Shown here piece after piece: positions 1 through 64,000 of a DNA stretch of 64,000 nt. Position 1 is the first letter of the stretch. Each line of letters begins with the position of its first letter. The translations under genes and the position numbers were made by a program. The DNA is from Leuconostoc citreum (GTDB lineage Bacteria; Bacillota; Bacilli; Lactobacillales; Lactobacillaceae). Location: contig NZ_PUFH01000005.1 of NCBI RefSeq assembly GCF_004354555.1, positions 558,001 to 622,000 of the forward strand, written 5' to 3'. The notes below the pieces were generated by a model. That model saw only the letters and a list, made by a program, of their open reading frames with translations, searched no databases and was not told the origin of the DNA.

Positions 1-1322
1 AAGACAGTAAAATACTGCCAAACATCGCCTTCAAGACCTGCTTTTGCAATTTCATCACGCAAAATCCAATCAGAATCACGGACGATTTCTAGCTTATCTT
101 CGGTAATATCACCTAAAATTCGAATACCTAAGCCAGGACCTGGGAATGGCTGACGCCAAACCATTTCGTGTGGCATATTCAATGCTTCACCCAACTCACG
201 AACTTCATCTTTAAAGAGTGTGTTCAATGGTTCAATCAACTTAAACTGCATATCTTCTGGCAACCCACCAACATTATGATGAGACTTAATTGTTTGTGCC
301 GTATCCGTACCAGACTCGATAACATCGGTATAAAGTGTTCCTTGTGCTAAGAAATCGATATCTTTTAACTTAGTTGCTTCATCGTTGAAGACTTCAATAA
401 ATTCATTACCAATGATTTTACGTTTTTGTTCAGGATCTGTGACACCAGCTAATTTTGAAAGGAAACGATCTTGTGCATCGACTTTAATGATATTCAAACC
501 AAATTGGTCGCCCATCATTGTCATGACTTGTTCTGCCTCGTTTTTGCGCAGCAGACCATGATCTACAAAGATGGAAGTTAATTGATTACCAATAGCTTTA
601 TGTAATAGTACACCAACAACTGATGAATCAACACCACCTGATAAGCCCAACAAAACTTTTTTATCACCCACAGTTTCGCGAATTCGGGCAATTTGTTCAT
701 CAATGAATCCACTCATGTCCCAATTTGCTTCTGCTTGTGCAATATCTAATACAAAGTTTTGGAGAATTTGCTTACCGTGTTCAGATAGTGTCGTTTCAGC
801 GTGAAACTGGACACCATATAAGCGTCGCTCATCATTAGCAATTGCCGCAATTGGTGTTTTGTCTGATCCACCAGCAACAACAAACCCTTCTGGTAAGGAA
901 ACAACATTGTCTGAATGACTCATCAACACAGTTTGCGATTCGGGCGTATGCGCAAATAAACGACCAGCTGACTCTGTTTTCTTTAGAGCGGTTTGGCCAA
1001 ATTCACCATTACCAGGATTAGCTTCGACCTGACCACCAAGGTTTTGAGCCATCAATTGCATGCCGTAGCAAACACCCAGTACAGGAATACCTAATTCAAA
1101 GATACCATTATCAATCGCGAAAGCATCGGTTTCATACACTGACTTTGGCCCACCAGATAAGACAATTGCTTTAGGATTATATGCTTTAACTTCCTCAGCA
1201 GTCATATGACGCGACTTCAATTCTGAAAAAACACCCATCTCACGAATGCGGCGGGTAATTAATTGGTTATATTGGCTACCGTAGTCTAAAACTAGGACCT
1301 TATCGGCATTTACTTCAGCCAT
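1..1322 (-). CDS. guaA: GMP synthase (glutamine-hydrolysing), 3' end outside window
   Basis: Converts XMP to GMP using glutamine and ATP, the last step of GMP synthesis. About 440 residues are visible of a family length near 515; the C-terminus lies beyond base 1. The N-terminal glutamine amidotransferase domain shows the nucleophile-elbow motif GVCYGMQL and the catalytic histidine in GVQFHAE. The ATP pyrophosphatase domain shows the P-loop LSGGVDSSV, and the dimerisation domain begins with WRQPFPGPG. The ATG at 1322 is preceded by AGGGAG. It follows the guaB paralogue by 34 bases and is probably co-transcribed from the guanine riboswitch promoter upstream of guaB. Identification is secure. 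Confidence 0.97.
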
Positions 1323-1356
1323 TTGGTTACTCTCCCTTTTTGATCTAATGTTATCA

Positions 1357-2337
1357 TCACTTAGCGTAGTTTGGTGCAATTTTTGTAATTTCGACATCGT
1401 GTGGATGTGATTCTCTCAAACCATTATCTGTGATTTGCACGAATTGTGCGCCCAGCTTTAAATCCAAAATAGTAGATGATCCTGTGTACCCCATACCAGC
1501 ACGTAAGCCACCATCTGCTTGGAAGATTGCATCATCAATTGACATGTCACCACCAACAAATGTGCCATCAGCTTCAAGGACTTCACCCTTGAGTAAATCA
1601 GTAACCAAAATAGCATCAGCACCAGCAGAAATCGCTTTAACTACATCTCCTGAATAATGGACACCACCTGAGGCAATAACCGTCTTATCAAACTCTGAGG
1701 CTACTTCTGCAATTGCCATTGTTGTTGTTAAGAATGGGTACAATGCATTATTTGGCAATGGTGAGTTCACTGAACGCCCAGCAATCACTGCATCAACACC
1801 ATCTTGATACAAAGCACCAGCAATACCCTGGTCTTCCACCGCACCAACTGCTAAGAAAGTTTTTGGAAAGGCTTTACGAACAGCTTTGACAATAGCATTT
1901 GTTTCTTGATTTAAGTCATCTTGCAAATAGAAGAAAATAGCATCAGCACCAGCGGCCACAAGTTTATCCACACGTGCCTGTGCACCTGTAGTCAACCAAA
2001 CTTCGGCTGCTACACGGACACGACCTTTATCGTCAACAAACGCATTAGGATATTTCTCATTGTCTACTTCTGTTGCTTTAGCAGCAGAGATCACAGCCAT
2101 TTGTGCTGCAATATCTTCTTGTTCGGCTACCACACCTAAGCCACCATTTAAAGCAGTTGCCACAACACGATTATCTGTTGCTGTACCGTTGGCTTCTGAA
2201 ACTAATGGCATGTTCAAAACAAAGCCATCTGCCAATCGTGTTGCCAAAGATACTGTGTGAGGGAGCACATTCGAAGCTCCTGGAACTAATAATACTTGGT
2301 CATAACCCAAGCCTTTGTTTTCATTATTTTCAGACAT
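1357..2337 (-). CDS. Degenerate IMP dehydrogenase/GMP reductase-family paralogue (probable pseudoenzyme)
   Basis: A 326-residue TIM-barrel protein of the IMPDH/GMPR family lying between guaB and guaA. It aligns end to end with the neighbouring GuaB ([11 protein letters not shown] versus [34 protein letters not shown] versus the phosphate-binding region). Catalytic features are lost: the loop that in GuaB reads GPGSICTTR is here [11 protein letters not shown] (around residues 187-197) with no cysteine, and the DSAHG motif is replaced by FYLQDDLN. A longer reading from 2361 overlaps the guaB stop as TAATG, but GGAG lies 8 bases before the ATG at 2337, so that start is preferred. It lacks CBS domains. 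Its role is unknown; a regulatory or hetero-oligomeric partner of GuaB is an inference. Confidence 0.85.
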
Positions 2338-2360
2338 ATTTTTTCTCCGTGATACAAACA

Positions 2361-3533
2361 TTAAAATGTTGGCATTATATAAGACTTTTTGACATGTGCT
2401 ACTTCCGCTTCATAGTCAATCACACTGATATCACGTGTCATACGACCATTTTTTGATAAGTCAGCAACTGAGCTTTCGTCCATCTTAGCCATTTCTTCAC
2501 GGATAGCGGTCATCATCTTGGCTAATACATCTGCCAAAGCCCCCTTGTAAGCGACGCGGGCTTCGATACCTTCTGGTACCATTTTTTTAGCTTCATTGAC
2601 TTCCCCTTGGAAGTAGCGGTCTTTAGAACCAGCTTCCATTGCAGCAATTGACCCCATGCCACGGTATGTTTTGTATCGCTTACCATTGTCTTCAAAAACG
2701 TCGCCTGGTGTTTCTTCTGTACCAGAGAACATTGAACCGAGCATAACCGCATTTCCCCCAGCAGCTAATGCCTTTGTAATGTCTTTTGCAGTTTTAGCAC
2801 CACCATCAGCGATAATAGCTTTACCACGGCGTGCCCCTTCTTCAGCTGCATCACGCACAGCAGAAAGTTGTGGCACACCAATCCCTGCAACAACACGTGT
2901 TGTGCAAATTGAACCAGGTCCAATACCAATTTTAACCACATCTGCACCGGCATCATACAAAGCAGCAGCGCCTGAAGTTGTCGCAATATTACCAGCAATA
3001 ATGTTCAAAGTTGGGAACGCGTCACGCACCTCGGAAACTTTACGCAATACACCTTCTGAATGACCATGAGCAGAGTCAAGTACAATCGCATCAACACCGA
3101 CAGCAGCCATGGCTTCGACACGTTTTACCGTATCAGAAGTCACGCCTACCGCACCGGCAACTAAAAGACGTCCTTGATTATCTGTTGCAGCATTAGGATA
3201 AATATCTGAGTCAAAAGTAGCTGTTTTCACACGCTTCACTTCATCAGCCTGCTCGGCAATAGTCATGTTCTTATGAATAACACCAAGACCACCCAATTTA
3301 GCCAATTCTGTCGCAAAACGTGCTTCTGTGACAGTGTCCATGGCCGCTGAAATTAATGGTAATTTCAGCTTCAATGTCGGTGTCAACACAGTGCTAACAT
3401 CTATGTCAGCTGACTTAACTGTTGCGTTTTGATCATAAACTAACTTCATATCATCAAACGTCAAGCCCATCTTAGCAAACTTATTGCGTGAGCTGAACTT
3501 AGGCTTTTCATCGTCTAAGAAAAATTTTTGCAT
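2361..3533 (-). CDS. guaB: Inosine-5'-monophosphate dehydrogenase, CBS-less form
   Basis: Oxidises IMP to XMP with NAD+, the rate-limiting step of guanine nucleotide synthesis. The 390-residue TIM barrel carries LDSAHGHS at residues 152-159, the catalytic loop GPGSICTTR with Cys210, and the mobile-flap region YRGMGS. Standard enzymes have about 490 residues with a paired CBS (Bateman) domain inserted near residue 100; here only a 20-residue linker (residues 104-122) remains, so the regulatory module is absent. GGAGG precedes the ATG by 5 bases. First gene after the guanine riboswitch, followed by the paralogue and guaA, so GMP synthesis is controlled as a unit. Confidence 0.96.
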   Translation of the reverse strand: MQKFFLDDEKPKFSSRNKFAKMGLTFDDMKLVYDQNATVKSADIDVSTVLTPTLKLKLPLISAAMDTVTEARFATELAKLGGLGVIHKNMTIAEQADEVKRVKTATFDSDIYPNAATDNQGRLLVAGAVGVTSDTVKRVEAMAAVGVDAIVLDSAHGHSEGVLRKVSEVRDAFPTLNIIAGNIATTSGAAALYDAGADVVKIGIGPGSICTTRVVAGIGVPQLSAVRDAAEEGARRGKAIIADGGAKTAKDITKALAAGGNAVMLGSMFSGTEETPGDVFEDNGKRYKTYRGMGSIAAMEAGSKDRYFQGEVNEAKKMVPEGIEARVAYKGALADVLAKMMTAIREEMAKMDESSVADLSKNGRMTRDISVIDYEAEVAHVKKSYIMPTF

Positions 3534-3680
3534 GAGATCCTCCAGATTTAAATGTCATCAGTAAATTGTGCAATGATTTACTGATTCTGACTTATCATGT
3601 TAGGCCTTTTTGTTAACACAATTGTTAACGGATCCGCCGAGTATATTTTAGAATGAAACTAAACACATTTTATTGACAGT

Positions 3681-3718
3681 AAAAAAGCATTCGGGACACG
3701 ACAGATCCACAAATGCTT
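3681..3718 (-). terminator. Riboswitch-controlled intrinsic terminator (expression platform)
   Basis: On the minus strand AAGCATT pairs with AATGCTT and is followed by TTTTTT. Its 5' arm (GCATTTGTGGAT) is complementary over 12 positions, with two G-U pairs, to the 3' strand of riboswitch helix P1 (ATCCGCAAATGT). Guanine binding, which holds P1 closed, therefore leaves the terminator free to form. Confidence 0.88.
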
Positions 3719-3744
3719 CAACGACAAAAATATATCGGTTCACA

Positions 3745-3814
3745 TTTGCGGATAGTCACGACTTTTGGGGCGTGGTAGAAACTGCTGGCCATTCCCCAGC
3801 GATATATCTGCAAA
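3745..3814 (-). promoter_or_regulatory. Guanine riboswitch aptamer upstream of guaB
   Basis: Read on the minus strand, all purine-riboswitch elements are present. P1 pairs TTTGCAGATA with TATCCGCAAA (one A-C mismatch). P2 is GCTGG/CCAGC with loop GGAATGG, J2/3 is GTTTCTACC, the P3 loop CCCCAAAAG can pair with the P2 loop, and J3/1 is GACTAT. The specificity position of J3/1 is C, which in characterised members means guanine rather than adenine. The aptamer lies 27 bases before the terminator that its P1 strand can disrupt, so the predicted logic is transcription OFF with guanine. Confidence 0.95.
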
Positions 3815-3837
3815 CAAAAGATTTAGTTGTTGATATC

Positions 3838-3866
3838 ACTTTACAGGTTTTTATGAGAAAAATCAA
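3838..3866 (-). promoter_or_regulatory. Promoter of the guaB riboswitch operon
   Basis: TTGATT and TAAAGT separated by 17 bases on the minus strand, about 24 bases upstream of the riboswitch. It lies after the two htpX terminators, so guaB transcription starts independently. Confidence 0.65.
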
Positions 3867-3872
3867 CCCTAG

Positions 3873-3893
3873 AAAAAAGCAATTAATTGCTTC
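3873..3893 (-). terminator. Second terminator downstream of htpX
   Basis: Minus strand AAGCAA, TTAA loop, TTGCTT, followed by TTTT. It backs up the terminator at 3901-3927. Confidence 0.6.
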
Positions 3894-3900
3894 ACAAATA

Positions 3901-3927
3901 AAAAACACCTAGTCATTAACTAGATGT
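3901..3927 (-). terminator. Terminator of lemA-htpX
   Basis: Minus strand ACATCTAG pairs with CTAGGTGT (one G-U) around a 7-base loop, followed by TTTT, two bases after the htpX stop codon. Confidence 0.8.
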
Positions 3928-3929
3928 TC

Positions 3930-4820
3930 TTACATTTTTTCTAACCTTGCAATTCGTTCTTCAATCGGTGGGTGTGTATCAAATAAGCGCGCCTTTTTCT
4001 TTAGTGGGTCGCTAATATATAATGCTGCCGATGATTCATCTACATGTGACATTGGTGGTGCAGAATTCAACTTACGTAAAGCAGCAATTAATTCTTGTGG
4101 ATTACGTGTCAACGCTACACTACCAGCATCAGCTAAATATTCACGATTCCGTGAGATAGCCATTTGAATAACAGCCGCTACTAGAGGTGCAAAAATCATG
4201 ACTACTAACGATAATATAAAAACCAATAGTTGCCCACCACCGCCACTATCGCGATTATCACGATCACGGCTACCCGAACCGAAAAGCCACCAATTACTGC
4301 CTAAATTAATCAAAAACGATATGGCAGCTGTTAGTGCCAAGGCAATTGTCGATATGCGGATATCATAGTTCCGGACATGACTGATTTCATGACCAATAAC
4401 GCCTTCTAATTCATTTCGGTTCATTAAGGCGATTAATCCTGTTGTTGCAGCAACAGCAGCATTCTTGGGATTATTACCAGTTGCAAACGCGTTTGGACTC
4501 TCATCTTCAATAATAAAAACCCGCGGCATAGGTACTTGCGCAACCATTGCCATATCCTCAACTGTGTGCCAGAGCTCTGGTGCTTGATCAGCTGAAGTGA
4601 CTTCTGTGCCATGGTTCATTGCCATAACAACATCTGTTGCGTTACTAATCATAATGACTGCATAAATTACACCAACAAGTAGAGCACCAATAATACCAGT
4701 CACTAAAGATTTTAGAAGTAAATAACCGACCGCAGCCCCTACAATACCAACCAGCGCCAAAAAACCAATTAATAAGAAAACCGTTCGACGTTTATTAGAT
4801 TGTATCTGCTCGTATAACAT
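3930..4820 (-). CDS. htpX: Membrane zinc metalloprotease HtpX
   Basis: Integral membrane M48 protease that degrades misfolded membrane proteins. The 296 residues show two N-terminal transmembrane segments (about 15-35 and 38-58), the zinc motif HEISH at 144-148, two further hydrophobic segments around 160-175 and 195-220, and the third zinc ligand region [10 protein letters not shown]. Its start overlaps the lemA stop as TAATG, indicating translational coupling; there is no independent Shine-Dalgarno sequence. LemA-HtpX pairing is common in lactobacilli and streptococci. Confidence 0.95.
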
Positions 4821-5368
4821 TAAAACTTAACCGTAGGTACTTCTTTTTCTGTTTCAGGTACAGCAATAAACTCACTTGGTTCAAAGTGATGAATGCCCGC
4901 AATAACGTTACTTGGAAAGGTCTGAAGCTTGGCATTATAGCTAGCTGTTGTTGTATTAAACAACTGACGAGAATAGGCAATCTTATTTTCGGTGTTAGTC
5001 AACTCTTCTTGCAATTTGGTAAAGTTGTTGCTAGCTTTTAGTTCTGGATAAGCTTCTGCCACAGCAAACAAGTGCGTCAAGGCACCAGATAACTGATCAG
5101 ACGCTACCATAGTATCAGCTGGTCCTTGCGCATTGTTAACTTTTGTACGCGCATCTGTGACAGCTTGCAATGTTGACTTCTCAAAGTCTGCATAACCCTT
5201 CACGGTATTTACTAAGTTTGGAATCAAATCATTTCGACGTTTGAGTTGTACATCTATTTGACTCCAAGACTCTTTTGTGTGCATCCGTGACTTAACCAAG
5301 CCGTTATATACACTAATCCAAATAATTGCAACAATGGCAATTACTGCAATGATAATCAGAAATGTCAT
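4820..5368 (-). CDS. lemA: LemA family membrane-anchored protein
   Basis: A 182-residue protein with one N-terminal transmembrane segment (residues 3-20) and the LemA core ([31 protein letters not shown], a helical bundle shown here only by its first and last parts in the family pattern: NxLV near the start and RRxDLIPNLV after it). Function is not established; LemA proteins are thought to form a surface-exposed bundle. AAGGGG lies before the ATG. It is the first gene of the lemA-htpX unit. An AT-rich hairpin (TTAGCA/TGCTAA) lies in the 5' untranslated region. Confidence 0.92.
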
Positions 5369-5415
5369 GAGCGTTCCCCTTTTAAATTAGCATTTGCTAA
5401 TATTTTTTTGTTAAT

Positions 5416-5424
5416 ACTATAACA
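5416..5424 (-). promoter_or_regulatory. Extended -10 promoter of lemA-htpX
   Basis: Minus strand TGTTATAGT, a TGn-extended -10 element, about 48 bases before lemA. No clear -35 box. Similar TGT-extended -10 boxes occur at other genes of the window. Confidence 0.5.
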
Positions 5425-5447
5425 TAATAATCATCTCATATATTGGC

Positions 5448-6365
5448 TTATTCCACAAATACTTCGCGCTTATCTTTCAAACCAACTTGGTCAATATGCG
5501 CGATGTACCATTGGTAAAAGAAAGGTAGTTGCTGTAGTAGTGTAAAAATTGTGACCTGTTGATTATCATCAACAATGGCATAAACCCATTGTTGATGCCC
5601 TGAGTCATTGAATACTTGTGTTAATCTGATAGCAATTTCTCCAACAGCAATTTCCACCCCAATTTGTTGGCCTTGCGCTCGCTTTAACACAAATTGCTGC
5701 TTGGCTGCTGTGACAAATAAACTATCTAAAACAACCGACGGCAACTCTCTTTCAACCATCACCAAATCTCGTTGATGTTGGGCAGCAAGTCCTGGTAAAT
5801 CAATGCTAAACTCTTCTGACGCTAGCTGCTCAGCAATAGCTATGAGGCGTTTTTGAAAAATCGCTAATGCTTGGACCCCGGCTAACTGTACAGCTTCTGT
5901 TTGCACTAACTTAGCAAACTGTTGTGTGTCTAAATAAAAACGCTTATGTACAATATCCCAATATAATACCCGCAATTCTTGTGCTGTTTCTTCCAAATAA
6001 AAACCACCTGACGCTAAAGGCGCCGGTACGAATTTGAAAGCCGCATTTGGCCATTCATCAAAATGTAACTCAGCCGATTTTTGTCCCCTTGGCAAAACAG
6101 TTTCAGTATTTGATAGTGAGGCAGTTTCGGCCAGACGTGCAAAGGCTACCGTCACCCAATGCGTACTTGGAAACCAATAATCATTTGCAATTCGTAACAT
6201 CGTTGATTCATGGATATCAAAAGCCAATATTTTCTCAACAACTTCTAATAAATCTGCCGTCTCATCAACATCGCCCAAAGTAGCAATTAAAATTTGCCAA
6301 CGATTAAAGAGCGTCAAATCTTGTTTTAGTCTTTCACTGTAAACCTGTGTATCAAAATCTGCCAT
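5448..6365 (-). CDS. Unrecognised 305-residue cytoplasmic protein
   Basis: I do not recognise this family. The protein is acidic-neutral, without signal peptide or transmembrane segment. It is rich in glutamine and aromatic residues and appears to alternate helical regions with a C-terminal beta-rich part (about 200-290, including FVLKRAQGQQIGVEIAVGEI). It starts four bases after the stop of the coiled-coil gene upstream, with AAGGG before its ATG, so the two form an operon and may act together. Codon use resembles that of the neighbouring genes. Confidence 0.7.
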   Translation of the reverse strand: MADFDTQVYSERLKQDLTLFNRWQILIATLGDVDETADLLEVVEKILAFDIHESTMLRIANDYWFPSTHWVTVAFARLAETASLSNTETVLPRGQKSAELHFDEWPNAAFKFVPAPLASGGFYLEETAQELRVLYWDIVHKRFYLDTQQFAKLVQTEAVQLAGVQALAIFQKRLIAIAEQLASEEFSIDLPGLAAQHQRDLVMVERELPSVVLDSLFVTAAKQQFVLKRAQGQQIGVEIAVGEIAIRLTQVFNDSGHQQWVYAIVDDNQQVTIFTLLQQLPFFYQWYIAHIDQVGLKDKREVFVE

Positions 6366-6369
6366 ATCA

Positions 6370-7197
6370 TTACCCTTTTTTGAGGTTATCTAAGTAAACA
6401 TCATGTAATTGTGATATCGCTGCCACAAATGCTGCCACATTTGAATATTGCGACAAAATTGCCTGCAACTCTAACTGTCTCAAGGCGTCATCTTTTTCGT
6501 AAGCTAATAATTCATTTTCTTGATCAACTAATTTACGTTCAACTTCTGGTATGCGCTTCTGAGTCGCCTCTAATAATTCGCGCTTTTTTTCTAAAGCTTC
6601 ACGTGTATTTTTGTCATTACGATTAAATAAGCCTGACTTGTTGGCTGACAATTCTGTAAGCTGATCTTTGACAACTTGTAACTCTAACGTTCGTTTTGTA
6701 TTATCTGCTAAGAACGCTTTTAGTCCTTTAATATTTTCGTTGATTTCTTGAACTTTACTTTCATTAATACTTTGGCCCTCTGACAACTTTTCGGTTGCCT
6801 GAAGTTCGGTTATCATTTGCTTTTCCAAAGACAGTGTTATCGACAAAATGTTTAACGTGCCTAATTGCCGATGGTGCCACCAATCACCTAAAAAAACGTC
6901 ATAAGTATCGCTAATAGTGCTTGAAGGCGTAAGCGATAAAAAGGGTAACTTTTCAGCAAAAAAGTGCATTAATTCTGGTGCTAGAAAATCAGATAGTTCG
7001 TCTGTTAAATCAGACACAATTAAAGGTAACTGTTGTCCAGATGACAGCGAATCATTATTTGTTGCTAATAGTTCATAAACTTCAGCAACATGTTGCTTTG
7101 TAATGGCCAATTGTAATTGCCCTAAGTATAAGATTTTATTATCAATACGGTTAAGCAAATCTGGTTGTAAGGTTGTTTGTGTTTCTTGATTTGTCAT
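6370..7197 (-). CDS. Unrecognised coiled-coil protein
   Basis: The product is 275 residues if started at the ATG at 7197, which has a perfect GGAGG seven bases upstream; a longer reading to 7236 is less likely. The first 110 residues are mixed. Residues about 120-245 are strongly coiled-coil, rich in Glu, Lys, Gln and Leu (for example EALEKKRELLEATQKRIPEV). There is no membrane segment. It is the first gene of a two-gene unit with the 5448-6365 gene. No function can be assigned; a structural or scaffold role is only a guess from the coiled coil. Confidence 0.75.
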   Translation of the reverse strand: MTNQETQTTLQPDLLNRIDNKILYLGQLQLAITKQHVAEVYELLATNNDSLSSGQQLPLIVSDLTDELSDFLAPELMHFFAEKLPFLSLTPSSTISDTYDVFLGDWWHHRQLGTLNILSITLSLEKQMITELQATEKLSEGQSINESKVQEINENIKGLKAFLADNTKRTLELQVVKDQLTELSANKSGLFNRNDKNTREALEKKRELLEATQKRIPEVERKLVDQENELLAYEKDDALRQLELQAILSQYSNVAAFVAAISQLHDVYLDNLKKG

Positions 7198-7299
7198 CAC
7201 GATACCTCCATTCGGTACAAAACTTAATCTTAGCATACACCAAGTAGATGGTTAAAAATAGCCTGTTAATATTTTTTTATGACTTCGTCGAGAGAAAAT

Positions 7300-7330
7300 A
7301 AAAAACGATAATTATCACAATTATCGTTTT
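7300..7330 (-). terminator. Terminator of leuS-murJ unit
   Basis: Minus strand AAAACGATAATT and AATTATCGTTTT form a near-perfect stem followed by a T-run; the stem begins inside the last codons of the flippase gene. Confidence 0.8.
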
Positions 7331-9285
7331 GGACGTAAGATTGCTGGGATACGATTAATGCGCGAACCTAATAGTTCATCGCCAAACCCCATACGTAAGT
7401 ATAGTAAACAAACAACGGCACCACCAACACCTGCACTAATTAATGCTGTTAGGGTTACTGATAATTTGCTGTCTAATGGGAATATGAACTGACGCATCAC
7501 AACAACAATGAGATAAGCGATAACTGCCATCACAACCGCACCAATAAATAGCTGCCAAAGTTCATCCGCAATATCACTTAGAGACACTTGATAGGCTGTT
7601 TTCAAATAACTAAGCATAAACGCAATAGCAATTACCATGCCAACGACGCTTGACATCAAAGCGCCCATCCCTTCAAAATAACGAATAAACGGTACTTGCA
7701 AAGCAACTTTAACTAATAATCCAAAAACAAACGCTTTTATTACAATGGACACTTCGGACAGTGCTTGCAAAATAAAGGAAAGTAACATAAACAGGCTAAA
7801 GACAACGGCCAAAACTGTCGAATATTGTAAAAGATATATGCCTTCTTGATTAGACACGTCAATAGGATAAAACATTTTATATAGTGGGCCAGCGATAGCA
7901 AACATACCTAATGCACTGGGAAGCATCACCAATGCAAATAATTTAATCACCTGTCGTAATTGTATTTGAATATCTTCACGCGTAAGTGTGGCTTTACTCC
8001 CAGATAACATTGGTAATGCTGTGGCTGCAATGCTAGTAGAAAACGGCACAATAATCATAATTAGCTTATTCGGATTGGCACTAAACAATGCAAACTCCAC
8101 CTGTAGCTGTTCATTAGTATAAGCAAAAAAATGATTCATAATATCAAAGTACGTATACTGATCAACAAGTTGAAATAAAGTAATTGCTGAACCAATAATA
8201 ATAAAAGGCCATGATTCTTTCAAAATACTAAAAATTAACCCCCATGTCGAAGCCGCTTCATGCGGTTGGGTTGTATCGAGTGGCTGAGATAAAATACGAT
8301 GATATCTCAACCATCCCCATATCAAGACCATCATACTGAAAATAGCCCCGATAAACGCGGCAAATGTTGATTGCACAACCACACCACTCCAGTTTCCTGG
8401 GTTAATTTTTAAAATTGCTACAGCCGTAACCAGCATGTAAATCACACGAGCAATTTGCTCAACAACTTGTGATAGTGCTGAAATACTCATCAACTGATAC
8501 CCTTGAAAAATACCTCGAATCATTGACATTAATGGAAAAATAGCGACAGCAGGGGCTAGAGAACGTAGCACTGGCACAAAGTTGCTATTACCCTTAGATA
8601 ACCAGGGACTCAAAATATAAATGGCTCCGCCAAATACAATTCCTAGTATCACGCCAAGCAATAATGATTGTCGTGTGAGTTGACGTGATTGGTAAACATC
8701 ATGTCTTGCGTTATATTCTGCAACTAACTTAGATATTGCTGCTGGAACACCAAACGTTGCGATTGCCAAAAACATCGCATAAATATTATAACCTTGCCCA
8801 AATAAGGCATTAGCACGATTGGAATTAGATCCTAATAAGGCCATCCAAGGTACGATATATACTGCCCCCAAAATACGTGATAACATATTGCCTGCTGATA
8901 ACCAAGCAGAACCTTTAACGAGCGTAGCCTGACTTGCATCTTGGCTACTTTCTTCTCTTTTTGGTGTTTGATTGGCAGCAATTGTCTCAATTTCAGCAGC
9001 AAATGGATCTGGCGTTTGAATTTTATTCAAGTTTGGTTTTTTAGCTATAATCCGTTGCCGAGATTGTTGATTTTGGGCTTGAATAGCTGCAATCTCAGAC
9101 ACCGATTGCCTTGGTATGTCACGCGCTTGTATACGTTGTGATTGAGGTTGAACTTGCTTTTGTTGTGCCCGTTGACGTGCACGTGCCAGTATTTCGTCAG
9201 CACTTAATATTTGACCATCCACATTAATTTTATCAACATGTTGACCGCGTATATTCTGATCTTCGGGACGTTGTTCATCCGTCAT
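7321..9285 (-). CDS. MurJ/YtgP-type lipid II flippase (MOP/MATE exporter superfamily)
   Basis: Polytopic membrane protein of the polysaccharide transporter branch, likely flipping lipid II for peptidoglycan synthesis. It has 654 residues: an unusually polar, Gln- and Arg-rich N-terminal extension of about 125 residues, then about 14 hydrophobic segments starting at LVKGSAWLSAGNMLSRILGA, the conserved entry motif of the family. GAGGAG precedes the ATG. It lies directly after leuS, the same neighbourhood as ytgP in several Firmicutes. A hairpin (GCTGACTA/TAGTCAGC) occupies the gap to leuS. Substrate assignment is by family and context; another isoprenoid-linked glycan is possible. Confidence 0.85.
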   Translation of the reverse strand: MTDEQRPEDQNIRGQHVDKINVDGQILSADEILARARQRAQQKQVQPQSQRIQARDIPRQSVSEIAAIQAQNQQSRQRIIAKKPNLNKIQTPDPFAAEIETIAANQTPKREESSQDASQATLVKGSAWLSAGNMLSRILGAVYIVPWMALLGSNSNRANALFGQGYNIYAMFLAIATFGVPAAISKLVAEYNARHDVYQSRQLTRQSLLLGVILGIVFGGAIYILSPWLSKGNSNFVPVLRSLAPAVAIFPLMSMIRGIFQGYQLMSISALSQVVEQIARVIYMLVTAVAILKINPGNWSGVVVQSTFAAFIGAIFSMMVLIWGWLRYHRILSQPLDTTQPHEAASTWGLIFSILKESWPFIIIGSAITLFQLVDQYTYFDIMNHFFAYTNEQLQVEFALFSANPNKLIMIIVPFSTSIAATALPMLSGSKATLTREDIQIQLRQVIKLFALVMLPSALGMFAIAGPLYKMFYPIDVSNQEGIYLLQYSTVLAVVFSLFMLLSFILQALSEVSIVIKAFVFGLLVKVALQVPFIRYFEGMGALMSSVVGMVIAIAFMLSYLKTAYQVSLSDIADELWQLFIGAVVMAVIAYLIVVVMRQFIFPLDSKLSVTLTALISAGVGGAVVCLLYLRMGFGDELLGSRINRIPAILRPKR

Positions 9286-9359
9286 TTGTCTACTCCTCTT
9301 AAACTATTATGTACGCTGACTATACTTAGTCAGCCTATTTTTATCACACAATAACTTTA

Positions 9360-11771
9360 TTAACTAACAACAATATTGACAAACTTACCAGGAATAGCAA
9401 TAACCTTACGAACGGTTTTACCCATAATGAAGTTTTGTACATTATCATCAGCTTTAGCTGCAGTAATCATGTCATCTTGATTAATATCACGCGCGACGGT
9501 CGCTTTACCACGAACTTTACCATTAACCTGAAAAATAATTTCAACTGTATCATCAACCAACTTTGTGTCATCGTACGTTGGCCAAGAGACGTATGAAATT
9601 GATTCACGATTGCCTAAGCGAACCCAAAGTTCTTCTGCTAAGTGAGGGGCAAATGGTGCCAATAATTGGATAAAGCCATTCATATAAGTCACAGGTAAGG
9701 CATCAGACTTATACGCGTCATTAACAAAAACCATCATTTGTGAAATTGCTGTATTAAAGCGCATATTTTCTAAATCATCTGTCACTTTTTTAACTGTCTG
9801 ATGATAAATTTTATCCAAATCACCAGGATTAACAGTTGTCACATGATCGCGTAATTGCCCTTCATCGTCAATTAACAATCGCCAAACACGATCTAACCAG
9901 CGACGAGAACCGGTAATGCCTTCTTCAGACCAAGGCTTACTTTGTGTCAAAGGTCCCATGAACATCTCGTAAACACGTAGCGTGTCAGCACCATATTCAC
10001 GGACAATATCATCTGGATTGACTACATTTCCCTTTGATTTTGACATTTTTTCGTGGTTAGCACCCAAAATCATCCCTTGGTTCACTAACTTTTGGAATGG
10101 TTCTTTAGTTGGTACAACACCCAAATCATATAAGAATTTATGCCAGAAGCGAGCGTACAATAAGTGTAACACAGCATGTTCAGCACCACCAACGTATAAG
10201 TCAACATTCATCCAATACTTCAATTTTTCAGGGTCTGCTAGTTGGTGATCATTATGTGGATCAATATAACGTAAGAAGTACCAGGATGAGCCTGCCCACT
10301 GAGGCATTGTATTTGTTTCACGACGACCTTTAACGCCATCGTCACGTGTCACTTCTAACCAATCGGTTAAGTTAGCTAGTGGTGACTCCCCACTACCTGA
10401 TGGTCGTAATTCTGTGGCATGTGGCAACAAAAGTGGTAACTCATTTTCTGGTACTAAGCTTGTTGTCCCATCTTCCCAATGAATGACAGGAATCGGTTCG
10501 CCCCAGTAACGCTGACGAGAAAAAATCCAATCACGTAGTCTAAAGTTGGTTTGTGCATGTCCAGCTTGATGTGCTTCTAACCAGTCAATCGCTTGATCGA
10601 TAGCGGTTGCTTTGTCCAAGCCGTCTAGGAAATCAGAATTGATGTGTACCCCATCGCCAGTATATGCAACATCATCATTCTCGCCACCAGCAATCACAGG
10701 CTTAATCGCCAAATCAAACTTTTTTGCAAACTCAAAATCGCGGTCATCATGCGCTGGAACGGCCATGATTGCACCTGTGCCATACGAAGCTAAAACATAA
10801 TCGGCAATCCAAATTGGCAATTTTTCACCATTGATTGGATTGATACCATAAGCACCTGTAAAGACACCTGTTTTATCCTTGTTCAAATCTGTACGTTCAA
10901 GATCTGACTTAGCAGCAATTGCTGCACGATAATCTGCGACAGCTTGTTTTTGCTCTGCTGTGACAATACTGTCAACTAGTTCATGTTCAGGAGCCAAAAC
11001 CATATACGTAGCGCCAAATAAGGTATCTGGTCTCGTTGTGTAAACTTCAATTTTAGCATCTGCGTGATCAACATTAAAGAACACTGCAGCACCCTTGGAA
11101 CGGCCAATCCAATTACGTTGCTGTTCCTTAATCGCTTCTGGCCAATCCAAATCATCTAAGTCATCAACTAATCGGTCAGCATAGGCTGTGATTTTCAGTA
11201 CCCATTGTCGCAAGGCTTTTCGCTCAACCTTATTTCCAGAACGTTCTGACTTACCATCAATCACTTCTTCATTAGCCAAGACAACACGGTCAATTGGATC
11301 CCAATTGACCATCATGTTAGACTCGTATGCTAGACCTTTTTCATATAATTTTTCAAAAATCCACTGAGTCCACTTATAATAAGATGGATCTGTCGTATTT
11401 ATCTCACGATTCCAATCGTATGAGAGGCCCAATGATTTTATTTGCTCACGAAAATGATCAATATTTTGACTCGTAAAGTCAGCTGGATTATGCCCTGTTT
11501 TCATTGCATACTGTTCTGCTGGCAAGCCAAAAGCATCCCATCCCATAGGGTGTAAGACATTAAATCCCTTAGCTCGCTTAAAACGGCTCATAATGTCTGT
11601 TGCTGTATAACCTTCTGGATGGCCAACATGTAAGCCCTGTCCTGACGGATAAGGAAACATGTCAACAGCATAATACTTTGGCTTATCAGTTGTATCAGAG
11701 GTAGCAAAAGTTTGATTATCATCCCAAAACTTTTGCCACTTTTGTTCAATTTGTTGATGTTCGTATGGCAT
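9360..11771 (-). CDS. leuS: Leucyl-tRNA synthetase
   Basis: Charges tRNA-Leu with leucine. The 803-residue class I synthetase shows the HIGH-type motif HVGH at 48-51, the editing domain in the middle ([19 protein letters not shown] region), the KMSKSKGN loop, and the C-terminal anticodon and VNGKVRGK domains. The ATG at 11771 gives the usual N-terminus ([16 protein letters not shown]). A TGA lies three codons upstream, so no longer start is possible. No Shine-Dalgarno lies at normal distance; AAGGAGG sits 38 bases upstream behind a 12-bp hairpin. Controlled by a leucine T-box. Confidence 0.97.
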
Positions 11772-11816
11772 ATTTTTTCATACAGCAATTTACTAGAATC
11801 GCTGCATATCCTCCTT
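11772..11816 (-). promoter_or_regulatory. Hairpin-bridged ribosome binding site of leuS
   Basis: Minus strand order: AAGGAGG (11810-11816), one A, stem TATGCAGCGATT with loop CTAGTA and stem AATTGCTGTATG (11779-11808), then AAAAAAT and the ATG. The 12 base pairs include three G-U. With the hairpin folded out, the Shine-Dalgarno to ATG spacing falls from 38 to 8 bases, a normal value. The sequence is direct observation; the looping function is an inference. Confidence 0.6.
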
Positions 11817-11836
11817 AAAATAATTAAAGTAAAAAC

Positions 11837-12065
11837 GAAAAATCACCCTATATCACACTAAAAAGCATGACATAGGGCGAATTAATCGCGGTACCACCTA
11901 TGTTTACGTATTGCTACGCCTCAAAACGTCTTAACGCGACGATACGTTGAAAGTTACTAAAGTTTCGCTTTCAAGGTGATTTAACCGAGTTCAACATGTT
12001 GTTCGGTAAACTTTCACCACCGCTTACTCTCTAACACACCACGCCATGTCTACTACTGTTAAATA
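11837..12065 (-). promoter_or_regulatory. T-box leader of leuS (leucine)
   Basis: The minus strand contains the T-box GGTGGTACCGCG (about 11888-11899), which pairs with uncharged tRNA acceptor ends. It is followed by a strong terminator stem (TCGCCCTATGTCA... paired with ...TGATATAGGGTGA, then TTTTT) at 11837-11880. On the 3' side of stem I the segment GAACTCGG offers CTC, a leucine codon, as specifier; this assignment is from position only. Uncharged tRNA-Leu should cause readthrough into leuS. Confidence 0.93.
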
Positions 12066-12075
12066 TAATGCTCTA

Positions 12076-12084
12076 ATTATATCA
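12076..12084 (-). promoter_or_regulatory. Extended -10 promoter of leuS T-box
   Basis: Minus strand TGATATAAT: consensus TATAAT with a TGn extension. No good -35 box. It is back to back with the PAP2 gene promoter. Confidence 0.6.
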
Positions 12085-12102
12085 CGTTTAATCAAAATCA
12101 GG

Positions 12103-12108
12103 TATACT
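12103..12108 (+). promoter_or_regulatory. -10 box placing the PAP2 start codon at the transcription start
   Basis: TATACT ends 7 bases before the ATG at 12116, so transcription would begin at or next to the A of the start codon. No Shine-Dalgarno sequence is present in the preceding 15 bases. This suggests a leaderless mRNA. Confidence 0.5.
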
Positions 12109-12115
12109 GTATGTT

Positions 12116-12754
12116 ATGATTATAAAGCAAAAAACACAGATTATATTGGCGCTAATTACTTTTAGCATTTTTCTCTGTCTAACGATTGGCTTGGTATCAC
12201 AAGCTTTGTGGTTTGAACAGCTCAATAGTATCGGTCAACATTTAATACAACAGCGATCACCATTAGCAGATATGATTCTAATCAATATTACGCAACTTGG
12301 TAGTGTCACATTTATTGGATTAAGCACGTTAATCTTGATTATTTTCTTAAGTTATAAGAAAGCTTACCCTGCATTGCAGTTTTTACTGGTCAATATTTTT
12401 TTATATGCAGGGTTAACGACACAAATAACCAAACGTATTATTCGCAACCCACGTCCAATACCACAGTTAATTCCAGAGCACGGCTTTAGTTTTCCTTCTG
12501 GACACACGATGGTTGCTATTTTATTCTATGGTACATTAATCGTGCTAACCAAGCGTTATGTGTCAAAAAGTTGGTTGCAACTAACAGCAATTACTATTTT
12601 CACCTTGCTACTCTTTGTCATCCCAATCAGTCGTATCTATGTCAATGTACATTACCCGACTGACATTATTGCTGCACTGTCGTTAGGCTATAGTTTACTC
12701 ACTCTTTCAAAATATCTATTTTTAACAGGAGATTCCTATGATACCATCAATTGA
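12116..12754 (+). CDS. PAP2-family membrane phosphatase
   Basis: Integral membrane phosphatase that removes phosphate from a lipid phosphate, such as undecaprenyl diphosphate or phosphatidylglycerol phosphate. The 212 residues contain all three PAP2 motifs: K106 with RP at 113-114 (KRIIRNPRP), PSGH at 127-130, and SRIYVNVHYPTD at 172-183 with the catalytic histidine. About six transmembrane segments are evident. It overlaps the next gene by 17 bases. Undecaprenyl pyrophosphate phosphatase (BcrC-like) or PgpB-like activity cannot be told apart from sequence alone. Probably translated from a leaderless message. Confidence 0.9.
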   Translation: MIIKQKTQIILALITFSIFLCLTIGLVSQALWFEQLNSIGQHLIQQRSPLADMILINITQLGSVTFIGLSTLILIIFLSYKKAYPALQFLLVNIFLYAGLTTQITKRIIRNPRPIPQLIPEHGFSFPSGHTMVAILFYGTLIVLTKRYVSKSWLQLTAITIFTLLLFVIPISRIYVNVHYPTDIIAALSLGYSLLTLSKYLFLTGDSYDTIN

Positions 12755-13259
12755 GACACTCGCACACCAACTCATTGAACAAACTGTAAAAGTTGGCGAT
12801 ATTGTGATTGACGGGACGACTGCCAATGGCATTAATACGCGTTTTCTAGCGACAAGGGTCGGCAAGTCTGGCAAAGTATTAAGTTACACGGCGACAAAAG
12901 ATAATGCAAATGCAACAGCTGCCTCACTATTTATGAGTGGCTTGTCTGAACGCGTCACTTTGCTCGGTAAAACGCTAGATCGTTCTTTTTTACAAGAAAT
13001 CGGCTCACAGAGTCAAGCAAGTATTGGTATTTTTGACTACTCAGATGATGCACAAAATAAGAATCAATATCCTAATGACTACACTGATCAAATCAATCGT
13101 GTGTTGCCACGACTCGAACACGGTGGCCTTATGCTCATTAAATTTCAAGACATACCTACCGACTGGCTAGCCTATCTTGATACACTAATCAAAGCTGACT
13201 ATGCGCAAGCAACCTACCGAACTAAAAAAGAGACCCTATTTATTATTGAACGTATTTAA
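12738..13259 (+). CDS. YtqB/MnmM-like SAM-dependent methyltransferase
   Basis: A 173-residue class I methyltransferase fold. Motif I appears as VIDGTTANGINT at about 22-33, where YtqB-family proteins carry D-A-T-x-GNGHDT, so the family resemblance is clear but the glycine-rich loop is diverged. The C-terminal RLEHGGLMLIKF strand matches the LKPGG region. YtqB of Bacillus was recently assigned as MnmM, modifying U34 of certain tRNAs; transferring that role here is an inference. AGGAG precedes the ATG, and the gene overlaps the PAP2 gene. YtqB genes lie near leuS in Bacillus too, which supports the assignment. Confidence 0.75.
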   Translation: MIPSIETLAHQLIEQTVKVGDIVIDGTTANGINTRFLATRVGKSGKVLSYTATKDNANATAASLFMSGLSERVTLLGKTLDRSFLQEIGSQSQASIGIFDYSDDAQNKNQYPNDYTDQINRVLPRLEHGGLMLIKFQDIPTDWLAYLDTLIKADYAQATYRTKKETLFIIERI

Positions 13260-13274
13260 TCATTAGGAGGCAAC

Positions 13275-14063
13275 ATGAATAAAGAAAAACAATATGTGAC
13301 GATTGCTGCAATGGTCACGATACTTGTGGGACTAATCATCGCTATTTTCCTGCTAACATCTCAAAAAAATAGTGGTTCATCCAACGATACGGCTAAGCAA
13401 CAAACCTCTCAAGTAAAAAGGGATCCCAAGCTTGATCAGATGACATTGCCGCAACTTAATACGACTATTGCTGATGACGAGAGCGAAGTGAGACTTGTTA
13501 CCACTGCCGGTGACATCACACTCAAGCTATTTAATCGCTATGCGCCGCTTGCAGTTGAGAATTTTATTAGTCATGCTAAAGCAGGTTATTACAACAACAC
13601 AACGTTTCATCGCGTACTTGCAGATTTCATGATCCAGGGTGGCGATCCACAAGGAACTGGTAAAGGTGGTGAATCAATCTGGCATAACAAAGATAAAAAT
13701 ATCGATAGTGGCCAAGGTTTTAAAAATGAAATCAGCTCTTCTTTATACAATATCCGTGGCGCATTATCTATGGCTAACGCTGGTCCCAACACTAATGGTT
13801 CTCAATTCTTTATTAACCAAAATAAACAAGACCAATCTCAAAAACTTAATACAAATCAATATCCAAAAAAAATTGTAGCGGCCTACAAAAATGGTGGTAA
13901 TCCCTCTTTAGATGGTAGCTATACCGTGTTTGGCCAAGTCATATCTGGCATGGCTGTCGTTGACAACATTGCTTCAGCCAAGGTCAAATCCGAGGGCGAG
14001 GGCTCTACGCCTATTGATCCCATTAAAATCAAAAATATTGTTATTCTAAAAGAAACGAAATAA
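13275..14063 (+). CDS. Membrane-anchored cyclophilin-type peptidyl-prolyl cis-trans isomerase
   Basis: Catalyses proline isomerisation, probably outside the cell on folding exported proteins. The 262 residues begin with a transmembrane anchor (residues 8-28); there is no lipobox cysteine, so it is an anchored protein rather than a lipoprotein. A 40-residue polar linker is followed by the cyclophilin domain (about 70-260) with TTFHRVLADFMIQGGDPQGTG and ALSMANAGPNTNGSQFFI, the catalytic arginine and substrate pocket motifs. GGAGG precedes the ATG. Last gene of the three-gene plus-strand unit, followed by a terminator. Confidence 0.94.
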   Translation: MNKEKQYVTIAAMVTILVGLIIAIFLLTSQKNSGSSNDTAKQQTSQVKRDPKLDQMTLPQLNTTIADDESEVRLVTTAGDITLKLFNRYAPLAVENFISHAKAGYYNNTTFHRVLADFMIQGGDPQGTGKGGESIWHNKDKNIDSGQGFKNEISSSLYNIRGALSMANAGPNTNGSQFFINQNKQDQSQKLNTNQYPKKIVAAYKNGGNPSLDGSYTVFGQVISGMAVVDNIASAKVKSEGEGSTPIDPIKIKNIVILKETK

Positions 14064-14089
14064 AAAGCAGTGATTAATCACTGCTTTTT
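14062..14089. terminator. Bidirectional terminator between cyclophilin gene and uspA
   Basis: Perfect palindrome AAAAAGCAGTGATT/AATCACTGCTTTTT serving both converging genes. Confidence 0.85.
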
Positions 14090-14102
14090 ACTTTGCTTAA
14101 AA

Positions 14103-14540
14103 TTATGATTCACTCACGCGCATAATCAAAACATCGGTACGCGATGCTTGGGTTACAAAGGAAGGCACCGTGCCCGCCATAACGCGTTGCAATGGGCTCA
14201 AACCTGTTTCCCCAACGACAATCAAATCGCTCTTATGATCTTTAGGAAAATCACGTGCAATAACTTGTTTTGGTGTTCCAAAACGTACGTGGACATCAAC
14301 GTCATTGTGTCCAATTTGGTGAGCATACTCGTAAGATTTATTAATAACTACCTCAGCATCCTGCTCCATCTGATAAATAATATCGGCGTTCATAACAATG
14401 GTACCAAAGTAACCACCTGATGTGTCTACTACATTTAAAATATCAATGTGCGCATCGGGTGCGAATTCATGCACTTTCTTGATGAGAACATTTGATACAT
14501 CTGAACCATCAATTGCAACTAAAATATTCTTGTATGCCAT
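14103..14540 (-). CDS. Universal stress protein, UspA family, ATP-binding type
   Basis: A 145-residue cytoplasmic protein with the Usp fold. It begins KNILVAIDGSD and ends with the nucleotide motif GETGLSPLQRVMAGTVPSFV, matching G-2X-G-9X-G(T), so it is of the ATP-binding class. Role in stress survival is by family. The nearest Shine-Dalgarno, AAAGGAG, is 35 bases upstream, separated by a hairpin; only a weak AAGAG lies near the ATG. Its promoter overlaps a near-consensus cre site, suggesting catabolite control. Confidence 0.93.
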   Translation of the reverse strand: MAYKNILVAIDGSDVSNVLIKKVHEFAPDAHIDILNVVDTSGGYFGTIVMNADIIYQMEQDAEVVINKSYEYAHQIGHNDVDVHVRFGTPKQVIARDFPKDHKSDLIVVGETGLSPLQRVMAGTVPSFVTQASRTDVLIMRVSES

Positions 14541-14582
14541 AATCTCTTACTATGCTGCGCCTATCACGCGACATGCTCCTTT
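14541..14582 (-). promoter_or_regulatory. Hairpin-bridged ribosome binding site of uspA
   Basis: Minus strand AAAGGAG (14576-14582), one base, then the hairpin ATGTCGCG, TGATAGG loop, CGCAGCAT (14552-14574; one mismatch and one G-U), then 11 bases to the ATG. Effective spacing would be about 12 bases when folded. A weak AAGAG nearer the start is an alternative. Confidence 0.45.
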
Positions 14583-14602
14583 GTTTATTTCTTTACAAGT
14601 TC

Positions 14603-14640
14603 ATTATACCGCTTATGGATAAAAAATGTAAGCGCTTTAG
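14603..14640 (-). promoter_or_regulatory. uspA promoter overlapped by a cre-like site
   Basis: TATAAT at 14603-14608 with TTACAT 17 bases upstream on the minus strand. TGTAAGCGCTTTAG (14627-14640) matches the CcpA cre consensus TGWAARCGYTWWCW except at the next-to-last base and overlaps the -35 box, the position expected for repression. Confidence 0.55.
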
Positions 14641-14647
14641 TCCATTG

Positions 14648-15352
14648 TTACATTTTTTTCTGTAAATCAGTGCGTCGTAAGTAACTAACACCCTGTTGTG
14701 ACCCAACAATGACTTCATCGGCAATATCTAAAAATAAACCATGCTCAACAACACCAATCCGTCCGTCTAGATATCGGCTTAACTCGTAGGGCTGATCAAT
14801 AACTTGTAAATCCAGGTCAACAATATAATGCCCCATATCAGTCACAACTGGTTGCCCATATGCTCCTGTACGCAATTTTGGATACAAATGATGTTGTTCA
14901 AATTCAGTAATCAATTTACCACTTCCAAATGGCACAACTTCAACAGGTAACGGAAACTGACCTAACTTATCATGCACTTTAAGACTATCAACAATCCAAA
15001 CCACACGTTTAGAATTCTTCGCTACAATTTTTTCCATTAAAAACGCCGCGCCACCACCTTTAATACCATTCAGTTCTGTATCAACTTCATCTGCGCCATC
15101 TATTGTTAAATCAATCATGGGTGCACTGTCGATATCTTGTATTTGAATGCCTAATTCTTTGGCACGATCAGCTGTTTTAAAAGAGGTCGTTACACCAATA
15201 ATATTTAGCTTCTCATGTTGTACACGCTCAGCTAAGGCATCTAAAAAGAAGGCAATTGTCGACCCTGTGCCCAAGCCAACTGTCATACCATCTTTGACTA
15301 ACTTTGAAGCAGCAATCGCCGCCTTTTTTTTTGCCACTAATATATTGTCCAT
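14648..15352 (-). CDS. rpiA: Ribose-5-phosphate isomerase A
   Basis: Interconverts ribose-5-phosphate and ribulose-5-phosphate in pentose metabolism, central in a heterofermenter. The 234 residues carry the family signatures GLGTGSTIAFFLDAL, TTSFKTADRAKELGI, DLTIDGADEVD and KGGGAAFLMEKIVA. The ATG at 15352 gives the standard N-terminus; a longer reading to 15418 would run through the upstream terminator. TATGAT ends six bases before the ATG, so the message appears leaderless or nearly so. An A/T-rich hairpin after the stop may terminate it. Confidence 0.96.
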   Translation of the reverse strand: MDNILVAKKKAAIAASKLVKDGMTVGLGTGSTIAFFLDALAERVQHEKLNIIGVTTSFKTADRAKELGIQIQDIDSAPMIDLTIDGADEVDTELNGIKGGGAAFLMEKIVAKNSKRVVWIVDSLKVHDKLGQFPLPVEVVPFGSGKLITEFEQHHLYPKLRTGAYGQPVVTDMGHYIVDLDLQVIDQPYELSRYLDGRIGVVEHGLFLDIADEVIVGSQQGVSYLRRTDLQKKM

Positions 15353-15358
15353 GTGCCT

Positions 15359-15367
15359 ATCATAACA
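15359..15367 (-). promoter_or_regulatory. Extended -10 promoter of rpiA (leaderless)
   Basis: Minus strand TGTTATGAT, a TGn-extended -10. Its last base is 7 positions before the A of the ATG at 15352, so the predicted transcription start coincides with the start codon. Confidence 0.55.
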
Positions 15368-15371
15368 GAAA

Positions 15372-15420
15372 TAAAAAAAGATTGATAGTAATCGTATGTG
15401 ACATACGATTACTATCAATC
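15372..15420 (-). terminator. Terminator of the amino-acid ABC ATPase gene
   Basis: An 18-bp perfect inverted repeat (ATTGATAGTAATCGTATG and its complement) around a 3-base loop, then CTTTTTTTATTT on the minus strand. The T-run runs into the rpiA promoter region. Confidence 0.88.
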
Positions 15421-15424
15421 ACTA

Positions 15425-16159
15425 TTATAAGACTTTCTTCAAAAATTCCTGTGCACGCTTAGTTTGTGGTTGACTAAAGAACTTTTCGGGTGTGGCAACT
15501 TCTTGTAGTCCGCCATCTGCCATGAACCAAATTGTGTCTGCCACTTCACGAGCAAAGCCCATTTCATGTGTGACGACTAACATTGTCATACCAGCCTCAG
15601 CTAAAGATTTCATAACATTAAGTACTTCACCAACCATTTCAGGATCCAATGCACTTGTTGGTTCATCGAACAGCATTACGTCTGGCGACATGGCTAACGC
15701 TCTTGCAATGGCCACACGTTGCTGTTGTCCGCCAGAAAGACTTGTTGGATAAACATAATATTTATCAGATAATCCAACCTGAGTTAACAACTGTTTGGCT
15801 AATTGTGTTGCTGCGTCATCTGCCAAACCTTTCACTTTAATCGGTGCCAATTTAACGTTTTCTAAAACAGATAAATTTGGAAATAAATTAAAGCTTTGGA
15901 ATACCATACCCATTTTTTCGCGCAGCTGATTTAGTGCATTTTCACCTAAATTAGTGAGTTCACTCCCTTCAAAGGTAATTTGACCACTCGTTGGTGAATC
16001 TAATAAATTAACAGCACGTAAAAAGGTAGATTTACCGGCCCCTGACGGCCCTAAAATTGCAATCACTTCACCTTGTTTAACTGTTGCATTAACATTATCA
16101 AAAACAATTTTGTCACCGTATTGTTTCTTTAAATTGGCTATAGTTAATAAATTGTCCAT
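15425..16159 (-). CDS. Polar amino-acid ABC transporter ATP-binding protein (GlnQ-like)
   Basis: A 244-residue ABC ATPase of the polar amino-acid uptake class: Walker [11 protein letters not shown]-loop [18 protein letters not shown], signature [16 protein letters not shown], Walker [14 protein letters not shown] and switch histidine VVTHEMGF. It is transcribed alone, flanked by a terminator and an AT-rich region, with no permease or binding protein beside it, so its partners must be encoded elsewhere. Substrate cannot be assigned. Confidence 0.93.
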
Positions 16160-16299
16160 ATTAATTACTCCCTTTGGTCTCTAAGTAATAGTATACATGA
16201 ATGCAGTTTATATGCATTAAATATACTTTTTATAACTGAATAATTGTATATTATTGCATAAAAAGTAGCGTATACTTAACTCACACGGAGGTATATAAG

Positions 16300-16443
16300 A
16301 TGGCAAAAATTATGAATAATGAGACATCTGTCACACAGTCGATTGATGATTTATTTCAGCTACCCGCTGATCAAAAAGAAAAAAGTAATTATTCTCGCGA
16401 TGCGATGCTTGGTCGTGAGAACAACAAAGATCAAAAAAAATAA
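16300..16443 (+). CDS. Small 47-residue hydrophilic protein
   Basis: ATG at 16300 preceded at good distance by GGAGG, running to TAA at 16441-16443, followed at once by a strong terminator. The peptide (beginning MAKIMNNETSVTQSIDDLF, ending in a Lys-rich tail) is charged and has no membrane segment. I do not recognise it; small hydrophilic proteins of this size and layout occur in streptococci and lactobacilli without known function. The independent Shine-Dalgarno and terminator make a real gene likely. TATACT upstream at about 16271 may be its -10 box. Confidence 0.7.
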   Translation: MAKIMNNETSVTQSIDDLFQLPADQKEKSNYSRDAMLGRENNKDQKK

Positions 16444-16446
16444 AGA

Positions 16447-16494
16447 AAACTATTACTTTACCATACTTGGAGATGTTAAAGTGATAGTTTTTTT
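16447..16494 (+). terminator. Terminator of the 47-residue protein gene
   Basis: AACTATTACTTTA pairs with TAAAGTGATAGTT, followed by a T-run. Confidence 0.85.
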
Positions 16495-16496
16495 AA

Positions 16497-16524
16497 CAAA
16501 AAAAAACACGCTTACGCGTGTTTT
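16497..16524 (-). terminator. Terminator of tuf
   Basis: Minus strand AACACGC/GCGTGTT-type stem around TAA, followed by at least seven T; placed right after the tuf stop. Confidence 0.82.
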
Positions 16525-16532
16525 CAAAATAA

Positions 16533-17720
<1,188 letters not shown>

Positions 17721-17781
17721 TGTAGTTTCCTCCAAAATTCATTTATCAGTATTCTGAAAAATGTTTATAAATATATTTTAC

Positions 17782-17817
17782 AACGCAAGCCGTCAAAAGA
17801 CAACAGTTAATTGCGTT
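17782..17817 (-). other. Stable hairpin in tuf 5' untranslated region
   Basis: Minus strand AACGCAA pairs with TTGCGTT, enclosing an inner stem GTTGTC/GACGGC with a TTTT loop. A second small hairpin (GGCT/AGCC) lies closer to the promoter. Neither is followed by a T-run, so they are not terminators; mRNA stability or regulation are possible roles. Confidence 0.5.
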
Positions 17818-17842
17818 TTTCCGGCTCTTGAAGCCAAAAATT

Positions 17843-17871
17843 ATTATACCGAGTTATTAAGAAAATGTAAA
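17843..17871 (-). promoter_or_regulatory. tuf promoter
   Basis: TTTACA, 17 bases, TATAAT on the minus strand, about 120 bases before the TTG start. Confidence 0.82.
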
Positions 17872-17883
17872 TAGTTTTACGAA

Positions 17884-18813
17884 TTAATTTGCAAAAAATG
17901 AGGCAATCAAGCTACGAACATGTTGATGCCATTTTCGCTGTTCAGCAGGCTCATTATCCGTACTTTTATCGTAATATTGGGCAATACTTGCTGTTACCCA
18001 CGCTTCTGGATTAGTAATAATTTCTGTCACACGTGGATAAAGTAATGTCATTTCAAATCGTACTTGCTGGGCTAACATATCCATTGCAATGGGATCATCA
18101 TGGCCAAGGCGTTCATCTAAGAGATCTGCAACTGTCTCAAAAATAGGTGAATCGACTAATAAGCTCACTTGACTTAAATTAATCGTATATGTCTTATCAT
18201 CTAACCAACGATAGGCGATATCCCCCTCAACCTGTAATTTTTGTAAATCTTCAAATAAGGTAGCTCGGATGATGGGTGTTACATAAGGGTCAACAAGTAA
18301 AAATTGTGCCCCTTTTACAAATTCAGCCACTGGCAAATGCCTAGCCGATTCATAACGATCGCGCTGTTGAAGCATATCATAATCACTCAAATGATAAAAT
18401 TGTCGGCCAATGGTCTGAAAAGTGGTGGCCATGGTCTCTTGTGCTACGGATTCAGCACGCCGTATATCTTTAAGGACTGCCGATTTAACAACCTCATCAT
18501 GCCATAATACGGCTATTTGTTGCGCATAGACAAAGTTTTGATTTTGGATGGCAAGCGTCACAACCATTCGAAAATCGGTTTCTTCTTCTAAGTAATTATA
18601 TAAAAAATCATCAGCATATGAAGCGGCTAATTGATACTGCTCATCCATGAATAGTGCAGTAACTAACCGGTAATTAATATCAAACGTTGTTAATGATTCA
18701 TACACAGTGATTAAAGTTTCCGCAGCATCATGCCAATTTTTTTGTGACATCTCTGTCTGTGCGCGATCGATTAATTGCTTGATTTCAGGTGATAGATGAT
18801 CTTCCAATGTCAT
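17884..18813 (-). CDS. TPR-like helical repeat protein, function unknown
   Basis: A 309-residue cytoplasmic protein. The first 130 residues read as tetratricopeptide-like helical pairs (MSQKNWHDAAETLITVYE; ALFMDEQYQLAASYADDFLYNY). The rest is helical and acidic, with an aspartate/aromatic-rich central part. I cannot name a family with confidence. It lies between tuf and rnjB, just after rnjB. A TAG four codons upstream fixes the ATG at 18813. No Shine-Dalgarno is nearby; AAAGG lies 37 bases upstream behind an AT-rich hairpin (18822-18846). Confidence 0.8.
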   Translation of the reverse strand: MTLEDHLSPEIKQLIDRAQTEMSQKNWHDAAETLITVYESLTTFDINYRLVTALFMDEQYQLAASYADDFLYNYLEEETDFRMVVTLAIQNQNFVYAQQIAVLWHDEVVKSAVLKDIRRAESVAQETMATTFQTIGRQFYHLSDYDMLQQRDRYESARHLPVAEFVKGAQFLLVDPYVTPIIRATLFEDLQKLQVEGDIAYRWLDDKTYTINLSQVSLLVDSPIFETVADLLDERLGHDDPIAMDMLAQQVRFEMTLLYPRVTEIITNPEAWVTASIAQYYDKSTDNEPAEQRKWHQHVRSLIASFFAN

Positions 18814-18855
18814 ACGATACCATAGCTATTATTAAAACAATAACTATTATCCTTT
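18814..18855 (-). promoter_or_regulatory. Possible hairpin-bridged ribosome binding site (weaker case)
   Basis: AAAGG at 18851-18855, then an AT-rich hairpin (ATAG TTATT, GTTTT loop, AATAA with a 3-base bulge, CTAT) at 18822-18846, then 8 bases to the ATG. Effective spacing about 12. The stem is AT-rich and bulged, so this case is weaker than those at leuS and the flavodoxin. Confidence 0.3.
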
Positions 18856-18883
18856 CCAACCTTTCAAATGATGCTAAATTATG

Positions 18884-20701
18884 TTATTTCTCTGCCTTCA
18901 CAACAACCTTTTTAGCTTTCTTCTTAGGTGTGTTATTTTTTTCTTTATTTAATTTAACGTTTTGTGCTTGACGCGTTTTAGTTTTATTATTGGCATTATT
19001 GCTCTTATGTGACGTTGGCCGACGATTCTGGTTAACTTCCATTACAACTGGCATCACCATCGGACGACGACGCGTTTGATCAAATAAATAACGCGACAAG
19101 ACCTCTCGAACGCCGTTCTTCAATTCATTCCAATCAAAGTTTTTAGTTGTATTGAGATAATTTTCAATCTGCTTAACCGTTATTTCTGACGCTTCTTTCA
19201 TCAAGTCACGGTTAGCCTTCACGTAGACAAAACCGCGAGAAGTCAATTTTGGCTTAGAAACCACTTGTCGTTTCTTACGATCAATCGTCACAACAGAAAC
19301 GAAAATACCATCTTCAGACAAAATGCGACGATCACGCAAGACTACGTTACCAATGTCCCCAATACCAGCCCCATCAATTAGCGTTTCGCCAATCGTAAAT
19401 GAATCTTGTAACTCGAAATGATCGTCAAGCCATTTGAATTGATCACCCTTCATTGCCATCATAATATGGTCTGTTGCAATATTCACTTCTTCTGCAGCAG
19501 ACTTAGCAGAAGACATCACGCGATATTCACCTTGAATTGGCATGAAATAATCTGGTTTTAAGACATTAATCATCATTTGCAAGTCGTTACGTGATGCATG
19601 ACCACTTGAGCGTAAGTCACTGCTGATTTGCTTAACATTGGCGCCTTGCTTGAAGAGCATATCACGTGTTTTGGCAACAACACTTTCCATTGCCGTAGAA
19701 GGTGTTGTCGTAATAAAGACAAGGTCATCTTCTCCTATACGAACATAAGGATCTTCACCATTAGCCATGCGATTCAAATGCTTGATGGGCTCTCCCATAC
19801 GTCCTGTTTCCAGAATCACTGTCTCTGAAGCAGCTAAGTTTTTAGCATTTTTAAGATTAACAAGTAATTTACTTTCCGGTACGGGAAGGTATAATTTACG
19901 AAGGCGGATAGCTGTTCGAACAACATTTTCAATATCATTACCGGACAACACTAGTTTACGCTTTGTTGCCACAGTGGCGTCAATGACCTGTTGAATACGT
20001 TGAATATTAGAAGCAACTGCAGCAATAATAATGCGTTTCTTTTTATTATCACGGAATGTCTCTAAAATGTAATCACTAATTTTAGATTCATTAACAGAGT
20101 CAGTATCCCCTTCTGTCCCTGCAGCATCGGCAAGTAATGCTAATACTTTACCTTGACCAATTTCGACTAGTCGAGCAATGTCAGTTCGATAATTTTTTTC
20201 TGCTGTTTGGTCAAACTTAAAATCGCCCGTATAAACAATTTGTCCAAACGGTGTGCCTAACACAATGCCCATTGAATCTGGAATGGAATGTGTTGTATTA
20301 AAAAACGATACAGTCACAGTTCCAAAGTCAATTTCAGTTTTTGCATTGACAACATGGTAATCGTCGTAATCCTTGAGCGCTTCTTGATCTTTGATAGCTA
20401 ACTTAGCTAACTCAATCGTTAGTTCTGAACCAAATATTGGCGCTTGTACTTGTTGCAAAAAATAAGGTAAGGCACCAATAGCATCAGCGTGACCATGTGT
20501 CAAAAAAACACCGGCAATTTTATCACTATTTTTTATTAAATAATCAAAATCAGGTACGACAACATCCACACCTAATTGATCTGTTTCCGGATATTTCAAA
20601 CCAGCGTCAAAAATAAAAATTTCATCATTTACTGTAATTGCGTACATGTTTTTACCATTTTCGCGGACACCGCCAAATGGAATAATACTTAAATCTGTCA
20701 T
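18884..20701 (-). CDS. rnjB: Ribonuclease J, J2-type with degenerate metal motif
   Basis: Beta-lactamase/beta-CASP nuclease subunit acting in mRNA decay. The 605 residues match RNase J throughout, but the zinc motif HxHxDH reads HGHADA (69-74), with the last metal-binding histidine replaced by alanine as in streptococcal J2 proteins; the C-terminal SGHASRNDLQMMI also matches J2. Such subunits usually act in complex with RNase J1, which is not in this window. A Lys/Asn-rich tail of about 50 residues follows the conserved region. AAAGGG precedes the ATG. Confidence 0.93.
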   Translation of the reverse strand: MTDLSIIPFGGVRENGKNMYAITVNDEIFIFDAGLKYPETDQLGVDVVVPDFDYLIKNSDKIAGVFLTHGHADAIGALPYFLQQVQAPIFGSELTIELAKLAIKDQEALKDYDDYHVVNAKTEIDFGTVTVSFFNTTHSIPDSMGIVLGTPFGQIVYTGDFKFDQTAEKNYRTDIARLVEIGQGKVLALLADAAGTEGDTDSVNESKISDYILETFRDNKKKRIIIAAVASNIQRIQQVIDATVATKRKLVLSGNDIENVVRTAIRLRKLYLPVPESKLLVNLKNAKNLAASETVILETGRMGEPIKHLNRMANGEDPYVRIGEDDLVFITTTPSTAMESVVAKTRDMLFKQGANVKQISSDLRSSGHASRNDLQMMINVLKPDYFMPIQGEYRVMSSAKSAAEEVNIATDHIMMAMKGDQFKWLDDHFELQDSFTIGETLIDGAGIGDIGNVVLRDRRILSEDGIFVSVVTIDRKKRQVVSKPKLTSRGFVYVKANRDLMKEASEITVKQIENYLNTTKNFDWNELKNGVREVLSRYLFDQTRRRPMVMPVVMEVNQNRRPTSHKSNNANNKTKTRQAQNVKLNKEKNNTPKKKAKKVVVKAEK

Positions 20702-20853
20702 CTTTTTCCCTTTATAAATAGACTTATGCTATAAGCCATAATTTTTTCGTAAATATAAACAAGTGGATACTGCTGGTTTCTAAAACGCGGAGTCATCCTA
20801 TTTTTTGTCTCGATACGTAATTATATCCATTTTAACATACTTTAAGCATTTTC

Positions 20854-20862
20854 TGTTATCAT
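20854..20862 (+). promoter_or_regulatory. Extended -10 promoter of the 20905 gene
   Basis: TGTTATCAT, a TGn-extended -10 box, 42 bases before the start codon. Confidence 0.5.
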
Positions 20863-20867
20863 TATCT

Positions 20868-20904
20868 AAGGAAAGGAACAGGACAATGCGTCCTGATTTT
20901 AATT
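20868..20904 (+). promoter_or_regulatory. Hairpin-bridged ribosome binding site of the 20905 gene
   Basis: AAGGAAAGGA (20868-20877), one base, hairpin CAGGAC, AATGC loop, GTCCTG (20879-20895, 6 perfect pairs), 9 bases, ATG. Effective spacing about 10 instead of 27. An alternative reading is a 12-codon upstream ORF starting at the ATG inside the loop and overlapping the true start. Confidence 0.55.
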
Positions 20905-21537
20905 ATGCAACGCAAACCATTTAAGCAGTCTCACCGCCTTCGTTACTTACTTGTCGGTCTTCTAATTGTCGCCGTTATTATTGTGGCAACCGTGATTTTA
21001 GGTCAACATGGTGGTAAAAAAACATCAGAAACATCACAATCGACTAGTCAATCTTCTCAAAGCCAGAACAAATCAAACAGCACTGGTTCAACTAGTGCTA
21101 CTAGCTCCAATGCGCCTGTGTCATCGACTGATGAAGCCTCTTCAGTTGTTGTCCCATCTGTTCCTAGTTCAGCAGCCTCAGAAGCCATTCATGCAGTGGT
21201 CAATGATGGCACACAAACACCGATTGCCGATAACCAGACGTCTGCACCGCAAGTCGCAGCGTCAAGCAGTGTAGCAACACCAGCACCAGCCCCTAAAGCT
21301 GTTACATTTGGTAATTGGACCCTTGCTAATTTTAATACGGTGAAGTTAGGTAGTGCTACCTATGATCAAGTTAAAGCAAGCTACGGGAACCCTACTAATT
21401 TAGTTGCTTCTGACACGGTCACTGCTAACTGGATTAGTACGAGTGGCGCAAAAGTTACAATTGTCTTTACACCAACTGGCGATAACAAAAATTTGCAATT
21501 GGTTGCTAATTATAAAGTACAATCTGGTTTACAATAA
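20905..21537 (+). CDS. Membrane-anchored Ser/Thr-rich protein with C-terminal BamE-like (DUF3862-type) domain
   Basis: The 210 residues comprise a short basic N-terminus, one transmembrane segment (residues 14-33), a long low-complexity Ser/Thr/Ala/Pro linker (about 38-130) and a compact C-terminal domain (about 132-208). That domain begins FGNWTLANFNTVKLGSATYDQ and has the G-x-P and single-Trp pattern (SYGNPTNL, ANWIST) of small BamE-like domains. The topology puts this domain outside the cell. Function unknown. Transcribed alone between divergent rnjB and a terminator. Confidence 0.8.
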   Translation: MQRKPFKQSHRLRYLLVGLLIVAVIIVATVILGQHGGKKTSETSQSTSQSSQSQNKSNSTGSTSATSSNAPVSSTDEASSVVVPSVPSSAASEAIHAVVNDGTQTPIADNQTSAPQVAASSSVATPAPAPKAVTFGNWTLANFNTVKLGSATYDQVKASYGNPTNLVASDTVTANWISTSGAKVTIVFTPTGDNKNLQLVANYKVQSGLQ

Positions 21538-21541
21538 CACT

Positions 21542-21573
21542 AAAAAATAGCCCTTAAGTAGGCTATTTTTTTT
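21542..21573 (+). terminator. Terminator of the 20905 gene
   Basis: AAAATAGCC pairs with GGCTATTTT around CTTAAGTA, followed by T-run. Confidence 0.82.
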
Positions 21574-21591
21574 GCTGTGTTTATAGTAAAT

Positions 21592-21620
21592 AAAAAAGTG
21601 TGGCGTCATGCCACACTTTT
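21592..21620 (-). terminator. Terminator of infC-rpmI-rplT
   Basis: Minus strand AAAAGTGTGGC pairs with GCCACACTTTT, followed by further T. Confidence 0.85.
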
Positions 21621-21628
21621 GATTATTC

Positions 21629-22048
21629 TTAACGGTCAACCTTAACAGTTGTTTCCAATGTTGCGGCAACGCGTTCTTGAACTAATACGTTGTCTGATGC
21701 TAAAGCTGCTTTAGCTTGGTCAGCCAACTTTGCAAATGTATCAAAATCAGTTACAGCGATTTCAGCTAACATCTTACGATTTAATTCAACACCGGCAAGT
21801 GTCAAACCGTGCATCAACTTTGAATATGACAAACCGTTCATACGTGCTGCTGCGTTAATACGCGCAATCCACAACTTACGGAAGTTACGCTTTGTGTTCT
21901 TACGATCACGGTATGCGTACAAGTATGACTTCCAAACTTGTTGCTTAGCAACCTTAAAATTAATACGACGTTGGCCACGGTAACCCTTGGCCAACTTAAC
22001 CATCTTTTTACGACGTGCGCGTGAAACTGTACCACCCTTAACTCGCAT
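21629..22048 (-). CDS. rplT: 50S ribosomal protein L20
   Basis: Binds 23S rRNA early in assembly and usually represses its own operon. The 139 residues match L20 from [14 protein letters not shown] through the C-terminal globular domain ([19 protein letters not shown]). The C-terminus extends about 20 residues beyond the usual 118, ending in a Val/Ala/Glu-rich tail. The N-terminal proline of the common MPRVKGG is absent. GGAGG precedes the ATG. Third gene of infC-rpmI-rplT. Confidence 0.97.
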
Positions 22049-22129
22049 GGGTAATTCCTCCTAGAATTTTAAAAATAACTTGTTGGACTAAAATCCAAAA
22101 TGTAGATAGATGAACTATCGCAACGCGAA

Positions 22130-22327
22130 TTAGATGTTTGACAACATCTTAGCGTATGTCTTAACAGTCGTTGAATCCATCATGCGTGTGCCACGCAATT
22201 GACGACGTTGCTTCTTTGTCTTACCGTGGAAACGGTGTGAAGTATAAGCTGAAGCTGACTTCAAGCCACCGTTGGCTGTCTTTTTAAAGCGCTTTGCTGA
22301 TGCGCGGTGTGTCTTCATCTTTGGCAT
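22130..22327 (-). CDS. rpmI: 50S ribosomal protein L35
   Basis: A 65-residue basic protein with the L35 signature [20 protein letters not shown] and [20 protein letters not shown] precedes the ATG. It lies between infC and rplT as in nearly all Firmicutes. Confidence 0.97.
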
Positions 22328-22389
22328 GTGACTAATTCTCCTACTTTGTGATTTTGTTTAAGCTTGTAAACAAGCAATTAAACCTTTAA

Positions 22390-22911
22390 TTACTTGGCGT
22401 CTTTAGGTGCCAAGACCAAAAACATTTGGCGGCCGTCCATCTTGGCACGTTGCTCAACCTTGGCAATGTCATCAAGTTCTGCGGCCATACGGTCTAATAC
22501 TTGACGTCCGATGTCTTGGTGGGTAATCATACGACCACGGAAACGCAAATTAAGCTTCACTTTGTTACCTTGTCCAAGGAACTTAATAGCAGCTTTCTTA
22601 CGTGTTTCGAAATCGCCTGAATCAATGACCGGTGACATACGAACTTCCTTCACTTGCACGATTTTTTGGTTTTTGCGTTGTTCTTTTTGCTTTTTTTGCG
22701 CTTCGAACTTAGCTTTTCCCCAATCCATGATTTTGGCAACTGGTGGTTCAGCGTTAGCTTGAACCAATACCAAATCCTGGTCTAAATCATTAGCAATCTG
22801 TTGTGCGTCTCGCGTAGACATTTCTGTCTGCTTACCTTCATGGATAAGCAATACGCGAGGTGCGCGAATATTATCGTTGATTAAATCAACTTGTCGTGGT
22901 TGACGTGCTAT
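22390..22911 (-). CDS. infC: Translation initiation factor IF-3, non-canonical ATA start
   Basis: IF-3 prevents 50S joining and checks the start codon. The N-domain normally begins 20 residues before the first available ATG/TTG/GTG start at 22851. The frame is open upstream and encodes the expected [20 protein letters not shown]; at its head lies ATA (22911-22909), nine bases after GGAGG. Starting there gives 173 residues, the family size. Rare AUU/AUA/AUC starts on infC are a known basis for autoregulation by IF-3. First gene of infC-rpmI-rplT, after an L20-type leader. Confidence 0.9.
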
Positions 22912-22919
22912 TGTCAGGC

Positions 22920-23070
22920 ACCTCCAAATTTATTTTGTGAATCAAGAAGAAAAGTGGACAAAGAACCTAATCTTTACCCACTTCAACACTTGCAATCCAT
23001 ACGGATAACTGTATCTGCCAAGCAACACAATCACTTGGCGAGAAGCGGGTGCTCCTACTTGTTCAACAGT
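22920..23070 (-). promoter_or_regulatory. Structured leader of infC operon, probable L20-binding leader
   Basis: About 150 bases between the promoter and infC contain several hairpin candidates. These include GGAGCACCCGCTTCTCGCC, a segment AAGTGATTG...CTTGGC, and GTGG...CCAC around GTAAAGATTAGGTTCTTT. Position and the ACCCGCTTCT segment fit the L20 leader family, but I cannot align it to a model here. Confidence 0.55.
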
Positions 23071-23074
23071 TATT

Positions 23075-23103
23075 ATTCTATCTTACTATTAAGTTATTGT
23101 CAA
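23075..23103 (-). promoter_or_regulatory. Promoter of infC-rpmI-rplT
   Basis: TTGACA, 17 bases, TAGAAT on the minus strand. The -35 box overlaps the TGA stop codon of the DUF1361 gene. Confidence 0.85.
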
Positions 23104-23735
23104 GCTTGAGTTTGCTCTAATTTAATCATGCGAATACCATAGTGAAATACTACCAAGACGGCAAACTGGGCGCCAGCAAATAAAATGACAAAAGTAAACA
23201 TGTGGTAACCCATTGACATGGCGATGTTACGTAAAACAACATGAAAATTCACAAAAATATCCCAGGAGTTCAAGCGTAGGTACCGTCCAATATATATCCC
23301 TAAAGCAGATAATACTGATACCAGTGCGGTAATACTAAAATAAGTGAGGTGAACATGACGATGAAAAACTGCTCGTGTCATAATTTCTAAACTCAAGACC
23401 CCCAAGCCAACGCCAATAAATATGCCCGTCGCTAAAATAGCATAATTGAAATACTGTCCCGCTTGGCTCAAATCAGAACCAATGGCATAGAGATGAATAA
23501 AATCCGTCATCATATACATGGTGTTGGGAAAGAATAATAGCCACAATACACCAAACAAACACTTTAGAAGTCGGCTTGGAACAATCGAAACAATGACGGC
23601 AAAATCAAATGGTAGTAAAGCTAAAAAAACATTCCAGTTCAAAAAAGTAAAACGTGTTGGTGTGGTATGAACGAATAGGAAAAATAGGAAAACAACCAAA
23701 TGGATAATACTGAGATTCAAAATTTTATTATTCAT
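23100..23735 (-). CDS. DUF1361 family membrane protein
   Basis: A 211-residue polytopic membrane protein with about six to seven hydrophobic segments and the family pattern WNVFLALLPFDFA and WLLFFPNTMYMMTDFIHL. Function is unknown. The ATG at 23735 has AAGGGG upstream at a suitable distance; a TTG further upstream is less likely. Its stop codon is embedded in the infC promoter. Confidence 0.82.
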   Translation of the reverse strand: MNNKILNLSIIHLVVFLFFLFVHTTPTRFTFLNWNVFLALLPFDFAVIVSIVPSRLLKCLFGVLWLLFFPNTMYMMTDFIHLYAIGSDLSQAGQYFNYAILATGIFIGVGLGVLSLEIMTRAVFHRHVHLTYFSITALVSVLSALGIYIGRYLRLNSWDIFVNFHVVLRNIAMSMGYHMFTFVILFAGAQFAVLVVFHYGIRMIKLEQTQA

Positions 23736-23782
23736 GCCTTGCGTCCCCTTTTTTTGCAATGCCTCTAGTTTATCATAATCAA

Positions 23783-23822
23783 TAAAAGCTATTCAATCTA
23801 AATTTAAATTGAATAGCTTTTA
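23783..23822. terminator. Terminator between APC permease and DUF1361 genes
   Basis: AAAAGCTATTCAAT pairs with ATTGAATAGCTTTT around an AT-only loop. On the minus strand it follows the permease stop. Confidence 0.82.
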
Positions 23823-23831
23823 TATTAAAGA

Positions 23832-25205
23832 TTATTTTTTTAACGTTTTAGGCTGGCGGGAAGCTATCCAACCAAAGATAACTAGCCATAATGTTGCGCC
23901 AATTGCTGGCACGCGGGAATCCGGGTTAAAGAATAACGTCACAAAAATAAAGGCAAAAAACACAATTGCTAATGGTACTAACACACGTGGTGCAATCACG
24001 AGAAAGCCATCTGGCATATAACGATCTGACTTACGATATTTCATGTAGGCTATCAATATCAAAATATAAATCATCAAAAACAAATCTGTTGAAGCACTTG
24101 TGACAAAGCTAAATGCGTTGGTCACTGCCGGAACAACTGATATAACCGCTGAAAAGCCAACCATCAATGCCGTGAAAAGAACCGCATTGGTTGGTAATTG
24201 TGTCTTAGACATTTTTCTAAAAGGCTTTAAAAAGGCAGATTTCGATTGAAAAGACAAAGCATAAAAATTACGACTTGCACTAAACAATACTGAATTCAAT
24301 GCAGATGCTGCACTGGTTAACACCACAAAATTAATTAATGCAGCCGCCCACTTAACACCAGCTAATTGAAAAACCATAACAAATGGGCTCTGATCAGCGG
24401 GAATTTTTTGCCAAGGATAGATTGTCATAATAATAAACAAGGCACCTAAGTAGAAAAACAAAATACGCCAAGGTATCTGGTTAATTGCCTTAGGTAGAAC
24501 AGCCCGTGGATTATCTGTCTCTGCTGTGGTCATACCAATAAATTCCATACCAACGAAAGCAAACATGACCATTTGAAAGGCATTAATAAAATTACCAACG
24601 CCGTTTGGGAAAAGCGACAAATGTTGCCAGACATTACTAAACGCAACATCGCCCACTGGGGTCTTAAAACCTGTTAATGCCATAATGATACCAGTCACAA
24701 TCAAAGCAAGTATGGCAACAATTTTGATCATAGCAAACCAGAACTCAGTTTCGCCGTAAAGTGCCACGGCAACTAAATTAACACTTGTTAGTACTACAAG
24801 CATGATAATTTGAATAAGCCAACTGGGCATACCTGGCAGCCAATATTGAATATATTTAGCAACAGCTGTTAATTCCGCCATGCCCATGAAGACAATCGTT
24901 AGCCAATAAGACCAACGCGCAAAAAAGCCGGTACGATTGCCGATATATCTCGTTATAAAAGTAATAAATGTATGTTGGGTAGGGTCGGCATAAAGTAATT
25001 CACCAACCGCCCGCATCATCACAAACATGAATAAACCAATGGTCAAATAGACTAGTAATATTGCTGGGCCAGCATAATGAATGGAATTCCCTGCCCCCAT
25101 AAATAGCCCAGTCCCAATAGTACCGCCAATAGCAATAAGCTGCACATGCCGATTTTGTAAACCTCGTTTGGCAGGTTGACCATTGTCTTCTGTTGTTTCT
25201 GACAT
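23832..25205 (-). CDS. Amino-acid permease of the APC superfamily, CycA-like
   Basis: Proton-driven uptake of an amino acid. The 457-residue protein has about 12 transmembrane segments and the family entry GLQNRHVQLIAIGGTIGTGLF, which resembles D-serine/D-alanine/glycine permeases. Substrate is inferred from this likeness and not certain. The ATG at 25205 has AGGAG 10 bases upstream. Monocistronic, with a terminator downstream. A similar but distinct permease (mmuP) lies at 39-40 kb. Confidence 0.88.
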   Translation of the reverse strand: MSETTEDNGQPAKRGLQNRHVQLIAIGGTIGTGLFMGAGNSIHYAGPAILLVYLTIGLFMFVMMRAVGELLYADPTQHTFITFITRYIGNRTGFFARWSYWLTIVFMGMAELTAVAKYIQYWLPGMPSWLIQIIMLVVLTSVNLVAVALYGETEFWFAMIKIVAILALIVTGIIMALTGFKTPVGDVAFSNVWQHLSLFPNGVGNFINAFQMVMFAFVGMEFIGMTTAETDNPRAVLPKAINQIPWRILFFYLGALFIIMTIYPWQKIPADQSPFVMVFQLAGVKWAAALINFVVLTSAASALNSVLFSASRNFYALSFQSKSAFLKPFRKMSKTQLPTNAVLFTALMVGFSAVISVVPAVTNAFSFVTSASTDLFLMIYILILIAYMKYRKSDRYMPDGFLVIAPRVLVPLAIVFFAFIFVTLFFNPDSRVPAIGATLWLVIFGWIASRQPKTLKK

Positions 25206-25301
25206 AAAAAAATATCTCCTCTTTATACTACAATTAACGTTTAACACACTATGTACAAAGCACTGAACGACTTTGTGTTCAATGCTTTACAAATCAATTA
25301 G

Positions 25302-27263
25302 TTAGTCATTTACTGGACGTGAGTAATTGGCAACATCAGCTAGAATTTCACTTTGGAAATCTGCAAAACGCATTGTTCTTGTTTTTTCTTCACCGTACTT
25401 ACGTACTGTAACTGTCTGTCCGTCAACTTCCGAATCACCTAATACTAATGTATATGGGATTTTATTAGTTTGTGCTTCACGAATCAAATAACCCATTTTA
25501 GCATCTTTTGTTTCAACGTGTGCTCTAAGTCCCGCAGCTTGTAGCTGTGCTTGAATGTCATTAGCATAATCGCCATGAGCACCAAGGTTAACCGGAATAA
25601 TTTGCACTTGTAATGGTGATAACCATGTTGGGAAAGCGCCCTTATACATTTCAATAAGGTACGCTGTGAAACGTTCCATCGTTCCAACAATACCACGATG
25701 GAGCATCACAGGGCGATGATTGTCTTGGCCATCTGCGCCAATATATGTCAAATTAAATCGTTCTGGCAATAGGAAGTCTAATTGAATAGTAGACATCGTT
25801 TCTTCACTGCCCAAAGCTGTTTTCGTTTGAACATCTAACTTTGGTCCGTAGAAAGCAGCTTCACCTTCTGCTTCATAGTAATCCAATTTCAAATCGTCCA
25901 TGGCACGTTTCAACTGTGCTTGAGATTTTTCCCACATATCGTCATCATCAAAATATTTTTCAGTATTTTCAGGATCACGATAAGACAAGCGGAAACGATA
26001 GTCAGTGATATTGAAGTCACGATAAACGCCCATCATCATCGTCAAAATTGATTTAAATTCTTCTTCAAGCTTTTCTGGTTCAACAAATGTATGACCATCG
26101 TTAAGCGTCATTTCGCGAACACGTGATAGCCCTGTTAAAGCACCTGACTTTTCATAACGATGCATCATGCCTAATTCGGCAATACGTATTGGTAACTCAC
26201 GGTATGATCGTGGCTTATGATTGAAAACCATGATATGTGATGGGCAATTCATTGGTCGTAATTCTAAAAATTCTCCCTCGCCCATGTCCATTGGTGGGAA
26301 CATATCTTCACGATAATGATCCCAATGGCCTGAAGTTTTGTATAAGTTCAAATTTGACAAAACTGGTGTGTACACATGCTGATAACCATTAGCTAATTCT
26401 TTATCAATGATATAGCGTTCTACCTGACGGCGAATCGTTGCACCGTTTGGTAACCAAACGGGCAAGCCAGAGCCGACTTCTTGACTAGTAAAGAACAAAT
26501 CCATGTCACGCCCAATCGTACGATGATCGCGTTCTTTTGCCTCTTCGCGTCGTTGAATTTCAGCATCAACATCTGCTTGCTTCCATTCAGCAACACCGTA
26601 GATTCTTTGCATCATCGGATTGGATGATTTTCCACGCCAGTAGGCACCAGCAACAGAAGTCAACTTAAAATGCTTAATCCAGCCAGTAGATGGCACCAGG
26701 CCCCCTTTATCCAATTCGATATGATCCCCTTGAACCGCAATCGTAATTTTTTCATCTTCTGGCAAATCAGAGATTAACGCAATTTTATAAGGATCTTCCG
26801 CAAACATGCTTAACGCTTCTTCACGGGTAATTTCACGTGATACGATTGGCAAATCTTCTTTAACTATTTTATGCATCATAGCTTCGATTTCAGGGAAATC
26901 CTCCACAGAAACCTGGTTACCAGCCCCATTGTCAGTGTCATAATAGAAACCATTGTCAATAAATGGTCCGACACCAAAATGCATATTAGCAAACTTTGGT
27001 ATCCGCTTCAAGGCTTGTGCCAATAAATGTGAAGCAGCATGACGCAATAATGATATTGCTTCATCATCACTAGTCGTAATTAATTGGAAATCGCCTGATG
27101 CTGGTATCATGTCGTGCATACCCACATAAGCCCCATGCAACTTAGCCGATACAGATTTTTTGGCTAATGACTTTGATATACTTTCTGCAACAGCTAAAGG
27201 TGTCGTCCCCTCGGGAAAAACTTTAACGGCACCATCTGGAAAAGTAAGACTAATTTCTGACAT
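25302..27263 (-). CDS. thrS: Threonyl-tRNA synthetase
   Basis: Charges tRNA-Thr and edits mischarged serine. The 653-residue class II enzyme has the N-terminal TGS domain ([20 protein letters not shown]), the editing domain with HxxxH ([13 protein letters not shown]), the catalytic core with [10 protein letters not shown] and the anticodon-binding C-terminal domain. The ATG at 27263 gives the normal N-terminus and has AAAGGA 11 bases upstream; an upstream in-frame reading to 27317 enters the terminator. Controlled by a T-box. Confidence 0.97.
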
Positions 27264-27322
27264 ATTAACAATATTCCTTTCATTTGACGTTTGTTTTAAT
27301 GCAAACGTTTCTGACATTTATA

Positions 27323-27562
27323 AAAACAAAAACGTCCCCTTGAGTCATGCGACTCAAAGGGACGTTTCACCGTGGTACCACCCAAGTTTAGCACATAAAG
27401 TGCGACTTAAATGACAGCTAACGGTGTCACCCGAATGGTTTTCAAAACTTACTTACCACTACTCAAAGGTAGTCTTTTCCGTGCAAATTACCCATTTTCA
27501 CCAAACATGGATTCTCTTAAAAATTGCAAACAGTCCAGTTGTCCTTATCAACGTTATTGTGA
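27323..27562 (-). promoter_or_regulatory. T-box leader of thrS
   Basis: The minus strand has GGGTGGTACCACGG (about 27369-27382) followed by a strong terminator whose stem AAACGTCCCTTTGAGTC is closed by GACTCAAGGGGACGTTT and a T-run (27327-27367). The specifier is expected to be a threonine codon; ACT and ACC both occur in the GACTACC segment, and I cannot choose. Confidence 0.93.
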
Positions 27563-27564
27563 TT

Positions 27565-27593
27565 ATTTTAGCACTGTTCACACCGTTGTGCAA
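27565..27593 (-). promoter_or_regulatory. Promoter of thrS T-box
   Basis: TTGCAC, 17 bases, TAAAAT on the minus strand, beginning four bases after the stop codon of the small gene upstream. Confidence 0.75.
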
Positions 27594-27596
27594 CAA

Positions 27597-27719
27597 TTAC
27601 TTTGGGTTGATTTCTGTTAATACAAGCGCTAATGCTTCCTTAGCCACTGCATCATGATCTAAAATACCATTGTCAAAAGCCGTTTTTAATGCATCATACT
27701 GCTGTTTTGTTAGTGTCAT
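27597..27719 (-). CDS. Small 40-residue protein upstream of thrS
   Basis: ATG at 27719 to TAA at 27597 with an AGAGAG element at Shine-Dalgarno distance. The peptide starts MTLTKQQYDALKTAFDNGIL and is amphipathic, helical and acidic, unlike a leader peptide rich in one amino acid. It ends just before the thrS promoter. I do not recognise it. The reading frame is clean and protein-like, but length alone does not prove expression. Confidence 0.5.
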   Translation of the reverse strand: MTLTKQQYDALKTAFDNGILDHDAVAKEALALVLTEINPK

Positions 27720-27814
27720 AATATCTTCTCTCTAAAAAATAAATTAATACTTTAATTATAACGAAGGGACGGCAAAATTCAAGTACAAACAGGTCCACTG
27801 AATTGTAAATAAAA

Positions 27815-27832
27815 AGGTCTCACTAGAGACCT
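27815..27832 (-). terminator. Terminator of glpF
   Basis: Minus strand AGGTCTC and GAGACCT around TAGT, followed by TTTTT. The glpF stop codon TAG lies inside the stem. Confidence 0.82.
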
Positions 27833-28542
27833 AGATAATATTTTGAAAACAGTGCTGCAAAAATGGCACCAACAAAAGGTGCTAGTCCTGGTACCAAGAC
27901 ACCATACTTAAAATCAGCATCTGCGCGATTTTGCCATGGTAACATGGCATAGGCCAAACGCGGCCCCATATCTCGCGCTAGATTCATTGCAAAGCCAGTT
28001 GTGCCACCCATTCCCATGCCAACTGCCCAAACAAGAAAACCAATGGCTAATGGCACCATTCCTGGTACATGACCTGCTCTTGCTGAAATGGCTAGAATAC
28101 TAGTCAAAAACACAAATGTCGCAAAAGCTTCCACAAAGAAATTACGTGGTAGGTTGCGAATAGCTGGCGCAGTTGAGAAAATATTGCGGACAATGACTGG
28201 ATCAATATCTTTTTCTGATAATTTAAATTGGTCAGCATACATCACGTAAACAATTAAAGAACCCGCAATTCCCCCTAACACTTCGACCACACTAACAATT
28301 AAAAAATAAGTTATATCTATTTTGCCCAATACCAGCTGAACCATCGCCATTGCTGGATTAATAAACACATCCCCAAATACAAATAGCACAATTGTGATAC
28401 CAAATCCCCAAGTCGTAATCGCAAAAATATGCCCTGAACCGTGATATTTCGTCCGGTTTAATACCTCGTCAGCGTGTACGCCAACACCAAAAATGATCAT
28501 TAGGGCTGTGCCCATGAACTCAGCCAACAACTGGTGTATCAT
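27823..28542 (-). CDS. Glycerol uptake facilitator / aquaglyceroporin (MIP family)
   Basis: Channel for glycerol, water and possibly lactic acid. The 239 residues have six transmembrane segments and two half-helices. The first filter motif is NPA (INPAMAM, about residue 60); the second is NLARD (GFAMNLARDMGPR) instead of NPARD, a change seen in lactobacillal GlpF-type proteins. The ATG at 28542 follows AGGAG. TTGACA at 28656-28661 (minus) may be its -35 box. No glycerol kinase is nearby. Confidence 0.9.
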   Translation of the reverse strand: MIHQLLAEFMGTALMIIFGVGVHADEVLNRTKYHGSGHIFAITTWGFGITIVLFVFGDVFINPAMAMVQLVLGKIDITYFLIVSVVEVLGGIAGSLIVYVMYADQFKLSEKDIDPVIVRNIFSTAPAIRNLPRNFFVEAFATFVFLTSILAISARAGHVPGMVPLAIGFLVWAVGMGMGGTTGFAMNLARDMGPRLAYAMLPWQNRADADFKYGVLVPGLAPFVGAIFAALFSKYYLGL

Positions 28543-28674
28543 TTGTAATCTCCTAAGCGGTCGCAAATCTATCAAGAAGTCGCGGTTTTTTATGTTATTT
28601 TTCCATTCCTTATATTAAGGCCTTGAATAGGCGCTGTAAAGCCTTTTTATAGTTTTGTCAACAAACCGTCACAT

Positions 28675-28713
28675 TTCGTGTTTTGTTTCACGAAGTATGA
28701 TGATACTTTTTTA
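28675..28713. repeat. Inverted repeats in the glpF-flavodoxin intergenic region
   Basis: TTCGTG, TTTTGTTT spacer, CACGAA, then AAGTAT, GATG, ATACTT with a T-run on the plus strand. The first could be an operator or RNA hairpin; the second resembles a weak terminator ahead of the flavodoxin promoter (TATAAT near 28727). Function unknown. Confidence 0.35.
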
Positions 28714-28750
28714 AGTCATCTTGCCTTATAATGGAAAGTAATATATTAAT

Positions 28751-28793
28751 GGGAGGATGGCCATAACAAACGATGTATGGTCAACGATAAGTT
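28751..28793 (+). promoter_or_regulatory. Hairpin-bridged ribosome binding site of the flavodoxin gene
   Basis: GGGAGG (28751-28756), one base, stem TGGCCATA/TATGGTCA (28758-28765 with 28776-28783, 8 pairs, one G-U), then 10 bases to the ATG. Raw spacing is 37; folded spacing is 11. No other Shine-Dalgarno is present near the ATG. Confidence 0.55.
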
Positions 28794-29246
28794 ATGAATG
28801 CACACGTTGTTTATGCAACAATCACCGGAAACAATGAGGATGTCGCTGATGTTATCATCACGGCCTTAAGAGCTGCCCATGTGACTGTCAAAAAAACAGA
28901 AATATCACAGACTGAGGTAGAAGAGTTAGCAGAAAGTGATATTGCTGTCGTTGTGCCCTACACCTATGATAATGGTTCATTACCTGATGAGGGCTTAGAC
29001 TTCTTTGAAGAATTAGCCGATGTTGATTTAGATAATGTCATTTATGGCGTTGCAGGTTCTGGAGACACCTATTACTTGGATGATTTCTGCGTTGCCGTTC
29101 CAAAATTCGAAGCCCAATTTGCTAAGACGCATGCCATTAAAGGTGCTGAAGGGGTTAAAATTAACCTCAGACCAGACGAAAAAGATACACTGACACTCAA
29201 TGCGTTTGCACAGCAATTAATTAAAGCTGCACAAGCACGGTCATAA
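28794..29246 (+). CDS. Flavodoxin
   Basis: Small FMN-binding electron carrier of 150 residues. The phosphate-binding loop reads TITGNNEDVAD (residues 9-19), and the isoalloxazine loops are PYTYDNGSLPDE and GSGDTYYLDDFCVAV, all at flavodoxin positions. Strongly acidic, as usual. Transcribed alone toward a bidirectional terminator shared with yebC. Confidence 0.93.
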   Translation: MNAHVVYATITGNNEDVADVIITALRAAHVTVKKTEISQTEVEELAESDIAVVVPYTYDNGSLPDEGLDFFEELADVDLDNVIYGVAGSGDTYYLDDFCVAVPKFEAQFAKTHAIKGAEGVKINLRPDEKDTLTLNAFAQQLIKAAQARS

Positions 29247-29247
29247 T

Positions 29248-29281
29248 AAAAAGCACTATCTTGATCAAGATAGTGCTTTTT
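29248..29281. terminator. Bidirectional terminator between flavodoxin gene and yebC
   Basis: Perfect palindrome: AAAAAGCACTATCTTGA and its complement, with T-runs on both strands. Confidence 0.9.
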
Positions 29282-29290
29282 ATATACGAA

Positions 29291-30013
29291 TCAATCAGCC
29301 GTTGTATAAACTGCCAAAACATCTTCGTTTTCTTCTAACTCATCGACTAGCTTATCAAGCTTGTCACGATCGTCATCAGAAATTTCAGCTGGATTTTGTG
29401 CAATCATCGTTACTTCTGCTTCTTCAAAAACATAACCATCAGCTGTCAAAGCAGCTTCAACAGTTTGAAAATCAGCTGGCGTTGTATAAATTTCAAACAC
29501 TTCATCTTGTGTCTGTACATCCTCCGCGCCAGCTTCCAATGCGGCTTCTAGCACCGTGTCTTCGTCAAGATCAGGAAAATCCGTACGATTAATAGCCAAA
29601 TAGCCCTTGCGATCAAATTGAAATGCGACTGAACCTGTCGTTCCTAAAGCACCGCCAAAATGCTTAAATGAGTTACGAATACTTGATACTGTACGATTGA
29701 TATTGTCAGTTGATGTTTCAACCAAAATGGCTACACCAGCTGTCCCATAACCTTCATAAGTTACTTCTTCAAACTTTTGGCCACCAGCACCTGAAGCCTT
29801 ATCTAACGCACGTTGGATATTGTCTTTTGGCATATTAGCAGATTTAGCCTTTTCAACAACTAAACGCAACGAAGCGTTCATTTCTGGGTCGGCGCCACCA
29901 GCTTTTGCAGCCACATATAAATCATGTGCTAGTTTTTGGAAAATTTTACCACGCTTAGCATCTTGGGCATTTTTTCGGCCCTGGATGTTATGCCACTTAC
30001 TATGTCCTGACAT
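29291..30013 (-). CDS. YebC/PmpR family protein
   Basis: A 240-residue YebC-family protein: MSGHSKWHNIQGRKNAQDAKRG, then KSANMPKDNIQRALDKASG, and the C-terminal EVTMIAQNPAE. Older annotation calls this family transcriptional regulators; recent work links YebC proteins to relief of ribosome stalling at proline stretches, so the precise role here is open. AAGGAG precedes the ATG. Confidence 0.95.
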   Translation of the reverse strand: MSGHSKWHNIQGRKNAQDAKRGKIFQKLAHDLYVAAKAGGADPEMNASLRLVVEKAKSANMPKDNIQRALDKASGAGGQKFEEVTYEGYGTAGVAILVETSTDNINRTVSSIRNSFKHFGGALGTTGSVAFQFDRKGYLAINRTDFPDLDEDTVLEAALEAGAEDVQTQDEVFEIYTTPADFQTVEAALTADGYVFEEAEVTMIAQNPAEISDDDRDKLDKLVDELEENEDVLAVYTTAD

Positions 30014-30136
30014 GTTAACATCTCCTTGAAATTGTCAATATAATTTTAATTTTAACAAAAAAAAGTAACAATGACTAGTTTTAGTGATAAATTTAACACA
30101 AAAAGCCTTTGCTACTTTATTATTTTTGAAATCAAC

Positions 30137-30625
30137 TTAATAAGTATTACCACCAAGCAGTTCCAGATATGTCATCGCAGCACTTGCAATTAGAGCAGCT
30201 AGAATATCATCTAGGTAAACATTAATCGTATCGGTTCGATCATTAATTTCGCCAATTAATCCTGGCTTAAGATCATCTAATAGACCATAATGGACTGTTG
30301 CTGCTGCTGAAAACTGTTGGGTAATCGCAATAGCTAAAATTTCATCAACATTGTGTCCATTCGCATCACGCTGTAACCGTGCTTTTAGAGGTTGACTATC
30401 TGGCATTGTTTCAGCTTGTTCATCAAGATAAAGCGCTGTCAAAATGATGTCAGCTACTTCGTCCTTGTGCAACACTTTTGCAATGGATGACATCAATGTC
30501 GTGTCGTCAACAGCATCTTTATACTTTTCTGACAGAAATATGCGTGTACCATCGGCTATATCATCAATGGTCACACCACGTTCTGCTAGTTTGATTATTG
30601 CTGCTTCTTGTAAATCTTTCATCAT
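30137..30625 (-). CDS. Phosphatidylglycerophosphatase A-family protein (YutG-like)
   Basis: A 162-residue protein of the PgpA family: LAERGVTIDDIADGTRIFLSE, VDEILAIAITQQFS, LLDDLKPGLIGEINDR and YLDDILAALIASAAM. The acidic motifs match the YutG branch. In this branch residues are soluble rather than clearly polytopic, so phospholipid phosphatase activity is by family. GGAG precedes ATGATG; 30625 is taken as start. Begins eight bases after the serA stop, third gene of serC-serA-pgpA. Confidence 0.8.
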   Translation of the reverse strand: MMKDLQEAAIIKLAERGVTIDDIADGTRIFLSEKYKDAVDDTTLMSSIAKVLHKDEVADIILTALYLDEQAETMPDSQPLKARLQRDANGHNVDEILAIAITQQFSAAATVHYGLLDDLKPGLIGEINDRTDTINVYLDDILAALIASAAMTYLELLGGNTY

Positions 30626-30633
30626 TTTACTCC

Positions 30634-31812
30634 TCAATAATCTTCATTCAAGTAGCGTCGTGTCAAAATAACATGTGGAATCTCATCCAAAGCAGTCTTA
30701 ACATACGCTTGTTGTTCATCTGTGAAATCGTTAATTGCAACCAACGTATAGGCGTAAGCGCCAACAGCACGATTACTTAATTGCTCGATGTTAATCCCAT
30801 TGTCACCAAAAAACTTTGAAATTTGGCTAATCATATTAGGAACATTTTCATGGATAATGCCCACGCGGTATTTTGTTACAAACGGCTCATTAATATCCGG
30901 GTAATTAACTGAATTGACAATATTCCCTGTTGTTAAGTATGTGTCTAATTGGCGAGCAGCCATTAAAGCACTAGTATCTTCTGCTTCTACAGTAGACCCA
31001 CCAATATGTGGCGTAATAATCACTTTGGGATGATCGAATAAGGCTTCATCGGCAAAGTCTGTAATGTAGACACGTAACTTATCTTGATCCAATGCCGCTT
31101 TAGCTGCCAAATCATCGACAATTCCGCCACGAGACATATTCAGTAACGCAGCGCCGGGCTTCATTTTTGAAAGGCTATCAGCAGCAATAAAGAATTTGTT
31201 TTTTTCAGTTAGTGGGATGTGAACTGTAACATAATCTGATTGTTGCAACACTTCATCAACACTTTTAGCATGTGCAATATGCCGGTCAATACGCCAAGCT
31301 GTATTGGCGTTCAAACCAGGGTCATAGCCAATAACATCCATATCTAATGCTAAAGCCGTATTTGCAACTTTCGAACCCACATTACCTAAACCAATAACCC
31401 CTAATGTTTTGCCTGCTAATTCTGTACCGCGATAACCACCTTTATTCACTTCTGTTCGCAATGACACATCTCCACCGCGTGTCTCATTAGCAAAACCAAT
31501 AGCGCCAACTACTGGTCGGGCAGCTAAAATCAATGACGCAATAGTTAATTCTTTCACAGCATTAGCATTGCCACCTGGTGTATTAAAGACAACAATACCG
31601 CGTTTTGACAACTCATCAACGGGAATATTATTAAAGCCGGCGCCAGCACGGACAACTGCACGCACGCTATCAGCAATAGTTTCCTGATGCAAATTTTGAG
31701 AACGTAACAGAATCGCTTTCGGCTCTTCAGTGGTATCAATTTCATAGCCATGAGTTGTTAAATAGTTTAAGCCTTTTGCACTAATGGCATTATATGTTTT
31801 AATATTTGTCAT
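30634..31812 (-). CDS. serA: D-3-phosphoglycerate dehydrogenase
   Basis: First step of serine synthesis, oxidising 3-phosphoglycerate with NAD+. The 392 residues have the Rossmann motif GVIGLGNVGSKVA, catalytic-region ITPHIGGSTVEAE and a C-terminal ACT domain (about 320-390, RVGIIHENVPNMISQISKFF) that could sense serine. It overlaps serC by four bases (ATGA), so translation is coupled. With serC it gives two of three serine-pathway steps; no serB is present here. Confidence 0.95.
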   Translation of the reverse strand: MTNIKTYNAISAKGLNYLTTHGYEIDTTEEPKAILLRSQNLHQETIADSVRAVVRAGAGFNNIPVDELSKRGIVVFNTPGGNANAVKELTIASLILAARPVVGAIGFANETRGGDVSLRTEVNKGGYRGTELAGKTLGVIGLGNVGSKVANTALALDMDVIGYDPGLNANTAWRIDRHIAHAKSVDEVLQQSDYVTVHIPLTEKNKFFIAADSLSKMKPGAALLNMSRGGIVDDLAAKAALDQDKLRVYITDFADEALFDHPKVIITPHIGGSTVEAEDTSALMAARQLDTYLTTGNIVNSVNYPDINEPFVTKYRVGIIHENVPNMISQISKFFGDNGINIEQLSNRAVGAYAYTLVAINDFTDEQQAYVKTALDEIPHVILTRRYLNEDY

Positions 31813-32900
31813 ACTTGCTCTTTTTCAACTTTCTTCAAAAATGTTATCAATGCGTCAACAGCTGCCATAGATTGTGCATTATACAGAGATGCTCTAAAGC
31901 CACCAACTGAGCGGTGACCATTCAAATTAAATAGTCCTTCTGACTCAGCACGCTTAGCAATCATTTTGTCGCGTGTCAAATCGCCTGTGGTAAATACCAC
32001 GTTGGTTAATGAACGTGCAGTTGTTTCAACCGGAGCTGTATAAAAATCCGACTGGTCTAAGAAGGCGTAGAGTTTGTGGGCTTTTGCTAGATTGCGCCGA
32101 TGCATTTCAGTGACACCGCCTTGCGCAACAACCCAATCCAATACAAGGTTAAGCGCATAAATTGAAAACACTGGTGATGTGTTATACATGGATTGTTTGT
32201 CAATATGATTTTGATAGCGCATCATCGGTCCAACATGACGTACATCTTGCTGTGCTAACCAGTCTTTTTTAATGATGGCAACTGTCACACCAGCTGGGCC
32301 AAGATTTTTTTGACCACCAGCAAAGACAGCATCAAATGCGTTAATATCATAGGGTTCAGCTAAAATATTGGAACTCATATCGGCTACAAGTCGGCCTGTT
32401 GTACTTGGCAAATTGTCCTGATGAAATGTTGTGCCTTCGATAGTGTTATTAGTTACAATATGCAAATAATCGTAAAGTTCAGGGTCGAAATGTTCGGGTA
32501 AAATTGGTAGTTTTTGATAATTTATTCCCTTTGTACTGTTCAATACTGTGGCTTGTTTCCCTAACATTTCTGCTGCTTCACTTGCTTTAGCTGCAAAGTT
32601 GCCCGAATCAAGAATGGCAATATGTGACTGATTTGTTGCAAAATTAAGTGGAATCATCTCAAACTGCGTTGACCCACCGCCTTGCAAAAATATAACGGCA
32701 TAGTCTTCTGGAATAGCCATTAACTCACGCAACTTTTGCTCAGCTTCGGTAACTATGGCTTGAAATTGTGCGGATCGATGAGATATTTCAATAATACTCA
32801 TATGTGTGTGTTCGTTACGTTCGAATTCTTGCTTAATCTGGGTAATGACTTCATCTGGCAAAACACCAGGACCCGCAGAAAAATTATAAGTTTTTGCCAT
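31809..32900 (-). CDS. serC: Phosphoserine aminotransferase
   Basis: PLP enzyme converting 3-phosphohydroxypyruvate to phosphoserine. The 363 residues begin TYNFSAGPGVLPDEV and include the PLP lysine in VFAGGQKNLGPAGV and the C-terminal GHRSVGGFRASLYNA. AAGGAAGGA lies 19 bases before the ATG, separated by a small GTGC/GCAC hairpin. Leads the serC-serA-pgpA operon. Confidence 0.96.
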   Translation of the reverse strand: MAKTYNFSAGPGVLPDEVITQIKQEFERNEHTHMSIIEISHRSAQFQAIVTEAEQKLRELMAIPEDYAVIFLQGGGSTQFEMIPLNFATNQSHIAILDSGNFAAKASEAAEMLGKQATVLNSTKGINYQKLPILPEHFDPELYDYLHIVTNNTIEGTTFHQDNLPSTTGRLVADMSSNILAEPYDINAFDAVFAGGQKNLGPAGVTVAIIKKDWLAQQDVRHVGPMMRYQNHIDKQSMYNTSPVFSIYALNLVLDWVVAQGGVTEMHRRNLAKAHKLYAFLDQSDFYTAPVETTARSLTNVVFTTGDLTRDKMIAKRAESEGLFNLNGHRSVGGFRASLYNAQSMAAVDALITFLKKVEKEQV

Positions 32901-32928
32901 AATTTCGTGCTAGCGCACATCCTTCCTT
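32901..32928 (-). promoter_or_regulatory. Hairpin-bridged ribosome binding site of serC
   Basis: AAGGAAGGA (32920-32928), hairpin TGTGC, GCTA loop, GCACG (32906-32919; four Watson-Crick pairs plus one T-G), AAATT, ATG. Raw spacing 19, folded spacing 5 to 7. The stem is short. Confidence 0.4.
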
Positions 32929-33134
32929 AATAAAAAACAATTTTCAAAATAGACGTCAACAATTTAACGAACATTTAGAAAAAAAACAGCTGAATAATGA
33001 CAATAATTCGCAAAAAAGCTAAAATAAAATCAATTTTAGAACAAAAAAACAAACTTTATTGCAATTCAAGTCACTATTTTCATGTTACTATATCTTTAAT
33101 TAAAGTCAATCTTTTATTTTAATACTTTTTTTAG

Positions 33135-33140
33135 TATAAT
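33135..33140 (+). promoter_or_regulatory. -10 box of tRNA-Leu
   Basis: TATAAT 11 bases before the tRNA. The -35 region is not recognisable. The 200 bases upstream are AT-rich and show nothing else. Confidence 0.6.
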
Positions 33141-33151
33141 GAATGAGTAAT

Positions 33152-33235
33152 GCCGCTGTGGCGGAACTGGCAGACGCGTACCGTTCAGGTCGGTATGAGA
33201 GCAATCTCGTGCAGGTTCGATTCCTGTCAGCGGCA
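33152..33235 (+). tRNA. tRNA-Leu(CAG)
   Basis: Acceptor arms GCCGCTG/CAGCGGC, D-arm with GGCGGAACTGGCAGACGC, anticodon loop TTCAGGT (anticodon CAG, codon CTG), a long variable arm typical of leucine tRNAs and GGTTCGATTCC in the T-arm. CCA is not encoded. A terminator follows. Confidence 0.96.
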
Positions 33236-33242
33236 TCATTAT

Positions 33243-33279
33243 AAAAAGGCAGCTTGTTAAATCAAGCTGCCTTTTTATT
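33243..33279 (+). terminator. Terminator of tRNA-Leu
   Basis: AAGGCAGCTTG pairs with CAAGCTGCCTT around TTAAAT, then T-run. Confidence 0.88.
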
Positions 33280-33386
33280 AAGAAATATTAAAAAAACATA
33301 TTATTTTCTAAACAATCCCTTATTGTTACACAGTCGTCATATAATCAGATTATATTAGGATAAAATAACAATCGGAGTATTGTAAT

Positions 33387-33506
33387 ATGGGACGACGACC
33401 TACTGTAAAGCGCCACATCAAATGGTGGCGTATCATTGGTTGGCTTTATCTAACAGGTTTATTACTATATGGAAGCTATATTATTTTAACTAGCCTCAAA
33501 CATTAA
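33387..33506 (+). CDS. Small single-span membrane protein, 39 residues
   Basis: ATG at 33387 with GGAG 9 bases upstream, TAA at 33504-33506. The peptide starts with a basic segment (MGRRPTVKRHIKWW) followed by one hydrophobic helix (about residues 16-36). The positive-inside pattern fits a bitopic membrane protein. Family unknown. It is 40 bases upstream of the ABC exporter on the same strand. Confidence 0.65.
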   Translation: MGRRPTVKRHIKWWRIIGWLYLTGLLLYGSYIILTSLKH

Positions 33507-33531
33507 AAAAACATTTATAACGTAATTAGCG

Positions 33532-33537
33532 TATAAT
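33532..33537 (+). promoter_or_regulatory. -10 box directly before the ABC exporter start codon
   Basis: TATAAT ends 9 bases before the ATG at 33547; no Shine-Dalgarno lies between. A leaderless or very short-leader mRNA is suggested. Confidence 0.4.
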
Positions 33538-33546
33538 AATGCCATT

Positions 33547-35343
33547 ATGATAAATGGACCTGGGCGAATGAGCCCCTCTCAAATTAAAGAACAACTAGCA
33601 GCCTCTGACACCACAACTAGCGAAATGATTCGTTTTGTATTCGGGTCCGTTTTAAAGCGCCGTGGTCTTGTAGCCCTTAACGTTGCGCTTTTGACGATGA
33701 TGGCTGGCTTAAATTTTGTTGTGCCACAGTTTACAAAAAATATTATTGATCATGCCCTACCACATTCAATCACAACTGAGCTGTACCGCAATGTTACGTT
33801 ATTAATTTTGACGACAATTTTACTTGGCATAATAACATTTGCCTCAACTTATATGATGCAAATGTTATCACAACGCGCCATTACTGAATTACGTATTAAA
33901 ACTTACCAATTTATTTTAAAGCAAGACTATGCTTTTTTTCAAGATACTAAGACTGGTGATTTAATGGTCAGACTCACTAGCGATATTAGCAACCTACAAA
34001 TGTTAATCAGTGCGAATACTTTTGGCATTATTGGTAATTTATTTACTTTTGTCGGCGTATTATGCTTCTTATTTTGGCAAAATTGGCAGTTGGCAGCACT
34101 AGTGTCTGTGACTTTTCCTATTCTATTCATTACGATACGGTTTTTCCGGACGCGGATTCGCGAGTCATTTGCCAATGTTCGTACCGCCCAAAGTAAAATT
34201 AATAATCAACTACAAGCAACACTCACCGAAATTGAACTCATTAAATCGTATACTACTGAAATACCCGAAACGCAAAAATTTGAATCCATCGCCAACGAAT
34301 CCAACACATACTCCCATACTGCAACTAAGTGGCAAGCTATTTTTCAACCGTTGGTTACCTTAATCAATACCATTGGTACAGCTACCGTACTATTGTTCGG
34401 TGCCTTATTAGTGATGAACCATCAGATGACTATTGGTGACTTAGTGGCTTATCTAGCCTACGTTACTATGTTACAAGATCCTATTCGTTCATTTTCAATG
34501 CTCATGAACGTCTTCCAAACAGCACAAGTATCCTATGATCGCATTAAAAATATCCTAAGCTATACGCCGACGATTACAGAAATTACGCAACCGGCGCCAT
34601 TTCCACTGCCGCTTTCTACCAGTATTCAACTTCATGATGTTAACTTTGATTATCAATCAGGTACTGATTACGCTTTAAAAAATGTATCTCTGACTATACC
34701 AGTTGGTCAAACTACTGCATTAGTTGGCCGATCCGGTTCCGGAAAATCAACTATTGTCAAATTACTGACACGTTTATATGATTGCTCTAGCGGGCACATT
34801 ACTTTTGATAATATAAATATAAAGTCATTTGCCCTAAAAGATTTACGTCAAAATATTGCCGTAGTGAGCCAAGAGGTTACAATTATTGATGGCACAATCG
34901 GTGATAACATTACCTATGGCAGTCAACCAACCGACGCAGCAGCTATTTGGCGAGCTGCTGAATTAGCTGACATTGCCAGTTTTATCTCACAATTACCACA
35001 ACAGCTAGACACGCCCGTTGGCGAACGTGGTATTAAACTTTCAGGTGGGCAAAAGCAACGACTGTCCATTGCACGCGCCTTGTTAAAGGATGCACCAATT
35101 GTCATTTTAGATGAAGCAACCGCGGCACTAGATAATGAATCTGAAAAGGCCATTCAGCATGCATTAGATAATCTAATGGTCACCAAAACTTCTATTGTGA
35201 TTGCACATCGTCTGAGTACTGTTCATAAAGCTAATCAAATTATTGTGATGGATGAGGGTCAAGTAGCTGAATCCGGTACTCACGATACACTACTAAAAAA
35301 TAAAGGTATTTATAAGAAATTATACGATGCACAATTCGAATAA
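33547..35343 (+). CDS. ABC exporter half-transporter (MsbA/LmrA type)
   Basis: The 598 residues fuse a six-helix membrane domain (about 30-320) to an ATPase domain (about 350-595) with Walker A GRSGSGKST, Q-loop AVVSQEV, signature LSGGQKQRLSIARAL, Walker B IVILDEATAALD and the switch histidine IAHRLS. It would work as a homodimer, or with a partner elsewhere, exporting lipids, peptides or drugs; substrate unknown. No Shine-Dalgarno precedes the ATG. It overlaps the next small gene by 17 bases. Confidence 0.92.
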   Translation: MINGPGRMSPSQIKEQLAASDTTTSEMIRFVFGSVLKRRGLVALNVALLTMMAGLNFVVPQFTKNIIDHALPHSITTELYRNVTLLILTTILLGIITFASTYMMQMLSQRAITELRIKTYQFILKQDYAFFQDTKTGDLMVRLTSDISNLQMLISANTFGIIGNLFTFVGVLCFLFWQNWQLAALVSVTFPILFITIRFFRTRIRESFANVRTAQSKINNQLQATLTEIELIKSYTTEIPETQKFESIANESNTYSHTATKWQAIFQPLVTLINTIGTATVLLFGALLVMNHQMTIGDLVAYLAYVTMLQDPIRSFSMLMNVFQTAQVSYDRIKNILSYTPTITEITQPAPFPLPLSTSIQLHDVNFDYQSGTDYALKNVSLTIPVGQTTALVGRSGSGKSTIVKLLTRLYDCSSGHITFDNINIKSFALKDLRQNIAVVSQEVTIIDGTIGDNITYGSQPTDAAAIWRAAELADIASFISQLPQQLDTPVGERGIKLSGGQKQRLSIARALLKDAPIVILDEATAALDNESEKAIQHALDNLMVTKTSIVIAHRLSTVHKANQIIVMDEGQVAESGTHDTLLKNKGIYKKLYDAQFE

Positions 35344-35593
35344 TAAAAGCGTCCAACAAATGATAACAGTCCAAACTATTCAAGATAAATTACGCCAAAA
35401 ACCCGGTGTCTCTGCCTCAATCCAATTCTATGATATGGCTGACCGCTATTTTCTCACAATTGGTGCCTATCATCAAGAATTGTCTGATAGTGACGCTAAG
35501 CGTCTCTTATCAGAATTACAAAAAGATAAGCAATCAATATTAACCACTAAAAATAACCACCCTGCGCTGTTGATTACAAATAAAAAACACTGA
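35327..35593 (+). CDS. Small 88-residue protein overlapping the ABC exporter
   Basis: Soluble alpha/beta protein without recognised domain. It could start at 35327, overlapping the exporter by 17 bases, or at the internal ATG at about 35360 (MITVQTIQDKL), which has no clear ribosome binding site. The core reads as beta strand (ASIQFYD), strand (YFLTIGAYH), then a charged helix (DAKRLLSELQKD). The overlap suggests coupled expression with the exporter. Its terminator is shared with pta. Confidence 0.65.
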   Translation: MHNSNNKSVQQMITVQTIQDKLRQKPGVSASIQFYDMADRYFLTIGAYHQELSDSDAKRLLSELQKDKQSILTTKNNHPALLITNKKH

Positions 35594-35612
35594 GCGAATC
35601 TCAGTGTTTTTT
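35582..35612. terminator. Bidirectional terminator between 35327 gene and pta
   Basis: AAAACACTGAG pairs with CTCAGTGTTTT around CGAAT, with A/T runs on both sides. Confidence 0.85.
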
Positions 35613-35621
35613 ATTTGTGCT

Positions 35622-36608
35622 TTATACTAATGCCTGTGCTGCTGTAATAATTGCAACTTTGTACACATCCTCTTCATTTGCGCCACGTGACAAGTCAGAA
35701 ACTGGCTTGGCTAGTCCTTGCAAAATAGGCCCAATTGCTTCAAAACCGCCTAGACGTTGCGCAATTTTATAACCAATATTACCAGCCTCTAAACTTGGGA
35801 AAATAAATGTGTTGGCATGGCCAGCAACTTTTGAGTTTGGTGCCTTTGCCTCACCAACAGAAGCTACAAAAGCCGCATCAAATTGTAACTCACCATCGAT
35901 ACTATCAGCTAAATCAGGTGCCAGTTTTTTAGCTATAGCCGTAGCTTCTGCAACCTTATCGACTAGTGGTGATTTTGCAGAGCCTTTAGTTGAAAATGAT
36001 AACATGGCCACTTTTGGTTCAATGTCAAAGACTTGTGCAGTTTTGGCTGATTGTACAGCAATTTCAGCCATTGTTTCTGCATCAACATCTATATTAATAG
36101 CTGCATCAGAGAATACATAACGTGCCTCACCTTTTTGCATAATAAAGGCACCTGAAATACGTGACGAGCCTGGCGCTGTTTTAATAATTTGTAATGCCGG
36201 CCGAACTGTATCACCGGTTGGATGTGTGGCACCCGAAACCATGCCGTCAGCTTGACCAGTGTAAACCAGCATTGTGCCGAAGTAATTAACATCAGCCAAC
36301 CACTTTGCTGCCGTTTCTGCATCAGTTTTTCCTTTGCGACGGTCAACTAAGGCGGCATTTAATTTGGCAAGCGCTTTTTCATCATATGTTGCTGGATCAA
36401 TGATTACTAAGTCCGATAAATCATAGTTATTGGCAACCGCTGTTGCTTCAATAGCCTTTTGTGCGCCCAACAAAATTGGCTTAATTAGGCCTTCAGCAGC
36501 CAAACGCACCGCTGCGCCCTGAATACGAACATCTTCACCCTCAGGAAAAACAATCACTTTGTTTTGACCGCTAATTTTCCCCTTCAATTGTTCAAATAAT
36601 TCCACCAC
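35622..36608 (-). CDS. pta: Phosphate acetyltransferase
   Basis: Interconverts acetyl-CoA and acetyl phosphate; in heterofermenters it supports acetate or ethanol formation. The 328 residues include VIFPEGEDVRIQGAA, GMVSGATHPTGDTVRPAL and the C-terminal PILQGLAKPVSDLSRG, all family signatures. The first ATG (36614) is only two bases from GGAGG. The GTG at 36608 is eight bases away and gives the usual N-terminus VVELFEQLKGK, so GTG is chosen. Confidence 0.93.
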   Translation of the reverse strand: MVELFEQLKGKISGQNKVIVFPEGEDVRIQGAAVRLAAEGLIKPILLGAQKAIEATAVANNYDLSDLVIIDPATYDEKALAKLNAALVDRRKGKTDAETAAKWLADVNYFGTMLVYTGQADGMVSGATHPTGDTVRPALQIIKTAPGSSRISGAFIMQKGEARYVFSDAAINIDVDAETMAEIAVQSAKTAQVFDIEPKVAMLSFSTKGSAKSPLVDKVAEATAIAKKLAPDLADSIDGELQFDAAFVASVGEAKAPNSKVAGHANTFIFPSLEAGNIGYKIAQRLGGFEAIGPILQGLAKPVSDLSRGANEEDVYKVAIITAAQALV

Positions 36609-36720
36609 AAGCATTCCCTCCAGCGTGTTCAAACAAACACTGTTTTTAATTTACAACTTCATTGTAACAGAACACATGCCATTTGTCTGTGATTTTACTA
36701 CATTTTGTGATTTTATTCAC

Positions 36721-37380
36721 TCACTCTAACCAGTGGATACTGTCGCGCCCATTTTGCGTTAAAAATTGGTTTGCTTTGGAAAACGGATGGCTACCAAAAA
36801 AACCACGATATGCTGATAATGGACTCGGATGGGCCGCCGCCAGTACTAAGTGTTTTGACTCATCAATATACTGTCGTTTTGACTGCGCAAATTTTCCCCA
36901 TAAAATGAATACGGTTGGCTCGCCTGCGTCAGATACAGCTTGAATAATAGCATCTGTTAACGGCTCCCAAACTAAGCCAGCATGCGCGTTAGCCTGGCCT
37001 TCAGGAACAGTCAACACCGCATTTAAAAGTAAGACCCCTTGTTTAGCCCACGATGTTAAGTCATGTGAAGCACGCGGCCCAATATCAGTTGCTAATTCTT
37101 TTAAAATATTTTGCAATGATGGTGGTGCAGGTACAGCGTCTGGTACAGAAAAGCTGAGCCCTTGTGCCTGCCCTAAGCCATGATAAGGATCCTGCCCCAT
37201 GATCACAACTTTTGTATGATCAAGCGACGTCATTGACAAGGCAGCAAAGACTTTTTCTTTTGGTGGAAATATGGATTGCTCCTGATATTGCACATCTAAA
37301 AACTGCTTAATATTATTAATTTGTTCAGGTGTTAACTTGGCATTAATATAAGGTGCCCAAGTTGTATGAGATAATGGCAT
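36721..37380 (-). CDS. ung: Uracil-DNA glycosylase
   Basis: Removes uracil from DNA. The 219 residues carry the water-activating motif GQDPYHG (62-68, Asp64), [11 protein letters not shown], and the [16 protein letters not shown]-binding loop. No good Shine-Dalgarno precedes the ATG. It is divergent from the 37423 gene with only 42 bases between start codons, so the two promoters must overlap. Confidence 0.96.
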
Positions 37381-37398
37381 AATTTGACTACTTTCATG

Positions 37399-37407
37399 TT
37401 AAAATGA
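37399..37407 (+). promoter_or_regulatory. Extended -10 promoter of the LURP-one-like gene
   Basis: TGTTAAAAT is a TGn-extended -10 box about 16 bases before the ATG. Confidence 0.45.
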
Positions 37408-37422
37408 GTGCAAGAGGCGATC

Positions 37423-37962
37423 ATGACAAAATATTATTTAAGACAACGGCATAGCATTGATGACGGCGTCAATATCGTGTTTGATGAAAACTTTCAAGCA
37501 AGTTATTTAGTATCTGGCCGTACAGGGAAAAAACATGATGAATTGCATGTTCAGGATATGTCCGGTCGTGTTTTAGTGCGTATTCAACAAACTTCTTATG
37601 GCATGTTACCACGCTTTTCATTACGCTATCGTGGACACACAGTTGGCTCGATTAGTTTCACCCTCGGTCATCTTGGCGATCTTGTCTATGTTCGTCAACT
37701 TGGCTGGCTAATCTCTGGCAATTTTATGGCTGGTCGATACCTCACTACACATAATACCAAAAAATTACTTTCCGTGAAGCCTAACATTCGTCCTGACGGT
37801 ATTTATAATCAACTGACTGTAACCTTTGACTCCCAAGCACCAGTTCATATTGCGATTGCCGCGTTACTCGATATATGGGGGACAAAATCTAATCCACTGA
37901 CGCGTTTTAAATGGCTACCCGGCCAATCAGAAAATTACAAACTAACTTATTGTCGTCACTAA
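37423..37962 (+). CDS. LURP-one-related (YxjI-like) protein
   Basis: A 179-residue protein predicted as almost all beta strands, beginning YYLRQRHSIDDGVNIVFDE with repeated strand patterns (DELHVQDMSGRVLVRIQQ, FSLRYRGHTVGSISF). This layout resembles the tubby-like LURP-one/YxjI fold. Function unknown in bacteria. ATG at 37423 follows AGAGG by six bases. Assignment rests on pattern similarity only. Confidence 0.7.
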   Translation: MTKYYLRQRHSIDDGVNIVFDENFQASYLVSGRTGKKHDELHVQDMSGRVLVRIQQTSYGMLPRFSLRYRGHTVGSISFTLGHLGDLVYVRQLGWLISGNFMAGRYLTTHNTKKLLSVKPNIRPDGIYNQLTVTFDSQAPVHIAIAALLDIWGTKSNPLTRFKWLPGQSENYKLTYCRH

Positions 37963-37996
37963 ACGCAAAAGCTAACGCTGTGCGCATTAACGACGT

Positions 37997-38037
37997 AAAA
38001 AGGCCTGAAAAGAGCGTGACTCTTTTCAGGCTTTTTT
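37997..38037. terminator. Terminator between 37423 gene and mmuM
   Basis: GCCTGAAAAGAG pairs with CTCTTTTCAGGC around CGTGA, A-run before and T-run after, so it can serve both strands. Confidence 0.85.
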
Positions 38038-38053
38038 ACGCAACATGATGGCT

Positions 38054-38968
38054 TTATTGCTTTTGTAAAATGTCGTGAATTTCACGAATATCTTCCGGAC
38101 TTGTTCGGCAACAACCGCCAATGATGTCAGCACCAGCATGTTGCCACAACGGCACCAATCGTCGCCAGTTAATTGGTTCGTTATTAGTCACCCAGCGTTT
38201 TGTTTCTGGATTATACACTTCACCAGCATTAGGATAAACAATTACTTTTTTATCCGTATTGGGTTTGATTCGCGTGATGGCAGGTAAAATGTTATCTGGT
38301 GCTGTACAATTGATGCCAATGGCCTTAATTTGCTCGAATTGATTAAAATAAGCTACAGCATGTGCTAAACGTGTGCCATCCCACAAATAATCTCCTGCTT
38401 CGGTAGCAAATGATAAATAGGCTTCAACCTCAGGAAATTCGTTTTGTAACAATAGCGCTATCGCTTGAGCTTCTTTAAAGTTAGGCATAGTTTCTAAAGC
38501 CAATATATCGACATTATTGTGCACTAAGCGCTTTATTCGCTGTCTATGAAATGCCTGATATGCCTGGATTGAGAGGTCATAATCACCGGTATATTCAGCC
38601 CCATTGGCTAGATACGCCCCATAAGGTCCCACTGAACCAGCAATGATACCTGATGATTTCTCTGATTTTTTCAAACCATCTCGTGCCAATGCAACAGCTA
38701 AATCAATGAGTTCATAGGCTTCATTTTCTGATAGGCCCGAATCCACAAATGTCTGTGGGTGTGCTTGGTACGTATCGACAATAGCAATTTGTGCTCCTGC
38801 ATTAAAATATGATTGATGTATATCACGCACAAGATTGGGTGCCTGTATTAGTGCAGAAGCAGACCATAAATTATTGGCCACAGCAATATGTTGCTTGTCA
38901 ATTTCACTTCCCAAACCACCATCTAAAATTACTGGTCCTTGAAATAATAACTCACTAAACTTTGTCAT
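38054..38968 (-). CDS. mmuM: Homocysteine S-methyltransferase
   Basis: Transfers a methyl group from S-methylmethionine to homocysteine, making two methionines. The 304 residues show the N-terminal VILDGGLGSEI, the first zinc cysteine in IGINCTAPDN and the paired cysteines GGCCRTSPEDI near the C-terminus. It overlaps the permease gene by 14 bases, so the two are co-expressed. The T-box upstream fits a methionine-supply function. Confidence 0.93.
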   Translation of the reverse strand: MTKFSELLFQGPVILDGGLGSEIDKQHIAVANNLWSASALIQAPNLVRDIHQSYFNAGAQIAIVDTYQAHPQTFVDSGLSENEAYELIDLAVALARDGLKKSEKSSGIIAGSVGPYGAYLANGAEYTGDYDLSIQAYQAFHRQRIKRLVHNNVDILALETMPNFKEAQAIALLLQNEFPEVEAYLSFATEAGDYLWDGTRLAHAVAYFNQFEQIKAIGINCTAPDNILPAITRIKPNTDKKVIVYPNAGEVYNPETKRWVTNNEPINWRRLVPLWQHAGADIIGGCCRTSPEDIREIHDILQKQ

Positions 38969-40367
38969 GAACTTGTCTCTCCTGTGATATTTTAATGCGT
39001 TTGTGTTGATATTTGTTCAATAGTTTAAATCTCAATGCATAATATCCATACACTAATAGTATGAACGGTATCGACCACAATAGTGCCATGCGTTGCGCTG
39101 GGTCAAATATGACTAATATGACTGATAATGATGATCCAGCAAATCCAGCTAGCGGTAAGATTGGATAAGCCCACTTTGGGTATCGCAATTGGTTTAACTG
39201 GTGTGCTTTTTTTAATTTAAGATAATACTGGTAGTGAGACCAACTAATCGCAATCCAAACAAAGACAACTGCTAAGCCAGAGACTTCCACTAAAATCAAA
39301 TACAGTTGTCCAGCAGCCATAAAGCTTGATCCTAATGCCAAGACTCCACCAAGTAAGCTCACAAATAAAGCTAATTGTGGTATTCCATGTTTATTAGTTA
39401 CTGTAAATTTTGATGAAATAAGCCCTTCATGTCCTAAAGACCATAGCATTCGTGTTGAAGCATATAACCCTGAGTTCGCCATAGATAAAATTCCTGTCAA
39501 AATCACAAAGTTCATGATGTCTGCTGCATACGGAATACCAGCCATACTAAAAACTGTCACAAAGGGACTCTCAGTCACACCAGCCTTTTCGTAAGGAATA
39601 ACCGCTGCTAAAATAACAATGCTGCCAATGAAGAAAATAATTTGCCGCCACCAGACTGCTTTAATGGCTTTAGGAATCGCTTTTTCAGGATTTTCGACTT
39701 CACCAGCTGTGATACCCATTAATTCCGTGCCACTAAAAGCAAAATTAACAGCCAATATCGTGGTGAATACGGCCCATATACCATTTGGAAAAGCACCATG
39801 ACTTAAAATGTTTTGAAAGCCGGCAGAAGCCGTACGTGGTGAATGAATTATTCCGGTCAGAATCAAGACACCAACAAGCAAAAAGATAACAATAGCCACG
39901 ACTTTTATTGCCGCTAGCCAATACTCACTCTCACCGAAGATGCGAGCAGAAAAAAAGTTACTTAATAAAATCACCAGCAAAAATAGACCAGAAAAAGACC
40001 AAACTGGTAAATGAGGCAACCACCTTTGCATGATAATACCAGCCGCTGTAAATTCTGAACCTAAGGCAATTGTCCAAGTTAGCCAGTAAGCAATCGCTAC
40101 AAAAAATCCTGTCGCTGGACCAATTAACTGCTGCGCATGATAATGAAAGGCGCCAGTAGCTGGCATTGCAATAGATAACTCTGCAACACTCAACATCACC
40201 AAATACACTAATAAAGCGCCAATACTGTAAGCAATAATTGTGCCAAGTGCCCCAGCTGTATGAATTGTATAGGCAGATGACAAGAATAATCCTGTGCCAA
40301 TACCGCTTGCTAGACCAATCATTTGAATATGTCTAGTCCGCATTGTTCTTTTTAATGTTGTCGCCAT
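38955..40367 (-). CDS. mmuP: S-methylmethionine permease (APC superfamily)
   Basis: A 470-residue polytopic permease with about 12 transmembrane segments, starting TLKRTMRTRHIQMIGLASGIGTGLFLSSA. It carries the conserved TM6-region ELMGITAGEVENPEKAIPKAI. Fusion by overlap to mmuM supports S-methylmethionine as substrate. GGGGG lies before the ATG at 40367. Regulated by a T-box. Confidence 0.88.
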   Translation of the reverse strand: MATTLKRTMRTRHIQMIGLASGIGTGLFLSSAYTIHTAGALGTIIAYSIGALLVYLVMLSVAELSIAMPATGAFHYHAQQLIGPATGFFVAIAYWLTWTIALGSEFTAAGIIMQRWLPHLPVWSFSGLFLLVILLSNFFSARIFGESEYWLAAIKVVAIVIFLLVGVLILTGIIHSPRTASAGFQNILSHGAFPNGIWAVFTTILAVNFAFSGTELMGITAGEVENPEKAIPKAIKAVWWRQIIFFIGSIVILAAVIPYEKAGVTESPFVTVFSMAGIPYAADIMNFVILTGILSMANSGLYASTRMLWSLGHEGLISSKFTVTNKHGIPQLALFVSLLGGVLALGSSFMAAGQLYLILVEVSGLAVVFVWIAISWSHYQYYLKLKKAHQLNQLRYPKWAYPILPLAGFAGSSLSVILVIFDPAQRMALLWSIPFILLVYGYYALRFKLLNKYQHKRIKISQERQVHDKV

Positions 40368-40397
40368 AATTTCCCCCTTAATGTTACACATGTCATT

Positions 40398-40720
40398 GCT
40401 AAAAAAAGCCCCGCAATCTAAATATCATTAGACTGCGGGACGATGATGATTCGTGGTACCACCCGTTATTTATGTGTTCAGAACACACCTTTGAAAAACA
40501 GCAATGCAATGTATTCTGACACATTTTAATTGCTGAATTAAATGGAGCTATATCGCGCTGAACCGATAATCGCTAACCTTATCCCAAACCTTGTACCGGG
40601 GATTTGCTCACGACAATGACACTCCAAGACCATCAACTTATCCAGGCAGGCCTTTATCTCAGCAATTATCGGCTCTCTTTTGCTACCATAATAATAAGTA
40701 TCATCTCTTCTAAGTTATTT
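40398..40720 (-). promoter_or_regulatory. T-box leader of mmuP-mmuM, probably methionine-responsive
   Basis: The minus strand shows GGGTGGTACCACG followed by a terminator (CCCGCAGTCTAATGAT... paired with ATTTAGATTGCGGGG, then T-run, 40398-40440). The base of stem I pairs GCCGATAAT with ATTATCGGT over more than 160 bases. Methionine is expected from the genes; an ATG occurs in the leader, but I could not place it securely in the specifier loop. Confidence 0.88.
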
Positions 40721-40722
40721 TT

Positions 40723-40751
40723 ATGATACCAATAAAAGATTTTAATGTCAA
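40723..40751 (-). promoter_or_regulatory. Promoter of mmuP T-box
   Basis: Consensus TTGACA, 17 bases, TATCAT on the minus strand, starting right after livF. Confidence 0.88.
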
Positions 40752-40756
40752 ACGTT

Positions 40757-41485
40757 TCATTTAATTAAAACGTCACTACCTAAATAAGCGCGTTTCACAT
40801 CATCAGATACTAATAAAGCTTCTCCGGTATCCGTGGCAATAATTTTACCACTTTCTATAACATATCCCCTATCAGCAATGCGTAGTGCTTGTGCTGCATT
40901 TTGTTCAATAACTAGCACTGTGACACCACGGTTACGTATATTTTCAATAATATCAAATATTTTTTGAATATATAACGGTGCCAGGCCCATAGATGGTTCA
41001 TCCAATAAAATCATCTTTGGATTAGCCATCAGGGCACGGCCAATAGCCAGCATTTGTTGCTCGCCACCTGATAATGTTGCAGCATCCTGATTTAAACGCG
41101 CTTTTAAAATGGGAAATTGTTCATACACAGTATCAAAGGCGGCATGTACTTGATGTTTATCTTTGACTGAAAATGCACCTAATTGGAGATTTTCTTGTAC
41201 CGTCATTCCTGGAAAAACACGTCTACCTTCAGGCACTAACACAACACCATTTTGGACACGTTTATCAGAGGGCATACGATTGAACCCTTGATTTTCAAAA
41301 GTAATAAGGCCACTAGCTACTTTTTCGAGCCCAGCTATTGTTCGCAAAATTGTACTTTTCCCAGCACCATTTGCCCCAATCAATGTCACAATTTCACCAC
41401 GATTAACTGACAAGCTGACACCTTGGACTGCTTTGATTGCACCATAATTGACACTTAAATTATTAACTGTTAGTAATTGTGTCAT
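40757..41485 (-). CDS. livF: Branched-chain amino-acid ABC transporter ATPase LivF
   Basis: A 242-residue ABC ATPase of the LivF branch: Walker A GANGAGKST, the LivF-type VPEGRRVFPGMTVQENL, signature LSGGEQQMLAIGRAL, Walker B MILLDEPSMGLAP. It drives uptake of Leu, Ile and Val together with LivGHMJ. Start overlaps the livG stop by four bases. Last gene of livJHMGF; no terminator is evident before the mmuP promoter. Confidence 0.95.
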   Translation of the reverse strand: MTQLLTVNNLSVNYGAIKAVQGVSLSVNRGEIVTLIGANGAGKSTILRTIAGLEKVASGLITFENQGFNRMPSDKRVQNGVVLVPEGRRVFPGMTVQENLQLGAFSVKDKHQVHAAFDTVYEQFPILKARLNQDAATLSGGEQQMLAIGRALMANPKMILLDEPSMGLAPLYIQKIFDIIENIRNRGVTVLVIEQNAAQALRIADRGYVIESGKIIATDTGEALLVSDDVKRAYLGSDVLIK

Positions 41486-42267
41486 GGCATATCGTCCCCC
41501 AAATAAGCTTTAATCACTGCTGGATTTTGTTGAATTTCTGTTGGCGTCCCCGTTGCTAAGATTTTGCCATATTCTAGAACATACACACGCTGACTCACCG
41601 TCATGACCAAATTCATATCGTGTTCAATTAAAATAATCGTTAATTGGAATTGCTGTTGAATTTGCTTAATTAAAGCTGTTAGTGCAGCGGTTTCTTGTGG
41701 ATTCATACCAGCAGCCGGTTCATCAAGAAACAATATTTTTGGATTTGTAGCTAATGCGCGAACGATTTCTAAACGACGCTGTTGCCCATAAGGTAAATTG
41801 CTTGCTAATTCATCAGCCACATGTGCCATATTAAAAATGTCAAGCAGAGCCATAGCATGTTGGCGTTTTTTCGCTTCGTGTTGATAAAAGCTTGGCGTTC
41901 TAAAAATAGCGTGAATTGTTTTGGCTGCCGTTTGATTTGTCATAGCAATTAAAACATTCTCAATCACCGTACGTGTTTTAAATAAACGAATATTTTGAAA
42001 TGTGCGAGCAATGCCTAACTGAGCTCTTTTATAAGCTGACACGTGATTAACTTGAGCCAACTTTTCACCATTAAAAAGTGATACCGTGCCGTGTGTTGGT
42101 TGATAAACACCAGTTAATAAGTTAAATAGTGTCGTTTTGCCGGCACCATTTGGCCCAATTAAACCAATCAACTCATTATCATGTGCTTCAATATTGACAC
42201 AATCAACCGCAGTAACCCCACCAAATTTAATACTAAGATCGTGCGTTTTTAGAATCGTTGTGGTCAT
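41482..42267 (-). CDS. livG: Branched-chain amino-acid ABC transporter ATPase LivG
   Basis: A 261-residue ATPase with Walker A GPNGAGKTT, the LivG-type ARTFQNIRLFKTRTVIENV, signature LPYGQQRRLEIVRAL, Walker B ILFLDEPAAGMNP and the NPAVIKAYLG C-terminus. ATG at 42267 follows AGGAGG closely. Its start lies inside the livM 3' end by 35 bases. Confidence 0.95.
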   Translation of the reverse strand: MTTTILKTHDLSIKFGGVTAVDCVNIEAHDNELIGLIGPNGAGKTTLFNLLTGVYQPTHGTVSLFNGEKLAQVNHVSAYKRAQLGIARTFQNIRLFKTRTVIENVLIAMTNQTAAKTIHAIFRTPSFYQHEAKKRQHAMALLDIFNMAHVADELASNLPYGQQRRLEIVRALATNPKILFLDEPAAGMNPQETAALTALIKQIQQQFQLTIILIEHDMNLVMTVSQRVYVLEYGKILATGTPTEIQQNPAVIKAYLGDDMP

Positions 42268-43213
42268 GTGATCCTCCTGAATCAAATAGCAACTTTTGTA
42301 ACGAAAATTCCGTGGTTCCTAATAACCCTTTTGGTCTAAAAATCATCACAATAATCAAGACTAAGGCATAAATAACCATACGTAGTGTCCCAAAATTTTG
42401 TAAAATGACATCGAGAACGCCCAATATTATTGCCGTTACCACGGTACCACTAATCGAACCAATACCACCAAGCACAACAATAATCAGAATAGTGATGCTC
42501 TGCATAAATGTATAATCTTGTGGCGATACTGATTGAATGAAGCTCGCACGTAAGCCACCTGCAATCGCTGCCAGTATTGCCCCGGCTACGAATGCCATGA
42601 CTTTGTATTTTGTCGTATTAATACCTAATGACTCTGCTGCAATATCATTATCTCGTACAGCTATAATTGCTTGCCCGCTTGTACTACGCACAAAATTGAC
42701 CACAATGATAATTACTATAACACTTAGGACAAATACCATCTGCCAATTGACAAAGGCAGGTATGCCAAATATACCTGCAGGGCCACGCGTGATTTTCATA
42801 TTAATAATAATGATTCGAATAATTTCTGAGACCCCTAGTGTCGCAATAGCTAAATAATCGCCGCGTAGCCTTAACGTTGGTATACCGACAGCCAATGCCA
42901 CAAGTCCACTAATTAAGCCGCCAACTAATAAACTCAGTATAAATCCATAAATTGATGGTAATGCTGTCGTCATTAATGCTGTCGCATAAGCACCGATAGC
43001 CATGAAGCCTGCGTGACCCAGTGAAAATTGACCCGACATGCCAATCACCAAATTAAGACCAACTGCGGCGATTAAATTGATGCCAATTAACACAATTGTT
43101 GTGATACCATACTGCCCAATAATATCGAATACAGTTAATAATTCAATTAGTACAAAGAGCATCGTGATAAGCAGTGCCCAAGTCAAAGTATATTTTAGAT
43201 GTTTTCTATCCAT
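42233..43213 (-). CDS. livM: Branched-chain amino-acid ABC transporter permease LivM
   Basis: A 326-residue inner-membrane permease with about ten hydrophobic segments. The EAA-like segment FVAGAILAAIAGGLRASFIQ and GQFSLGHAGFMAIGAYATAL are typical of LivM. Overlaps livG; starts four bases after livH. Charged His/Asp-rich tail of about 12 residues. Confidence 0.95.
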   Translation of the reverse strand: MDRKHLKYTLTWALLITMLFVLIELLTVFDIIGQYGITTIVLIGINLIAAVGLNLVIGMSGQFSLGHAGFMAIGAYATALMTTALPSIYGFILSLLVGGLISGLVALAVGIPTLRLRGDYLAIATLGVSEIIRIIIINMKITRGPAGIFGIPAFVNWQMVFVLSVIVIIIVVNFVRSTSGQAIIAVRDNDIAAESLGINTTKYKVMAFVAGAILAAIAGGLRASFIQSVSPQDYTFMQSITILIIVVLGGIGSISGTVVTAIILGVLDVILQNFGTLRMVIYALVLIIVMIFRPKGLLGTTEFSLQKLLFDSGGSHDHNDSKNARS

Positions 43214-43217
43214 GCGT

Positions 43218-44096
43218 TTAAACCTTCTCCCGCTTGTTTTTACCCAAAATACCTGTTGGCTTAAAGAGCAGAATAATAATCAAGATAGCATAGACCACCG
43301 CATCTTTATAGTCTGATAGCCCAATAGCCTGCGTCATGGTTTCTAAGATACCAATTAACCATCCTCCTAAAGCTGCGCCCGGAATTAAACCAATTCCTCC
43401 TAAAACAGCAGCAACAAAAGCCTTAATACCTGGTGTCATCCCCATTAGCGGATCAATATTGTTGTAATATAGACCAATCAACACCCCACCAGCAGCGGCC
43501 AATGCCGACCCAATAGCAAACGTAAATGAAATTGTTCGGTTAACATCGATGCCCATTAAAATGGCTGCTTCTTGATCAGCAGACACAGCACGCATGGCAC
43601 GCCCCATTTTAGTTTTTTGCACAATAATTGTTAAAAGAATCATTAACGTGATAGCCGTTGAAATAATCAACAGCTGAATATTTGAAATTTGTAAACTGCC
43701 AATATGATATTGGATAGTACGAATTGCTTGTGGAAATGCTTTTTTGTCAGAGCCGTAAAAATAACTCATACCATTTTCAAGTAAAAAAGAAACGCCTAAA
43801 GCCGAAATTAAGACAGCAATTCGTGGTGAATGACGCAAAGGTCGATAGGCTACGAATTCAATTAACATACCAAGTAACGCACTAACAGCCATTGATAACA
43901 CTAAAGCAATGAAAAAATTAAGGTGCAAGACTTGAATAAAGAAATAACCAAAATAAGCGCCTAACATATACACATCGCCATGTGCAAAGTTAATTAACTT
44001 AATAATGCCATAAACCATGGTATAGCCCAATGCCAGCAATGCATAGACACTACCTAAAATAATACCGTTGATCAGTTGTTGTATGATATTTGACAA
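43218..44096 (-). CDS. livH: Branched-chain amino-acid ABC transporter permease LivH
   Basis: A 292-residue permease: NGIILGSVYALLALGYTMVYG and INFAHGDVYMLGAYFGYF match LivH. The start codon is TTG at 44096, preceded by AAAGGTAAG; no ATG fits. Eleven bases separate it from livJ. Confidence 0.94.
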   Translation of the reverse strand: MSNIIQQLINGIILGSVYALLALGYTMVYGIIKLINFAHGDVYMLGAYFGYFFIQVLHLNFFIALVLSMAVSALLGMLIEFVAYRPLRHSPRIAVLISALGVSFLLENGMSYFYGSDKKAFPQAIRTIQYHIGSLQISNIQLLIISTAITLMILLTIIVQKTKMGRAMRAVSADQEAAILMGIDVNRTISFTFAIGSALAAAGGVLIGLYYNNIDPLMGMTPGIKAFVAAVLGGIGLIPGAALGGWLIGILETMTQAIGLSDYKDAVVYAILIIILLFKPTGILGKNKREKV

Positions 44097-44107
44097 AGCA
44101 CTTACCT

Positions 44108-45280
44108 TTATTTAACCACAGTAGCTGTGGTATCTTTCCCATTTGTTACCCCAACCATTACAATTGACTTTTTAGGATTATGAAAATCATCCATGGTCAT
44201 TTTCCCTGTGACACCATTGAAGTTTTTAATTTTAGCTAATCCTTCAGTGATTTTCATTTTGTCAGTAGACTTTTCATCTTCAATAGCTTGTTTAATCATA
44301 TAAACAGCATCGTAAGCCAAAGCTGTAAATTGTGATGGCTCTTGATTATAGGCTTTCTTATACTCTGTTACGAATGGTGTTGCAGCATCTGTCGCTGGCG
44401 CCTGCGTTGAAAAGTGTGCAGCATAGTAAACATTACTTGTATTTTGATTACCAGCAATTTCTGCCAACTTTGGATCGCCCAAGCCATCAGGTCCAATTAC
44501 TGGTACATTAATACCCATATCTCGTGCCTGCTTCAAAATAGCCCCTGCTTCTGTATAATAGCCGTTAATCACAATGGCATCGAATTTTTTGTTCTTAATC
44601 TTAGTCAACATTGCTTGAAAGTCTTTGTCACCAGCTTGATATGAATCCGTCTCAACAATATTGCCCTTATAAGCTTTCTTAAAAGCATTAGTAATACCTG
44701 TACCATAATCTGAAGAGTTATCTTGGAAGATCACGACATCTTTAGCCTTCACTGTGTCCGTTGTGAATTGCGCCATTTTAGTGCCTAAATATGAATTTTT
44801 AAACTGTGCGCGGAAAACATATGGTTGTACCTTACCATCCTTTTGAACCGTAATATTATCAGCACCCGCGGTTGGTGACATCATGGGTGTTTTACCCTTT
44901 GTCGCTGCTGGTACAGCTGCCTGAACTGCAGACGTTGTCACGGGTCCAACAATGGCATTTACCTTGTTATTACTAATCAAGTTTGTTGTCACTGATGCTG
45001 ATTCGGTATTATCGGACTTACTATCTTTGTTAACCATTTGCATCTTATAAGTTTTACCGTTAACCTTAACGCCACCAGCAGCATTAATACGTTTAACAGC
45101 AAAGTCTGCACCTTTTTGTTCAGCCTGCCCATAAGCCCCCGCGGCACCTGATGTGTCAAATACGCCACCAATCTTAATGGTAGTACTGGATTTATCAGCT
45201 GATTTTTTAGCGATGCCAATCCCTATTCCCCCCCCAACAACGACAACAAACGCAACAATAATCGCAATAATTTTTTTCAT
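44108..45280 (-). CDS. livJ: Branched-chain amino-acid binding protein, membrane-anchored rather than lipidated
   Basis: Extracellular binding protein of the Liv transporter, type I periplasmic-binding fold (390 residues): IKIGGVFDTSGAAGAYG, AIVGPVTTSAVQAAVP, VIGPDGLGDPKLAE. The N-terminus (MKKIIAIIVAFVVVVGGGIG) is a hydrophobic anchor with no cysteine, so unlike most Gram-positive homologues it is not a lipoprotein. GGGAG precedes the ATG. It follows the EIIC-like gene by 28 bases with no terminator, placing both under the leucine attenuator. Confidence 0.93.
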   Translation of the reverse strand: MKKIIAIIVAFVVVVGGGIGIGIAKKSADKSSTTIKIGGVFDTSGAAGAYGQAEQKGADFAVKRINAAGGVKVNGKTYKMQMVNKDSKSDNTESASVTTNLISNNKVNAIVGPVTTSAVQAAVPAATKGKTPMMSPTAGADNITVQKDGKVQPYVFRAQFKNSYLGTKMAQFTTDTVKAKDVVIFQDNSSDYGTGITNAFKKAYKGNIVETDSYQAGDKDFQAMLTKIKNKKFDAIVINGYYTEAGAILKQARDMGINVPVIGPDGLGDPKLAEIAGNQNTSNVYYAAHFSTQAPATDAATPFVTEYKKAYNQEPSQFTALAYDAVYMIKQAIEDEKSTDKMKITEGLAKIKNFNGVTGKMTMDDFHNPKKSIVMVGVTNGKDTTATVVK

Positions 45281-45308
45281 GATATGTCTCCCAAGATTTT
45301 TTGTTATA

Positions 45309-46451
45309 TTAAATCATTTCCAAATGTAACTGGTTTGGCTTTGCCCAACCCATCTTACGCATCACACGGTAACCGATGAAAGATACAATCACCGGCACGA
45401 CAACCCCAACAATCATGTAAGCAGCAAAAGCAACGGGATTTGATCCTGCCAATGCCAAGGGGACAATGAATGAATTAAAGCCAATACCAGCCATAGCAAA
45501 TGGGGCCGTCACATGAAATGCCATTGTTGCAATGGGCGCCGCAATTGCTGCACCAATCATTGGTGGCACAATCAGTGCTGGGTTCTCTGTTAAATTTGGA
45601 AATTGAATTTTCGGTGTAACAATACCTTGTGCAATTGTGGCACCAATTTTATTTTCATGGAAAGACATGGCTGGAAAACCAACAAACACAGCAGTAGTAC
45701 CGATTAAAATTGCACCGGCAGCTTCTGGCGAGGTTACCCCAGTCGCGCCAATGGCAACTGCCAATGCAGCAGCTGAAGCAGGCGTCATTGTCAAAGCACC
45801 AAAGACCATGGCTACTACAGCCGTACCAATAATTGGGTTGATGGCTACACTCGAAGCAATGAAGTGACCAATAGCTACCAAGGCAGGTGTGGTTACCATT
45901 GCCAAGTAATAACCACTAACTGTACCCACAATTGTTGTTGCCGCTGGGACAATCACCATATCTAATGGCGTCTTACCACTTAACCATTTACCGAACAGAA
46001 CAGCAATAACGGCTGCAATAACGGCAGATATCGGTTGTCCAGTCGTGATAATAGTTGAACCAACAGCTTGTGTACCAGCAAATCCTGTGGCTGTTACACC
46101 TTGAACAGCTGTTTTACTAAAGAATATAGCATTTGCACCAACTGTTGACGCTGCCATCGCACTAAACATGACCATTGTATTAGTTTTCATTTGTGATGCA
46201 ACTGCGGCTCCAAAAGCTGCTGGCAACATCACTTTAGTGATTGCCCCCATTTGTACCATTGGTGCCCAATGAATAAAACCAGCGATTGTTTGTAACAACA
46301 AGCCCATACCCAATGTTACTAAAATGGCGTTTGAAACTGCCGCTGAGGTGTTATAAACCAAATCTCGAACTGATTCCTTTGCTTCACCTACTTTTTCTTG
46401 AATTTTTTCCGTGTCAATTTGACGTTCATTTGCTACCGCGTTTTGTGCCAT
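45309..46451 (-). CDS. PTS_EIIC_2-type membrane protein linked to branched-chain amino-acid uptake
   Basis: A 380-residue polytopic protein with about nine to ten hydrophobic segments, rich in Gly/Ala, of the EIIC_2 type (LVTLGMGLLLQTIAGFIHWAP, TPLDMVIVPAATTIVGTVSGYYLAM-type helices). It lacks EIIA and EIIB domains and phosphorylatable partners nearby. Automatic annotation would call it a sugar PTS subunit. Its position behind a leucine leader-peptide attenuator and directly before livJHMGF argues instead for a role with branched-chain amino acids or their derivatives. That role is inference. Confidence 0.75.
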   Translation of the reverse strand: MAQNAVANERQIDTEKIQEKVGEAKESVRDLVYNTSAAVSNAILVTLGMGLLLQTIAGFIHWAPMVQMGAITKVMLPAAFGAAVASQMKTNTMVMFSAMAASTVGANAIFFSKTAVQGVTATGFAGTQAVGSTIITTGQPISAVIAAVIAVLFGKWLSGKTPLDMVIVPAATTIVGTVSGYYLAMVTTPALVAIGHFIASSVAINPIIGTAVVAMVFGALTMTPASAAALAVAIGATGVTSPEAAGAILIGTTAVFVGFPAMSFHENKIGATIAQGIVTPKIQFPNLTENPALIVPPMIGAAIAAPIATMAFHVTAPFAMAGIGFNSFIVPLALAGSNPVAFAAYMIVGVVVPVIVSFIGYRVMRKMGWAKPNQLHLEMI

Positions 46452-46507
46452 AATGTTTTCTCCCTTTACTTACACTTCAAATGAGCAGTGCAATCATTGG
46501 AGACAAA

Positions 46508-46621
46508 GAAAACGCCCCAACGATTGCTCGTTAGGACGTTTTCACGTATTTTTCCTAACCAGCTACTAACCTTGCGAAAAGTCTAGTAGCTGATCTTGCT
46601 CAAATAACAACCTACTAGACT
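46508..46621 (-). terminator. Leucine attenuator: alternative hairpins and terminator
   Basis: After the leader stop codon the minus RNA offers exclusive pairings. Segment 1 AGTCTAGTAG (46611-46621) pairs with segment 2 CTACTAGACT; segment 2 AGCTACTA pairs with segment 3 TAGTAGCT; GGTTAGG pairs with CCTAACG as antiterminator. The terminator is a 16-bp stem (46508-46543) from GAAAACGTCCTAACGA to TCGTTGGGGCGTTTTC with loop GCAA. The T-run after it is short (TTTTCTTTG). Confidence 0.85.
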
Positions 46622-46683
46622 CAGATGAGAAGGAGGTTGAGGAGAAGTGCGTTATTAACTTGCTTATTGAATGTGTTAGTCAT
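46621..46683 (-). CDS. Leucine-rich leader peptide
   Basis: A 20-codon ORF with GGGAG before its ATG at 46683: MTNTFNKQVNNA then LLLNLLLI and TGA. Six leucine codons, all CTC or CTT, occupy the last eight positions, immediately before the alternative hairpins. The CTC/CTT choice means one isoacceptor (anticodon GAG) would be read repeatedly. This is the layout of a classical transcription-attenuation leader; ribosome stalling under leucine shortage would alter the hairpin choice. Confidence 0.88.
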   Translation of the reverse strand: MTNTFNKQVNNALLLNLLLI

Positions 46684-46732
46684 GTGCTGTCTCCCTTGTT
46701 GAGCAATTACTTGCTGTTTCTTTATGAGTATT

Positions 46733-46761
46733 ACTATACATAGGTTAATTTAAAATGTCAA
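46733..46761 (-). promoter_or_regulatory. Promoter of leucine-attenuated operon
   Basis: TTGACA, 17 bases, TATAGT on the minus strand, about 50 bases before the leader peptide. Confidence 0.88.
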
Positions 46762-46792
46762 CACTTTTATTTAAAATCAGAATATTCTCATA

Positions 46793-46826
46793 AAAAAAGA
46801 TAACACAAGCTGTGTTATCTTTTTTA
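46793..46826 (-). terminator. Terminator of upp
   Basis: Minus strand AAAAAAGATAACACA pairs with TGTGTTATCTTTTTT, then T-run; it overlaps the upp stop. Confidence 0.85.
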
Positions 46827-47453
46827 CATCGTACCGAACAGACGATCACCGGCATCCCCCAAACCTGGGACAATATAACCATTCTCATTTAACTTTTCAT
46901 CAAGCGAACCTGTATAGATATCAACATCGGGATGCGCTTCTTGAACAGCTTTAACACCTTCCGGAGCAGAAACTAGTGTAATCAATTTGATATGCTTTGC
47001 ACCGCGCTTCTTCAATGCCGAAATGGCATCCTTTGCTGAACCACCTGTTGCCAACATTGGATCCACGAGCAAAACATCACGTTGATCAATATCTTCAGGC
47101 AGCTTAATAAAATATTCAACCGGTTCTAATGTTTCTTCATCACGGTACATGCCAATATGGCCTATTTTTGCCGCAGGAATCAACTGAACAATGCCATCAA
47201 CCATGCCTAAACCAGCCCGTAAAATTGGCACAACAGCCAACTTTTTTCCAGCTAACTGCTTCTTAGTCGTTGTTGCCACTGGCGTTTCTACGACAACATC
47301 TTCTAATTGCAAGTCGCGACTCGCTTCATAAGTCATCAACATTGCAATTTCATCAACTAATGCACGAAAATCCTTGGTACCAACATTTTTGTTTCGAATC
47401 ATTGTCAGTTTATGTTGGATGAGGGGATGATCCATTTCGACAAATTTTCCCAT
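46824..47453 (-). CDS. upp: Uracil phosphoribosyltransferase
   Basis: Salvages uracil to UMP with PRPP. The 209 residues include the PRPP loop [29 protein letters not shown] and the C-terminal [13 protein letters not shown]. The Shine-Dalgarno GGAAGGAA lies 39 bases before the ATG, separated by a hairpin; the 12 bases before the ATG hold none. Monocistronic. Confidence 0.97.
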
Positions 47454-47500
47454 GATTATTATTTCAAGCTGTGTATTATTGACAAACAGCTCTTCCTTCC
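47454..47500 (-). promoter_or_regulatory. Hairpin-bridged ribosome binding site of upp
   Basis: GGAAGGAA (47493-47500) directly followed by stem GAGCTGT/ACAGCTT (47486-47492 with 47466-47472, 7 pairs including one G-T) around a 13-base loop, then 12 bases to the ATG. Folded spacing is 12 instead of 39. Confidence 0.5.
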
Positions 47501-47565
47501 AAGTTAGTTACTGTGTCTATTATAACAAAAATTAACTTATTCTGGAAACCAGTACAGATGCTAAA

Positions 47566-48930
47566 TTAGTCTCCTTCAATGATTTGATTTTGCCTTTGCG
47601 CGACACGACTAGCGCCGAGTAATACTTCGCCCATCACTGCGCCCAGTAAGGCTGGTACAACCCAACCAAAACCAAGTGATGATAGTGGTACGACTTGATG
47701 ATATGCGCCTATAAGTTGTTGTGCGGTGTGACTCGACATGAAGGGAGAAGCAGCTAAAGCATCTAAAAAAGCTGGCATAGCCACGAAGCCAACAACACTT
47801 CGGTAAACTAGTGGTGACTTATCGAAAAATTTGCCCGTCAAAGACAATAAAATCAATACTAATGCAAAAGGATAAAGAAGCATTAACACTGGTACAGACC
47901 AAGCCACAATGTTAGTTAATCCTGCATTCGCTGTGACAAATGATCCCAAAGCAATAATACGTAAAAACCATAGATAACTCACCTTTGGAAAAGCCAAATG
48001 TAAATCTTGTGCAAAAGACACAAATAATCCCATTGCGGTCGTAAAGACAGCTAGAGTCACAACTACACCTGTTAGTGCTGTGCCAAAATTACCTGCATAA
48101 TGCGCGATAATTTGAGCAAAAGCATCCCCACCATTTGCCGCAACTTTAAATTGGCCCAAACTGGATACGCCCAATAGAACAAGTGCTGTGTATAAGATAG
48201 CTTCTGCAACAATGCTTAACAAGCCTGCTTTTGCTAAAACAGATGATACTTGATGGTCTCGAAAGCCTAATCCTCTGACAGCGTAAACAACAGAAACAGC
48301 CACAGCTAACAAGGCAATGCCATCCATCGTGTTGTATCCGTCTAATAGACCCTGAAAGGTGGCATGACTTTGATAGGCTGAACTAACAGCTTGTGATGTG
48401 TTACCCATTGGCATAAATAGAGCCATTAATAAGACGATGAGCAAAAGTATCATAAACACCGGATTCAAGTACTTGCCAACCCACTTCATCAAGCCTGTTT
48501 CTTTGACAGTTAAAAAATAAGCTAATCCGAAGAATAATGCTGAGAAAATTAACATACCCAAACTTTGATACTTGGGCGCAATAAACGGTGCGATTCCCAT
48601 TGAAAAAGCAGTTGCAGCCGTACGCGGAGTTCCAAAGAATGGCCCAATTGTTAAATGAATAGCTACTAGAAATGCCAGACCAAACCAATGGCCTACGGGC
48701 GTTGCAACATCATAAACACTACGACTACGTGTGACACTCACGGCCAGCATGGCTAAAAATGGGACAACTGTGCCAGTTACTAAAAAGCCAATTGTCGCTA
48801 ATACCCAATGACCACCCGATAGTTGACCAAGTTGTACTGGAAAAATTAAATTACCAGCACCAAAAAACATGCCAAAGATAAGTGAGGCGACTAGCACCAA
48901 TTCACGCCAAGTTAATTTTTTGTCATGCAT
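47566..48930 (-). CDS. brnQ: Branched-chain amino-acid carrier (BrnQ, LIVCS family)
   Basis: Sodium- or proton-coupled uptake of Leu, Ile and Val. The 454 residues show the family entry SLIFGMFFGAGNLIFPVQLGQ in pieces (MFFGAGNLIFP), about 12 transmembrane segments and TPRTAATAFSMG. The ATG is nine bases after GGAGG and overlaps the hydratase-like gene by eight bases. Expressed behind the isoleucine leader peptide. Second branched-chain uptake system in the window, complementing livJHMGF. Confidence 0.94.
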   Translation of the reverse strand: MHDKKLTWRELVLVASLIFGMFFGAGNLIFPVQLGQLSGGHWVLATIGFLVTGTVVPFLAMLAVSVTRSRSVYDVATPVGHWFGLAFLVAIHLTIGPFFGTPRTAATAFSMGIAPFIAPKYQSLGMLIFSALFFGLAYFLTVKETGLMKWVGKYLNPVFMILLLIVLLMALFMPMGNTSQAVSSAYQSHATFQGLLDGYNTMDGIALLAVAVSVVYAVRGLGFRDHQVSSVLAKAGLLSIVAEAILYTALVLLGVSSLGQFKVAANGGDAFAQIIAHYAGNFGTALTGVVVTLAVFTTAMGLFVSFAQDLHLAFPKVSYLWFLRIIALGSFVTANAGLTNIVAWSVPVLMLLYPFALVLILLSLTGKFFDKSPLVYRSVVGFVAMPAFLDALAASPFMSSHTAQQLIGAYHQVVPLSSLGFGWVVPALLGAVMGEVLLGASRVAQRQNQIIEGD

Positions 48931-49726
48931 TAGCGCTCACCTCCGTGACGACATTTAACACAACATCACTAAAGCCGCCGGTAAATGTCGCGCGCCACTC
49001 GCCTATTCTCAGTGTTGGCGGTAGTAAAAATGTACCAGTAGTAGCACGCGTGCCCGCTTTAAATAATTTACCTTGTGATGCCAGTTTTGTAACTAACCAT
49101 TGTAATGATTCTAAAGGGTTCCCTAATACTTCTGAACCGAATCCTGAAGCTACTTTGTCGCCATTATGGTAAAGCGTTGCTTCAACGGTTGCTAAGTCAT
49201 CAACCGTCATTTGTTTCCCATCACGTGGCCTAGCGGAAACAACAGCACCACCGACTGCTGAATCACTTAACACTAAAAATTTGTCTAACTTAGGAAACCA
49301 GTTTTTGAACCGCGCATCTGGTACTTCCAGAGTCGGCGCAACAGTTGTGTTAGCTAAAAGGTCTGTTAATGACATTTCTGGGGTTAAATCAGCTTTAGCT
49401 GTAAATTGTAATTCAACTTCAACCAGTGGTTCATTATATTTTGTTAAATCGAGTGTATAAGGCGAGGTAACGAAACGACTGGCAACCTGTGCGCCATAAA
49501 GTGGCGCATCTGTATGAAACATGGCTTGTGTTTCTGGTGAAGTTAATGATACTTTATATCCTGCCGTGGCTTCGCTTTTTTTTGCCATAACAGCGTCTTG
49601 CACATCATAGGCTGTTTTAAAATCATTCACCACACCGATGTAAGTGTCACGATGCAATGGTTTGTTATGCACCCAGGCCTCGTATAACTTCTGTGCTAGT
49701 TGTTGCTGCTCTAATGATAATCCCAT
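48923..49726 (-). CDS. 2-keto-4-pentenoate hydratase / fumarylacetoacetase-fold protein
   Basis: A 267-residue member of the hydratase/decarboxylase branch of the FAH fold. It shows GYKVSLTSPETQ, EPLVEVELQF (acidic metal ligands) and the C-terminal RATTGTFLLPPTLRIGEWRATFTGG-type segment in the family order. The usual role is hydration or decarboxylation of 2-oxo acids from aromatic breakdown. Here it precedes brnQ behind an isoleucine leader peptide, so a 2-oxo-acid substrate related to branched-chain amino acids is possible but unproven. AAGGAAGAG precedes the ATG. Confidence 0.8.
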   Translation of the reverse strand: MGLSLEQQQLAQKLYEAWVHNKPLHRDTYIGVVNDFKTAYDVQDAVMAKKSEATAGYKVSLTSPETQAMFHTDAPLYGAQVASRFVTSPYTLDLTKYNEPLVEVELQFTAKADLTPEMSLTDLLANTTVAPTLEVPDARFKNWFPKLDKFLVLSDSAVGGAVVSARPRDGKQMTVDDLATVEATLYHNGDKVASGFGSEVLGNPLESLQWLVTKLASQGKLFKAGTRATTGTFLLPPTLRIGEWRATFTGGFSDVVLNVVTEVSANA

Positions 49727-49753
49727 ATTCTCACTCTTCCTTTAGAAAATAAA

Positions 49754-49848
49754 AAAGGCATACTGCTTAAGTTAAGCAGCATGCCTTTTGCATGAAAATC
49801 AGCTGCCTATCATATCTGATAGGCTCAACAAATTGTCAGCACCTATCA
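49754..49848 (-). terminator. Isoleucine attenuator: alternative hairpins and terminator
   Basis: After the leader stop codon: GATAGG (segment 1) can pair with CCTATC (segment 2), or GCCTATC (segment 2) with GATAGGC (segment 3; 49805-49824). A strong terminator follows, stem AAGGCATGCTGCTTAA/TTAAGCAGTATGCCTT with T-run (49751-49789). The order copies that of the leucine attenuator. Confidence 0.85.
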
Positions 49849-49905
49849 CGAAATAATGATAATGCTGATAATAATTTGTACATTTGTCTTAGCTGAATTG
49901 ACCAT
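49846..49905 (-). CDS. Isoleucine-rich leader peptide
   Basis: A 19-codon ORF, ATG at 49905 with AAAGGG upstream: MVNSAKTNVQ then IIISIIIIS and TGA. Seven isoleucine codons (ATT/ATC) in the last nine positions sit just before the alternative hairpins. Predicted to stall ribosomes when charged tRNA-Ile is scarce, allowing transcription of the hydratase-like gene and brnQ. Confidence 0.88.
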   Translation of the reverse strand: MVNSAKTNVQIIISIIIIS

Positions 49906-49935
49906 GTTATTTTCCCTTTTTTATTTGATGTTTTT

Positions 49936-49964
49936 ATTAAAACATAATGAACAAAATGTGTCAA
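49936..49964 (-). promoter_or_regulatory. Promoter of isoleucine-attenuated operon
   Basis: TTGACA, 17 bases, TTTAAT on the minus strand, about 31 bases before the leader peptide. Confidence 0.82.
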
Positions 49965-50010
49965 GTCTCATTTTATTTTTCAACTGACTTACGGTATAAT
50001 AAAATAGCTT

Positions 50011-50083
<73 letters not shown>

Positions 50084-50087
50084 TTAG

Positions 50088-50119
50088 AAAAGCGACTAGA
50101 CACGCTCTAGTCGCTTTTT
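50088..50119. terminator. Terminator after tRNA-Arg
   Basis: AAAGCGACTAGA pairs with TCTAGTCGCTTT around CACGC with T-run; it can also serve the converging ECF gene. Confidence 0.85.
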
Positions 50120-50734
50120 TTACCCCTTAATTCCTGCCCTCTCAGCAATAGGCAACAATATATTTCCAATGAGCATGACTAATATAAAGCCAACAATCAT
50201 TTCGAAAATGGCATTAAATGATACAATGCCGATTAACCAGCTCAAAATATTATGATTGGGAATGCCTGTAAAGTTCGTATGCATCACAGTAAAACCAATT
50301 GTGGTTAAGATAACAACCCCGACCGTGTTAACGAGCGCAGCTAAAACGCCTAGTATGCCTAAACCAATTGTCCGAGTCACTATTGGCCTTTGGCGTAAAA
50401 AATAATTAAACAACCAACCAATGACTAAACCAACTAAAATACGCGGAATAAATGCCGTCGCCGGATTTTGAAACATTAACGAGCCAATCGTGCCAGGATG
50501 TGTTAATGCATTAATAAATGATAAACCGCCCCAAAAGAAACCCACGACTGCGCCATACTTAGGACCAAGGATTATACCTGACAGTGCTACAGTGAACTGT
50601 ATAATGGTAGCACTTGCGCCAATAATAAAAGCACCCAATGGCATGATTCCTAGCCATGGTATGAGCATCTGTAATAGAACAATAGCAACAAACAAAGTTG
50701 TCACAATGTAGTAAGCTGTTTTTTTATTTGTCAT
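50120..50734 (-). CDS. ECF transporter substrate-binding (S) component
   Basis: A 204-residue protein with six hydrophobic segments and the S-component layout: LGIMPLGAFIIGASATIIQF near the start, GPKYGAVVGFFWGGLSF, and a final segment ending in a basic tail. It would bind a vitamin or similar small molecule and work with the shared EcfAA'T module, absent here. Substrate not assignable; no riboswitch is visible in the 145 bases upstream. A -10-like TACAAT lies upstream. Confidence 0.82.
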   Translation of the reverse strand: MTNKKTAYYIVTTLFVAIVLLQMLIPWLGIMPLGAFIIGASATIIQFTVALSGIILGPKYGAVVGFFWGGLSFINALTHPGTIGSLMFQNPATAFIPRILVGLVIGWLFNYFLRQRPIVTRTIGLGILGVLAALVNTVGVVILTTIGFTVMHTNFTGIPNHNILSWLIGIVSFNAIFEMIVGFILVMLIGNILLPIAERAGIKG

Positions 50735-50826
50735 GTGATTAATCCATCTTAAATTTTAATACTTCTATTGTATCGTAGCGTGGCTAGATAACACAACATT
50801 TAACGTATAAATTAGCTTGAGAACGA

Positions 50827-50872
50827 AAAAAATGGCGCTTACCAGAAATAAAGTGGTAATAAGCCATTTTTA
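50827..50872 (-). terminator. Terminator of EIIB-EIIA
   Basis: Minus strand AAAAATGGC...TTACCA pairs with TGGTAA...GCCATTTTT, with T-run. Confidence 0.78.
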
Positions 50873-50878
50873 TTTTGC

Positions 50879-51199
50879 CTATTTATCAGTTATCTTTTGA
50901 TAAATAGCAATCATTTCAACTGCCAAATCACGGAACGTAATCCCATTCATAACGTGATCTTGCGCGTGAACCATATATAAATCTACTTTTGCATGCTCGC
51001 CTTGCGCCTCTTTGGTCAACATATCAGTTTGCGTATCATGAGCTGCTTTAATCGACTGATCTGCTTGGGCAATGGCAGCTTTTGCACCATCAAAGTCACC
51101 TACTTTTGCTAGTTGAATTGCTTGAAAAGCTTGTGATTTGGCGTTACCACCATGCATAATTAAGCCCATGATGACTTGCATGCGTTCGTCTTCTACCAT
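50879..51199 (-). CDS. PTS lactose/cellobiose-family EIIA
   Basis: A 106-residue helical EIIA of the lactose/cellobiose class. The conserved regions MGLIMHGGNAKSQAFQAI and VDLYMVHAQDHVMNG carry the phosphorylated histidine (His78 in VHAQDH). One base after EIIB and with GGGAG before its ATG. No EIIC gene is present nearby, so the permease must be elsewhere. Family points to beta-glucosides, cellobiose or chitobiose. Confidence 0.92.
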   Translation of the reverse strand: MVEDERMQVIMGLIMHGGNAKSQAFQAIQLAKVGDFDGAKAAIAQADQSIKAAHDTQTDMLTKEAQGEHAKVDLYMVHAQDHVMNGITFRDLAVEMIAIYQKITDK

Positions 51200-51200
51200 A

Positions 51201-51521
51201 CTATACTCCCATCAAAGTTTCTGCTGCTTTAAGTACATTATCACCTTTCATCATGCCGTAATCCATCATATTAATCACATCAAGCGGTATACCAGCCTTA
51301 TCAGTTTGCCCTTTAACTTCCTCTTTCATATATGCCACTTGTGGACCAAGTAAAACGACATCTGGATGTTTTTCATTTAGTTTTGCATCAACATCAGCCG
51401 TTGATGTTGCAAAAATTTCATAATCTTTTCCTTGGGATTCGGCAGCTTTTTGCATATTGGCTACTAATAATGAAGTCGACATACCTGCCGCGCAAGCTAA
51501 CATAATCGTTTTTGTTGCCAT
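51201..51521 (-). CDS. PTS lactose/cellobiose-family EIIB
   Basis: A 106-residue EIIB with the phosphocysteine motif MLACAAGMSTSLLV (Cys10) and VVLLGPQVAYM. AAGGAG precedes the ATG. First gene of an EIIB-EIIA pair under a promoter with a consensus cre site, so carbon-catabolite repression by CcpA is predicted. Confidence 0.93.
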   Translation of the reverse strand: MATKTIMLACAAGMSTSLLVANMQKAAESQGKDYEIFATSTADVDAKLNEKHPDVVLLGPQVAYMKEEVKGQTDKAGIPLDVINMMDYGMMKGDNVLKAAETLMGV

Positions 51522-51566
51522 AATACTTGTTCTCCTTAGGTCATACTATCAATTTGCTACACCTTC

Positions 51567-51603
51567 ATTATACTGTTTTCCAAAGACTATGTAAACGCTT
51601 TCA
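51567..51603 (-). promoter_or_regulatory. EIIB-EIIA promoter with overlapping cre site
   Basis: TTTACA, 17 bases, TATAAT on the minus strand. TGTAAACGCTTTCA (51590-51603) is a full match to the cre consensus TGWAARCGYTWWCW and covers the -35 box, the position for CcpA repression. Confidence 0.88.
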
Positions 51604-51610
51604 TTTAAAT

Positions 51611-51647
51611 AAAAAAACAACGCAATAATACCATGTTATTGCGTTGT
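51611..51647 (-). terminator. Terminator of ileS
   Basis: Minus strand CAACGCAATAA pairs with TTATTGCGTTG around a 7-base loop, then at least seven T. Confidence 0.87.
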
Positions 51648-51654
51648 GTCGAAA

Positions 51655-54447
51655 TTATTCAAACCCTTCAGTCAAAGCTTGGGGATAAAATTCACGAATA
51701 ATTTCTGCTTCATGTTTTGATAATTCTGGGAAGGCTGGATCGGCGCCTAAATCTTCATGGAACATTCTATCACGTGGTGAAACACCACCCGTTGCATGCT
51801 GTACTGAAATTAAAAAGCCATCATAATCTTTTATTGCCGACGCGTTAGAAGCATCTTCGATATGCAGTTGCGATACCATTAATAACAAACGGACATCAGC
51901 ATGGAGATTAGCTAATAATTGTTGTTGCTCTGGTGTCAAGTACAATGTCAATGCGGCCTCGGCATTTTTACCGATTAACTCAGCAGCACGCGCCTCTTCT
52001 AATGCTTTATTCACGGAATCACGCAATGACATAAAGTCAGCCCAATGTGACAATAATGCACGTGTATCACCAAAATCTTGCACTTCAGGCATATCTGACA
52101 AATAGGCAAATTCAGTTTTCTCGTTTGGTAAATACTCCCAAACTTCTTCAGCTGTATGTGGCAAAATTGGTAAGAGTAACTTAGTCAAGGCTAGTAATGT
52201 ATCATAAAAGACTGTTTGCATTGAACGACGTGCGTGGCCAGTTGGTGCTTCAACATAAACAACATCTTTCGCGATATCCAAGTAAAATGCTGACAAATCA
52301 ACATTGACAAAGTTAATGACGCGCTTAAAAATATCATTAAATTGATAGTTATCATATGATGCTCGGACATCTTTAACAAAGTCATTTAAAACAACTGAGA
52401 AATATTGATCATGCCCCGCCCTATCTTCAAAAGCAATCGCATCGGTTGCATAGTTAAAGTCAGAAGTATTGGCCATTAAGAAGCGCAACGTATTACGAAT
52501 TTTACGATAACTTTCTGATACTTGTTTCAAAATATCATTTGATACTGGCATATCTTGCGATGTATCAACAGAAATTGTCCAAAGACGCAAAATTTCAATC
52601 CCCATTTGATCAGCAACAGCTAATGGCGAGATAGTATTGCCAAGTGACTTAGACATCTTATTGCCCTTACCATCTAATGTAAAGCCTTGTGATAACACAT
52701 TCTTATATGGTGCATGTCCAGTAGCCGCCACAGAAGTAATCAAAGATGAGTTAAACCAACCACGATATTGATCTGAGCCTTCTAAGTAGAGATCCGCTGG
52801 ATAATCAAGTTGATCACGCGTGTTCATGACACCCGCCCAAGATGAACCAGAGTCAAACCAAACATCCATAATATCTTCTTCTTTTGTGAATAGCCCATTT
52901 GGTGAATGTTCATTCGTATAACCTTCAGGCAATAAATCTTTAGCCTCGTGTTCAAACCAATAGTTTGAACCGTGTTTTTCAAATAAATCTGCCACATGGT
53001 TAATTATAGATTGATCTAAAATAGGCGTTTGATCTTCGGCATAAAAAATTGGCAATGGCACGCCCCACACGCGTTGACGAGAAATAACCCAGTCACCTCG
53101 ATCACGTATCATATTGTATAAACGCTTCTTACCCCACTCAGGATAAAAGTTCACATTGTCTAATTCATTCAAAATATTTTGACGGAATTTTTCAACTGAT
53201 GCAAACCATTGCGGCACTGCACGCCAGATAATTGGCTTTTTGGTACGCCAATCGAATGGGTAAGAATGCGTAATTTTTTCTTTGGCTAAAAATAGATTAG
53301 CGGCCGTTAATTTATTGATTACTAAACCGACAACATCGTCATAAAACTTGCCTTCAAAATCAGCGCCAGCACTTTTCGTCATGTAACCTTTTTCGTCAAC
53401 TGTCACAGCGACTTCGAGACCATAGGTTTTACCAACATTAAAATCGTCTTCACCAAAACCAGGTGCTGTATGGACCAAACCAGTACCAGAATCTAGCGTC
53501 ACATGGTCGGCATTCATAACAAGTTCTTCAGCCGCTTCATCCCAAGGATGATAAGCTGTGATGCGGTCTAATTCCTGTCCCTTATATGTTGCCAGTGTTT
53601 CATAATTTGTCCAACCAAACTTAGGCGCAATAGCTTCTAAACGACCAACTGCCACAACAAATTTGCGCGTCTCACCTTCTGGTCGAATAACCGCATACGA
53701 CATGTCAGGACCTAATGTAATCCCTCGTGATGCTGTTACTGTAAATGGCGTGGTTGTCCAAACAACAAAATACGTGTCATTGTCCAAAATACCTTTACCA
53801 TCTTTGACTCTGTTAGCATAGTACAAAGATGTTGAATCAATATCGTGATATTCAATTTCAGCTTCAGCTAAAGCTGATTCAGATGACCATGACCAGTAAA
53901 CTGGCTTTGAGCCTTTAAAAATATAGCCTTTACCTGCCATTTCGCCAAAAACACGAACTTGTGCGGCTTCAAATTCAGGTTGTAACGTGATATATGGGTG
54001 CTGCCAGTCTGCCATAATACCCAACCGTTTAAAGTCATTACGCTGCTTATCGACTTGAGCCAAAGCAAAGTCTTTAGCTAAATTACGCCAAGCAGCCTTA
54101 GGCATTGATTTACGATCATGCCCTGCCTTAGTTAGCTGTTGCTCAATAGGCAAACCATGCGTATCCCACCCAGGAACATAAGGTGCATAAAAACCAGCCA
54201 TATTTTTGTAGCGCACAATAATATCTTTGGAGATTTTATTCAAGGCATGACCGAGATGAATATTTCCATTGGCATATGGTGGTCCATCATGCAAATTAAA
54301 ATGTGGCTTTTTCTCGTTTTGAGATAATCTTTGCTTATACAAATCGGCATCGTACCATTTTTGTTGACGCAATGGTTCTGTTTTAGGCAATGACCCACGC
54401 ATGGGAAATCCTGTTTTTCCTAGATTTAATGTATCTTTATATTTCAT
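51655..54447 (-). CDS. ileS: Isoleucyl-tRNA synthetase
   Basis: Charges tRNA-Ile. The 930-residue class I enzyme has the HIGH-type motif [11 protein letters not shown], the editing domain ([30 protein letters not shown]), the KMSKSLGN loop and the anticodon-binding C-terminal region. GAGGAG precedes the ATG. It lies downstream of divIVA in the division cluster, the common Gram-positive order, but has its own T-box. The final zinc-binding domain seen in many IleRS is not evident at the C-terminus. Confidence 0.97.
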
Positions 54448-54499
54448 ACTGTTTCTCCTCTAATATCGCAGTAATAATCATTATGTATCAAAAAAATAA

Positions 54500-54720
54500 A
54501 AAAGCGTCCCTGTGTCAATCGACACAGGGACGCTTACGCGTGGTACCACCCATACATTCGGCTATACTCATAAAATAACCCTCAAATCAGTTTTAACGAT
54601 CTGCACCGTTTGAACTTACTTAAAATTCAGTTCAACAAACTTGTAACTGATCTGAAAGGCTACAGGGACGATCATCTCTAACCACCATGACTCGCTGCGC
54701 GTATGTACGCCAATCTTGCT
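54500..54720 (-). promoter_or_regulatory. T-box leader of ileS
   Basis: The minus strand has GGGTGGTACCACGCG (about 54537-54551) followed by a terminator with stem AAGCGTCCCTGTGTCGA/TCAATTGA-type loop and GACACAGGGACGCTT, then T-run (54501-54535). The specifier should be an isoleucine codon; ATC occurs in GCAGATCG, but placement in the specifier loop is not certain. No separate promoter is obvious, so readthrough from divIVA may feed it. Confidence 0.9.
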
Positions 54721-54732
54721 GTGTTACGCTTT

Positions 54733-55413
54733 TTATGATTTATTATCTGCTGTGTCTTCCGTCTCTGGAAACACAACTACTGGTCCTTGTTCAACCGTCG
54801 TATCAGACGTTGCTGCGTCGTCAACTATCTCGTCAGCAACATTAGTTGCTGCTTCAGCTGCTGAATTCAAATCAGCTTTTTCAATACGAGCGGCAGTTGC
54901 CTGACCCATTGGCAAACGATGAACTGCCTCGGCTAACTCATCGTTGTCTAATAGTGTACGCTGAACTGTCAATAATTTCAAGAACGAATCTTTAAAACTT
55001 TCAACTTCTTGACGTAATTCGTTTTGCTCGGCAACTAAATCAGCATTTTCTTGTGCCAACTTTGTGGCTTCTGCCTCAGCTTTTGTACGTGCATCACTAA
55101 TAATCTTTGTGGCTGACTCTTGTGCATGCATTAATTGCTTTTTTACTTCTGCATCAGCATCTTTTTTCAAGCGCTCAGCCGCTTCTTGTGCCACAAAGAT
55201 GGACTGGTTAACTTGCTCACGCTTAGCTTCTAGCTCATCAACCTTAACTTGTAACTGTTCCTTTTCATTTGCAAAACGATCACGCTCTGCAATAATTGCT
55301 TCATAATCACCGTTTACTTGGTCTAAAAAGGCGTCAACTTCGGATGCAATATAAGCACGAGAGCCTTTCTTAGTAAAATCATGATTTAATATTTCGTCAG
55401 GTGTTAGTGCCAT
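54733..55413 (-). CDS. divIVA: Cell-division initiation protein DivIVA
   Basis: Coiled-coil protein that binds curved membrane at the poles and septum. The 226 residues start with the membrane-binding domain ALTPDEILNHDFTKKGSRAY, followed by long coiled coils (about 30-150) and an acidic, Ala/Thr/Val-rich C-terminus. Of the two adjacent ATG codons, the second (55413) has the better spacing to GGAG. Confidence 0.93.
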   Translation of the reverse strand: MALTPDEILNHDFTKKGSRAYIASEVDAFLDQVNGDYEAIIAERDRFANEKEQLQVKVDELEAKREQVNQSIFVAQEAAERLKKDADAEVKKQLMHAQESATKIISDARTKAEAEATKLAQENADLVAEQNELRQEVESFKDSFLKLLTVQRTLLDNDELAEAVHRLPMGQATAARIEKADLNSAAEAATNVADEIVDDAATSDTTVEQGPVVVFPETEDTADNKS

Positions 55414-55449
55414 CATACTCTCCTTTTAATTACAGTGTAGCCATGCTAA

Positions 55450-56241
55450 TCAACGCCGAATAACATTTACTACCGTTTTAATTTTATCTTTTTTGCTTAA
55501 TCCGTCAAGCATTTTTGGTTGAATACGACCATATCCACGTACAGAAATAACATCACCAACGGTCACAGTAGTATCCGGCTTAATGACTGTGTGCCAATTC
55601 AAACGAACTTGCTGTTGTTCAACCAAACTTTTCGTCACGCTTCTCGGTAAATCAAAAATGGTAGCAATTACCGTATCAATACGTAGAGAAGCTAGTAATA
55701 CAAAGGTCTCTTCCCAATCATCCTTGGGTTGAATCGCATGATTCAGTGTTGTCGCTACCAATGATACTTTGGTACGTCCCACTGTCAAAACTGTTTGCTG
55801 GATATAAGCTAACATTTTTTTATCCACAATAATTTGCCACTGCTGTGCATCATTTAGGATATCCCCAATAATAGCACGTTTAATGCCTGAATGCATTAAA
55901 GTACCTAGAATCGTACTATGATGTAATGTTGTAAACTTTTTTGGATATTTAATCTCGAACACAGCTAATTCAAAATCATCAAGTTCTGGTGAATAAAAGT
56001 TTGGCGAAATAATTGCTCGTTGGCTTTCAGCGCCATCAACGCCACCATTAAATACTACTTTCAAATCGTTCATTCGGTTAACGAGTGTCTTTAAAATATA
56101 TTGCTCTCGTGGATTTAAAAAGTAAGTTAAAATAAACCGATACTCATCTTGACTTTGTCTTATCCAATCACCTGCTTGTTGTATAAAGTCTGCCTCATCT
56201 GGTCTAAAATGCTGTTCAATTGCTATAGAAACATCTGACAT
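55450..56241 (-). CDS. ylmH: YlmH-type S4-domain RNA-binding protein
   Basis: A 263-residue protein: N-terminal domain (RPDEADFIQQAGDWIRQ, YILTYFLNPREQYIL region) and a C-terminal S4 RNA-binding domain (about 185-250, RSVTKSLVEQQQVRLNWHTVIK, TVTVGDVISVRGYGR). YlmH homologues have been linked to clearing stalled ribosomes and sit in the division cluster. Its ATG follows the ylmG stop by seven bases, preceded by a small GGTC/GACC hairpin and no strong Shine-Dalgarno. Confidence 0.9.
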   Translation of the reverse strand: MSDVSIAIEQHFRPDEADFIQQAGDWIRQSQDEYRFILTYFLNPREQYILKTLVNRMNDLKVVFNGGVDGAESQRAIISPNFYSPELDDFELAVFEIKYPKKFTTLHHSTILGTLMHSGIKRAIIGDILNDAQQWQIIVDKKMLAYIQQTVLTVGRTKVSLVATTLNHAIQPKDDWEETFVLLASLRIDTVIATIFDLPRSVTKSLVEQQQVRLNWHTVIKPDTTVTVGDVISVRGYGRIQPKMLDGLSKKDKIKTVVNVIRR

Positions 56242-56248
56242 GGTCGCA

Positions 56249-56512
56249 CTAGACCAACAATAAGATAAGATGTGCTAGGCCACTGACTGCAAAATTCCAA
56301 GCTAATATAGCAACAATTGGCGAGATATCAATGATACCGGCTATCGGTGGTATGACTCTAAATAAATTAAGATATGGTAACACAATGCGACCTAACCACC
56401 GACCCACTGGAGACTGTTGAGCCCCCGGTAGCCATGACATTAAAACATAAATAATTATTGCATACTCATAATAACGTGCAATGCGAATAATCCAATCTAA
56501 AATTTCCAGCAT
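56249..56512 (-). CDS. ylmG: YggT family membrane protein (YlmG)
   Basis: An 87-residue protein with two transmembrane segments, WLPGAQQSPVGRWLGRIVLPYLNLFR between them and the IPPIAGIIDISPIVAILAW signature. Role in division or membrane organisation is not settled. Four bases after sepF, six before ylmH. Confidence 0.92.
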   Translation of the reverse strand: MLEILDWIIRIARYYEYAIIIYVLMSWLPGAQQSPVGRWLGRIVLPYLNLFRVIPPIAGIIDISPIVAILAWNFAVSGLAHLILLLV

Positions 56513-56516
56513 AGGC

Positions 56517-56987
56517 TTAGTACCTTGTATTTGGTTCTAAATTATCAGTCAATGTACCCGAAATTTCAAACGTGTCTGGCGTGACTAAGAAAATAGATTG
56601 TCCAATGCGTTCGATTTCGCCATTGACAGCATAAATTGCACCACCTAGAAAATCTAAAATTCGCTTGGCTTGCGCTTCATCAATTTGTGTAAAATTCACA
56701 ATGACGGCTTCTCCACCTAAAATCTGTGATGCAATAGCACGCGAATCGGAATAAACTTTCGGTTCAAATAAGGCAATCTTGCTATTTGCATTATTTGGAT
56801 CCGTCATAGCAGACTGTTGCACTGTTTGTCGACCAGCAAAATAAGACGCTGTTTGTTGTTGCGATTGACGCTGTGCTGTCTGCTGTGGCTGAGGTTGCTC
56901 TTGATATGCTGTACTGCCATAATTTTTTTCATATAAATCGTCTTCTTCATTACTAAATAGACGCTTAATTGTGTCGACTACTGCCAT
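56517..56987 (-). CDS. sepF: Cell-division protein SepF
   Basis: Membrane-associated Z-ring anchor. The 156 residues show an N-terminal amphipathic helix region (MAVVDTIKRLFSNEED), a Gln-rich linker (about 30-55) and the SepF core (KVYSDSRAIASQILGGEAVIVNF, ILDFLGGAIYAVNGEIERIG, FLVTPDTFEIS). AAGGAG precedes the ATG. The ylmE gene often found just upstream is absent. Confidence 0.95.
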   Translation of the reverse strand: MAVVDTIKRLFSNEEDDLYEKNYGSTAYQEQPQPQQTAQRQSQQQTASYFAGRQTVQQSAMTDPNNANSKIALFEPKVYSDSRAIASQILGGEAVIVNFTQIDEAQAKRILDFLGGAIYAVNGEIERIGQSIFLVTPDTFEISGTLTDNLEPNTRY

Positions 56988-57106
56988 GTTTTCTCCTTAA
57001 ACACGCAACTGGGGCTTGTCATGTGGCCAATAGTTCAAACGCAATCAAGGCGCTAGTCTTAGTTGACACGATTCATGATTAGTTGCACCAATTCACGATT
57101 CCTTTT

Positions 57107-58420
57107 TTAACGTTTTTTAAAGAATGGTGGTTGTTCATTATCATCATCTGTACTTGAGAAATCAACGGATGAAGTATTTGATGTAGGGGTATTGAATACA
57201 TCAAATGACTGCTTTTGCACACCGTCAAAACGATTATCTTCTGCAAAAGCATCCTTCGAAGCACCACTGATATTCCAATCAGCAAATGGATCTTTTTGTG
57301 TTGGTTGTACTAGTTGACTAGTCTGCTCCGTAGCTGGCTTTTCAAACACTGACGACTGTGGCGCCGAAGTTGATGTCTTGTTATCAGTGTTAGCCGCATT
57401 ACCGAAAACGCTAGCTGCGTTAGCTTTAGGGTTAGCCCCCTTCTTTTGCGTGCCATCACTTGTAATGTTTTGAAGGCCAGTTGCAATAACCGTTACGCGG
57501 ATTGAATCTTCAAGATTTTCATCAATCGATGTACCAAAAATAACATTGACTTCACGACCGGCCTCTTGAGCAATAACTTCAGAAGCTGTTTGTGCTTCAA
57601 ACAAAGACATGTCCAAGCCACCAGTAATGTTGAGCAAAACGTCTTCTGCACCCGACATATCAACTTCTAATAATGGTGATGAAATTGCCTGTTTTGTTGC
57701 ATCAGCAGCACGTGTTTCACCGCTAGCTTGACCAACACCCATTAATGCAGGGCCGGCATCTTGCATAACTGTTTTAACGTCAGCAAAGTCCAGATTAATG
57801 AACCCTGGATTAGTAATTAATTCTGAAATACCACGAACACCTTGTGCCACGACTTCATCAACGACCTTAAAGGCTTCTGATAGTGGTGTGCGTAAATCAA
57901 TACGATCTTTCAAACGTTCGTTCGTGATAACAATTAGTGAATCAACTGATTCTGATAGTGCTTGGAGCCCTTCAGCTGCAAAACGACCGCGCTTTGGTCC
58001 TTCCCATTTAAATGGTCGTGTTACAACGGCAACTGTCAATGCCCCTTGCTCTTTGGCAATACGTGCCACAACGGGTGCAGCGCCGTTTCCAGTACCACCA
58101 CCCATACCAGCAGTGATAACAACCATATCTGCGCCTGAAAGTGCAGAGGCAATATCTTCGGCACTTTCTTCTGCGGCTTTTGTACCACGTTCAGGATTAG
58201 AACCAGCACCCAAACCACCAGTTAACTTGGGACCAATTTGAATTTTAACGTCGGCTTTTGATTTGTCCAAAGCCTGTACATCTGTATTAGCAACGATGAA
58301 TTCAACACCGTTAACCCCTTCTTCAATCATGTGATTGACAGCATTAGAACCGCCGCCACCAACACCGATAACTTTAATGATTGCGCCTGCTTGTTGGGCG
58401 TCATCAATTGAAAAATCCAT
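57107..58420 (-). CDS. ftsZ: Cell-division protein FtsZ
   Basis: Tubulin-like GTPase forming the Z-ring. The 437 residues include the GTP motif GGGTGNG at 107-113, NTDVQAL near residue 45, and the T7-loop region [12 protein letters not shown] variable linker of about 100 residues ends in the short C-terminal peptide PPFFKKR. GGAG precedes the ATG. Lies between ftsA and sepF. Confidence 0.98.
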
Positions 58421-58441
58421 GAGTTGTCTCCTTAAACTATA

Positions 58442-59815
58442 CTAGTCTTCTCTAAATAAATTTTTAATTGTCTGCATCCAGCGCCCAAAGAAACCTTTTT
58501 TAGGCTGCTCTATTTGATTACCTTGATTACTATTATAGTGATACTCATCAAAACCTTGTGCTTGTGTATTTGACTCGGAAGTCTCGATATAAGTCACAGG
58601 AGCCTGACTTGTAACTTGTGACGTTGGCTGTACATAACTTGTGTCATCATGTCGTGCCATAATCACTTGCTTAATCACTTGTTGTGTCATACTTTCACGT
58701 GATGCAAACATCGCATAAGCCATTGCTCTAGTATAAGATGGATGTCTTAAGCCAATTTGATCTGGTACAAATAAACGCACATTTTCGCCCAAAATTGTTT
58801 TTGCAAAATCAACCATACGGGGTAATGCAGCATTTCCACCAGTAAGAACAAAGCCACCAGGCATATTTAAGCCATTTACAGTATTCAATGGTTCAAATGC
58901 CCTAGTAAAAATTTGTTCTAGCCGAGCTGCAATAATTTCTGAAAGATAATGTTCATTTGCGGTTCTAGGTGTTGCATCACCAACAACTTCAACTGCAAAT
59001 TCATTTTTAACGTTTGTTTGCGTTGGGTCAGCAAACCCATAATCGCGCTTTAGCTTTTCGGCATTGGCATAAGAGGTACTTAATACAGTTGAAATGTCTT
59101 TTGTGACGTTGTCACCACCCTCTAAGTCAACACTATTAAATTTCAGTTTGCGATCGTGAATAATTGAAGTAGTAGTTTGACCGCCACCCAAATCAATCAA
59201 TACTGTGCCAAAGTCTTGCTCGCCATCGTTTAAGATACTTGTCCCAACAGCTAATGGAGCCAACACGAATTCTCGCAATGTCAAGCCAGCTTTTTGGATC
59301 GCCATACGTGTATTATCTAGTATTTTAGTTGGCCCAAGGTAAGCAGTTCCGTGCATTTCAAGGCGAACACCAATCATTTCGTGGGGATCTTTAATACCAT
59401 CAAAACCGTCAACACTAAATTCTTCAGCGATTAAATCTATTACATCACGATCTGAGGGCAAGCTATTTGACAATGCTTGTTGTGCAACGTGCTGCACATC
59501 TTCATACGTAATACGTTTATTTTGATTTGCAATGGAAACGAGTCCATCAACATGTAACATTTCAATTTGGTTTGCTGGCACACCAGCAACGACTTCATTA
59601 ATTTGAAAATTAGCTTTTTCTTGTGCTTGATCAATGGCTTCACGAATTGCACCGGCTGTTGCATCAATATCAACAATTACACCCTTATGCAAACCACGAG
59701 AAGGTGCATTACCTGCGCCAATCACATTGAATTGGTTGCCAGTTGTTTGTGCAATGACAACTTTAATCGATGTTGTGCCAATGTCTAAACCAACTGTCAC
59801 GCCTGAGTTATTCAT
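58442..59815 (-). CDS. ftsA: Cell-division protein FtsA
   Basis: Actin-like ATPase tethering FtsZ to the membrane. The 457 residues have GLDIGTTSIKVV (phosphate 1), IDLGGGQTTTSI (phosphate 2) and VLTGGNAALPRMVD (adenosine). A linker of about 70 residues ends in the amphipathic membrane-targeting helix GFFGRWMQTIKNLF. AAGGGG precedes the ATG. Confidence 0.97.
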   Translation of the reverse strand: MNNSGVTVGLDIGTTSIKVVIAQTTGNQFNVIGAGNAPSRGLHKGVIVDIDATAGAIREAIDQAQEKANFQINEVVAGVPANQIEMLHVDGLVSIANQNKRITYEDVQHVAQQALSNSLPSDRDVIDLIAEEFSVDGFDGIKDPHEMIGVRLEMHGTAYLGPTKILDNTRMAIQKAGLTLREFVLAPLAVGTSILNDGEQDFGTVLIDLGGGQTTTSIIHDRKLKFNSVDLEGGDNVTKDISTVLSTSYANAEKLKRDYGFADPTQTNVKNEFAVEVVGDATPRTANEHYLSEIIAARLEQIFTRAFEPLNTVNGLNMPGGFVLTGGNAALPRMVDFAKTILGENVRLFVPDQIGLRHPSYTRAMAYAMFASRESMTQQVIKQVIMARHDDTSYVQPTSQVTSQAPVTYIETSESNTQAQGFDEYHYNSNQGNQIEQPKKGFFGRWMQTIKNLFRED

Positions 59816-59942
59816 GCGTCGTGCCCCTTTACAATTTTTTTTAATAAATTATACCTAATAATAATAATATCATAAATGACGCACTTCCCGCTACCAATTA
59901 GCTGGTTTCATTTGCTTTCATTTTATGACTTTTTAATACATA

Positions 59943-60680
59943 TTATTTCTTTTTGTTATCATCTTTTTGCGCATTGGTCCCATACTTATATGAATAGGCG
60001 CCAAACTGTAAATCAACAATGCCTTTATCTGGCATCTGGGCGGCAATACCTGGATAAAAACTAATCTTCTTGCCAAAAGTATCCTGTGTCGCATAGACTG
60101 TGTTGCCATCATCCATGACAATAACTAATCGTTTTGCATTGTCTTTGACTGGTGAAAAAGTAATCTGACTTATATTTTGGCGCAACGTCAATTCCAAAGT
60201 GACAAATTGCGTTGCCACTTCTTGCAGTGCTGTCTGTGTTCGAAAACCAGCATAAATTGGCGCATCCCCTTTTGGTTGTCCAATTGTTGTTAAATACCCA
60301 TTGCGATCAATAAGATACCATTGTCCTTTTTTCTGAATATATCCAGCGGTTACTTTTTCGATCACTTTAATGGTCACATGGGTACCTTGCTGCTTCACTT
60401 GCGCAGAATCAATTTTATCACTGCTTTTTACTAGACGCTCAGCAATAAATTGCGTTTGCCCAGCCACTTGCCAATAAGGTGTGCCCACCATGACTTGCGC
60501 GTATGTCTGCACCTTTTTGTCTGGCAATTCCATGGCGTTAACAGTCACTTGTTTAATAGATTGCCAAGGCCGAATGATTGCCAACGTCCCTATAATCAAA
60601 ATGGCAAAAATAACGAGACTAAGCCATAACTGTCTTGGTCGCCGAGTCATTATTCTGTTGTTAAACTGTTCAACATTCAA
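59943..60680 (-). CDS. divIB: Cell-division protein DivIB/FtsQ
   Basis: Bitopic division protein, 245 residues: short basic cytoplasmic segment, one transmembrane helix (about 18-38), a POTRA domain (about 42-110, IKQVTVNAMELPDKKVQ) and the FtsQ/DivIB beta domain (WYLIDRNGYL, VTFSPV-like segments). It starts four bases after murG, the normal murG-divIB order. Confidence 0.93.
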   Translation of the reverse strand: MNVEQFNNRIMTRRPRQLWLSLVIFAILIIGTLAIIRPWQSIKQVTVNAMELPDKKVQTYAQVMVGTPYWQVAGQTQFIAERLVKSSDKIDSAQVKQQGTHVTIKVIEKVTAGYIQKKGQWYLIDRNGYLTTIGQPKGDAPIYAGFRTQTALQEVATQFVTLELTLRQNISQITFSPVKDNAKRLVIVMDDGNTVYATQDTFGKKISFYPGIAAQMPDKGIVDLQFGAYSYKYGTNAQKDDNKKK

Positions 60681-60684
60681 TTCA

Positions 60685-61794
60685 CTAATCTTTCTTATTA
60701 GCCATCGCCTGTAAAATTAATTGATACAAGCGCTCACCCGCATCTGGCATACCAACTTTTGTTGCCTGAGCGGCCATCTTATCACTCACATTTTCATCTA
60801 ATAACAATGTGTCAACCGCCGCAATCAAACTCTGTCCATTCAAATCAGATTCATTAATGTTAATTGCAGCACCAACATCTACTAAGCTTTGTGCATTTTT
60901 AGTTTGATGATCACCTGTCACATGTAGACTCGGTATTAATATTGAAGGAATTCCCAATGCTGTAATTTCAGCAATTGACGTTGCCCCGGCACGAGATACA
61001 ATGGCGTCTGTTTGCTTTAATACATTCGGCATATTATCAATATAAGGCAATATACGAATATTATCAGCGGCCTCAATGTTTCTCTCACGCAATAAATCTA
61101 GCACATTATCGTAACGTTTTGGTCCAGTCACAATAACAACTTGATAGCTACGTTCATTAAATTCTGGTATAGCATCGATAACGGCTAGATTAATGGCTGG
61201 CGCCCCTTGAGACCCACCAAATATAAGTACCGTTGCTTTATCATCCCGCAAGCCAATTGTCTGCCATGAAAATGTTGACTTTAACTGCGCAACCTGCTGT
61301 GCTCTTGGGTTACCAACCAAAACGACTTTTTCACTCGGAAATTGTTGCTTGGCAACTTCGAAGGCCACACCGATTTTTGTGGCACCACGTGCTAAAAATT
61401 TATTTGTTACACCTGCAACAGAGTTCTGTTCATGAATGACTGTCGGAATATTCATGCGCTGTGCAGCATAGACAACCGCCCCAGCAACATAGCCGCCTGT
61501 GCCAATGACAACATCTGGTTTAAACTCTTTAATAATTTTTTTAGATACTTTGACCGCTTTCAGGAATAGTTGCACAGTTTTAATATTATGTAAAGAAAGT
61601 GATCGACTAAAACCCTGAACTGCAAGTTGCTTAAATGCCATTCCCGTTTTTGGTACAATATTAGCTTCTACGCCACGTTCTGAGCCAACATACAAAAATT
61701 CTGCATCTGGTTCATGCTGCTTAATAACCTCTGCCAAAGCAAGTGCTGGATAAATGTGACCACCTGTACCACCACCAGATAAAATAACACGCAT
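60685..61794 (-). CDS. murG: UDP-GlcNAc:lipid I N-acetylglucosaminyltransferase MurG
   Basis: Makes lipid II from lipid I at the inner membrane face. The 369 residues start VILSGGGTGGHIYPALALAEV, the GT28 donor/acceptor loop, and include DVVIGTGGYVAG, IFGGSQGAPAIN and the UDP-binding IVSRAGATSIAEI. GGGGG precedes the ATG. One base after murD. Confidence 0.97.
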   Translation of the reverse strand: MRVILSGGGTGGHIYPALALAEVIKQHEPDAEFLYVGSERGVEANIVPKTGMAFKQLAVQGFSRSLSLHNIKTVQLFLKAVKVSKKIIKEFKPDVVIGTGGYVAGAVVYAAQRMNIPTVIHEQNSVAGVTNKFLARGATKIGVAFEVAKQQFPSEKVVLVGNPRAQQVAQLKSTFSWQTIGLRDDKATVLIFGGSQGAPAINLAVIDAIPEFNERSYQVVIVTGPKRYDNVLDLLRERNIEAADNIRILPYIDNMPNVLKQTDAIVSRAGATSIAEITALGIPSILIPSLHVTGDHQTKNAQSLVDVGAAININESDLNGQSLIAAVDTLLLDENVSDKMAAQATKVGMPDAGERLYQLILQAMANKKD

Positions 61795-61795
61795 A

Positions 61796-63148
61796 TTATA
61801 CCCCCAAATTTTCTTTCAATTCATTGACAAATTCATCACCGCGGACTTCAAAGTTGGGATATTGGTCCCAACTCGCCGCCGCTGGCGAAAGCAAAACAAC
61901 ATCTCCAGCTGAAGAACTACTGATGGCAACTGGCACCGCTTCTTTAACACTTGTAACTGTAATAACTGGCTTATGTGCTTGACGTGCTATGGCAACAACT
62001 TTTTGTTGCGTTTCACCAAATGCAATGACTAGCTTAACATGCGATAAGTTTGGTATTAATCGTGTTAAGTCGTCACCACGGTCTAGCCCACCCGCCAACC
62101 AAATTGTTGGTTCGTGAAAACTATCTAGCGCTGTTTGTGTCGCTTCTATATCAGTGGCCTTCGAATCGTTATAATATCTAACCCCATTTTCAGTCAAAAG
62201 GTATTGTAACCGATGTGGCACCCCGCCAAACACTTCAAGTACTGACTTAATAGCCTCATTAGTGACCCCAGCTATTTTAGAGACGGTGATAGCTGCCAAA
62301 ATATTTTCTAAGTTATGTGGTCCAACTAACTTAATTGCTGTTAGTGGCATAACATGTTCTCCTTCAATAATTAAATCGTGGCCATCGGTCCATGCCATAT
62401 CAGAGGAATTATCTCGTGAAAACAAGACGACTTGTGCTTGTGTTTTGGCAGCAAAGTCTGGGGTGTCAGCGCCATCCGCATTTAGAATTAACTTTTGATT
62501 TGCTGTTTGATTTTTTGTAATTTGATATTTGGCAGCAACGTAATGTGCCCGATCGCCATGATAATCCAGATGGTTAGCAAATATATTGGTAATGAGTGCA
62601 ATATCAGGTTTAATATCTGGTAAGCCCATTAATTGAAAGCTAGACAACTCGAGTAATAAGGTATCTTGGCTAGTTAATGGACCAACAACTTCACTGACAG
62701 GCGTGCCAATATTACCTGCAGTTGTGACTGTTTGTCCACTTGCCTTTAGCATGTCACGTATCAAAGACGTCGTTGTGGTTTTGCCATTTGATCCCGTCAC
62801 AGCAATGAGTCGTCCATCAAACGAACTTAGCGCCACTTCAACTTCTGTTAAGACCGGAATATCAAGACCAAGTGCTTTTTTAACGATTGCCGTTTCATAT
62901 GGAATGCCAGGATTCTTCACCAAAAAATCAAATGATTTATCTATTGCTTGATCATCATCATGATTGATAAATGTTACGCCTGCTGCTAGCAACTTTTGAT
63001 AAATTGTCTCGTCGGTATCAAATGCGCCACCATTAACAACAGTCACAATGGCTGACAACTCTACTAAACGTTGCGCAGCAGCTTTACCTGAGCGTGCCCA
63101 ACCAAATACCATCACTTTTTTATTTTTAAAATCTTGTATTTTCATCAT
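61796..63148 (-). CDS. murD: UDP-MurNAc-L-Ala:D-Glu ligase MurD
   Basis: Adds D-glutamate to the peptidoglycan precursor. The 450 residues contain the Mur-ligase ATP loop AVTGSNGKTTTTSLI, the metal/substrate region ANHLDYHGD and the C-terminal YNDSKATDIEATQTAL. AGG lies before ATGATG. Between mraY and murG as usual. Confidence 0.97.
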   Translation of the reverse strand: MMKIQDFKNKKVMVFGWARSGKAAAQRLVELSAIVTVVNGGAFDTDETIYQKLLAAGVTFINHDDDQAIDKSFDFLVKNPGIPYETAIVKKALGLDIPVLTEVEVALSSFDGRLIAVTGSNGKTTTTSLIRDMLKASGQTVTTAGNIGTPVSEVVGPLTSQDTLLLELSSFQLMGLPDIKPDIALITNIFANHLDYHGDRAHYVAAKYQITKNQTANQKLILNADGADTPDFAAKTQAQVVLFSRDNSSDMAWTDGHDLIIEGEHVMPLTAIKLVGPHNLENILAAITVSKIAGVTNEAIKSVLEVFGGVPHRLQYLLTENGVRYYNDSKATDIEATQTALDSFHEPTIWLAGGLDRGDDLTRLIPNLSHVKLVIAFGETQQKVVAIARQAHKPVITVTSVKEAVPVAISSSSAGDVVLLSPAAASWDQYPNFEVRGDEFVNELKENLGV

Positions 63149-63196
63149 TAACCTGATTTCTTAAAAATTTAATATGTACGCGACATACATCGCTTG

Positions 63197-64000
63197 TTAA
63201 TTCATGTAGAATATACCGGCTACAGCCAAGATTGATGAAACAATCCAAAATAGCAAATCAATTTGCCATTCGCTCCAACCAAACTTCTCAAATGAATGAT
63301 GGATTGGCGCCATAGGGAAAATTCTTTTATGCCAAAAATGATAACCGACTGTTTGGATAATCACTGATAGTGTCTCAATCACAAATATCAAACCAAACCA
63401 GATCAACGAAAATGGTACCCCAAGCAAAATTGATTCAATAGCTAAACCAGCACCCAGAGCCAACGATCCCGTATCACCCATGAAAATTTTTGCTTTTGGT
63501 CGATTAAAGATTAAGAAACCTAACAAACCACCAATAATTGAAAAATTAAATAAAACAATGATATGGTTATGCATATGCATGGCAATAACTGTATAAGCGG
63601 CATATACAACCACACTATTACCTGCAAGCAAACCATCTAACCCATCGGTTAAATTGGTTGCATTTGACCAGCCAACTAACCAAAACCACAGGAAAACAAA
63701 GTAGAAAAGCCCTAAATTAATTGTTCCAATCATGGGAATATAGAGCGTAAACGGCACTCCTAACAGCCACATGATTAACATAATAACTACTGCACTTAAG
63801 GTTTGTGCTAGGAGTTTGGGCTTAAAGGCAAACCCATCATCAGCATGATTAATGAGTTTCAATGCGTCGTCAATGCCGCCTATAATAGCATAAGCGACTA
63901 ATGCAAATACAGGAATAATCATAGCAACAACACCAGACATGCCATGATATGCAGCGCCACCAATAAACGCACTAATCGCTGCAGCTAAAACAAACAAGAG
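63197..64000 (-). CDS. mraY: Phospho-MurNAc-pentapeptide transferase MraY, 5' end outside window
   Basis: Transfers phospho-MurNAc-pentapeptide to undecaprenyl phosphate, making lipid I. About 267 residues are visible of roughly 320; the N-terminus lies beyond base 64000. The visible part has eight or so transmembrane segments, the acidic motif GGIDDALKL, the NATNLTDGLDGLLAG signature and the C-terminal PIHHSFEKFGWSEWQ motif. The gap to murD is 48 bases. Confidence 0.97.
   Translation of the reverse strand, partial: LLFVLAAAISAFIGGAAYHGMSGVVAMIIPVFALVAYAIIGGIDDALKLINHADDGFAFKPKLLAQTLSAVVIMLIMWLLGVPFTLYIPMIGTINLGLFYFVFLWFWLVGWSNATNLTDGLDGLLAGNSVVVYAAYTVIAMHMHNHIIVLFNFSIIGGLLGFLIFNRPKAKIFMGDTGSLALGAGLAIESILLGVPFSLIWFGLIFVIETLSVIIQTVGYHFWHKRIFPMAPIHHSFEKFGWSEWQIDLLFWIVSSILAVAGIFYMN

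Follow-up and report, generated by a model that had tools for sequence, protein, structure and literature searches.

How are a hydratase-like gene and brnQ, the branched-chain amino acid carrier gene behind it, controlled in Leuconostoc citreum? We examined a window of 64,000 nucleotides (the whole stretch analyzed, from contig NZ_PUFH01000005.1), in which a short open reading frame (ORF) ending in a block of isoleucine codons precedes the two genes. A sequence-only reading had taken this region for an isoleucine leader-peptide attenuator. Leader-peptide attenuation is a textbook case from enteric bacteria. To our knowledge few accounts of it exist for lactic acid bacteria, which usually employ T-boxes. 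We find that conservation, alternative pairings, folding, paralogues with valine codons, and AUC-bearing T-boxes support that reading. The leader is very probably an isoleucine-responsive attenuator of transcription that works through the ribosome. From this we infer that the hydratase gene and brnQ would be induced by isoleucine shortage.

The leader and the genes behind it

The leader has every element that had been claimed for it (Table 1). Its consensus promoter is TTGACA-17-TTTAAT, which is missing from our promoter scan of the window because that scan required A as the second base of the -10 box. The ORF runs from an ATG at 49905 to a TGA stop at 49848-49846, behind a modest Shine-Dalgarno sequence (AAGGGAAA). 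The minus strand confirms the reported ending of its peptide, IIISIIIIS: seven of the nine final codons specify isoleucine, each as ATT or ATC. We scanned both strands for short frames, defined by an open length below 40 codons and a start at least nine codons ahead of the stop. This is the sole such frame in the window with at least seven identical residues among the last nine, and 60 simulated windows with the same base-to-base transitions contained none.

Between the leader ORF and the first structural gene lies an intrinsic terminator (49789-49753), a 17-pair hairpin with a T run. The proposed chain of GATAGG/CCTATC pairings is likewise present, as successive GATAGG, CCTATC, and GATAGG segments. 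Beyond this chain, we find two further pairings, 1:2 inside the isoleucine codons and the antiterminator 4:5 (AGGCAGC with GCTGCTT), in which segment 4 takes up part of segment 5 (49780-49774).

Table 1. Features of the leader, the genes behind it, and other RNA elements of the window (window coordinates).
Feature	Position	Strand	Basis or remark
Promoter TTGACA-17-TTTAAT, TGT directly 5' of the -10 box	49936..49964	-	sequence
-35 box, TTGACA	49964-49959	-	read from sequence
-10 box, TTTAAT	49941-49936	-	read from sequence
Leader peptide ORF, 19 codons, MVNSAKTNVQIIISIIIIS + stop	49846..49905	-	sequence; frame kept in 18/18
Segment 1, within the Ile codons; partner segment 2	49857..49872	-	A1 columns 7-25
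Segment 2, begins at the leader stop codon; partner 1 or 3	49832..49848	-	A1 pairings
Segment 3; partner 2 or 4	49817..49826	-	A1 pairings
Segment 4; partner 3 or 5 (antiterminator)	49802..49812	-	A1; columns 84-115
Segment 5, terminator 5' arm	49773..49789	-	terminator scan and A1 pairings
Segment 6, terminator 3' arm and T run	49751..49769	-	terminator scan
MhpD/HpaH-like 2-oxo-acid hydratase family gene	48923..49726	-	weak NCBIfam matches; PDB relatives
brnQ, branched-chain amino acid carrier	47566..48930	-	PF05525 and TIGR00796 above cut-off
Leucine leader, MTNTFNKQVNNALLLNLLLI	46500-46761	-	own terminator
PTS_EIIC_2 gene	45309-46451		behind the leucine leader
T-box leader	11870-12069	-	
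T-box leader	27355-27560	-	
T-box leader before ileS	54523-54735	-	under gathering score
Purine riboswitch aptamer	3733-3829	-	

The product of the first gene has no Pfam match and matches NCBIfam hydratase and decarboxylase models far below their equivalog cut-offs. Its PDB relatives (1sv6, 2eb4, and 5d2i) are hydratases and 4-oxalocrotonate decarboxylases. A scan of named genomes for this hydratase gave four loci, and the protein of Leuconostoc carnosum DSM 5576 (locus L026) is 72% identical to that of the window. The hydratase gene overlaps brnQ by 8 bases. BrnQ is the single match to its family in this genome (G000), and ketol-acid reductoisomerase has no match in it; among 19 Leuconostoc genomes, that enzyme is matched in 5 and has no match in 14. 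Since the enzyme is not found in this genome, import should matter. These gene contents suggest that the strain may be an isoleucine auxotroph, which would open a branched-chain carrier upon isoleucine shortage.

The leucine attenuator to which the isoleucine leader had been likened also exists, about 3.2 kb away. Its PTS_EIIC_2 gene is preceded by a leader ending LLLNLLLI in all 11 Leuconostoc loci read. In another genus (locus L127), a homologous PTS_EIIC_2 gene (43% identical) stands behind an Ile/Val leader instead.

Conservation and alternative pairings within Leuconostoc

A pattern search allowing up to three mismatches finds the leader core in 18 of the 19 Leuconostoc genomes, once per genome. 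All 18 copies keep the TTGACA-17-TTTAAT promoter and the ORF in the same frame. In alignment A1, which comprises these 18 leaders (17 distinct sequences), the only indel within the coding part is one of 3 bases. The N-terminal part of the peptide is variable, and the frame and the isoleucine block are conserved.

The genes behind the leader are arranged in two ways. In 12 Leuconostoc genomes the leader stands ahead of the hydratase gene, with brnQ next in 9 of them. There is no brnQ match behind the leader and hydratase gene in G009. In G011 and G018 (loci L036 and L048), the brnQ behind the leader is a remnant of about 45 residues, and the leader and hydratase locus is still there; the hydratase gene of G018 is itself in pieces. 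In six further genomes, which we take to be the second Leuconostoc clade, the leader stands straight before brnQ, with no hydratase gene between. Their hydratase gene lies elsewhere and has its own leader, of different sequence, with an isoleucine block at its end in all six (e.g., MNKQMNSQVNNIIINAIIII). With brnQ lacking the hydratase gene in six genomes, and the hydratase gene lacking an intact brnQ in three, both genes look like targets of the leader. Judging from gene order, an isoleucine leader can apparently stand before either of them.

Five overlapping helices (1:2, 2:3, 3:4, 4:5, and 5:6) can be written for A1. They form a six-segment layout in which hairpins 1:2, 3:4, and 5:6 are opposed by the alternatives 2:3 and 4:5. 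Standard pairs make up 96.3% of the terminating set (1:2, 3:4, 5:6), in which 7 pairs, all of them within the terminator (11 terminator pairs counted), are changed on both sides. The reading set (2:3, 4:5) has 92.4% standard pairs and one pair changed on both sides, columns 84-115, which is C-G in 10, U-A in 5, and U-G in 2 of the 17 distinct sequences. That count of one was attained in 484 of 500 shuffles; the percentage paired was attained in 2 and the covariation score in 1 of the 500. Segments 1 to 4 show so little variation that covariation support for the antiterminator is modest. In the terminator, column 115 partners column 129, again as a standard pair in 17 of 17.

This layout would operate as follows. 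Transcription would start about 25 bases 5' of the ORF, with a ribosome presumably following the polymerase. When charged tRNA-Ile is ample, the ribosome would proceed to the stop codon, within segment 2, so that 3:4 pairs and segment 5 stays free; the 5:6 terminator would then form and an RNA of about 180 bases would be released. When isoleucine is short, the ribosome would stall at the first isoleucine codons, over segment 1. Pairing of 2:3 would then leave segment 4 to pair with segment 5, the terminator would be precluded, and transcription would continue into the hydratase gene and brnQ. Should the ribosome be absent, 1:2 and 3:4 would likewise favor the terminator in most copies.

We modeled this switch by a ribosome walk, an equilibrium calculation with no kinetics, in which the leader is folded up to the terminator loop and the bases covered by the ribosome are omitted (6 genomes, then all 18). 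Mean 4:5 pairing was 0.80 when one of the first three isoleucine codons occupied the A site, versus 0.10 at the stop codon and 0.14 without a ribosome (n = 18). Footprints of 9 and 13 bases gave stalled means of 0.82 and 0.77, and 0.10 at the stop. Stalled pairing exceeded 0.5 in 15 of the 18 copies, and pairing at the stop was below 0.5 in all 18. The stalled value was the higher one in every copy, the difference being practically nil in G014 (0.01 versus 0.00). Switching was weak in G001 and G007 (stalled 4:5 pairing of 0.24 and 0.37), and in G013 and G017 the antiterminator reached 0.49 at the stop and 0.58 to 0.59 without a ribosome. The window sequence has a mutually exclusive terminator and antiterminator, with segment 1 over the control codons, and by folding the switch is weak or absent in 3 of the 18 copies. 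In the window sequence, stalls at the later isoleucine codons (7 to 9, alignment numbering) yield no antiterminator. The switch falls between codons 6 and 7 (same numbering), so the operon should open only when the ribosome stalls at earlier codons.

An alignment-free version of the walk showed little or no difference for many leaders; it proved insensitive, and we rely on the pair-specific walks instead. This version scores any pairing of the terminator arm with upstream bases, takes the wrong hairpin for at least one valine leader (L089), and by its own rule finds no terminator in 4 of 10 leucine leaders.

Related leaders, changed codons, and T-boxes in other genera

From A1 we built a covariance model (R1) and ran it, with strict filters and rough E-values, against 397 Lactobacillaceae genomes of 40 genera, drawn evenly from a larger group. 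It matched 76 places in 60 genomes and 15 genera. Eighteen of these places are the training sequences, and the 58 others were all retrieved. By a fixed rule, 40 of the 58 have an Ile-rich peptide, 7 a Val-rich peptide, and 11 neither. All 47 Ile- or Val-rich leaders also have at least five Ile or Val among their last 10 residues; of 2165 positions drawn at random from these loci, 12 had a short ORF with this property.

Genes downstream of the 58 places were named by similarity to single reference proteins, except for ilvD, which is presumed from its N-terminus. They comprise brnQ (27), an MFS symporter (16), a PTS EIIC-like gene (3), ilvD (2), and a glutamate-cysteine-ligase-like gene (2); one place lies at a contig edge and 7 have no reference gene. 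Behind the Ile- and Val-rich leaders, brnQ is the commonest gene (25 of 47). Two further leaders before brnQ (L092 and L097) have peptides that fall slightly under the Ile/Val rule. Seven matches lacking an Ile- or Val-rich peptide (L126, L131, L132 twice, L133, L135, and L136) look false, with none of six reference genes within 1.7 kb. Among them is the second match in G008 (L136), which was not confirmed as the leader of an ilv operon.

Two other groups of matches precede genes of other kinds. The 16 places before an MFS symporter carry Ile leaders (L094, L104, L105, L111-L114, L119-L125, L129, and L130), which suggests that the symporter is an isoleucine-related transporter; the protein at L094 falls slightly short of the TIGR00883 cut-off (metabolite/H+ symporter family). 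The glutamate-cysteine-ligase-like gene is preceded by a related switch (L086:4847-4979 and L087:4990-5118), whose peptide, MIKSASI(N/K)LTVSVSSVTH, is not Ile-rich.

The hydratase gene outside Leuconostoc is accompanied by a different RNA. An RNA-family search of six such loci (L027, L028, L029, L045, L046, and L047) found a T-box upstream of the gene at five and none at the Streptococcus locus L028. Specifier columns were placed by hand in the Rfam alignment, following the layout GAA...XXXA of a figure legend (PMC5794164). At L029, L045, L046, and L047 they read AUC, then A or G. The T-box of L027 has UCC in these columns and AUC one base upstream; its specifier is ambiguous, as the T-box before ileS in the window, for which AUC would be expected, shows the same one-base offset in the gapped alignment. 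With a leader peptide in Leuconostoc and AUC T-boxes elsewhere, two unrelated RNA devices seem, at the level of sequence, to keep isoleucine control of the hydratase gene. This exchange points to an isoleucine-related role for the enzyme.

The paralogues of a second genus change the codons of the leader. Tandem brnQ pairs occur in six genomes of one non-Leuconostoc genus (G074, G201, G221, G238, G253, and G268), and the two BrnQ proteins of G074 share 70% identity. One copy has the Ile leader ATT ATT ATC AGC ATT ATT ATT, and the other has a Val leader, commonly GTC GTC GTC AGC GTC GTT ATC; the downstream switch is kept in both. We ran the ribosome walk on 13 leaders of this genus, the 12 tandem leaders and the Ile leader of G282. 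Stalled 4:5 pairing exceeded that at the stop in 12 of the 13 and was above 0.5 in 6. The Ile leader of G253 had zero 4:5 pairing and nil difference, the Val leader of G238 was reversed, and the Val leader of G253 reached 0.51 at the stop. The control codons thus differ as a set over unchanged pairings, as amino-acid sensing predicts, and the paralogues amount to a natural codon-swap experiment on the choice of the sensed amino acid.

This swap bears on the alternative that fares best, in which the attenuator would respond to general translation speed or ribosome availability and the isoleucine codons would be a by-product of pairing by segment 1. Segment 1 is indeed under a pairing constraint, so that some codon conservation is expected even without amino-acid sensing. 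However, the paralogues retain the switch while Val codons replace Ile as a block, the second Leuconostoc clade has Ile-rich leaders of different sequence before the same hydratase gene in six of six genomes, and four of the five hydratase T-boxes elsewhere read AUC. We therefore regard a general translation signal as improbable and continue to favor the sensing of isoleucine.

The three T-boxes of the window itself, and those that other genera have ahead of the hydratase gene, lend some plausibility to an attenuator of the riboswitch or T-box type, binding a metabolite or protein, in which the small ORF would be incidental. Against such an attenuator, none of 4227 Rfam models matched the leader, either at the gathering threshold or at E-values up to 1, and the same search that finds T-boxes (RF00230) elsewhere in the window finds none here. 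Frame and codon identity are also conserved in the genus and in most outside matches, which makes a ligand-binding device very unlikely. That the leader is no more than a common terminator or an RNA end near the promoter, with the hydratase gene and brnQ expressed by constitutive readthrough, accords with the terminator form adopted by most copies in ribosome-free equilibrium folding and with the weak switching of some, but it is scarcely credible given an alternative-pairing chain present in 18 copies with few mismatches, the compensated pair 84-115, and a leader that is retained while the gene behind it changes.

Attenuation keyed to isoleucine also allows a broader interpretation, to which we give about an even chance. 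A widespread Lactobacillaceae switch outside Rfam may act as a module that is re-keyed by block replacement of its codons (Ile/Val, before tandem brnQ) and re-attached to brnQ, MFS symporter, ilvD, PTS EIIC-like, and glutamate-cysteine-ligase-like genes. The hydratase-like enzyme, under two unrelated RNA sensors of isoleucine, may in addition be an unrecognized part of isoleucine metabolism. A leader shared by 15 of the 40 sampled genera would explain how branched-chain amino acid uptake is controlled there.

Comparison with known systems

In the his operon leader of enteric bacteria, six segments form terminating pairings (1:2, 3:4, 5:6) or reading pairings (2:3, 4:5). The window leader resembles this system in its pairings and in a peptide that repeats the amino acid to be sensed. 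It differs in that it would sense isoleucine, precedes a carrier gene and a hydratase-like gene, and belongs to a Gram-positive host.

Peptides rich in branched-chain amino acids are known from other leaders. According to passages of one study (PMC5794164), they regulate biosynthesis in Escherichia coli and Salmonella typhimurium. Others have been predicted for Lactococcus, Corynebacterium, and Streptococcus, and the same study supports a Leu-rich attenuator of the Staphylococcus aureus ilv-leu operon. The S. aureus case, as presented in those passages, shares with ours a Firmicute host and a branched-chain-rich peptide with a terminator and antiterminator before branched-chain genes. It is Leu-rich and concerns biosynthesis (PMC5794164), whereas the window leader has an Ile-rich peptide (a Val-rich one in some relatives) and occurs mainly before transporter genes.

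T-box control of LIVCS/BrnQ carriers has been described (PMC2494555, in part). There, too, brnQ-type genes are controlled by single branched-chain amino acids, through an RNA that binds tRNA, in contrast to the translated leader predicted here (same portion of PMC2494555). The terms Leuconostoc, hydratase, and leader peptide are absent from a term search of the main text of that paper (PMC2494555). Portions of another report describe His leader peptides that replace T-boxes before hisS paralogues in Bacilli (PMC2965389), and further his leader-peptide cases appear in part of PMC9413887. The hisS case resembles ours in that a leader peptide takes the place of a T-box within Firmicutes; unlike the window leader, it concerns histidine and paralogues of an aminoacyl-tRNA synthetase, and neither "isoleucine" nor "branched" appears in the main text (PMC2965389).

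Among the matches listed in a search of open-licence full text, seen as titles and abstract starts, we recognized no account of a leader before brnQ or the hydratase gene in Leuconostoc or its relatives. With no Rfam match and no description found, we therefore call the leader new within a known type of attenuator. Its probable mechanism is classical ribosome-mediated attenuation with a his-like six-segment layout; what appears new is this isoleucine leader, its unusual breadth, and its natural swap of specificity.
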